From contig JAFDZF010000024.1 in NCBI GenBank assembly GCA_018267055.1, positions 1-32,822 on the forward strand: a DNA stretch of 32,822 nt, written 5' to 3'. The position numbers were made by a program, and so were the translations under genes. Numbering within the stretch: position 1 is the stretch's first letter; each line of letters begins with the position of its first letter. The DNA is from Bacteroidota bacterium. Lineage in GTDB: Bacteria; Bacteroidota; Bacteroidia; Flavobacteriales_F; PHOS-HE28. Below, one piece after another: positions 1-32,822 of this stretch. Under the pieces are notes generated by a model, which saw only the letters and a list, made by a program, of their open reading frames with translations, was not told where the DNA came from and ran no database searches.

Positions 1-776
1 ACGAGAACGCGATGACGCGGATCGACATGAGCGAGTACCAGGAGCGCCACAGCGTGAGCCGCCTGGTGGGCGCGCCCCCGGGCTACATCGGCTACGACGA
101 GGGCGGCCAGCTCACCGAGGCCGTGCGCCGCAAGCCCTACAGCGTGGTGCTGCTCGACGAGATCGAGAAGGCCCACCCCGACGTGTTCAACGTGCTCCTG
201 CAAGTGCTCGACGACGGCCGCCTCACCGACAACAAGGGCCGCGTGGTGAACTTCAAGAACACCATCATCATCATGACCTCGAACATCGGCTCGCACATCA
301 TCCAGGAGCGGTTCGAGAAAATGGATGAAGGCAACCGTGAACGCGTGATCGAGAGCACCCGCCGCGAGGTGATGGAGCTGCTGAAGCAGAGCGTGCGGCC
401 GGAGTTCCTCAACCGCGTGGACGAGGTGATCATGTTCGAGCCCCTCACCCGCAAGGACGTGCGCGCGATCGTGCAGCTGCAGCTGGACGCCCTCATGCGC
501 AAACTCGCCGAGAAGGACATCCTGCTCTCGCCCAGCCCCGAGCTGGTGGACCACATCGCCACGGTGGGCTACGACCCGCAGTTCGGCGCACGCCCCATCA
601 AGCGCATGATCCAGAAGGAGCTCCTGAACGAGCTGAGCCGCTGGGTCATCGAAGGCAAGGTGGAGACCGGCACGCCGCAGGTGATCGACGTCTTCGACGG
701 GCGGATCGTCTTCCGGAAGCCGCTCGACACCGAGGACGCCGCACCGAAGTCGCGGAAGCGCCGGGCGGAAGCCTGA
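1..776 (+). CDS. clpB: ATP-dependent disaggregase ClpB, C-terminal part
   Basis: This is the C-terminal end of the ClpB (Hsp100) chaperone, which works with DnaK to pull aggregated proteins apart in the cytoplasm. The 5' part lies outside the window; the reading frame is open from base 3 and begins with the ENAMTRIDMSEY block that follows the second Walker A. Visible parts of the second AAA+ domain are the pore loop GYIGYDEGG, Walker B VVLLDEIEKAHPDVFN, sensor 1 IIIMTSNIGS, the arginine-finger region RPEFLNRVDEV, and sensor 2 FGARPIKRMIQ. The protein ends in a basic tail (KSRKRRAEA). The internal ATG at 12 is not the true start. A strong hairpin follows the stop codon, so the gene probably ends its transcript here. 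Confidence 0.96.
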   Translation, partial: ENAMTRIDMSEYQERHSVSRLVGAPPGYIGYDEGGQLTEAVRRKPYSVVLLDEIEKAHPDVFNVLLQVLDDGRLTDNKGRVVNFKNTIIIMTSNIGSHIIQERFEKMDEGNRERVIESTRREVMELLKQSVRPEFLNRVDEVIMFEPLTRKDVRAIVQLQLDALMRKLAEKDILLSPSPELVDHIATVGYDPQFGARPIKRMIQKELLNELSRWVIEGKVETGTPQVIDVFDGRIVFRKPLDTEDAAPKSRKRRAEA

Positions 777-800
777 ACCTGTTCCCCCTGGACCCCGTAA

Positions 801-827
801 GGAAGAGCGGCCGAAAGCCGCTCTTCC
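801..827 (+). terminator. Hairpin terminator after clpB
   Basis: Perfect 11-bp stem (801-811 with 817-827) with the loop CGAAA, starting 24 bases after the clpB stop. There is no clear T tract after the stem, so this is a strong hairpin but not a textbook intrinsic terminator. Confidence 0.7.
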
Positions 828-863
828 CGTTCCGGATCCTTCGCATCTTCGCGCACCTCTCCC

Positions 864-1442
864 ATGCGTTCCTTCCTGCTCCTTCTTCTCGGTATCGCCT
901 TGCTGGGCGCGGGCGCCTGGCTGTGGTCGCGGTCGACGTCGCGCGGGGACGAGGCGCCCATGCAGGCCCATTGGGAACGGGCCACACCGGAGGCACGCGA
1001 CCAGGCCTTCGCAGCATGGGTGAAGGCCCGCTTCGGCCGGCCCGTCTTCAAGCTGCTGAACGGCACCGAGGGCCCGCACGCCGATGCCTCCGATCCCGGC
1101 CTGCTCGTCGCCTTCCAGACCGGCTCGGAGAAGGACCTGTTCGCCGTGGACTGCCATTGGCGCGCACGCTTCGACCGGCGCCAGGTGGTGCTGGCCGATG
1201 CGGAGCACGTGGCCGGCTATCGCCGCTACGAGCAGCAGAACGCCTGCCGGACCTTCATCGTCCTCGGCATCGCCGGCACGCCCGATGACCCGGCGGACGT
1301 GTACGTGGTCCCGCTCGAGCGGATCGGCAACGGCACCATCGACATGGGCCTGCTGGTGCCCTACAAGCAGCGCTCGGCGCTCGGCACCTTCTACTACTAT
1401 CCGGACGATGGCCGCCTGGTCCTGTACGGACCGCCCGCCTGA
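864..1442 (+). CDS. Unrecognised membrane-anchored or exported protein
   Basis: A 192-residue protein I cannot place in a family. Residues 1-22 are a Leu/Ala-rich hydrophobic segment after MRS, so it is anchored to the inner membrane or exported, with the rest (from about SRSTSRGDEAP) in the periplasm. The soluble part has two cysteines, in VDCHWRARF and QQNACRTF, which could form a disulfide. The ATG at 864 puts the hydrophobic segment at the N-terminus, which supports this start. A CATCTTCG sequence at 844-851 resembles the -7 boxes seen elsewhere in the window. No terminator separates it from the next gene. Its codon use matches the core genome. It is very likely a real gene with unknown function. 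Confidence 0.75.
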   Translation: MRSFLLLLLGIALLGAGAWLWSRSTSRGDEAPMQAHWERATPEARDQAFAAWVKARFGRPVFKLLNGTEGPHADASDPGLLVAFQTGSEKDLFAVDCHWRARFDRRQVVLADAEHVAGYRRYEQQNACRTFIVLGIAGTPDDPADVYVVPLERIGNGTIDMGLLVPYKQRSALGTFYYYPDDGRLVLYGPPA

Positions 1443-1557
1443 TCACTTCCGGCCGCCCGGGAAGGATCGTTCGATCGATCGTGCATAACCCATCGTCACC
1501 GGGGGGCGCACGTGTCCGCATCGCAACTAGTTTGCCCTCGTTCCCAGACGATCGGAA

Positions 1558-2001
1558 ATGACCTTCACCGCCCAACTCGACGAGATGCTCTCCGCGTTGC
1601 GCATCACGCGTTCACGCCTTCTCGCCCCGCTGGACCACCGCCAGCAGCTCCTCCCCCGCGACCCCTCGATCTTCGCCGAGGACGTGCTCCATTTCGTGAT
1701 GGACCAATGGTCCGACGACCTGCGCAAACAGGGCCACGTGCTCGAGGAGGATACCTCCTGGAAGGACCCCGTGAGCCTCTACCCGCGCTATACGCTGCGC
1801 ATGGCCGGCGGCGATGCCATCGACCTGCTCTTTACCGGCGTGTATCCCGGCTCGCTCTTCCTCACCATCAGCAAGGGGCTGCCCCGCAAGCAGCAGTTCA
1901 GTGATGCGCGCGCCGTGCAGGTGCCGCTCAACCTGAGCAACGACCCCAACGCCTTGCTGCACGGCATCCTCCACGGCATCCGCACCTACAGCACGCCGTA
2001 G
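1558..2001 (+). CDS. Unrecognised 147-residue cytoplasmic protein
   Basis: No signal peptide, membrane segment or known motif is visible. The protein starts with a helical region (AQLDEMLSALRITRSRLL), has an acidic and aromatic middle (FAEDVLHFVMDQWSDDLR) and a central strand-rich part (YTLRMAGGDAIDLLFTGVYPGSLFLTISKG). The ATG at 1558 is the first in frame. It sits 10 bases before sixA in the same direction with no terminator between them, so the two are probably co-transcribed. The 115-base gap before it holds a GATC-rich patch (1465-1484) and nothing else I can name. Function unknown. Confidence 0.7.
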   Translation: MTFTAQLDEMLSALRITRSRLLAPLDHRQQLLPRDPSIFAEDVLHFVMDQWSDDLRKQGHVLEEDTSWKDPVSLYPRYTLRMAGGDAIDLLFTGVYPGSLFLTISKGLPRKQQFSDARAVQVPLNLSNDPNALLHGILHGIRTYSTP

Positions 2002-2011
2002 CTCCGCCGCC

Positions 2012-2494
2012 ATGAAGACCCTCTACCTCGTGCGCCACGCCAAGAGCAGCTGGGCGGACCCGGGGATGGAGGACTTCGACCGGCCGCTGAACGACCGCGG
2101 CCTGCGCGATGCGCCCGCCATGGCGGAACGCTTCAAAGCACGCCACGAGCCGGTGGACCTGCTGGTGAGCAGCCCCGCCGCGCGTGCCCTCGCCACCGCA
2201 CGCTGCTATGCGCAGGCGCTGGACCTGCCGGTCACGGAGGACAAGCGCATCTACGAGGCGCACCACCGCGCGCTGCAAGGCGTGGTGGAAAGCCTCCCGG
2301 ACACGGCCCAACGCGTGATGCTCTTCGGCCACAACCCGGGCTTCAGCCTGCTCACCGAGCACCTGTGCGAGGCCGGCCTCGGCGACCTGCCCACCTGCGC
2401 CATCGTGCGCATCGACCTCACGGTGGCCTCCTGGGAAGAGGTCGCCGGCGGCCTGGGCACGCTGGTGTGGTGGGACTTCCCGAAGAGCGCCTGA
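2012..2494 (+). CDS. sixA: SixA-type phosphohistidine phosphatase
   Basis: A histidine-phosphatase superfamily member of 160 residues, the usual length of the short SixA branch, which removes phosphate from phosphohistidine in signalling proteins. The catalytic N-terminal motif LVRHAKSSW places the nucleophile at His9 next to Arg8. The second catalytic histidine is His107 in FGHNPGF. The RPLNDRG segment after the first motif is typical of the family. It lies 10 bases after the preceding unknown gene and 4 bases before the end of the converging gene. The family is clear; the cellular target cannot be told from the sequence, and other small-molecule phosphatases share this fold. Confidence 0.85.
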   Translation: MKTLYLVRHAKSSWADPGMEDFDRPLNDRGLRDAPAMAERFKARHEPVDLLVSSPAARALATARCYAQALDLPVTEDKRIYEAHHRALQGVVESLPDTAQRVMLFGHNPGFSLLTEHLCEAGLGDLPTCAIVRIDLTVASWEEVAGGLGTLVWWDFPKSA

Positions 2495-2498
2495 TGCC

Positions 2499-3845
2499 TC
2501 AGCGCAACCGCTCCCGGTAGATCGTCCGCTTCTGCAGCGATGCATAGGGCCGCGCGATATAGTACACGTAGCCGCCGTGCACCTGCACCCGCTCGGGGTA
2601 TTCGCTCGTGATGCGGAAGCGATCGCCCAGCGCGCCCGTCCGGGGATCGACCCGCCGCAGCCAGGTGGCACCGTAGCGCGCATACTGGGCGTACAAGGCC
2701 TGGGTCTCCCGGTCCTGCACGATCCGCTCCGCCCAGTCGCGCCGCTCGCCCTTCACCAGGTAGCCCAGCGGCGCATCGCCCGCGGCGGTGAAGCCGCGCG
2801 TGAATTTGCGCAGGCGGCCGCGCGCGTGGTCGAACACCAGCAGCGTATCGCCCACCACGAACAAGGGCGCATATATGGGCTTGAACCAGATGTTGTGCTG
2901 GAAGCCGCTCATGTAGCCGGCCACCACTTCCTTGTCGATCCCCAGCTCGGCGGCCAGGTCCATCGCCACCACTTTCTCCGGGCCCTTCAGGTATTTGTAC
3001 TCGCTGCGGAACAGGGCCATCATGAAGGTGTCCACCACGGAGCAGATCAGCGCGGTGCTGTCCTGCGGCGGCGCATAGGCCAGGTGGTCGAGCGCCGGGT
3101 ACACATCGTCGCCGTTCGAGCCCACCACCCAGCCGGGGATGCTGTCCGTCCAGGGCAGCACGGCGCGGCGCAGCTCTTCCAGGCCGAACGGGCGCAGCAC
3201 GATGCCGGTCCCCTGCCGCGCCACGCCGAACGCATGCCGCGTGCCCTCGATCACCACGTCGTTCCGCAGGTCGTGCCGCAGCCCGAAGACGTCCTCCGGC
3301 ACCGGGCAGGAGGCCACTTCCGTGTACAGCGTGTCCAGCAATACCAGCCGCACGTCGCGCAGGATCTCCTTGCGCGCATCGCCTTCCGCCCGCAGCAGAC
3401 GCGGATGCTCGTACGCCAGCACCCACAGCCCGTCCGCATTGATCAGGAGGTCGGCCGCGTGCAGGTCCTTGCGCAGGAAGACCGTCTCGGGCTTCGGCCG
3501 CTCGATCCCCACGGTGCCGAGAAGGATGTTGAGCGGCAGCAGCCGCACCACCCATGTGCCATCCGGAAGCAGCCGCTCGGGCGGGAACGCCAACACCCGT
3601 TCACCATAGGCCACATGCCGGAACCGCACGGCCAGGGAGATGCCTTGCTCCGCGATGATGCGGGCGCGGCCCTCCCGATCGGTGATGGCCAGCGTACGTC
3701 CTTCGGAGAGGAGGACCACCTCGGCGATCGGCCGGTCGTCCAGGCTGTCGAGCACCACCACCCGCTGCTCCTTCCACTGGGCGGAGAGCCGCCCGCCGGC
3801 GAGCGCGGCGAGCAGGACGAGGGCGTACCGGAGCGTTCGGGGCAT
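2499..3845 (-). CDS. Secreted protein with carboxypeptidase-like regulatory domain
   Basis: A 448-residue protein. Residues 1-22 (MPRTLRYALVLLAALAGGRLSA) form a clear signal peptide, which decides the start at 3845; a longer upstream reading is arginine-rich and unlike a real N-terminus. After it, residues about 25-105 (VVVLDSLDDRPIAEVVLLSEGRTLAITDREGRARI) look like a carboxypeptidase-D regulatory-like beta-sandwich, common in Bacteroidota envelope proteins. The remaining 340 residues have repeated aromatic and beta-rich stretches (NADGLWVLAYE, GDTLLVFDHARGRLRKFT, GGYVYYIAR), suggesting a propeller-like fold, but I recognise no catalytic motif. It ends 4 bases from sixA in convergent orientation and is divergent from the J-domain gene. 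Function unknown; location periplasm or outer membrane surface. Confidence 0.8.
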   Translation of the reverse strand: MPRTLRYALVLLAALAGGRLSAQWKEQRVVVLDSLDDRPIAEVVLLSEGRTLAITDREGRARIIAEQGISLAVRFRHVAYGERVLAFPPERLLPDGTWVVRLLPLNILLGTVGIERPKPETVFLRKDLHAADLLINADGLWVLAYEHPRLLRAEGDARKEILRDVRLVLLDTLYTEVASCPVPEDVFGLRHDLRNDVVIEGTRHAFGVARQGTGIVLRPFGLEELRRAVLPWTDSIPGWVVGSNGDDVYPALDHLAYAPPQDSTALICSVVDTFMMALFRSEYKYLKGPEKVVAMDLAAELGIDKEVVAGYMSGFQHNIWFKPIYAPLFVVGDTLLVFDHARGRLRKFTRGFTAAGDAPLGYLVKGERRDWAERIVQDRETQALYAQYARYGATWLRRVDPRTGALGDRFRITSEYPERVQVHGGYVYYIARPYASLQKRTIYRERLR

Positions 3846-3910
3846 GCGTTCTACCTTCACGATGCGCGGCACTCGGGGAATGCACACATCCCCAATGCTA
3901 CGCCGATCGG

Positions 3911-4384
3911 ATGAACGCCGCCCCGCGCGATCCCTACAGCGTGCTCGGCATCCCGCGCGATGCGACGGCCGCCGCCATCCGCGAGGCCTACCGCCGCCAG
4001 GTGAAGCGCGCCCACCCCGACCACGATCCATCGCCCCAGGCGGCCCAGCGCTTCATGGAGATCCACGAGGCCTACGCCCTCCTCCGCGACCCGCTGCTCC
4101 GCCTGGCCCATGATGCCCGCTCCCGGCGGCCGTCCCGTCCGGACGCACGCCATCCCGGCCGGCCGGCACAGCGTCCGGTGAACGCTCCCGCGGAAGCCCC
4201 GGACCTCGATACCCGCTCCTGGGCCTTCATCGGCCTGCACCTCACCGGCCTCGTCTTCGGGGTCGTGCTGGTGCTGGGCATCCTGGTGGGCATCACGTTC
4301 GCGGACTGGCCCTGGGCGGCCATCGTGTTCATCCTGCCCGGCCTGGTGCTGATCCCCGATGCCTGGGAGGGACTGCGGATGTGA
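3911..4384 (+). CDS. Membrane-anchored J-domain (DnaJ-like) protein
   Basis: 157 residues with an N-terminal J domain (about residues 7-68: DPYSVLGIPRDATAAAIREAYRRQV) carrying the essential HPD triad at residues 35-37, which stimulates the ATPase of a DnaK partner. A basic Arg/Pro-rich linker (about 69-100) leads to two predicted membrane helices (about 104-128 and 132-150). It has no G/F region, zinc domain or substrate-binding domain, so it is a type III J protein that probably recruits DnaK to the membrane rather than acting as general DnaJ. The gene is divergent from the secreted protein gene at 2499 and ends at a bidirectional terminator. Its client is unknown. Confidence 0.85.
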   Translation: MNAAPRDPYSVLGIPRDATAAAIREAYRRQVKRAHPDHDPSPQAAQRFMEIHEAYALLRDPLLRLAHDARSRRPSRPDARHPGRPAQRPVNAPAEAPDLDTRSWAFIGLHLTGLVFGVVLVLGILVGITFADWPWAAIVFILPGLVLIPDAWEGLRM

Positions 4385-4390
4385 GCGATG

Positions 4391-4425
4391 AAAAAAGAAG
4401 GCCCTCCGGAACGGAAGGCCTTCTT
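4391..4425. terminator. Bidirectional terminator between J-domain gene and ilvE
   Basis: A 9-bp stem (4395-4403 with 4417-4425) continues inward after one mismatch with 4 more pairs (4405-4408 with 4412-4415). The A run at 4391-4396 gives a U tract on the minus strand, so it best serves ilvE, but it sits between two convergent genes and can serve both. Confidence 0.8.
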
Positions 4426-4444
4426 GGTGAACGCGGGTCTTCGC

Positions 4445-5515
4445 TCATCCCACCGGCACCATCCACCCGAAGGGATCGGGGCGACGGCCGCGGCGGATGT
4501 CGTCCAGCACCTCGCCGATGTGGTTGGTGAGCTTGCGCTCCTCCACCGCCGGCAGCTGGTATTCGATGCCGTCGTAGGCGATGCTCTGGATGTGGGCGAT
4601 GGTGGCGGCCGTGCCGGCGCCGAAGGCGGACTTCATGTTGCCGCTGCGCAAGGCCTCCACTACTTCCTTCACGCTCACGCGGCGCACCTCGCAGGCGATG
4701 CCTTCGCTCTGCGCGATCTTGATGATGCTGTCGCGCGTGATGCCGCGCAGGATGGTGCCCGTGGTGTCGGGCGTGACCAGCGTGTCGCCGATGCGGAAGA
4801 ACACGTTCATCGTGCCGCTCTCCTCGAAGTACTGGTGCGTTTCGCCATCGGTCCAGAGCAGCTGGTGGAAGCCCTGGTCGGCGGCCAGCTTGGCGGGGTA
4901 GAGCGAGGCGGCGTAGTTGCCCCCGCACTTCGCCTCGCCCGTGCCGCCGGGGAAGGCCCGGCTGTACTCGGTCTCGATCTTCACGCGGACCGTGTCCTTA
5001 TAGTACATGCCCACCGGGCAGGTGAAGATGAGGAAGCGGTAGCCGTCGCTCGGGCGCACACCGATGTACTCGTCGCTGGCGAAGAGCAGCGGGCGGATGT
5101 ACAGCGCACCGTCGGGGCTGTTGGGGATCCAATCGCTGTCGAGCCGCACCAGCTCCTTCAGCGCATCGAGGAAGATGTCCTCCGGGATCTCGGGCATGCA
5201 CATGCGCACCGCGCTGCGGTTCATGCGCGCGATGTTGGCCTGGGGGCGGAAGATGCTCACCTTGCCATCGGCCCCGCGGTAGGCCTTCAGGCCTTCGAAG
5301 ATGGTCTGGCAGTAATGGAGGACCAGGGCCGCCGGGCTCATCTGCATGTGGGCGTACGGCACGATCTCCGGCTGCTGCCATTGCCCGTCGCGGTAGTCCA
5401 TCACGAACATGTGGTCGCTGAAGACCCGCCCGAACTTCACGTTCTCCAGGTCCGTCCCTGGCAGACGCGAATGCTCGGTACGGCGGATGGCTATCTTTTG
5501 CCCGGTGGTGATCAT
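4445..5515 (-). CDS. ilvE: Branched-chain amino acid aminotransferase (group II)
   Basis: A 356-residue PLP enzyme that transfers the amino group between glutamate and the 2-oxo acids of leucine, isoleucine and valine. Family marks are FEGLKAYR (73-80), the PLP lysine Lys196 in AKCGGNYAASL, the RPLLFASDEY segment (141-150), and the ESGTMNVFF and TILRGITRDSI blocks. Length and motifs fit the longer group II (eukaryote-like) branch rather than the 300-residue enterobacterial IlvE. The start at 5515 (MITTGQKIAI) is preferred over an upstream in-frame ATG at 5569, because an exact TAnnTTTG box lies between them at 5536-5543. It is divergent from recQ across about 107 bases and stands alone as a transcription unit. 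Confidence 0.94.
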   Translation of the reverse strand: MITTGQKIAIRRTEHSRLPGTDLENVKFGRVFSDHMFVMDYRDGQWQQPEIVPYAHMQMSPAALVLHYCQTIFEGLKAYRGADGKVSIFRPQANIARMNRSAVRMCMPEIPEDIFLDALKELVRLDSDWIPNSPDGALYIRPLLFASDEYIGVRPSDGYRFLIFTCPVGMYYKDTVRVKIETEYSRAFPGGTGEAKCGGNYAASLYPAKLAADQGFHQLLWTDGETHQYFEESGTMNVFFRIGDTLVTPDTTGTILRGITRDSIIKIAQSEGIACEVRRVSVKEVVEALRSGNMKSAFGAGTAATIAHIQSIAYDGIEYQLPAVEERKLTNHIGEVLDDIRRGRRPDPFGWMVPVG

Positions 5516-5535
5516 CGGAATGCGCTTGATGGGTC

Positions 5536-5543
5536 CAAATGTA
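5536..5543 (-). promoter_or_regulatory. ilvE -7 promoter box
   Basis: TACATTTG read on the minus strand, an exact match to the Bacteroidota TAnnTTTG box, ending 20 bases before the ilvE start codon. No TTG lies at the expected -33 distance. Confidence 0.55.
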
Positions 5544-5622
5544 GCCAATGCCGTGCGCAGCAGGGCCACGCCGGTCCAGGCCCCGTGCGCTTTTCCTCGC
5601 TTCCCGCTCCCATCCGCCGATC

Positions 5623-7440
5623 ATGCGTGACCCCCTCGAGGTGCTCCGGACCACCTGGGGCTACGACCGTTTCCGGCCCATGCAGGAGGAGGTCGTGCGC
5701 AGCGTCCTCGCCGGGCGCGACACCCTGGCGCTCCTGCCCACGGGAAGCGGGAAGAGCCTGTGCTTCCAAGTGCCGGCGCTGGCCCTGGGGCGGCTGTGCC
5801 TGGTGGTGTCGCCGCTGATCGCCCTGATGAAGGACCAGGTGGAACGCCTGCGCTCCCTGGGCATCCGCGCCACGGCGATCACCAGCGGCATGGACCATGC
5901 GGAGATCGACAATGCCCTGGAGAACGCCGCCGTGGGGAAGACGGCCTTCCTCTATGTCTCTCCTGAGCGGCTGGGATCGGAGCTCTTCGTCGCCCGCCTG
6001 CCCCGCCTGCCCCTGGGACTGATCGCCGTGGACGAAGCGCACTGCATCAGCCAGTGGGGCTATGATTTCCGGCCGGCATACCTCGGCATCGCGCAGCTGC
6101 GCGAACGGCATCCGCAGGTGCCGGTGCTCGCCCTCACCGCCTCGGCCACGCCGGACGTGGCGCAGGACATCCAGGCCCGCCTCGGGTTCCGGGCGCCCAA
6201 CCTGCTGCGCGGTCCCTTCCAGCGGCCCGAGCTCACGCTGTGGGTGAGCCGCGGCGAGGACAAGATGGGGCGCCTCCTGCGCATCGCGCAGCGGACGGAC
6301 GGCAGCGGCATCGTGTACCTGCGCGAACGCCGCGGCACGGTGCGCATCGCCCAGTTCCTCCTCCAGCACGGCATCCCCGCGGCCGCCTACCACGCGGGGC
6401 TCACGTTCGAGGAGCGCGACCGCATCCAGCAGGCCTGGGCCAAGGGCGAGGTCCGTTTCGTGGCCGCCACCAATGCCTTCGGCATGGGCATCGACAAGGC
6501 CGACGTGCGCTGCGTGGTGCACCTGGAGCCACCGCCGGACCTGGAGAGCTATTACCAGGAGGCCGGCCGCGGCGGCCGCGACGGCCGACCGGCGCATGCG
6601 ATCCTGCTTACGCACGCGGGCGACGAGGCGAAGCTGCGCGAGCGGATGCAGGCCTCCTTCCCTTCCCTCGCGGACGTGCGGCGCGTGTACCAGGCCTTCG
6701 CCGACCAGCACGGGATCGCGCTCGGCTCGGGACAGCATGAAGCGTATGACCTCGACCTGCGCGAACTCGCACGCCGCACGTCGCTCGTGCCCGCCCTGGT
6801 GGGCCATGCCCTCAAGGCCCTGGAGCTGGACGGCACGCTCGCGCTCTCCGACGGCGCACGCACGCCCTCCCGCGTGCTGATGCGCGCCTCGCCCAGCGTG
6901 GTGTATGACCTGCGCGTGGGCGATGCCCGCCTGGGCCCCGTGCTCGAAGCGCTGCTGCGCCTCTATGGCGGCCTCTTCGAGGAGCCGTCCATCATCGAGG
7001 AGCACCGCATCGCCCAGCGGATCGGGTGGACGGCGGCCCGCGTCACCGCCACGCTGCACGAGCTGGCGCGCACGCAGGTCCTCTTCTACCGCCCGCGGAA
7101 CGATGCGCCGATGGTGACCCTGCTGGTGCCACGCCGCGATGCCCAACGCCTGACGCTCGACAAGGAAGCGCTGCACGACCGGGAGCAGCGGGCACGCGTG
7201 CGCATGGAGGCGATGGCGGCCTTCGCCTTCCACGCCGACGCCTGCCGCGAAGTGCTCCTGCTCCGCTATTTCGGGGAGGACGCGCCGCGCGACTGCGGCC
7301 GCTGCGATGTGTGCCAGGGCCGCGGCATCGGAACAGCGGAACACGTGCGCACGGCTCCCACGCCCGAGGAGATCGAGCGGCTGCGGTGGGCCATCGACGA
7401 GGGGCACGCCGCGCCCACGACGCTGAATGGCGACCGGTGA
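5623..7440 (+). CDS. recQ: RecQ-family ATP-dependent DNA helicase, short form
   Basis: A 605-residue 3'-5' DNA helicase of the RecQ family, acting in recombinational repair. The N-terminal RecQ motif is GYDRFRPMQEEVV; Walker A is TGSGKS (40-45); the DEAH box is at 137-140, followed by the aromatic-rich loop SQWGYDFRPAY. The second helicase domain has GIVYLRERR, AYHAGL, ATNAFGMGIDKADVR and QEAGRGGRDG. A four-cysteine zinc site is complete (Cys541, Cys558, Cys561, Cys564). No HRDC domain follows, so it is shorter than classical RecQ, as in many Bacteroidota paralogues. The ATG at 5623 (MRDPLEVLRTTWGYDRFRP) matches the usual family start; longer upstream readings are arginine/proline-rich artefacts. 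Its TGA overlaps the mpg ATG by one base. Confidence 0.94.
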   Translation: MRDPLEVLRTTWGYDRFRPMQEEVVRSVLAGRDTLALLPTGSGKSLCFQVPALALGRLCLVVSPLIALMKDQVERLRSLGIRATAITSGMDHAEIDNALENAAVGKTAFLYVSPERLGSELFVARLPRLPLGLIAVDEAHCISQWGYDFRPAYLGIAQLRERHPQVPVLALTASATPDVAQDIQARLGFRAPNLLRGPFQRPELTLWVSRGEDKMGRLLRIAQRTDGSGIVYLRERRGTVRIAQFLLQHGIPAAAYHAGLTFEERDRIQQAWAKGEVRFVAATNAFGMGIDKADVRCVVHLEPPPDLESYYQEAGRGGRDGRPAHAILLTHAGDEAKLRERMQASFPSLADVRRVYQAFADQHGIALGSGQHEAYDLDLRELARRTSLVPALVGHALKALELDGTLALSDGARTPSRVLMRASPSVVYDLRVGDARLGPVLEALLRLYGGLFEEPSIIEEHRIAQRIGWTAARVTATLHELARTQVLFYRPRNDAPMVTLLVPRRDAQRLTLDKEALHDREQRARVRMEAMAAFAFHADACREVLLLRYFGEDAPRDCGRCDVCQGRGIGTAEHVRTAPTPEEIERLRWAIDEGHAAPTTLNGDR

Positions 7441-8021
7441 TGGGCAGGCTGCCACGCTCCTTCTACCTGCGCGACGATGTCGTCACCATCGCACGCGAGC
7501 TGCTGGGCAAGGTGCTGGTCTCGGACATCGACGGGGTGCGCACCGCGGGCATCATCACCGAAACGGAGGCCTACGCCGGCGTGATCGACCGCGCCTCGCA
7601 CGCCTTCGGCGGACGACGCACGGCGCGGACGGAGGTCATGTACGGGCGCGGCGGCATCGCCTACGTTTATTTGTGCTACGGCATCCACCACCTCTTCAAC
7701 GTCGTGACCAACGCCAGCGATACGCCCCATGCCGTGCTCGTCCGGGCGATGCATCCGGTGCAGGGCATCGACGTGATGAAGGAGCGGCGACGCCAGGAAC
7801 GGCTGACCACCGGCGGACCCGGCACGGTGAGCCAGGCGCTCGGCATCCGCACCGCACATACCGGCACCGACCTACTGGGCACCGTCCTCCACATCGAGGA
7901 CCTGGGCATCACGGTCCCCGCCGCGGCGATCGTCACCGGCCCGCGCATCGGCGTGGACTATGCCGGCGAGGACGCCCTGCTTCCGTACCGCTTCCACTTC
8001 GATCCCCGCCTCCTGCCATGA
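7440..8021 (+). CDS. 3-methyladenine DNA glycosylase (AAG/MPG type)
   Basis: A 193-residue monofunctional DNA glycosylase of the mammalian AAG family, removing alkylated and deaminated purines to start base excision repair. Seen are LLGKVLV (21-27), the ETEAY motif (41-45) with the catalytic glutamate, DRASHAFGG, RTEVMYGRGGIAYVYLCYGIHHLFNVVT (64-90, the DNA-binding and intercalating region), and a C-terminal GPRIGVDYAGEDALLPYRF block. It begins on the last base of the recQ stop (TGATG) and its own stop overlaps the fmt start as ATGA, so translation of the three genes is probably coupled. Linking it to RecQ makes sense for DNA repair; linking it to fmt is probably just packing. Confidence 0.93.
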   Translation: MGRLPRSFYLRDDVVTIARELLGKVLVSDIDGVRTAGIITETEAYAGVIDRASHAFGGRRTARTEVMYGRGGIAYVYLCYGIHHLFNVVTNASDTPHAVLVRAMHPVQGIDVMKERRRQERLTTGGPGTVSQALGIRTAHTGTDLLGTVLHIEDLGITVPAAAIVTGPRIGVDYAGEDALLPYRFHFDPRLLP

Positions 8022-8974
8022 ACGGCCATCGCATCGTCTTCATGGGCACACCGCCCTTCGCGGTGGCCTCGCTCAACGCGCTCGTGGATGCACGCATCGA
8101 GGTGGCCGCCGTGGTGACCGCTCCCGACCGGCCCGCGGGCCGGGGCCAGCAGGTGCGCATGAGTGCCGTGAAGGAACGTGCGCTGCAGCTCGGCCTGCCG
8201 GTGCTCCAGCCGGAGAAGCTGAAGGCACCGGAGTTCCATGCGCAGCTCGATGCGCTCGGCGCATCGCTGTACGTGGTGGTGGCCTTCCGCATGCTGCCCG
8301 AAGCGGTGTGGGACCGCCCGCCGCTCGGCACCATCAACCTGCATGCCTCGCTCCTGCCCGACTACCGCGGCGCGGCACCGATCAACTGGGCGGTGATCAA
8401 CGGCGAGCGACGCACGGGCGTCACCACCTTCTTCATCCAGGAGGCCATCGACACGGGCGCGATCCTCCTGCGCGAAGAGATCGCCATCGGTGCGGACGAA
8501 ACCGCCGGCGAGCTGCACGATCGGGCGATGCACATCGGCGCGACGCTGCTGACGCGGACCGTGAAGGACCTGTTCGACGGGACCGTGGACAGCATCCCGC
8601 AGGAGCAGTTCCCCGGCGAGGCCGCGCACCATGCGCCGAAGCTCACGCCGTCGAACTGCCGCATCCCCTGGCACCTGTCCGCCCAGCGCGTGCACGATCA
8701 CGTACGCGGCCTCGCGCCGTTCCCCGGCGCCTGGACCTCCTGGACGCAGGGCGGCCAGGCGCCCCAGCACTTCAAGGTGCTGCGCACGCGGATCGCGGAC
8801 AGCGCGCATGCCGGCGCGGCGGGCACCGTCACCATCACCGGCGACCGGCTCTTCGTCCGCTGCGGCGACGGCGCGGTGGAAGCGCTGGAGGTACAGGCGC
8901 AGGGCAAGCGCGTGCTGGATGCCGCCGCCTTCGTGCGCGGTCTCCGCGATCGCACCGGCATCCATCTGGGGTGA
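8018..8974 (+). CDS. fmt: Methionyl-tRNA formyltransferase
   Basis: A 318-residue enzyme that formylates initiator Met-tRNA using 10-formyltetrahydrofolate. The N-terminal Rossmann domain begins IVFMGTPPFAVASL; the basic loop is RPAGRG (38-43); the catalytic residues are Asn107 and His109 in INLHASLLPDYRGAAPI and Asp145 in IQEAIDTGAIL. The C-terminal OB-fold that binds tRNA is present (AQRVHDHVRGLAPFPGAWT to the end). Length fits the family. It is the last gene of the recQ-mpg-fmt unit. I see no clear terminator after it; the next 233 bases hold a direct repeat and the HU promoter. Confidence 0.95.
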   Translation: MNGHRIVFMGTPPFAVASLNALVDARIEVAAVVTAPDRPAGRGQQVRMSAVKERALQLGLPVLQPEKLKAPEFHAQLDALGASLYVVVAFRMLPEAVWDRPPLGTINLHASLLPDYRGAAPINWAVINGERRTGVTTFFIQEAIDTGAILLREEIAIGADETAGELHDRAMHIGATLLTRTVKDLFDGTVDSIPQEQFPGEAAHHAPKLTPSNCRIPWHLSAQRVHDHVRGLAPFPGAWTSWTQGGQAPQHFKVLRTRIADSAHAGAAGTVTITGDRLFVRCGDGAVEALEVQAQGKRVLDAAAFVRGLRDRTGIHLG

Positions 8975-9043
8975 TCCGCGGACGTCCTCCGAGGGCCCGA
9001 TACGTTGACCCAACGGAACGTCCGAAATGACCGACCCCGTCCT

Positions 9044-9137
9044 CCGGAAACCCTTGGTACCAGCGGGCTAGCGGCGCACTTATGAACAAAACTCCTGATT
9101 TTTCAACATTTTCCGACGGGACCGCCGGAAACCCTTG
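9044..9137 (+). repeat. 13-bp direct repeat upstream of HU
   Basis: The sequence CCGGAAACCCTTG occurs at 9044-9056 and again at 9125-9137, 81 bases apart. The second copy ends exactly in the TTG of the HU -33 box. The first copy has no TAnnTTTG partner at the right distance. It could be an operator pair or a relic of promoter duplication. Confidence 0.6.
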
Positions 9138-9164
9138 ACCCCACTGGCTTTGCGAATACATTTG
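9135..9164 (+). promoter_or_regulatory. HU promoter, full Bacteroidota consensus
   Basis: TTG at 9135-9137, a 19-base spacer, and TACATTTG at 9157-9164. Both elements and the spacing match the promoter recognised by the major Bacteroidota sigma factor. Transcription should start near 9170, giving a leader of about 38 bases before the ATG at 9208. Confidence 0.85.
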
Positions 9165-9207
9165 TCCGTGAGTTCTCTAACCCAACCAACTCAAACACCT
9201 CACAACA

Positions 9208-9486
9208 ATGGGCCTGAACAAAGCCGAACTGATCGAATCGATCGCTGCTGAAGCGAAGATCTCCAAAGCGGACGCCAAGCGCGCTCTGGACGCTTTCGTG
9301 AACAACACCACGAAAGCCCTGAAGAAAGGTGACCGCGTCGCCCTGGTGGGCTTCGGCACCTTCAGCATCTCGAAGCGTGCCGCCCGCAAAGGCCGCAACC
9401 CCCAGACCGGCAAAGAGATCAAGATCGCTGCCAAGAAGGTGGTGAAGTTCAAAGCCGGTGCTGACCTGAGCAACAAAGTGAAGTAA
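9208..9486 (+). CDS. HU-family nucleoid DNA-binding protein
   Basis: A 92-residue HU/IHF-family protein that binds and bends DNA as a dimer. The N-terminal helices ([28 protein letters not shown]) are followed by the beta arm region: [41 protein letters not shown], which holds the conserved GFGTF and the RNPQTG arm tip with its intercalating proline. Length is standard. The gene has its own strong promoter (9135-9164) and an intrinsic terminator (9505-9538), so it is a well-expressed single-gene unit. Codon use is visibly biased (many AAA lysines, GCT/GCC alanines), as expected for an abundant protein. HU is more likely than IHF because no ihf-linked neighbours are present. Confidence 0.96.
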
Positions 9487-9504
9487 TCCACTTCACCGAA
9501 GTGG

Positions 9505-9538
9505 AAAGGTCCCTCCTCGCGAGGGACCTTTTCTTTTG
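9505..9538 (+). terminator. Intrinsic terminator after HU
   Basis: A 10-bp perfect stem (9506-9515 with 9521-9530, extended by one A-T pair) with loop CTCGC, followed by TTCTTTTG. A smaller 7-bp hairpin (9488-9494 with 9498-9504) lies directly before it, just after the stop codon. Confidence 0.9.
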
Positions 9539-9558
9539 TACCCCTCCATCCGGCCCCC

Positions 9559-10257
9559 ATGCTCACCGACGCCGAACGTTACATCCAGCTCAGCGCGTTC
9601 ATCTCCGACAACAAGCGCGCGCTCTTCGACCGCATCGCGCCCGAGCGCACACGCCATGTCACGGTGGTGCTGGAGGACATCTACCAGCCGCACAACGCGA
9701 GCGCCGTGGTGCGCACCTGCGACCTGCTCGGCGTGCAGGACATCCACATCATCGAGAACCGCAACAAGTACACGGTGAACCCCGATGTGACGCTGGGCTC
9801 GTCGAAGTGGACGGACATGGTGCGCTACCGCGACCGCACCGCCGACAATTCGCTCGCCTGCGTGCGCGCCCTCAAGGCGAAGGGCTACCGCATCGTGGCC
9901 ACCTCGCCGCGCGCCGACAGCGTGACGCCGCACACGATCGATCTCGACACGCCCATGGCCTTCTGCTTCGGCACGGAGCTCACCGGGCTCAGCGATGCGA
10001 TGATGGCGCATGCCGACACCTGGCTGCGCATCCCGATGTACGGGTTCACCGAGAGCTACAACATCTCCGTGTCCGCGGCGATCACGCTCTTCACCGTGAT
10101 GGAACGCCTGCGTGCGAGCGACGTGCCCTGGCGCCTCAGCGCGGACGACCTCATCGCGCTGAAGCTGGCGTGGGCGCGCAAGACCGTGCACAGCGCGCAG
10201 CATCTGGAGGAGCGCTTCGAGCGCGAAGCACGCGAACAGCGGGACGACGCTTCCTGA
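9559..10257 (+). CDS. trmH: TrmH-type tRNA (Gm18) 2'-O-methyltransferase
   Basis: A 232-residue SPOUT-class RNA methyltransferase. The three trefoil-knot motifs are clear: motif 1 NASAVVRTCDLLGV (46-59) with the catalytic arginine at 52, motif 2 FGTELTGLS (137-145), and motif 3 IPMYGFTESYNISVSAA (158-174). The extensions at both ends, including the basic C-terminal helix (ALKLAWARKTVHSAQHLEERF), resemble TrmH, which methylates G18 in the tRNA D-loop, rather than the larger 23S rRNA enzymes RlmB or TsnR. Length fits TrmH. The ATG at 9559 follows the HU terminator by about 20 bases. Target identity rests on family resemblance. Confidence 0.87.
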   Translation: MLTDAERYIQLSAFISDNKRALFDRIAPERTRHVTVVLEDIYQPHNASAVVRTCDLLGVQDIHIIENRNKYTVNPDVTLGSSKWTDMVRYRDRTADNSLACVRALKAKGYRIVATSPRADSVTPHTIDLDTPMAFCFGTELTGLSDAMMAHADTWLRIPMYGFTESYNISVSAAITLFTVMERLRASDVPWRLSADDLIALKLAWARKTVHSAQHLEERFEREAREQRDDAS

Positions 10258-10429
10258 ACGATGCGCATGCACGCGGGACCGCGTGAAGTGCGATGCGTCA
10301 CCGCAGGCGATCGATGCGATCGCACGATGCGGTTCTCAACACGCGTGCGTTAAGAAATGAAACCTTGCAAAAGAGGTCCGCGTTAGAGGCCCCGGGTACA
10401 TTCGCATCAAACCCTTAACACTCCAGACA

Positions 10430-10621
10430 ATGGGCAAAGGTGACATGAAGACGAAAAAAGGCAAGCGTACCGCCGGCAGCAAAGGCAAGAGCCGTCCGAG
10501 CAAGCGCACCGTAGCGACGGCGAAGAAAGCCGCCGCCAAGAAGGCCGCCCCGAAGAAGAAGGCCGCCAAGAAAGCTGCCCCGAAAAAGAAGGCCGCCAAG
10601 AAAGCTGCCAAGAAGAAGTAA
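10430..10621 (+). CDS. Ribosomal protein bTHX with Lys/Ala-rich tail
   Basis: A 63-residue, extremely basic protein. The first 24 residues (MGKGDMKTKKGKRTAGSKGK and following) match the bTHX small-subunit protein known from Thermus and Bacteroidota, which sits in the head of the 30S subunit. Residues from about 33 to 63 are a histone-H1-like tail of AAKKAAPKKK units, encoded by imperfect tandem repeats of about 30 bases at 10525-10618. bTHX is usually shorter or ends in a briefer basic tail, so the extension is notable. A weak -7 box (TACATTCG, 10397-10404) precedes the gene. A strong bidirectional terminator follows. The alternative reading is a histone-like protein with no ribosomal role. 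Confidence 0.78.
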   Translation: MGKGDMKTKKGKRTAGSKGKSRPSKRTVATAKKAAAKKAAPKKKAAKKAAPKKKAAKKAAKKK

Positions 10622-10636
10622 GCAGCCTACGCTACA

Positions 10637-10675
10637 GAAGCAAAGACCCCCGAGCGATCGGGGGTCTTCTGCTTC
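10637..10675. terminator. Bidirectional terminator between bTHX and pdxH
   Basis: An 11-bp inner stem (10643-10653 with 10658-10668) closed by the GNRA-type loop GCGA, plus an outer 5-bp stem (10637-10641 with 10671-10675). It lies between two convergent genes and has A/T-rich shoulders on both sides. Confidence 0.85.
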
Positions 10676-10697
10676 ATATCCCTTCCATCCGCATCGA

Positions 10698-11342
10698 TCA
10701 CGGCTGCAGGCGCATGCGCTGCCAGGTGCCATCGCCGAAGTGCTCGAACGCGAGCCGGTCGTGCAGGCGGTCCGCACGGCCCTGCCAGAACTCGATGCGC
10801 ACCGGGCGCACACGGATGCCGCCCCAATGCGCGGGCCGCGGGACATCTTCTCCCGTGAAGCGATCGTTCCACCGCTCGAACCGTTCCTCGATCGCCGCCC
10901 GGTCCTCCGCCACGCGGCTCTGGTCGCTGCTCCATGCACCGATGCGGCTGTCGCGCGGGCGCGTGGCGAAGTAGGCGTCGCTCTCCTCCGCGGGGATCCG
11001 CTCGGCCTTGCCCTCGATCCGCACCTGGCGCTCCAGCGGCGCCCAGAAGAAGGTGAGCGCCGCGCGCGGATCGCGCTCGAGGTCCATCGCCTTCCGGCTG
11101 TTGTAGTTGGTGTGGAACACGAAGCCGCGCGCATCGAAGGCGCGCAGCAGCACGATGCGGCAGCTGATGCTCACGCTGCCCGCGGTGGCCAGCGCCATCG
11201 CGTTCGGATCGGGCAGGCCCGCCTGCCGCGCCTCTTCCAGCCAGCTGCCGAAGAGCGCCAGCGGGTCCGCGCCCGCCGTGGCTTCCGTGAGCTCGCCCCG
11301 GGTATAGTCCGCCCTGTCGTCCACCTTCCGTTCGTTGTCCAT
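10698..11342 (-). CDS. pdxH: Pyridoxamine 5'-phosphate oxidase
   Basis: A 214-residue FMN enzyme that oxidises pyridoxine or pyridoxamine 5'-phosphate to pyridoxal 5'-phosphate, the last step of vitamin B6 synthesis and salvage. Seen are the FMN-binding RIVLLR (62-67) and FHTNYNSRKAMDL (76-88), the FFWAPLERQVRIEGKAERI strand pair, SRIGAWSSDQS, RPAHWGGIRVRP, and the conserved C-terminal FGDGTWQRMRLQP, where the family usually ends RL-P. Length is normal. The start at 11342 follows a TATCTTCG box by 21 bases. PLP made here would serve the two aminotransferases in the window, but there is no operon link. Confidence 0.95.
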   Translation of the reverse strand: MDNERKVDDRADYTRGELTEATAGADPLALFGSWLEEARQAGLPDPNAMALATAGSVSISCRIVLLRAFDARGFVFHTNYNSRKAMDLERDPRAALTFFWAPLERQVRIEGKAERIPAEESDAYFATRPRDSRIGAWSSDQSRVAEDRAAIEERFERWNDRFTGEDVPRPAHWGGIRVRPVRIEFWQGRADRLHDRLAFEHFGDGTWQRMRLQP

Positions 11343-11363
11343 CGTCGGCCGTTGCTTGTGCGG

Positions 11364-11371
11364 CGAAGATA
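11364..11371 (-). promoter_or_regulatory. pdxH -7 promoter box
   Basis: TATCTTCG on the minus strand, one base from TAnnTTTG, followed by GCCGCAC. The same 14-base context, with one change, lies before the rhomboid gene. No TTG at the -33 position. Confidence 0.45.
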
Positions 11372-11426
11372 CCCGCGCACGCGGCCGGGCCGTGATCCCG
11401 TACTTTCATCCTACGCTTCCCGCTCC

Positions 11427-12014
11427 ATGGACAAGGACCTCCTCGACCTCGACCCGCCCAACCCGCACGCCCCGGCGCGCGGACGGCTGCTCGTCAGCGA
11501 GCCTTACCTGCCCGACCCCTACTTCCGGCGGACGGTGGTGCTGCTCTGCGCGCACGACAAGGAGGGCTCGTTCGGCTTCGTGCTGAACCGCTTCATCGAC
11601 ATGGACATCGCCGACCTGATGGAGAACATGCCGCCGATCCGGTCGCGGGTGAGCATCGGCGGACCCGTGCAGAGCGGCAACCTCTACTACCTGCACACCT
11701 TCGGCGACCGCCTCGAAGGCAGCGCACAAGTGGTGGACGGCATCCACATGGGCGGCGACTTCGAGCAGCTGCGCGCGATCCTGGCGACCGACCCGAAGCT
11801 GGCGAAGCACGTGCGCTTCTTCGTGGGCTACAGCGGCTGGGGGCAGGACCAGCTGGAGAAGGAACTGTCGCAGCGCTCATGGCTCATCTCCCCGGCGGAC
11901 AAGCGCCGCGTGATGAACACCCGCCTGAAGGACCTCTGGGGCGATACGCTCCGCGGCATGGGCCGGGCCTATGCGCCGCTGGCCAACTTCCCGGAGGACC
12001 CGGCGCTCAACTGA
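11427..12014 (+). CDS. YqgE/AlgH family protein
   Basis: A 195-residue member of the YqgE/AlgH (DUF179) family, cytoplasmic and of unknown biochemical role. Family marks are GRLLVSEPYLPDPYFRRTVVLLCAH near the N-terminus, SFGFVLNRF, the IGGPVQSGNLYYLH block, VDGIHMGGDFEQL, and FVGYSGWGQDQLEKELSQRSW. The ATG at 11427 (MDKDLLDLDPPNPHAPARG) gives the usual Bacteroidota start; the long upstream extension is read across the pdxH gene and is not real. A weak TACTTTCA sequence at 11401-11408 may be its -7 box. Its last 8 bases overlap the end of the convergent aminotransferase gene. Confidence 0.92.
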   Translation: MDKDLLDLDPPNPHAPARGRLLVSEPYLPDPYFRRTVVLLCAHDKEGSFGFVLNRFIDMDIADLMENMPPIRSRVSIGGPVQSGNLYYLHTFGDRLEGSAQVVDGIHMGGDFEQLRAILATDPKLAKHVRFFVGYSGWGQDQLEKELSQRSWLISPADKRRVMNTRLKDLWGDTLRGMGRAYAPLANFPEDPALN

Positions 12015-12849
12015 GCACCTTCTTCACCAGCATGTCCACGAGGCCGAGCGCCATGCGGTGCGCGTAACGCTTGGTGCGGTAGGTGCTCACCCACTGGATG
12101 CCGCGCGCGGCGTTGGTGAAGAACATCTCGTCGGCGGCGAGCAGGTTCTGCGGGTTCAGCGAGCACTCGTACACCTTGATGCCGTTCTCCAGCGCCAGGT
12201 TGATGACCTGCATGCGCATGATGCCCCCGAGGCAGCCATCGGTCAGCGACGGGGTGTAGAGCACGCCGTTGCTGACGATGAAGATGTTGCCCGCGCTGCT
12301 CTCGATGATGTTGCCGCGGTCGTTCTGGAGCAGGCAGTCGTCGAGGTTGCGCTCCATGCTCCAGAGGTTCGCCATCACATAGAGCTGGCTGTTCAGCGTC
12401 TTGTGCACGGCGAGGAGGTTCACGGCCTTGCGCATCTCGGGGTAGATGTCCACCGTGAGGCCGCGGTCGTTGAGGATGTACACGTCGCGCGGCACCGGCA
12501 TCAGCTCGATGGTGAAGGCCCCCAGGTGCCGCTTGGGGCGGTAGTAGCCGGGCGCGTCGCGGAACACGGTGAGGCGGCATCGCGCGTTGGGCATCTCGCA
12601 GCGCTCGACCAGCTCCAGGATGTAGTGCTCCAGGCGCTCACGATCCAGGGTGGCGGGCTGCTCGATGCGCAGCACCTTGAGGCCTTCGAGCACGCGGGCC
12701 CAGTGCGCATCCAGGAAGCAGGGCTTGCCCCGCACGATCCGCATGGATTCGAACACGCCGTCGCCATAATGGAAGGCGCGGTTGTCGAGGGTGATCACCG
12801 GCCGGTCGGCCGGGCAAAGCGTACCGTTCAGGTTGACGTAGGCCCCCAT
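12007..12849 (-). CDS. Class IV aminotransferase (PabC/DAAT-like)
   Basis: A 280-residue fold-type IV PLP enzyme. Seen are the N-terminal NRAFHYGDGVFESMRI (23-38), the PLP lysine Lys150 in AVHKTLNSQLYVMA, the phosphate-binding ESSAGNIFIVSNGVLYTPSL block, and the C-terminal DEMFFTNAARGIQWV. The group includes aminodeoxychorismate lyase (folate), D-amino acid aminotransferase and small branched-chain aminotransferases; motifs alone do not decide. ilvE already covers branched-chain work at 4445, so aminodeoxychorismate lyase is the best guess, but no folate gene is nearby. It abuts the GmhB-type gene with no gap and is the last gene of a rhomboid-gmhB-aminotransferase operon. Confidence 0.85.
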   Translation of the reverse strand: MGAYVNLNGTLCPADRPVITLDNRAFHYGDGVFESMRIVRGKPCFLDAHWARVLEGLKVLRIEQPATLDRERLEHYILELVERCEMPNARCRLTVFRDAPGYYRPKRHLGAFTIELMPVPRDVYILNDRGLTVDIYPEMRKAVNLLAVHKTLNSQLYVMANLWSMERNLDDCLLQNDRGNIIESSAGNIFIVSNGVLYTPSLTDGCLGGIMRMQVINLALENGIKVYECSLNPQNLLAADEMFFTNAARGIQWVSTYRTKRYAHRMALGLVDMLVKKVLS

Positions 12850-13353
12850 TCAGATGATCCGTTGTTCACGCAGCACCGGCAGCAGCGCGGTGTTCGGTGC
12901 CACCAATATCCCCTTCACGCCCACCGATCGGGCGGCCTCCACGTCGCGGTCCCGATCGCCGATCATCACCGACCGGCCCGGATCGATCCCGAAGCGCGCG
13001 ATGGCCCGTTCGAGCAGCAGACCGCCGGGTTTACGGCAGAGGCACCGGCCATGTTGCGGATGATGGGGACAGTAGTACACCGCGTCGAGCGCCGCGCCTT
13101 CCGTGGCGAGGCGGTGGTGAAGGTAGGCATGCAGCCCCTCGACCTCCTCCCGGGTGTACAGCCCCAGCGCGATGCCGCTCTGGTTGCTGATGACGATGGC
13201 CAGCAGCCCCGCCGCACGGATCGCCCGCAGGGCCGGCGCCACGTCCGGCAGCACCTCGAAGTCCTCCAGGCGCCAGGTGTGCTCGCCCCGCTCGCGGTTG
13301 ATCACCCCGTCGCGGTCGAGGAAGACCGCGCCCCGCATCCCCACCGCGCTCAT
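12850..13353 (-). CDS. gmhB: HAD phosphatase, GmhB type (heptose bisphosphatase)
   Basis: A 167-residue HAD-superfamily phosphatase. The nucleophile motif is FLDRDGVIN with Asp13 and Asp15; motif II is VISNQSG (54-60); the zinc-binding loop CPHHPQHGRCLC supplies Cys95, His97, Cys104 and Cys106; motif III/IV is MIGDRDRDVEAA with Asp133. This set defines D-glycero-D-manno-heptose 1,7-bisphosphate phosphatase, a step in making ADP-heptose for the LPS core, or a related histidinol-phosphatase-like enzyme. The start codon overlaps the rhomboid stop as ATGA, and the stop abuts the aminotransferase start, so the three genes are translated from one message. No other heptose genes are in the window. 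Confidence 0.88.
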   Translation of the reverse strand: MSAVGMRGAVFLDRDGVINRERGEHTWRLEDFEVLPDVAPALRAIRAAGLLAIVISNQSGIALGLYTREEVEGLHAYLHHRLATEGAALDAVYYCPHHPQHGRCLCRKPGGLLLERAIARFGIDPGRSVMIGDRDRDVEAARSVGVKGILVAPNTALLPVLREQRII

Positions 13354-13964
13354 GCGATCCCCACCGCTTGGAGGAACCGGCCCACGGCCTTGGGATCGAG
13401 CAGCGCGGTGAACGCGATGCCGTAGAGGGCGCCGAAGTAGTGCGCGTCGTGCGCGATGCCGTCACGCCCGCGCTTGCTCATGTACCACTCGTAGCCGAGG
13501 TAGAGCAGGCCGAAGGACCAGGCCGGCAGCGGGATCGGGAGGAGGATCAGCATCAGCTTGGTGTCCGGGTGCAGCAGGATGAAGGAGAACACCACCGCCG
13601 ACGTGGCCCCCGAGGCGCCCACCGCCCGGTAGCCGGGATCGTCCTTGTGCTTGAAGTAACCGGGGATCGAACTGAGCACGATGCCGCCGAGGTAGAGCGC
13701 CAGGAAGGGCAGCGTGCTGGACCGCCCGGTGATGTCCGCGAAAGCGTTCTCCACCTCGGTACCGAACATCCACAGCACGTACATGTTGATGACCAGGTGC
13801 ATGATGCCGCCGTGCACGAAGCCGTGCGTGAGGAAGCGGAACCAGTCGCGCTGCAGCTGCATCTGGAACGGATAGAACAGCAGGTTCTCGAACACCGTGC
13901 GGTTGTTCAGGGCGAGCAGGGAGACCACCGCGGTGAACGCGATGATGGCCAGGGTCATGGACAT
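13350..13964 (-). CDS. Rhomboid-family intramembrane serine protease
   Basis: A 204-residue multi-spanning membrane protein with the rhomboid core. The catalytic dyad is Ser118 in GASGATSAV and His175 in AHDAHYFGALYG. The HGFVHGGIMHLVINMYVLW segment (48-66) carries the conserved helix-2 His56 and Asn60. Helices are predicted at about 3-20, 51-68, 84-101, 119-131, 136-158 and 175-189. The protein contains only the six-helix core, without extra domains. The start at 13964 is chosen because a TATCTTGG box ends 6 bases upstream; MTLAII at 13958 is equally possible. It leads the operon with the GmhB-type phosphatase. Substrate unknown. Confidence 0.92.
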   Translation of the reverse strand: MSMTLAIIAFTAVVSLLALNNRTVFENLLFYPFQMQLQRDWFRFLTHGFVHGGIMHLVINMYVLWMFGTEVENAFADITGRSSTLPFLALYLGGIVLSSIPGYFKHKDDPGYRAVGASGATSAVVFSFILLHPDTKLMLILLPIPLPAWSFGLLYLGYEWYMSKRGRDGIAHDAHYFGALYGIAFTALLDPKAVGRFLQAVGIA

Positions 13965-13970
13965 GTGCGG

Positions 13971-13978
13971 CCAAGATA
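13971..13978 (-). promoter_or_regulatory. Rhomboid operon -7 promoter box
   Basis: TATCTTGG on the minus strand, close to TAnnTTTG, only 6 bases before the ATG. The message would be leaderless or nearly so, or start at the second ATG (13958). Confidence 0.45.
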
Positions 13979-14025
13979 GCCCGGTCGCTCCGCCTGTCGG
14001 CCGTCCCGCCGTAACGAGGAACGGA

Positions 14026-14451
14026 TCAGTAGGTATGGTCGCGGAGGATGCGCCAGCCTTCCGCCTCACGCTCCCAGAACAGGCTGAAGCCGCCGCCCAG
14101 CGTATCCGCCGCACGCACCAGCTGCCAGCGCCCGGTGCACCAGGCATGGTCCGCACCTCCGGGCAGGACCTCCAGGCGATCGAAGGTGAGGTCGCCCATC
14201 GCCGCCCGATCGGGATAGGAGCGCTGGTAGTTCGCCGTCACCGCCGCCTTGCCGCAAGTGCTCCCTTTCTTGCCGATGAAGCAGACGCTGTCGGCATACC
14301 CGTCCATGAAGCCGGGGATGTCGCCCCGGTCCCAGGCCTGTTCCTGATCGGCCATCACGTGACGGATCGCCGCCTCATCGGCCGGCGTGAACGTCCGGCC
14401 GCAACCGATCGTCGCGGCGCACAGCAGGTAGAGGAAGCAACGTCGGCGCAT
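14026..14451 (-). CDS. NTF2-like (DUF4440/SnoaL-type) lipoprotein
   Basis: A 141-residue protein with a lipoprotein-like signal: MRRRCFLYLLCAATIGC, cysteine at 17, then RTFTPADEAAIRHVMADQEQAWDRGDIPGFMDGYADSV, which is the start of a cone-shaped NTF2-like domain of the DUF4440 kind. The second half (KAAVTANYQRSYPDRAAMGDLTFDRLEVL, WCTGRWQLVRAADTLGGGFSLFWEREAEGWRILRDHTY) fits the sheet of that fold. The start at 14451 is preferred over 14475 because an exact TAnnTTTG box lies at 14469-14476. Such proteins often have no catalytic role that can be read from sequence. It is a single-gene unit, read away from the Lys/Ala-rich gene behind it. Confidence 0.82.
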   Translation of the reverse strand: MRRRCFLYLLCAATIGCGRTFTPADEAAIRHVMADQEQAWDRGDIPGFMDGYADSVCFIGKKGSTCGKAAVTANYQRSYPDRAAMGDLTFDRLEVLPGGADHAWCTGRWQLVRAADTLGGGFSLFWEREAEGWRILRDHTY

Positions 14452-14468
14452 GCGTGTATCCTTCACGG

Positions 14469-14476
14469 CAAACATA
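14469..14476 (-). promoter_or_regulatory. -7 promoter box of the NTF2-like gene
   Basis: TATGTTTG on the minus strand, an exact TAnnTTTG match 17 bases before the chosen ATG. It rules out the upstream ATG at 14475, which would lie inside the box. Confidence 0.55.
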
Positions 14477-14480
14477 GGTC

Positions 14481-14512
14481 CGCACCAAAAAGAGGAAAGG
14501 CCCCGGAGGGCC
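14481..14512 (-). terminator. Intrinsic terminator of the Lys/Ala-rich gene
   Basis: On the minus strand, a GGCCC-TCCG-GGGCC hairpin (14512 to 14499) is followed by a T-rich run ending in TTTTT (14498 to about 14486). It lies between the small Lys/Ala-rich gene and the promoter of the NTF2-like gene. Confidence 0.75.
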
Positions 14513-14542
14513 CTTCTTCTTAGGAATAAGCAGGGGACCTGC

Positions 14543-14653
14543 TTACTTCTTCTTGGCGGCCTTCTTCTTCGGAGCGGCCTTCTTAGCCGTAGCTTTCTTC
14601 GCAGCGGCTTTCTTGGGGGCCGCTTTCTTCTTTGCTGCTTTCTTCTTTGCCAT
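14543..14653 (-). CDS. Histone-H1-like Lys/Ala-rich small protein
   Basis: A 36-residue protein made almost only of Lys, Ala and Pro, starting MAKKKAAKKKAAPKKAAAKK. It resembles the tails of bacterial histone H1-like proteins (Hc1 type) and the tail of the bTHX gene at 10430. The ATG at 14653 is chosen because the upstream in-frame sequence has no such composition and a possible -7 box (TAGTTTGG on the minus strand, about 14676-14683) lies before it. A perfect 8-bp hairpin with a 3-base loop (14527-14545) includes the stop codon, and a T-rich terminator follows. Those flanking signals argue for a real, probably abundant, small protein that binds nucleic acid. It could also be the leftover tail of a longer gene. 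Confidence 0.7.
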   Translation of the reverse strand: MAKKKAAKKKAAPKKAAAKKATAKKAAPKKKAAKKK

Positions 14654-15301
14654 GGTTAATGGTTTGTGATGCCAAACTAGGATCACGCCGGACGATGGAG
14701 CACGAAGGCGGATACATGTTGCGAACAGGCGTTCGTGAATTACGCTCCGATCCCCTCGCGATCGATCGATGCGAAGCAGCGCGCATCGTGCCTTTCCGTG
14801 CATCGCTCAATGCTTGTCGCTCGAAGCGGGACGACGCAGGATCGAAGACGAAAGATGCACGACGCACCGATCCACCGATGCCGGCAGGTGGTCCGGGCCG
14901 GTGCGAACGATGACGGAGCCGATGCGATGGACCATAGTCTGTTCTTCGATCGCATCCATCCGCACGGCATGCACTTCATGCATGTGTCGCCTTGCAGCTG
15001 GACGATCGTCCATTCGATCGTTCGGACGATCACAGAAGGATCTCCGGTCGACACGGGAACTCTCTCACGCAGATGGACTGGACCAGGATGACCTATACCG
15101 AACGATCGCGACCCGATCGGCGACCTGCTTTCCCGATCATTGGAACATGCACTTGGCGATGCGTGCGCTCTCCGAACAACCTCTGTTGGAACGGGATCGA
15201 TCGACGAGCATCATGGGGCAGGTGCCCACGCGCTAGTGCTGCATACCCGGAACGGATCATGCGATCCGTGGTGTTCGTTCCCTGACCCGCACGGACGGAA
15301 C
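14654..15301. other. Gene-free, GATC-rich spacer
   Basis: About 650 bases with no credible gene. Several frames are open on both strands, but they overlap each other and have no domain, promoter or start context. The striking feature is a high density of GATC, often as CGATCG or GATCGATC: near 14751, 14759-14770, 14840, 14868, 14957, 15004, 15016, 15029, 15040, 15108-15118, 15136, 15195-15204, 15256 and 15269. I counted about 19 copies of GATC where about 2-3 are expected by chance at this length. I found no tmRNA, 6S, RNase P or tRNA signature. Confidence 0.6.
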
Positions 15302-15333
15302 GACAAAGCCCCCGGATCTCCGGGGGCTTTGTC
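15302..15333. terminator. Perfect 15-bp inverted repeat at island edge
   Basis: The arms 15302-15316 and 15319-15333 are exact complements, separated by two bases, with a C5/G5 core and AAA/TTT shoulders. It looks like a bidirectional terminator, yet no gene is evident on its left. It ends one base before the terminase remnant. Confidence 0.65.
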
Positions 15334-15630
15334 ATGCCTTTCGTAGCGCCCTACCAGAACCTGAAGACACAGGCCTACTATGTGCTGGCTGAGAAGGTCA
15401 GGCAGGGTGTGGCCACGTTCGACATCAGCGACCCCAAGGACCAACAGCTGGCGATAGAGGAGTTCATGGCTCACAAGCAAGTGGATCGGTATCGGGAAAC
15501 AAAGGCTAAACTGACCAAGAAGGACGATATACGTGCAGTCCTTGGGCGCAGCCCGGATAGGTCGGACGCCTTGTCGTTCAGGGCGGTGTTTGAGTACGTG
15601 GGTGGGGACTTTCTGATAGAGTGGATTTGA
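15334..15630 (+). pseudogene. Phage terminase large subunit, C-terminal remnant
   Basis: An open frame of 98 residues that matches only the end of the large terminase subunit of Bacteroidota phages. The segment PYQNLKTQAYYVLAEKV resembles the usual Y-NLKSQCYFKLAE block, and DDIRAVLGRSPDRSDALSFRAVFEYV resembles the conserved end of the nuclease domain (K-LLGRSPD-SDAL--R-YFE). The ATPase domain and most of the nuclease domain are missing: the frame starts directly after a 15-bp inverted repeat, with no upstream continuation in any frame. It is therefore a broken gene, the trace of a prophage. The ATG at its start may be chance. A short translated product cannot be excluded but would have no packaging role. 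Confidence 0.7.
15341..15349 (+). repeat. Candidate att repeat, left copy
   Basis: TCGTAGCGC, identical to 18900-18908 in the same orientation; the right copy covers the last 6 bases of the tRNA-Met gene and 3 flanking bases. Nine bases can match by chance, so this is only a candidate. Confidence 0.3.
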
Positions 15631-15685
15631 TAAACTGAGGGTGCCTACGCTGAACGACAAAAGGTTAAAGGGAACTAGGGCCTTT

Positions 15686-15693
15686 TATCTTCG
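15686..15693 (+). promoter_or_regulatory. -7 promoter box of the OLD-family gene
   Basis: TATCTTCG, one base from TAnnTTTG and the same as the pdxH box. It lies 57 bases before the ATG at 15751. There is no TTG at the -33 distance. Confidence 0.4.
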
Positions 15694-15750
15694 TCAGCCC
15701 GCATCCCTCTAGGGTTGAATCCACCCCACCAGCCACATTCTCCCCCGACT

Positions 15751-17769
15751 ATGCCTCTTCCGCAACCCTACATCGTGCTGCCCAAACCTGACATGCTATC
15801 AGAATTTGTATTGAACGTTGACAAACCCGACCTGCATCGAACATTTGGTCCAATTGATCGTGTCAACATCATAGTCGGACCAAACAATTCAAGAAAGAGC
15901 AGATTCATTAGAGAGCTTATTCGATCGGGATCAATCAACTTATACCACGACATCATTGAACATCAGTTCCAGTCCATCGATGGTAGGTTCGACGACTTGA
16001 GGATAGCGTTTCCGCCTGAACTTGAATTCAGGTTCACGGCCACAAATGGAAATGTGCAATTGAGTCACCCATTCAACAATGAACAGGATAGACCGCTTCT
16101 TGCACTTCACGCTGGCTTGAAGGAGATGCCCACCTTCACCCTCAATCAGCAGGCTATCATTGATGGGATGAATTTTGTTCGGGCATTCATCAATCATACT
16201 ACTCCAAACGAACATCAGAAGCTGTTAGGACCGCTCCAGCGACTTCGGTACTGCCTATGGTTCATCACCCAATATGAACGCTACGGCAACACGCGCATAC
16301 AACATAACGGAATACCAGTTCGGGTGGCAACGAACCTATCGCCAAACGCCCAACAACTCAACAGGTTCATGGCTGAAGCGAATGGCGTCATAAACGCAAT
16401 AGATGAGCTTCTGCGCATACAGATATCAGAGACGACTCCATTCAAGGAGGTCGTTCCTGCAACAAGGGTGATGCATAGGCTCTTTAACGTGGACGATGGG
16501 GCGACAAAGAAGTACATCCGTGAAAAAACACTAGCGGACACATTCATCCACAACTACGGATTCGCCGGAATCACAAACGTTCGATTTCACACAGGTCAGG
16601 ATTTATACAGCTCAATCAAGTCCCTGCGCAATGATGTCAGACCACTTCGAACAAGGTTCGATGATTTTGAGAAGTTCGTAGGCATCGAATTCTTCGGGGG
16701 TAAGAGCATTGATATCGTCGCGAAGGAGAAATCGAAGGACATTCTGGTCTTCATCGATGATAAGGAAGAACGCCTTGAAGACCTAGGCGATGGAATACAG
16801 GCGCTCATCCAAATCACTCTTCCTCTATACCTAGCGGACAATAAGTCTTGGGTGTTCATCGAAGAGCCCGAATTGCACCTCCATCCGGGCCTGCTGACAC
16901 TCTTCATGAAGACGGTTCTCAACAATGAGCAGATAAAAAAGAAGAATCTGATCATCTTCTTGACCACGCATTCCAATCATCTTCTTGATCAAAGCATCAC
17001 ACTGAACAAAGACATTTCCATTTTCACATTCACCCCAACCAAGAAAAAGACCGGCATACGAAATGTAATGAATCGTGATCTTTCTATACTTGACTTACTC
17101 GGGGTTGCAAATAGCTCTGTGTTCCTTTCAAAAACATCAATTTGGGTTGAAGGCATCACTGACAGAAAGATTATTTCAGCATATCTAAAGGCATATCTGA
17201 AAAAACACAATAAACAATATATAGAAGATTATGATTATGGATTCTTTGAATACGCAGGAAGCAACATCGTCCACTACATGTTCGCCGAAAGCCAAGGTCC
17301 AGAAGTTGAAGGCAAAATAAAAGCCTACTTTCTATCTCATCGAATTTGGCTTCTAGCGGATAAGGACTCAGGAAGGACCAAGGCTAACCGCTACAGGCAG
17401 TTGGGCGCAATGACCAACAAAGACTTCTGGTTCACAACTACGCACAGTCTGGAGATTGAGAATACACTATCGCCCGCGCTATTGAAGCATGTCATGATCA
17501 ATGCCTTTAAGATGGACCCAAAGCGCGTGCAGAAGATGCGGTTCACCCATACTGATTACAGGAAGGCAAAGCTTGGCCTCTTCTTGAAACGCAAGGGCCT
17601 TGGCTCTTCGCACTATGATGAGAAGGGCAATTTGACCAGTGCAGCGAAAATTAAAATTGCCCAAGCCGTGGAATCTGCACCATTGGTTTGGAATGATGAC
17701 TGGATGAGCACGCACGCAAAGAAGCTTGCGAAGTCTCTGGCGGAATTCCTCAGTACTCACTTGAAGTAG
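15751..17769 (+). CDS. OLD-family ATP-dependent nuclease (AAA ATPase + TOPRIM)
   Basis: A 672-residue protein with an ABC-type AAA ATPase followed by a TOPRIM nuclease domain, the plan of OLD-family nucleases such as phage P2 Old and Gabija GajA, which act against phages. Walker A is GPNNSRKS (43-50), with Arg where Gly is usual; the signature-like motif is LGDGIQAL (345-352); Walker B is WVFIEEPELHLHP (367-379); the H-loop histidine is His407 in LTTHSNHLL. TOPRIM residues are Glu467 in WVEGITDRK, Asp537 and Asp539 in LLADKDSG, and probably Glu568/Glu570 in SLEIENTL. GC is far lower than in neighbouring genes, indicating transfer. A TTG start at 15715 is possible but adds an unlikely proline-rich leader. 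No UvrD-type partner (GajB) follows, so it is either a stand-alone OLD or works with the downstream genes. Confidence 0.88.
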   Translation: MPLPQPYIVLPKPDMLSEFVLNVDKPDLHRTFGPIDRVNIIVGPNNSRKSRFIRELIRSGSINLYHDIIEHQFQSIDGRFDDLRIAFPPELEFRFTATNGNVQLSHPFNNEQDRPLLALHAGLKEMPTFTLNQQAIIDGMNFVRAFINHTTPNEHQKLLGPLQRLRYCLWFITQYERYGNTRIQHNGIPVRVATNLSPNAQQLNRFMAEANGVINAIDELLRIQISETTPFKEVVPATRVMHRLFNVDDGATKKYIREKTLADTFIHNYGFAGITNVRFHTGQDLYSSIKSLRNDVRPLRTRFDDFEKFVGIEFFGGKSIDIVAKEKSKDILVFIDDKEERLEDLGDGIQALIQITLPLYLADNKSWVFIEEPELHLHPGLLTLFMKTVLNNEQIKKKNLIIFLTTHSNHLLDQSITLNKDISIFTFTPTKKKTGIRNVMNRDLSILDLLGVANSSVFLSKTSIWVEGITDRKIISAYLKAYLKKHNKQYIEDYDYGFFEYAGSNIVHYMFAESQGPEVEGKIKAYFLSHRIWLLADKDSGRTKANRYRQLGAMTNKDFWFTTTHSLEIENTLSPALLKHVMINAFKMDPKRVQKMRFTHTDYRKAKLGLFLKRKGLGSSHYDEKGNLTSAAKIKIAQAVESAPLVWNDDWMSTHAKKLAKSLAEFLSTHLK

Positions 17770-17807
17770 GACTGAACAAACCTCCCCCGCTGGCTACGTA
17801 GCAATGG

Positions 17808-18083
17808 ATGCCAGCGACCATCACCCTTTCCCTTCCTGCTACCATTCAAGACGTCACCCTGGGCCAGTGTTTGGCCTTCCTACGCGTCCTGACCGATTCA
17901 GCCTTAATCTGTCCCGTCTTCACGCCCTTCGGACCATTCCATTCCTCACAGAGGATTGGAATACTCGAAGAGTGGAGCGATGGTCGCTTTTTATTGACGC
18001 TGGGAGGACTTAAAGAGATTCTGTGGCAAGCGGCTTGTAATGGTGGAGGCACCACCAACACGCAAACCACATGGACGATGTAA
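17808..18083 (+). CDS. Small phage-like hypothetical protein
   Basis: A 91-residue frame between the OLD-family gene and the membrane protein gene. Its start, MPATITLSLPATIQDVTLGQCLAFL, resembles the opening of small Bacteroidota phage proteins of unknown role, in which a strand is followed by a D-(I/V)TL-Q pattern. It ends by overlapping the next gene by 13 bases, which would allow coupled translation. A second frame (17804-18013) overlaps it and is less convincing. No membrane segment or catalytic motif is visible. It may be a real gene of the island, a phage remnant, or a chance frame. Confidence 0.4.
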   Translation: MPATITLSLPATIQDVTLGQCLAFLRVLTDSALICPVFTPFGPFHSSQRIGILEEWSDGRFLLTLGGLKEILWQAACNGGGTTNTQTTWTM

Positions 18084-18745
18084 AGGCTGCTATCCTGGAC
18101 AGGCTCAAGAGTCCTTTCTATGGACCGCTTATGATCGCGTTCGCTGTGATCAACTGGCAGGGGATCTATGCCTTGCTCTTCCCCAGCACCGACAATGGCT
18201 TCATTGAACGCCTGAACTGGGTCCATGGCAACCTCTATGACGGCTTCTGGCCTATAGCGTTGAAGGTCTATGTGCTGCCGCTCGCGGTGGCCGTGTTCGC
18301 CATAACGGTCGTACCCTTCATCGTCAACAAGTTCGATGCGATTGTCACGGACGCGGAAGTTCAGCGTCAGAACAAGCGATTGGAAATCTCAAAAAAGCTC
18401 TCAACCGTGCTGCAGGAAGTAACCGCGTTGAAGGAGCAGGTCGTCAACCTGAACAAGCAGGTCAGGGACATCGAATACCGATACAACGTGGTCAAGGGGA
18501 GTGTGGGGCTCTTGGCCGCCACGAACGAACGCTTTTTGAACTATCTCAGGTTCCTTGGTGGTGATGACGTCCAATTGGAGGAACCGACCAAGGAGGAACT
18601 GTACTACCTGAAGACCATTGGCTATATCGCCACCCAAAGGGTCAAGGACAACCAGTTGACCGAATCTGGAAAGGACTTCCTCCGCTCTTACAAAGCGACT
18701 CCTCAGGGAACGACCTTCCGGATGGTGCAGGAGGATTCAGAGTGA
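18071..18745 (+). CDS. Two-helix membrane protein with coiled coil, island gene
   Basis: A 224-residue protein. The N-terminus (LDRLKSPFYGPLMIAFAVINWQGIYALLF) fits a pattern seen in uncharacterised two-helix proteins with an R-x-(S/T)-P-(F/L)-(Y/F)-G start and an NW pair inside the first helix (about 16-37). The second helix is about 61-87. A coiled coil follows (about 96-140: NKRLEISKKLSTVLQEVTALKEQVVNLNKQ and on), then a soluble domain (about 155-224) with TKEELYYLKTIGYI and QLTESGKDFLRSY, which reads like a small winged-helix unit. A cytoplasmic sensor tethered to the inner membrane is a fair inference. It lies downstream of the OLD-family gene on the same strand, inside the low-GC island. 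Function unknown; a defence effector or regulator is possible. Confidence 0.72.
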   Translation: MDDVKAAILDRLKSPFYGPLMIAFAVINWQGIYALLFPSTDNGFIERLNWVHGNLYDGFWPIALKVYVLPLAVAVFAITVVPFIVNKFDAIVTDAEVQRQNKRLEISKKLSTVLQEVTALKEQVVNLNKQVRDIEYRYNVVKGSVGLLAATNERFLNYLRFLGGDDVQLEEPTKEELYYLKTIGYIATQRVKDNQLTESGKDFLRSYKATPQGTTFRMVQEDSE

Positions 18746-18864
18746 GCACCCTCCCCTCCCCGAACGTCCTGAAACGATCTGAACAGTCGCAGGGACGAAA
18801 AGTTGACCGCCTTAGGACTACAAGTCAACGCAGATCTCCACACAAACCCTTCCCTCCTCCCTCT

Positions 18865-18889
18865 GAAACCCACGCCAGTCGTGGGTTTC
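18865..18889 (+). terminator. Hairpin terminator at island end
   Basis: A perfect 10-bp stem (18865-18874 with 18880-18889) with loop CCAGT, followed by TCCTTTC. It lies between the membrane protein gene and the convergent tRNA gene. The rest of the 18746-18902 gap shows a GTTGAC/GTCAAC inverted pair (18802-18807 and 18823-18828) and nothing else I can name. Confidence 0.75.
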
Positions 18890-18899
18890 TCCTTTCACC

Positions 18900-18908
18900 T
18901 CGTAGCGC
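18900..18908 (+). repeat. Candidate att repeat, right copy in tRNA 3' end
   Basis: TCGTAGCGC, same as 15341-15349 and in direct orientation. It spans the last six bases of the tRNA-Met gene. See the island entry. Confidence 0.3.
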
Positions 18909-18976
18909 GAGAGTGACTTGAACACTCGACCTCATGATTATGAATCATGCGCTCTAACCAGCTGAGCTACCGCGCC
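18903..18976 (-). tRNA. tRNA-Met (anticodon CAU)
   Basis: A complete 74-base cloverleaf on the minus strand. The acceptor 5' arm is GGCGCGG, the D arm GCTC-AGCTGGTTA-GAGC, the anticodon stem CATGA/TCATG with loop TTCATAA (anticodon CAT), the T arm GAGTG-TTCAAGT-CACTC, and the 3' acceptor strand TCGCGCT with discriminator A. Pair 1-72 is G-U, which speaks against the initiator type (unpaired C1-A72) and for elongator Met; tRNA-Ile with lysidine is possible but its usual acceptor differs. The stem is also closed by G7-U66, so both end pairs are wobble. CCA is not encoded. The 3' end borders the island. Confidence 0.93.
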
Positions 18977-19049
18977 ATGTCCCGCCTGCGCTGCCGCAAG
19001 CGGGGCGCGAATATAGTACGGCCCTGGTTTCCGCAGCCCCGCGCCGGAC

Positions 19050-19079
19050 TTGCACGGCTGGTGGATCTGCTTACCTTTC
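19050..19079 (+). promoter_or_regulatory. Promoter of the START-like fusion gene
   Basis: TTG at 19050-19052, a 19-base spacer, then TACCTTTC at 19072-19079: both elements and the spacing fit the Bacteroidota consensus with one mismatch in the last base. The ATG follows at 19108. Confidence 0.6.
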
Positions 19080-19107
19080 CCGCTCACCCCTAGAGCGCGT
19101 GGCAGAC

Positions 19108-20022
19108 ATGGCGAAGAAGAAGGCGACCCCCAGCAAGAAGGCAGCGGGCAAGGCGAAAGCCCCCGCCCGCAAACCTGCCCGACCGGCCGGCAAGCCGGCC
19201 CCGAAGAAGAAAGCGGCCCCTGCCAAGAAAGCGAAGCAAGCCCCCGCCGGATCCGCCGCCAAGACCGGTGGAAAAAAGCCCGCCCCCGCGCCCAAGAAAA
19301 AAGCGGCCCCGAAGCCCCCTGCGAAGAAGCCTGCCCGACCGGCAGGCGGGGCCGCCCCGAAGAAAGCCCCCCCGGCGCCCAAGCCTCCGGCCAAGAAGGC
19401 CGCGCCGGCCAAAGCGCCCGTGAAGAAGGCCCCTCCGCCTGCCTCGCCGGAACCGGCCGTGGCGGCGAAAGCCGCGGCACCGGCCAAAGCGCCGGCGCCC
19501 ACCCCCAAGGCCGCCCCGGTCAAGGCCCCGGCCGCCCCGGCACCCGCCAAGCCCGGCCGTGCCCCCAAGCCGAAGGAGCCCATCATGGCCGTGATGACCG
19601 GCCTGGAACCCCTCGGCGGTCCCGCCCGCACCTTGAAGCGGGCCCTGAAGGAGCGCTTCCAGCAGGAGTTCTACCTGCGCGCCACGCCCGGCTCCCTCTA
19701 CGACCTGATCAGCTCCCCCAGCGGGTTCAGCGAATGGTTCTGCGACGACGTGGACGTGAGCGGCGACGAGTTCACCTTCAAGTGGGGCCTGGAAAGCCAG
19801 CACGCGGAATGCCTCAGCCGCAAGTTCGGCGAGATGATCCGCTTCCGCTGGCTGGACGACGACGATCCCGGCGCCTTCTTCGAGCTGCGCATCCGCATCG
19901 ACCCCATGACCAACGAGACCTGCCTGGTGGTGACCGACCACGCCTGGCCGCAGGACCTGGAGGAGGCCAAGGCGCTGTGGGAGTCGCAGATCCACACGCT
20001 GGCCCGGGTGTTGGGGGCCTGA
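19108..20022 (+). CDS. START-like domain protein fused to histone-H1-like region
   Basis: A 304-residue protein in two parts. Residues 1 to about 155 are almost only Lys, Ala and Pro (MAKKKATPSKKAAGKAK and so on), like eukaryotic-type H1 tails, with ARPAG twice. Residues from about 170 to 304 form a START-like (SRPBCC, AHSA1-related) domain known from Flavobacteria: FQQEFYLRATPGSLYDLIS, SGFSEWFCDDV, EFTFKWGLESQHAECLSRKFGEMIRFRWLDDDD, FFELRIRIDPMTNETCLVVTDHAW, ALWESQIHTLARVLGA. The flavobacterial relatives I know are about 130 residues without such a tail. ATG 19108 gives the same MAKKK start as the 36-residue protein; a GTG three codons earlier is possible, and an internal ATG at 19585 would give the START domain alone. 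A good promoter lies upstream of the long form, which supports the fusion. Confidence 0.85.
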   Translation: MAKKKATPSKKAAGKAKAPARKPARPAGKPAPKKKAAPAKKAKQAPAGSAAKTGGKKPAPAPKKKAAPKPPAKKPARPAGGAAPKKAPPAPKPPAKKAAPAKAPVKKAPPPASPEPAVAAKAAAPAKAPAPTPKAAPVKAPAAPAPAKPGRAPKPKEPIMAVMTGLEPLGGPARTLKRALKERFQQEFYLRATPGSLYDLISSPSGFSEWFCDDVDVSGDEFTFKWGLESQHAECLSRKFGEMIRFRWLDDDDPGAFFELRIRIDPMTNETCLVVTDHAWPQDLEEAKALWESQIHTLARVLGA

Positions 20023-20031
20023 TCGGCTCCA

Positions 20032-20093
20032 AGCCGCAAGCCTCAAGCCCCTTGCTCGGCCGGAACTGAGCCGGGGGCTTGAGGCTTGCGGCT
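20032..20093. repeat. Long perfect inverted repeat (20-bp arms)
   Basis: Arms 20032-20051 and 20074-20093 are exact complements (AGCCGCAAGCCTCAAGCCCC on the left), around a 22-base centre that can pair further. It starts 9 bases after the START-like gene stop. It may act as a terminator or be a dispersed intergenic palindrome. Its right arm contains the TTG of the next promoter. Confidence 0.85.
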
Positions 20094-20115
20094 GAACGCC
20101 AGCGGCTGATCTTTG
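20086..20115 (+). promoter_or_regulatory. Candidate promoter of the LptF/LptG gene
   Basis: TTG at 20086-20088, a 19-base spacer, then GATCTTTG at 20108-20115, one base from TAnnTTTG at its first position plus a matching A. Transcription would start within a few bases of the ATG at 20124. The -33 element lies in the inverted repeat. Confidence 0.4.
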
Positions 20116-20123
20116 TACTTCGC

Positions 20124-21575
20124 ATGAAGCGGCTGCACCGTCTCATCATCGGGGTCTACTGGGGGCCGTTGCTGGTCACCTTCATCATCGTGCTCTTCCT
20201 CTTCAGCATGCAATGGCTGTGGAAGTGGGTGGACGAGCTGATGGGCAAGGGCCTGCCCTGGGACGTGCTGGTGCGGCTGATCGCCTACGCCACCTCGGCC
20301 TTCGTGCCCGCCGTGCTGCCGCTGGCGGTGCTGCTCTCGTCCATCATGACCATGGGCGGGCTGGGCGAGCGCTCGGAGCTCACCCCCATGCGCTCGGCGG
20401 GCCTGGGCCTGTTCAAGATCCTGATGCCGCTGATCGTGTTCGTGCTCGGCCTGGCCGCCTTCTCGTTCTACTTCAGCAACAATGTGCTGCCCCTGGCGAA
20501 CCTGCGCTTCCAGAGCCTGCTGTGGGACGTGACCAAGACCAAGCCCGCCCTGAACCTGAAGCCCGGTGTGTTCTTCAACGGGTTGGACGGATTCAGCATC
20601 CGCGTGAAGGGCAAGGACGACGCCACGGGCCAGCTGGAGGACGTGCTGATCTACGACCACCGCCAACCCTTCCAGGCCAACCGCACGGTGGTGCGCGCCG
20701 CCCGGGGCCACATGCGCCGCAGCACCGACGGGCATTACCTGGTGCTGATCCTGGAGGACGGGCGCATCTATGACGATCAGGACAAGAGCACCTCCGGCCT
20801 GCGCGGCAACAACCCGCTGCTGCGCGGCCGCTTCGCCCGCGACGAGATCCGCCTGGACCTCACCGGACTGGGCCTGAAGCGCACCAACGAGGACCTCTTC
20901 AAGGACCATTACAAGATGCTCACGCTGGGCCAGCTGGGCTATGCCGAGGACAGCCTGCAGCGCAAGCTCGACCAGCGCATCAACGAGCAGGACCATTACC
21001 TCCGCAACGGCCTCTATGTGACCCGCGACAGCGTGCGGGCGGCCGAGGACGGCCCCTTCAGCGACATGGCCAGCTTCCGCAAGGGCCTGACGGCGGACGA
21101 GCGCAACAACTACTACGCGACGGCCACGTCCATGGTGCGCAACACCATCAACTTCATCGACCGGGTGACGGCCGAGCGCCAGGAGCGGCTGCAGCAGATC
21201 TCGAAGTTCCAGGTGGAGTGGCACCGCAAGCTGATGCTGGCCTTCGCCTGCGTCATCTTCTTCTTCATCGGCGCGCCGCTGGGGGCCATCGTGCGCAAGG
21301 GCGGCATGGGCCTGCCCACGGTGATCGCGATCGTGTTCTTCCTGGTGTTCCACATCCTCTCCTACTCCACCGAGCAGATCGTGAAAGCGGGCACGCTCTC
21401 CGCCTGGCCCGGCATGTGGATCAGCAGCATGGTGCTGCTGCCCATCGGCATCTTCATCACCTGGAAGGCCGCCACCGACAGCCCGCTGTTCGACCGCGAT
21501 GCGTATGATCGCGTCTGGTACCGCATCCGGGACCGTTTCCGCCGACGCCATGCGCATCCTCCAACTGTGCCATAA
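20124..21575 (+). CDS. LptF/LptG family permease (LPS export)
   Basis: A 483-residue YjgP/YjgQ-family inner-membrane protein, a subunit of the LptBFG transporter that lifts LPS out of the inner membrane. Three N-terminal helices (about 10-30, 50-72, 95-118) are seen, with the conserved ERSELTPMRSAG segment that docks to the LptB ATPase. A large periplasmic beta-jellyroll region follows (about 130-375, with a helical insert KDHYKMLTLGQLGYAEDSLQRKLDQR), then three C-terminal helices with the IGAPLGAIVRKGGMGLPTVIAIVFFL block. In Bacteroidota the family is longer than in Proteobacteria, as here. The ATG at 20124 gives a normal start (MKRLHRLIIGVYWGPLLVTF). It overlaps the following glycosyltransferase gene by 26 bases. 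Confidence 0.92.
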   Translation: MKRLHRLIIGVYWGPLLVTFIIVLFLFSMQWLWKWVDELMGKGLPWDVLVRLIAYATSAFVPAVLPLAVLLSSIMTMGGLGERSELTPMRSAGLGLFKILMPLIVFVLGLAAFSFYFSNNVLPLANLRFQSLLWDVTKTKPALNLKPGVFFNGLDGFSIRVKGKDDATGQLEDVLIYDHRQPFQANRTVVRAARGHMRRSTDGHYLVLILEDGRIYDDQDKSTSGLRGNNPLLRGRFARDEIRLDLTGLGLKRTNEDLFKDHYKMLTLGQLGYAEDSLQRKLDQRINEQDHYLRNGLYVTRDSVRAAEDGPFSDMASFRKGLTADERNNYYATATSMVRNTINFIDRVTAERQERLQQISKFQVEWHRKLMLAFACVIFFFIGAPLGAIVRKGGMGLPTVIAIVFFLVFHILSYSTEQIVKAGTLSAWPGMWISSMVLLPIGIFITWKAATDSPLFDRDAYDRVWYRIRDRFRRRHAHPPTVP

Positions 21576-22749
21576 GCCTCCGTTCCCCCCGATCGACGGG
21601 GGCACCAAGGCCATGCACAACGTGACGCTCGGCCTGCTGGAGGCCGGCCACGAGGTGAAGGTGCTCTGCCTCAGCACGCCGAAGCATCCCCTGGACCCCG
21701 CCACCCTGCCCAAGGCCTACCGCGAGCGCACGGGGATCGAGGGCGTCTTCGTGGACACCTCGCTGAACATCGTGGACGCCTTCACCGACCTGGTGACGGC
21801 GGACAACTACAACATCAGCCGCTTCTTCTCGCCGGACATGGACATCCGGCTGATCCAACTGCTCTCGCAACGGACGTTCGACATCGTGCAGCTGGAGAGC
21901 CTGTTCATGACGCCCTACATCCCCACGATCCGCCGCTACAGCCGCGCGCGCATCGTGCTGCGCTCGCACAACCTCGAGCACGTGATCCAGGAGCGCATCG
22001 CCCGCGGGGAGAAGAACATCCTGAAGAAGCCCTACCGCCGCTTCCTGGCGAAGCAGTTGAAGGCCTATGAGCATGCCGTGCTCGCCCGCGTGGACGGCGT
22101 GGCGGCGATCACCCCGGCCGATGCCGCGCACCTCGCCGACCACCACGGCAAGCTGCCCATCGCGACGGTGCCCTTCGCCGTGGACCCGGCCGATTATGCC
22201 GCCGAGCAGCCCGACGGTCCGCCGGTGTTCTTCCACCTGGGCAGCATGGACTGGCTGCCCAACGAGGAGGGCGTGCGCTGGCTGCTGGGCGCGGTATGGC
22301 CGCGGGTGCAGCGGAAGCACCCGGACGCCGAGCTGCACCTGGCCGGCAACCGCATGCCGAAGGACCTGCTGAAGGCGCGGCTCCCCGGCGTCACCATCAC
22401 CGGCCGCGTGCCCGACGCGGAGGCCTACATGGCGAAGCGCCACGTGATGCTGGTGCCGTTGCTCAGCGCCGGGGGCATGCGCGTGAAGATCATCGAGGGC
22501 ATGGCCCTGGGCAAATGCGTCATCAGCACGCCCATCGGCGCCGAGGGCATCGCCTGCACGGACGGCGAGGACATCCTCATCGCCCGCACCGCCACCGACT
22601 TCGTGGAGCGCATGGGCCGGGTCATCGGCGACCCCGCGCTGGCGGGCCGCATCGGCACCCGCGCGCGCGCGCTGATCGGCCGCCGCTACACCAACGAACG
22701 GGTGGTGAAGGAGCTGACCGCCTTCTACCAGGGGCTGCTGAAGGCATGA
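21550..22749 (+). CDS. GT4-family glycosyltransferase
   Basis: A 399-residue GT-B fold enzyme. The N-terminal domain opens [25 protein letters not shown], the sugar-acceptor side with a glycine-rich loop (17-18). The middle has [15 protein letters not shown]. The C-terminal nucleotide-sugar domain has [42 protein letters not shown], and the [25 protein letters not shown] block with the donor-binding Glu316. Donor and acceptor cannot be told. It overlaps the LptF/LptG gene by 26 bases, and its stop overlaps the next gene's start as ATGA. This coupling points to work on the cell envelope, such as LPS or exopolysaccharide. Confidence 0.92.
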
Positions 22750-23939
22750 AGCTGCTGGTGGTCCTCTCCCGCGTGCCCTACCCCCTGGAGAAGGGCGACA
22801 AGCTGCGCGCCTACCACCTGGTGACGCGTCTGGCGAAGCGCCACGAGGTGTACCTCTTCTGCCTGAGCGACCAGCGCAGCGACCCCGAGGCCATCGCGCA
22901 CCTGCGCTCGCTCTGCGCGCACCTGGCCGTGGTGCACATCCCGCGCTGGCGGATCCTGCTGCGCATGCTCGCGGCCGTGTTCTCGCGCCTCCCCTTCCAG
23001 GTGACCTACTTCCACCACCGCCGGGCCCAGCAGGCCATCGACCGGGTGATCGCGGAGTTCCGGCCCGACCACGTGCTCTGCCAGCTGGTGCGCACCACCG
23101 AGTACGTGCGCCACAACTACGCCCTGCCGAAGACGCTGGACTACATGGACACGCTGAGCAAGGGGATGGAGCGCCGGACGGAGAACACGCCCTTCTACCT
23201 GCGCCCGCTGTTCCGCGCCGAGACGCGCCGCCTGATCCGCTACGAGAACCTGATGCTCGACCTCTTCGACCATCACGTGATCATCAGCGCCCAGGACCGC
23301 GACCTGCTCTACCACCCCCGGCGCGACGAGGTGGCGGTGATCCCCAACGGCGTGGACACCGACTTCTTCACCCCGCGGCCGGGCACCAAGCGGTTCGACC
23401 TGCTGTTCACGGGCAACATGAACTACCCGCCCAACATCGACAGCGTGCTGTACCTGGTGCACAAGGTGCTGCCGCTGGTGCGCAAGGAGCGGCCGTCGAC
23501 CAGCCTGCTGATCTCGGGCGTGGACCCCGGGCAGCGCGTGCGCGACCTGGCCCTGCGCGACCCGGCGATCCAAGTGAGCGGCTGGGTGAAGGACATCCGC
23601 GACTCGTACGCCTCGGCCCACGTGTTCGCCGCCCCGATGCAGATCGGCACCGGCCTGCAGAACAAGCTGCTGGAGGCCATGGCCATGCGCATGCCGTGCG
23701 TGACCTCGGCCCTGGCCAACAATGCCGTAGGCGCCGTGCCCGGCCATTCCGTGCTGATCGGGCGGACGCCCGAGGAGTACGCCGCGCACATCCTGCGGCT
23801 GCTGAGCGACGCCACCGAGCGGGAGCGCCTGGCCGAGGGAGGATACCGCTTCGTCCGCGGGGCCTTCGACTGGTCGCGGGCCGCCGAGCGCATGGACGCC
23901 CTGATCAGCTCCTCGACGGGGCCCACGCCCACGGCGTAA
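22746..23939 (+). CDS. GT4-family glycosyltransferase (TIGR03087-like)
   Basis: A 397-residue GT-B enzyme. Its opening [40 protein letters not shown] closely resembles the TIGR03087 group, named for its link to exosortase/PEP-CTERM loci in Proteobacteria; no exosortase is seen here. The C-terminal domain has [78 protein letters not shown] with the donor-binding Glu310. It shares its layout with the preceding gene, and both may come from an old duplication. Translation is coupled through an ATGA overlap. A TAATTTCG box over its stop codon (23937-23944) may start ribBA transcription. Confidence 0.92.
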
Positions 23940-23980
23940 TTTCGCGCCACGCCCGCTCCGGCCCCAGCCGAGGGCGACCC

Positions 23981-25204
23981 ATGAACGACCGAACGACGTT
24001 CGACAGCATCGAAAGCGCCATCGCGGACATCCGCGCCGGCAAACTGGTGATCGTGGTGGACGATGAGGACCGCGAGAACGAGGGCGACTTCATCACCGCC
24101 GCCCGCAATGCCACCCCTGAGGTGGTCAACTTCATGGCCACCCACGGGCGCGGCCTGATGTGCGCCCCGCTCACCGAGCAGCGCTGCAAGGAGCTGGGGC
24201 TGGACCTGATGGTGCAGGACAATACCGCGGTGCACGAGACGCCCTTCACGGTGAGCATCGACCTGCGGGGCCACGGCACCACCACCGGCATCAGCGCCAG
24301 CGACCGCAGCAAGACCATCCTCTCGCTGATCGACCCCGCCACCAGGCCGTCCGACCTGGGCCGGCCCGGGCACATCTTCCCGCTGAAGGCCCGCGACGGC
24401 GGCGTGCTGCGCCGCACCGGCCACACCGAGGCCACGGTGGACCTGGCCCGCCTCGCCGGCTTCGAGCCCGTGGGCGTCCTGATCGAGATCCTCAACGAGG
24501 ACGGCACGATGGCGCGCCTGCCGCAGCTCCGCGAGGTGGCCAGGCGCTTCGACCTGAAGCTGATCAGCATCGAGGACCTGGTGGCCTACCGCATGCGCAC
24601 CGAGCGCTCGGTGGAGCGCGTGGTGGACGTGAAGCTCCCCACCCGCCACGGCGATTTCGACCTCTACGCCTACCGCCAGATCGACACCGGCGAAGAGCAC
24701 CTCGCCCTGGTGAAGGGCACCTGGACCAAGGACGAGCCCGTGCTGGTGCGCGTGCACAGCAGCTGCGTCACCGGCGACATCTTCGGCAGCTGCCGCTGCG
24801 ACTGCGGCCCCCAGCTGCACCGCGCCATGGAGATGGTGGAGCGCGAAGGCAAGGGCGTCATCGTGTACATGCAGCAGGAAGGCCGCGGCATCGGCCTCCT
24901 CAACAAGCTGCGCGCGTACAAGCTGCAGGAAGAAGGCGCGGACACCGTGGAGGCGAACACGATGCTGGGCTTCGACATGGACCCGCGCGACTACGGCGTG
25001 GGCGCCCAGATCCTCCACGACCTCGGCGTGCGCCGCATGCGGCTGATGACCAACAACCCCCGCAAGCGCACCGGCCTCGTGGGCTACGGCCTGGAGATCA
25101 CCGAGAACGTGCCCATCGAGATCGCGCCCAACGTGCACAACCGCAGCTACCTGCTGACGAAGAAGCTCAAGATGGGCCACCACCTCGACCTGGGCGGCGA
25201 GTAG
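23981..25204 (+). CDS. ribBA: Bifunctional riboflavin enzyme RibBA
   Basis: A 407-residue fusion. The N-terminal RibB half (about 1-205) makes 3,4-dihydroxy-2-butanone 4-phosphate from ribulose 5-phosphate; seen are [11 protein letters not shown] (27-37), [48 protein letters not shown]. The C-terminal RibA half is GTP cyclohydrolase II, with the zinc ligands Cys262, Cys273 and Cys275 in [18 protein letters not shown], then [20 protein letters not shown] and [10 protein letters not shown]. Both active sites look complete, so it should feed both branches of riboflavin synthesis. The ATG at 23981 gives the usual start; the upstream frame reads through the glycosyltransferase. It has a possible -7 box at 23937-23944 and ends 4 bases from the converging TamB gene. 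Confidence 0.96.
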
Positions 25205-25208
25205 GCGC

Positions 25209-28200
25209 TCACTCCACCGGCTTCTTGTTCCCCTTCTTGCGGAAGACGTTCGCGAACTTCACCAGGAACTCGCGGAACGTGTCGAACTCCTCGCGGTAGG
25301 CCAGGCCGGCGCCCTGCGTGGTGGGCGCCTGGTCCACCTGGTTCAGGTTGCGGTCGTTGCTCTGGCTGAACGCCTTGAAGCGCAGCTTCCCGTCCTGCGT
25401 CAGCATGTATTCCGCGGAGAAGTCGCCGATGAGGTTGTTGCCCTGCTGGGTGCCGCCGGAGCCGTAGGAGACGCCCACGTTGGAGGTGAGCTGCAGCCGG
25501 TCGTTGAAGATCTGCGTGCTCACCGCCACCTCCACCTCGTCCTGCGTGATGGCGTCGCCGGTGCGCCAGTTCACGCCCAGGTCGAAGTCCTTGCTCACCC
25601 CGCTCAGGAAATTGCTCAGCTGGTTGCTCAGCAGCTCGGTGCCGGTGGTGGCGCTGCCCGCCCCCAGGTCGCTCGTGTTCTGCGCGTCGGTGGGCAGGAA
25701 GCGGTTGAGCACGATGAGCGAGAACACCTGCTTGTTCAGGTCGTCGGCGTTCGCCAGCGCGCTGTTCACCTGCGTGCGCACGCCCTCGTCCACCGTCGGG
25801 AGCCGCACCTCGAACCCGATGTCGGGGTTCATCAGCTTCTGGGAAAGGTGCATCAGCACCTCCACCGGCACCCGCTTCTTGTAGGCCTCCGTGCGCAGTG
25901 CCGCCGGCATCACGTCGTACAGCCCGGCGCGCAGGCGGTACACCGCATCGATGTTGACGGTGGCGTCGAACGGGTCGCCGTACCAGGTGATGTGCCCCCC
26001 GGGCTCCACGCCGAAGCGCTTGTTCACCAGGTTCCGCAGGGTGAAGAGGTAGTCGCCCTCGGTGATCTCCACGTCGCCCTTCATGCTGAAGTCGCCGGCC
26101 GGCGTCACCGTCATCGCGATGTTGCCGCGCCCGCTGCCGCGCATGATGTCGCCCACGATCGGATCGAAGATGAGCTCGAAGCGCGCGTCCGGCGTCACCT
26201 CCACGTTCATGTCCAGCCGGACGCCGCTCAGGTCCACCTCCTCTTCCAGCGAATCGGCGATGGTGCCCGCTGCCACGAACCGGACGAACGAGATGCCCCC
26301 CACGTCCTTGCTCGCCCCCAGTGGGAAGTGGATGTCCGTGCCCGCCGCCGTGCGTGCGTCCACCACCACTTCCAGGTTGTCGGCGTAGCCGCTCACGCTC
26401 AGATCGCCCGTGGCGTAGGCCTGGCCGTAGTACAGCTCGTTGTTGCCGGCATCGGTGTCGAGGACCATCATCTGGTCCATCGTCATGCTCACATCGAAGT
26501 TCCAGTCCCGGAGGCCGTGGTGGATGATGGTACCGACCGCCGTGGCCGTATGGCCCTCCTCGTCGTGCAGCTTCACCAGGTCCAGCGCGAACATGTCCGG
26601 CTCGATGGTCACCCGGTGGGTGAAGCTGTAGAAGGTGTTCAGGTAGGTGACGCGCAGCCCCGCGTCCTCCATCAGCGCCGTGCCGCGGATGTCGGGCCTT
26701 GCCAGCTTGCCGGTGACGTCGATGGTGCCGGTGACCGTGCCCTGGAGGTCGCTGATGGCCGACGGCAGGTAGGGGTCCAGGAAGCGGAGGTCGAAATGGT
26801 CCAGGGTCAGGTCCACGTCCAGCTCCTGCTCCTTGCCCGGCGCCAGCTTGCCCGCGAACTGCAGGGCCTGCACCGTGTCGCGCTTCAGCAGGCCGTTCAG
26901 GTCGATGGCGTCGTCCGCATCGTTGTAGGAAGCCGCGAAGCGCAGGTCGCCCACGGGGTGGTCCTCGATCGCCAGGCTGTCGATGCAGAGGTAGCTGAGC
27001 AGGTACGGCGTGCGGTACAGGTCGAAGAGGCGGCCGTCCCCGCTGAGCTGTCCCTTCACCGCGGGGCCTTCATACAAAGGGCGCAGGTTCTCCAGCTGCA
27101 CGTCCAGCAGGTCGAAGGACAGGGCGTACGTGGGGTCGTACCCCACTGCGCCGCCCAGCCGCACCACCTGTCCCGCGTTCGTCATCTCCAGCGTGTCCAC
27201 GCGGATGGTGGTGCTGTCCACCTGGATGTGCGCGGTGCGCGCGTTGGTCCACTCCCCGCGGTTGAAGAAGAGCGTGCTCGGCTCCAGGTCGATCGCCAGC
27301 GAGCGCGGCCCCTTCACCTGGGCATCCACGTTGAGCTCGCCCTTGGTATCGCCCTTGCTGCCCGACCATCCCGCGCGCAGCTCCACCTCGTCCTGATAGG
27401 CCTTACCGGTGAGGTCGACGCCGTTCAGGTAGGTGCTGTCCTTCAGCATCTGGCGCGCGCCCTGCAGGCTGAAGCTGAGGATCTCCATGGTCTTGTCCAC
27501 GGCGATCGTCAGCGAGTCGCCGTACAGGCCGCCGTAGGCCACGCGGGGGATCTCCGCGTTGAGCCCCAGGTCGAACGTCCGGCTGTCGAAGGACCCGGTG
27601 AAATGCGCGCCGCTGTCGAGCTTCAGGCCGGGCACCACGAGGTCGAGCACGGGCTGCGCGTCCTTCACGGTGGCGTCGAAGGTGAAGCGCTGCGGCTCCT
27701 GTTCGTAGCTCACCTGCTCCTCCAGTGCGGGGAACACGCTGAAGAGCACGCTCTGCACCGCCTCGGGCAGGCGCGTGGGGTAGAACTCGCCCTCCACCCG
27801 CGCGTCGGCGAGGTCGCTCCGGAGCTCGAGCTGCGGCACGCCCCGCTCGTGCCAGGCGCGCAGCGATACGTCGCCGATGGCCAGGTCCAGTGAATCCTGG
27901 CAGTAGGTCACGCCCTGCAGCAGCACGGCGCCCTGGAGGCTGTCCGGCGAGAGCTCGCCCTGCGCCCGCACCTGCATCACCACGTCGCTGTAGCCCGTGC
28001 CGCCGATGAGGCCGAGGGCGCGCGCATCGAGCCGCTGCACGTCGGCGGTGAAGTCCACCACCGGCCAGCGGCCGCGCAGGTCGGCCAGGCCGTCGAAGTG
28101 GAGCTTCAGCTTCGGGTCGTCGCAGTCGAGCTCGCCGTTGAACAGGTCCTTCTCCAGCTTGCCGTTGAGCGTGATGCCCCCGATGCTGAACTGCGCCAGG

Positions 28201-29621
28201 TCCAGCCGGGACACGCCCCCCTCAATCGCGGCCTCCAACGAGCCCACGTCGCGGCCCTTCGCGGCCACCCGGGCGTCGCAGGCGATGAGCCCCACGGCGG
28301 TGGTACCCACCACGCGGCCCAGGTCGAAGCCCTCCGTGGCCAACCGCCCGCGGAGCTCGAACACGCCCGACGTGGTGTCCTTCTCATAGGTGATGTCCGT
28401 CCGCAGCGCACCGGCGGCCGTGGAGGCCCGGCCGTAAGTGGTGAAGGCGTTGATGAAGCCCGTGAAGTTCCCGGAGAAGTCCACGGCCCCCAGGCGCTGC
28501 ACCTCCACCGGCAGCTGCAGGGTGCCCTTTTCCATGAAGGGCGGCACCGGCAGGCCGGCCAGGTCCTCGGGGTCGGTGGCGAACGTCCTCACGTCGATCA
28601 CCATGAAGGTGTTGGGCACGTCGGGCAGGCCGCTCAGCTCCGCGTCGCCGCGGAAGACCGAGCGCTCGCCGAACCGGATCTCCATGTTGCGTCCCTTGAG
28701 TTCGTTCACGGTACCCCGCACCGAGCCGCTCAGCCCGATGGGCAGGTCGACGCCTTGCAGGTCCGGCGCGAAGAGCGCCACGTCCGCGAACTGCAGCCGC
28801 GAGCTGTCCAGATCGGCCTGCAGGAAGACCCGCGTGGTGAACTCGCTGAAATCGCCGAAGCTCTCCGTGCGCAGGTCGAGGTCGCCGCGCAGGTCGGTGC
28901 CGATCGCGCCCTCGTGCTGCGGGCCGGTGGCCAGCTCCAGCCCCTGGATGCGGATGCCCCGGGGGCACACGCGGGCGGCACCGGCCAGCTGCCGCAGGCG
29001 CAACCCGCTGCGCTCGTCCAGCGCCAGGCTGTCGAACCGGAAGAGGATCGAGTCGCCCGCTACCTGCAGTTCCCGCCCCAGGATCCGTGCGTCCGGCACG
29101 TCCACGTGGTCGAAGTCCACCCCGAACGGCAAGGGGGCCACGTTGGCATCGTGGTAGCTGAAGTGCAGGCGACGGATGTCCACCTTCCCGCACTGGATGC
29201 GCCACCCGGCCCCGCTGGAGGTGGTGTCGCCGCTGGACAGCTTGTCCAACAAGGTGGTGAGGTTGCTGTGCACCTCGCCTTCCGCCTTGGCCAGGGCGAA
29301 CCGGGCGCCGTGGAGCTCCAGGCGGCGCACCTTGATGAGGTGGGCGGCCGTGTTCAGCCGCAGCCCCCGGACCCACAGCTCCTCCGCGGCGATCAGGGTG
29401 TCGCCGGACAGGTCGGCGATGTACACCCCGTGCAGCCGGTTGGGCCCGAAGGGGCGCAGCTCCACGCGGTCGATGCGGATGGTGGTGCCCAGGTCCTTGC
29501 TGAGGCGCTCGCTCAGCAGGTGCGCGATCCAGGTCTGCACCACCGGATAGAGCAGCAGCACCGTGATGACCACCAGCAGGAAGAGGAGGCTCCCCAGGAC
29601 CCACAGGACCCTGCGCACCAC
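25209..29621 (-). CDS. TamB-domain inner-membrane protein
   Basis: A 1470-residue protein with a single N-terminal helix (about residues 4-28, LWVLGSLLFLLVVITVLLLYPVV) and then a very long, beta-rich periplasmic body made of AsmA-like repeats, ending in the TamB (DUF490) domain. The end has the usual marks: GDVEITEGDYLFTLRNLVNKRFGVEPGGHITWYGDPFDATVNIDAVYRL, FSLIVLNRFLP, NQLSNFLSGVSKDFDLGVNWRTGD. Such proteins form hydrophobic grooves that carry phospholipids to the outer membrane or help barrel assembly. The start is GTG at 29621 (MVRRVLWVLG); no ATG lies in frame before the upstream stop. It is divergent from tsaD across about 117 bases. No TamA-like partner is in the window. Confidence 0.93.
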   Translation of the reverse strand: MVRRVLWVLGSLLFLLVVITVLLLYPVVQTWIAHLLSERLSKDLGTTIRIDRVELRPFGPNRLHGVYIADLSGDTLIAAEELWVRGLRLNTAAHLIKVRRLELHGARFALAKAEGEVHSNLTTLLDKLSSGDTTSSGAGWRIQCGKVDIRRLHFSYHDANVAPLPFGVDFDHVDVPDARILGRELQVAGDSILFRFDSLALDERSGLRLRQLAGAARVCPRGIRIQGLELATGPQHEGAIGTDLRGDLDLRTESFGDFSEFTTRVFLQADLDSSRLQFADVALFAPDLQGVDLPIGLSGSVRGTVNELKGRNMEIRFGERSVFRGDAELSGLPDVPNTFMVIDVRTFATDPEDLAGLPVPPFMEKGTLQLPVEVQRLGAVDFSGNFTGFINAFTTYGRASTAAGALRTDITYEKDTTSGVFELRGRLATEGFDLGRVVGTTAVGLIACDARVAAKGRDVGSLEAAIEGGVSRLDLAQFSIGGITLNGKLEKDLFNGELDCDDPKLKLHFDGLADLRGRWPVVDFTADVQRLDARALGLIGGTGYSDVVMQVRAQGELSPDSLQGAVLLQGVTYCQDSLDLAIGDVSLRAWHERGVPQLELRSDLADARVEGEFYPTRLPEAVQSVLFSVFPALEEQVSYEQEPQRFTFDATVKDAQPVLDLVVPGLKLDSGAHFTGSFDSRTFDLGLNAEIPRVAYGGLYGDSLTIAVDKTMEILSFSLQGARQMLKDSTYLNGVDLTGKAYQDEVELRAGWSGSKGDTKGELNVDAQVKGPRSLAIDLEPSTLFFNRGEWTNARTAHIQVDSTTIRVDTLEMTNAGQVVRLGGAVGYDPTYALSFDLLDVQLENLRPLYEGPAVKGQLSGDGRLFDLYRTPYLLSYLCIDSLAIEDHPVGDLRFAASYNDADDAIDLNGLLKRDTVQALQFAGKLAPGKEQELDVDLTLDHFDLRFLDPYLPSAISDLQGTVTGTIDVTGKLARPDIRGTALMEDAGLRVTYLNTFYSFTHRVTIEPDMFALDLVKLHDEEGHTATAVGTIIHHGLRDWNFDVSMTMDQMMVLDTDAGNNELYYGQAYATGDLSVSGYADNLEVVVDARTAAGTDIHFPLGASKDVGGISFVRFVAAGTIADSLEEEVDLSGVRLDMNVEVTPDARFELIFDPIVGDIMRGSGRGNIAMTVTPAGDFSMKGDVEITEGDYLFTLRNLVNKRFGVEPGGHITWYGDPFDATVNIDAVYRLRAGLYDVMPAALRTEAYKKRVPVEVLMHLSQKLMNPDIGFEVRLPTVDEGVRTQVNSALANADDLNKQVFSLIVLNRFLPTDAQNTSDLGAGSATTGTELLSNQLSNFLSGVSKDFDLGVNWRTGDAITQDEVEVAVSTQIFNDRLQLTSNVGVSYGSGGTQQGNNLIGDFSAEYMLTQDGKLRFKAFSQSNDRNLNQVDQAPTTQGAGLAYREEFDTFREFLVKFANVFRKKGNKKPVE

Positions 29622-29738
29622 GCGCCAAACGCGCCGCCGTATGCCGTTCCCTTGCGCCAGGTCTGCTTAGTTTCGGACCCTCGCCATGCAAGCAACGGGC
29701 CTGAACGGCCCGAAATTACCGTGCTTGCGGCCTTCGCC

Positions 29739-30752
<1,014 letters not shown>

Positions 30753-30810
30753 CTCGTCGCCCCGCCTTCCGCCCTCGTCAGGCCGGAATGCACGCCGTTG
30801 CACCACAGGC

Positions 30811-30818
30811 TACATTTG
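30811..30818 (+). promoter_or_regulatory. -7 promoter box of the TPR gene
   Basis: TACATTTG, an exact TAnnTTTG match, 7 bases before the ATG at 30826, so the leader is very short or absent. No TTG lies at the -33 distance. Confidence 0.6.
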
Positions 30819-30825
30819 CGGACCG

Positions 30826-31770
30826 ATGAAGGGAGCGGAACGGTCGATCCTGATGGTGTTGGTGGTGCTGTGCGTCCGCGCCCATGGCCAGGACACCGCG
30901 CGCCTGATCGCCCAGGGCGACAGCCTGCTGGCCGCCGAACGGCCGCAGAAGGCGCTGGAGAAGTTCAATGCCGCCGTGCAGCTCGCCCCTACGGCCACGA
31001 GCTATTCCGCCCGCGCCCGCGCCTGGTCGTACATGGACCGCATGGACCGGTACCTGATGGACGTGGACAAGGCGCTGAAGCTCGACAGCCTGCACATCGA
31101 GGCGAACTACCAGCGCGCGGTCTATGCCCTCCGCGGGGAGGACCGCTCCCTGGCCGAACGCCTGGCGACCCGGGCGCTGGACCATGGTGCACAGGACCCG
31201 CTGCGCCGCCAGCTCCTGGTGCTCCGCGGAGAGGCCCGGGCCGAGCTGAAGAAGGACCTGCCCGCCATCAACGACCTCCAACAGGGGCTCGGCGACCGTA
31301 CCGATGACCTGCCCGCGCTGAAGATCCTGGCCCGCCTCTATGACGCCACGGGCGAGCATGCGCTCAGCCTGGCCACCTTGGAGAAGCTGTGCACCCTGGA
31401 GCCCGGCGACATCGGCAACTGGACCAACCGCGGCTATGAGCTCACCGAGCTGGGGCGCTACGACGAGGCCCTGGACATCTACGCGAAGGCCCTCCAGCTG
31501 GACAAGGACGAGCCCACCGCCCTGAGCAACCGGGCCTATACCCTGCTGAAGCTGGGCCGCGATGCCGAAGCCTTGACGGACGTGGAGCGCAGCCTGCGGG
31601 CCTACCCCGCCAATCCGTTCGCGCTGCGCACCCGGGCGCTCCTGCGGCTGCGCAAGGGGGACCGCGAAAAGGCCTGCGACGACCTCTCGCTCGCGAAGAT
31701 CCTGGGTGAGGTCCCCGACGTGGACGCCCTGATCAAGGAGCACTGCAACGGCGGCACGCCCAAGCACTGA
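30826..31770 (+). CDS. Secreted tetratricopeptide-repeat protein
   Basis: A 314-residue protein. Residues 1-21 (MKGAERSILMVLVVLCVRAHG) are a signal peptide. The rest is a run of TPR-like helix pairs, clearest at ARLIAQGDSLLAAERPQKALEKFNAAVQLAPTA, WTNRGYELTELGRYDEALDIYAKALQLDKDEPTALSNRAYTLLKLGRDAEALTDVERSLRAYPANPFALRTRALLRLRKGDREKACDDL. Such repeats bind proteins or peptides in the periplasm. Pairs of repeats at both ends are regular; the middle is less so. It has its own -7 box at 30811-30818. It ends 17 bases from the convergent T9SS protein gene, with a small hairpin between them (31781-31786 with 31792-31797). Partner unknown. Confidence 0.9.
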   Translation: MKGAERSILMVLVVLCVRAHGQDTARLIAQGDSLLAAERPQKALEKFNAAVQLAPTATSYSARARAWSYMDRMDRYLMDVDKALKLDSLHIEANYQRAVYALRGEDRSLAERLATRALDHGAQDPLRRQLLVLRGEARAELKKDLPAINDLQQGLGDRTDDLPALKILARLYDATGEHALSLATLEKLCTLEPGDIGNWTNRGYELTELGRYDEALDIYAKALQLDKDEPTALSNRAYTLLKLGRDAEALTDVERSLRAYPANPFALRTRALLRLRKGDREKACDDLSLAKILGEVPDVDALIKEHCNGGTPKH

Positions 31771-31787
31771 GCGTCAGCGCCGTCCGA

Positions 31788-32822
31788 TCACCGGACGATC
31801 ATCCGCGCCACCGAACGGCCGCCTTCCGCACCCATCGCCTGCACGACATAGGTGCCCGGCGCCAGTGCGGCATCCAGGTGCAGCGCTCCGTTCCGCAGCG
31901 TCCGCGAAGGGCCCACGCGGCGTCCTTGCGCATCGAACAGCTCCACGCGGGCCTCGGCCAGGCCCGGAGCCGCCACCGTGCAATGGCCGTCGCTGGGGTT
32001 CGGCGCGATCATCAGGCTCGGCCGCACGCTCCCGGCATCGCCCACGCCGGTGCCGGACAGGTCCAGCTCGACATCGAGGGTGGTGTTCACGCCTTCCGGC
32101 AATTCCACACCCGTGATCGTCCGGTCGCTGTAGCCATCGGCATGCACGGTGATGTCGTACAGGCCCGGGGCCGTGAACCCGGTGCCGTAGCGGCCCTCCA
32201 GGTCGGACGTGGCCACGGCACCCGAAGCGCCGATGGTCACCGTGGCCCCGAAGATGTTCTCCCCGCTGCCGGCCTCCGTGATATGGCCATGCAGCCAGGT
32301 GGCATGCGTATAGGTGGGGGCCAGGATGAAGAGCCCGCGTTCGATGTCGCTCACCAGCAGGTTCCCGCTGGGCAGGAAGGGGTAGACGCCCCAGGCACCA
32401 TTGAAGCTGCTGCCCACGATGGGCGAGGTATCGTAATGGCCGGTCTCCACGAGCAGCTCGGGCACGGACGCATCATAGATCGTCACCCCGTAGGTGTAGT
32501 AGCTCGTCACCAGGAAATCGTGCAGCCAGTAAGTGTTGTGCGGGATGGGATGGTGGTCGGGATCGCTCTGCAGGCGGTCCACCTCGCGGATGTCGGTGGG
32601 ATCGCTCACGTCGTAGGCGGCGACGAAGGAGGCCGGCTGCTCATCGGTGGTGAAGAGGTAATGGCCGGTGTCATCGAGCCAGCAGTTGTGGGTGAAATGA
32701 TTGGGCGTGGGCTGGGTGCCGAGCAGCATGGGGCTGGCCGGGTCGCTTACGTCCACCATGGAGAAGAAGCCATCATTGATGTGCGCCCCATAGAGGGTGT
32801 CGCCGCGGGCGAAGCTGTCGTG
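31788..32822 (-). CDS. Choice-of-anchor B protein with T9SS sorting tail, C-terminal part
   Basis: At least 344 residues of a secreted protein whose N-terminus is beyond the window end; the frame stays open to base 32822. The visible LVIVD/YVTN-like repeats (GDTLYGAHINDGFFSMVDVSDPASPMLLGTQPTP, NCWLDDTGHYLFTTDE, AAYDVSDPTDIREVDRLQ, IPHNTYWLHDFLVTSYYTYGVTIYDAS, NGAWGVYPFLPSGNLLVSDIERGLFIL) match the choice-of-anchor B family. A carboxypeptidase-regulatory-like domain follows (HGHITEAGSGENIFGATVTIG to GVNTTLDVEL). The end (MIAPNPSDGHCTV, VELFDAQGRRVG, LAPGTYVVQAMGAEGGRSVARMIV) is a type A T9SS sorting domain, so the protein is exported by the type IX system and probably fixed to the surface. The ATG at 32757-32759 is internal. 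Confidence 0.92.
   Translation of the reverse strand, partial: HDSFARGDTLYGAHINDGFFSMVDVSDPASPMLLGTQPTPNHFTHNCWLDDTGHYLFTTDEQPASFVAAYDVSDPTDIREVDRLQSDPDHHPIPHNTYWLHDFLVTSYYTYGVTIYDASVPELLVETGHYDTSPIVGSSFNGAWGVYPFLPSGNLLVSDIERGLFILAPTYTHATWLHGHITEAGSGENIFGATVTIGASGAVATSDLEGRYGTGFTAPGLYDITVHADGYSDRTITGVELPEGVNTTLDVELDLSGTGVGDAGSVRPSLMIAPNPSDGHCTVAAPGLAEARVELFDAQGRRVGPSRTLRNGALHLDAALAPGTYVVQAMGAEGGRSVARMIVR

Follow-up and report, generated by a model that had tools for sequence, protein, structure and literature searches.

A long lysine-, alanine- and proline-rich tail, predicted to be disordered, is joined in one open frame to the START_2 domain of a 304-residue protein from a Bacteroidota bacterium, and comparison with relatives indicates that this fusion is real and conserved and constitutes a variant of the START_2 family apparently not described before. 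The fusion, its long-form start, the coding-type evolution of the tail and its near-constant net charge are established at the level of sequence, and the role proposed below, in which the tail would anchor the domain to the nucleoid, is put forward conditionally. The gene lies at positions 19108-20022 on the plus strand of the window, by which we mean the whole stretch of 32,822 nucleotides that was analysed, and its main features are as follows.

19050..19079, plus strand: putative Bacteroidetes-type promoter TTGCACGGCTGGTGGATCTGCTTACCTTTC, in which exactly 22 nt separate TTG and TA
19108 (ATG), plus strand: long-form start by open-frame reading, with an in-frame GTG at 19099 and the stop TGA at 20020
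19108..19584, plus strand: N-terminal Lys/Ala/Pro tail of 159 residues, charge +41, predicted disordered
19585..19647, plus strand: linker MAVMTGLEPLGGPARTLKRAL, holding the alternative start M19585, which is not conserved
19648..20022, plus strand: START_2 domain (PF19569; residues 181-304, Pfam E 1.4e-30) and stop codon

The preliminary description of this DNA had seen a Lys/Ala/Pro region of 155 residues fused to a START-like domain; the region is indeed long, although its exact length is 159 residues when counted before M(19585), with 53 A, 41 P, 39 K, 4 R and 2 E, and D, F, W, Y and C absent from the composition count. Since the other frames of the same GC-rich stretch are likewise open, the open frame alone is weak evidence, and the comparative evidence is the stronger because relatives show the fusion, the promoter and coding-type change. 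A START_2 domain is present in 44 of 45 genomes of the genus, probably PHOS-HE28 of GTDB, the window's own counted, the exception being a 76% complete genome (G026) in which none was found. In 41 of these 44 loci an uninterrupted frame joins a start codon, a K/R-rich tail and the domain, which bears out the one-frame reading; 40 begin with MA followed by K, Q, S, T, H or R, or with MSP, and one (L018) with MPKPKK. At the remaining three (L034, L036 and L041) the contig ends before a start is reached, with 291, 39 and 83 residues open ahead of the domain. A stop between the two parts, which the preliminary description had named as grounds for abandoning its reading, occurs in none of the 44 loci, and tail loss was not seen among them.

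Within the genus the tail changes as coding sequence does, in spite of many indels and low identity even among close species. Codon position 3 is the most variable in the tail in all 10 related pairs compared, and 41 of the 48 tail gap runs in these pairs are multiples of three, with 19-29 aligned tail columns out of phase in three of the pairs. The tail dN/dS, computable in 15 of 20 chosen pairs, ranges from 0.12 to 0.72 and is below 1 in every case, and that of the domain, computable in 16 of 20, from 0.00 to 0.24.

The long-form start is well supported. The preliminary description had also claimed a consensus promoter upstream; a putative Bacteroidetes-type site stands there, with its TA 36 nt upstream of the ATG at 19108, whereas a sigma-70 scan found no promoter upstream of the gene. 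The Bacteroidetes element is given as TAnnTTTG in an excerpt of PMC10309648. A stricter TAnnTTT was found in 17 of 40 genus loci, and after inspection of the sequences the pattern was loosened to TANNTT with TTG, which 38 of 40 loci carry no more than 75 nt from the long-form start (the misses are L024 and L031; L042 was too short and was omitted). The spacing from TTG to TA is 22 nt in 37 of these loci and 21 nt in one, and the loosened form has a background of 1.7% among 20,500 random 75-mers from the same loci. Of the internal ATGs close to the domain in genus loci, 33 in all, not one has this site. A start at 19585, which had been named as the other finding that would tell against the fusion, gains no support from the comparison, as a methionine stands at that offset in one of 41 genus junctions, that of the window's own locus, and it is the long start that is preceded by the putative promoter.

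What is nearly constant in the tail is its charge density rather than its composition. In 83 tailed loci of 13 families, spanning a GC3 of 0.14-0.97, tail length ranges from 96 to 373 residues and the sequence varies as well, with a net charge per residue of 0.263 +/- 0.036 (range 0.16-0.39) and a total charge of +51 +/- 12. The set leaves aside three loci with no start in the contig (L034, L036, L041) and short or start-less tails (L097, L098, L100, L105), and retains two that run off the contig end (L058, L104) and one whose domain is cut (L044). Since the rows are related and not phylogenetically independent, p-values are indicative only: alanine, proline and arginine rise with GC3 (rho 0.85, 0.81 and 0.60) and lysine falls (rho -0.70), charge density still rises slightly with GC3 (rho 0.23, p 0.034), and for total tail charge no trend was detectable (rho 0.13, p 0.25). 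Across the 13 family means the charge correlation does not reach significance (rho 0.44, p 0.13), and lysine is flat (rho -0.10). A charge density that stays nearly constant while composition follows GC is what one would expect of selection acting on charge and not on sequence. The START domain is itself acidic, at -0.073 net charge per residue. Together, F, W, Y, C and H make up 1% of the tail on average, while I, L and M reach 17% in AT-rich genomes.

The identity of the folded part is clear from its profile match, as the domain scores 106.2 bits against a cut-off of 23.6 for PF19569 and covers model positions 4-126 of 126, and thus belongs to the family. AlphaFold predicts a confident START fold (pLDDT about 97) and, for residues 1-180, block pLDDT values of 48-66 and no secondary structure, from an input alignment of 52 sequences of which four, including the window's, are tailed; the protein is accordingly predicted to combine a START fold with a disordered tail. 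The first Foldseek match of the model is 2lio from B. fragilis (E 1.4e-10), the structure of the START_2 member BfR322, which shares the same domain over near full length (phmmer E 6.9e-20) but, as a chain of 136 residues, lacks the long tail of the window protein. VIA gave as its best match 2m89 (Z 15.8, rmsd 2.2 over 122 residues), the Colwellia Aha1, and Aha1 domains as the nearest; 2lio was absent among the 50 matches listed by VIA. The window domain thus resembles AHSA1/Aha1 in fold; in sequence it is at most a weak match to PF08327 (AHSA1), the domain alone scoring just above the cut-off of 22.1 bits (24.3) and the whole protein just below it (21.5). A role as HSP90 co-chaperone or activator is nevertheless unlikely for this organism, because no HSP90 (PF00183) match was found in its genome (G000, a draft in 203 contigs estimated as 99.5% complete) by a search that gave matches in 5 of 14 genomes, a Bacteroides control included.

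Of 295 genomes sampled from the class, 237 have START_2, and outside the class a sample of 395 phylum genomes gave two matches only, both weak. K-rich tails of at least 80 residues were found at 42 loci outside the genus, in 12 other families (f6, f7, f15, f18, f20, f27, f28, f37, f41, f44, f45 and f71), in counts that do not measure prevalence, as class loci were fetched by their long frames. These 42 loci have a GC3 of 0.14-0.64, so that AT-rich genomes are included; three f15 loci have shorter tails of 45-53 residues, and in one locus (L105) the K-rich frame does not open with an ATG. The preliminary description had proposed that relatives be checked for the same fusion, which is indeed present in the genus and in these 12 other families, and had called it unusual, a word too strong within the class. 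Its statement that flavobacterial START proteins are about 130 residues long holds well, as 77 of the best 80 of 581 confirmed named loci are tail-less, among them relatives in Winogradskyella, Aquimarina, Myroides, Chryseobacterium and Carboxylicivirga, and the three tailed ones are MAGs named 'Flavobacteriales bacterium'. In a START-domain tree of 61 rows the tailed rows are scattered and parsimony counts 4 changes, and in one of 111 rows, in which L113 and L114 are wrongly labelled as tailed, it counts 7; a single clade of tailed rows was not rejected by the AU test (p 0.077). A repeated gain of the tail is possible on these trees. No description of the architecture was found in the open-licence literature, most subscription papers lying outside the scope of that search.

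The closest parallels in design are PhaF and AlgP of Pseudomonas, described in excerpts of PMC9239181 and PMC13052382 as joining a domain of other function to a long K/P/A tail that is reported to bind DNA. The window tail, with its 159 residues, charge of +41, low pLDDT and predicted disorder, shares this trait; it differs in lying at the N-terminus rather than the C-terminus and in having an unrelated partner, the START domain, and whereas granule and DNA association are reported for PhaF and AlgP, the window protein is known from its sequence. The histone H1-like proteins Hc1 and Hc2 are similarly rich in Lys and Ala, unlike the window tail in that the latter is fused to a folded domain; the Hc1 profile PF07432 matched neither the window protein (Pfam up to E 1) nor any protein of its genome up to E 10.

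Similar stretches occur elsewhere in the genus. A pattern search of 44 genus genomes gave KKAAPKK-type matches in 25, a backward control pattern matching in one. Among the 31 matches listed, 18 loci were inspected and comprise 10 K/A peptides of 31-49 residues, three topoisomerase I C-termini, three other frames, one Dps-like ferritin and one M42 peptidase; at least one uninspected match shares its contig (G032:C37) with a START tail. The topoisomerase I tails are of KKAAPKK or RKAAPRK type (L231, L233 and L238, in G022, G024 and G033), the Dps-like ferritin (L232:1030-1563, minus strand) has a short N-terminal MAKKKAGKKG stretch, and the M42 peptidase begins with a short MAKKTAAKKAA. The DNA-binding carriers, topoisomerase I and the Dps-like protein, favour a DNA role for such tails, although the M42 peptidase indicates that Lys-rich stretches are not confined to DNA proteins. 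One free peptide is encoded in the window itself.

14543-14653, minus strand: open frame of a free 36-residue K/A peptide MAKKKAAKKKAAPKKAAAKKATAKKAAPKKKAAKKK, beginning MAKKKAAKKKAAPKK

By eye, TAGTTTGG stands 26 nt upstream of this frame and a hairpin-like sequence with a T run follows it; no match to Pfam or NCBIfam was seen up to E 0.001.

From the composition, the AlgP/PhaF precedent and the topoisomerase I and Dps-like tails, a DNA- or RNA-binding tail is plausible. In the mechanism that we propose, the gene would give one cytosolic protein of 304 residues, whose first 159-180 residues would be a disordered polycation, conserved in charge density, with non-specific affinity for a polyanion, in all likelihood the DNA of the nucleoid, and whose last 125 residues, the acidic START_2 domain, would bind a hydrophobic or envelope-lipid-related ligand or a partner. 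The tail would keep the START domain on the nucleoid or raise its concentration there, as the PhaF and AlgP tails do for granule-binding domains. We infer the cytosolic location, DNA as the target, the ligand and the tethering role, and consider the chances of such a nucleoid-DNA anchor, tethering a ligand- or partner-binding domain, to be about evenly balanced; polycations bind any polyanion, and 77 of the best 80 of 581 named relatives do without a tail, both of which count against a tether, as do the variable length and sequence of the tails and the weak trend of charge density with GC3. The observation in the preliminary description is confirmed, and its interpretation is partly supported, namely for the fusion and the long-form start; ligand sensing by the START/Aha1-like fold is a supposition.

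The surroundings of the gene bear on a different reading, in which the polybasic tail would bind anionic lipid, the phosphates of lipid A or the inner membrane, and the protein would handle envelope lipids together with its neighbours.

18902..18976, minus strand: divergent tRNA-Met (CAT; ARAGORN), a conserved upstream neighbour that serves as orthology marker
20124..21575, plus strand: LptF/LptG-family permease gene (PF03739, E 1e-72), with TTG at 20079 and ATG at 20124

The divergent tRNA-Met is found upstream in 39 of 44 genus loci (L034, L036, L041 and L042 are cut, or nearly so, by a contig end, and in L003 none was seen), and 59 of the best 80 of 581 named loci have it a short way upstream, on the other strand. 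On its far side, an AAA ATPase gene (15715-17769, plus strand) matches AriA/GajA/OLD-type defence models in part (best E 1.6e-20). The GC of this stretch beside the tRNA-Met is lower (0.46-0.54 per kb), and it is possibly an acquired island. Between the AAA gene and the tRNA, a 224-residue protein (18071-18745, plus strand) has weak, sub-cut-off matches only, several of them to coiled-coil families. Downstream, LptF/G follows in all genus loci but L044, where the sequence is too short to hold it (43 of 44), or in 38 of 43 under a stricter overlap rule. This favours the envelope-lipid reading, as do a PAP2-type lipid phosphatase and a PMT_2-type transferase among the neighbours, the former followed by the latter in several loci (PAP2 calls were Pfam-confirmed for the three of three proteins tried, and the others made by similarity to those). 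START folds, moreover, often bind lipids. Among 46 tailed loci outside the genus, the next gene is PAP2 in 24, LptF/G in 2, aminotransferase IV in none and unrecognised in 20, many of which have only 300-400 nt downstream. However, in the best 80 of 581 named loci the commonest first recognised gene is an aminotransferase IV, no lipid gene (52, against 18 LptF/G, 7 PAP2 and 3 none), LptF/G and PAP2 are both absent from four longer f41 loci, and the tail is poor in the aromatic and related residues counted above, although I, L and M are less scarce in AT-rich genomes. Nor does START_2 track LpxC or LptF/G: each is present in 18 of 20 genomes lacking START_2 and in 20 of 20 bearing it, so a tie between START_2 and LPS genes was set aside as uninformative. 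On this balance we regard an envelope-lipid role of the tail as unlikely.

A tail that binds RNA, ribosomes or polyphosphate instead of DNA would draw on similar precedents. Lys-rich extensions are also borne by ribosomal proteins. According to an excerpt of PMC9239181, AlgP, whose tail is similar, is found with polyP granules, which are not evenly spaced unless it is present. No sequence feature was seen that points to RNA or polyP, and such a target seems to us quite unlikely. That the tail is a low-complexity expansion without selected function would agree with its high indel rate, its low identity and the frequency of tail-less orthologues, but the charge density nearly held over the whole GC3 range and 13 families, the absence of tail loss in the 44 genus loci, dN/dS below 1 in 15 of 15 pairs and mostly in-phase gaps make this improbable. 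Finally, that translation starts near 19585 and the tail is an artefact of a GC-rich open frame draws on the presence of M19585 and the openness of the other frames, and is very improbable given the methionine in one of 41 loci, the 33 internal ATGs without a promoter-like site, the coding-type evolution of the tail and the same architecture in AT-rich genomes.

Returning to the nucleoid anchor, the fullest form of the proposal is that a START_2 protein gained a charge-selected polycation tail in many families of the class, perhaps several times, and that the tail links the nucleoid with a ligand that is hydrophobic or an envelope lipid; as a whole this is rather unlikely, and if true it would amount to a bacterial lipid-chromatin link, in a protein whose gene has tRNA-Met, and often genes for envelope lipids, as neighbours. 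The architecture is widespread in the class and apparently not described before, and in its disordered tail the charge is nearly constant while the amino-acid make-up drifts with genome GC. That topoisomerase I and a Dps-like protein bear tails of a similar kind in genus members suggests a general nucleoid-targeting device. The family may offer a case in which to see how a folded domain is addressed by a non-specific polycation tail, as well as a possible handle on the role of START_2 proteins.
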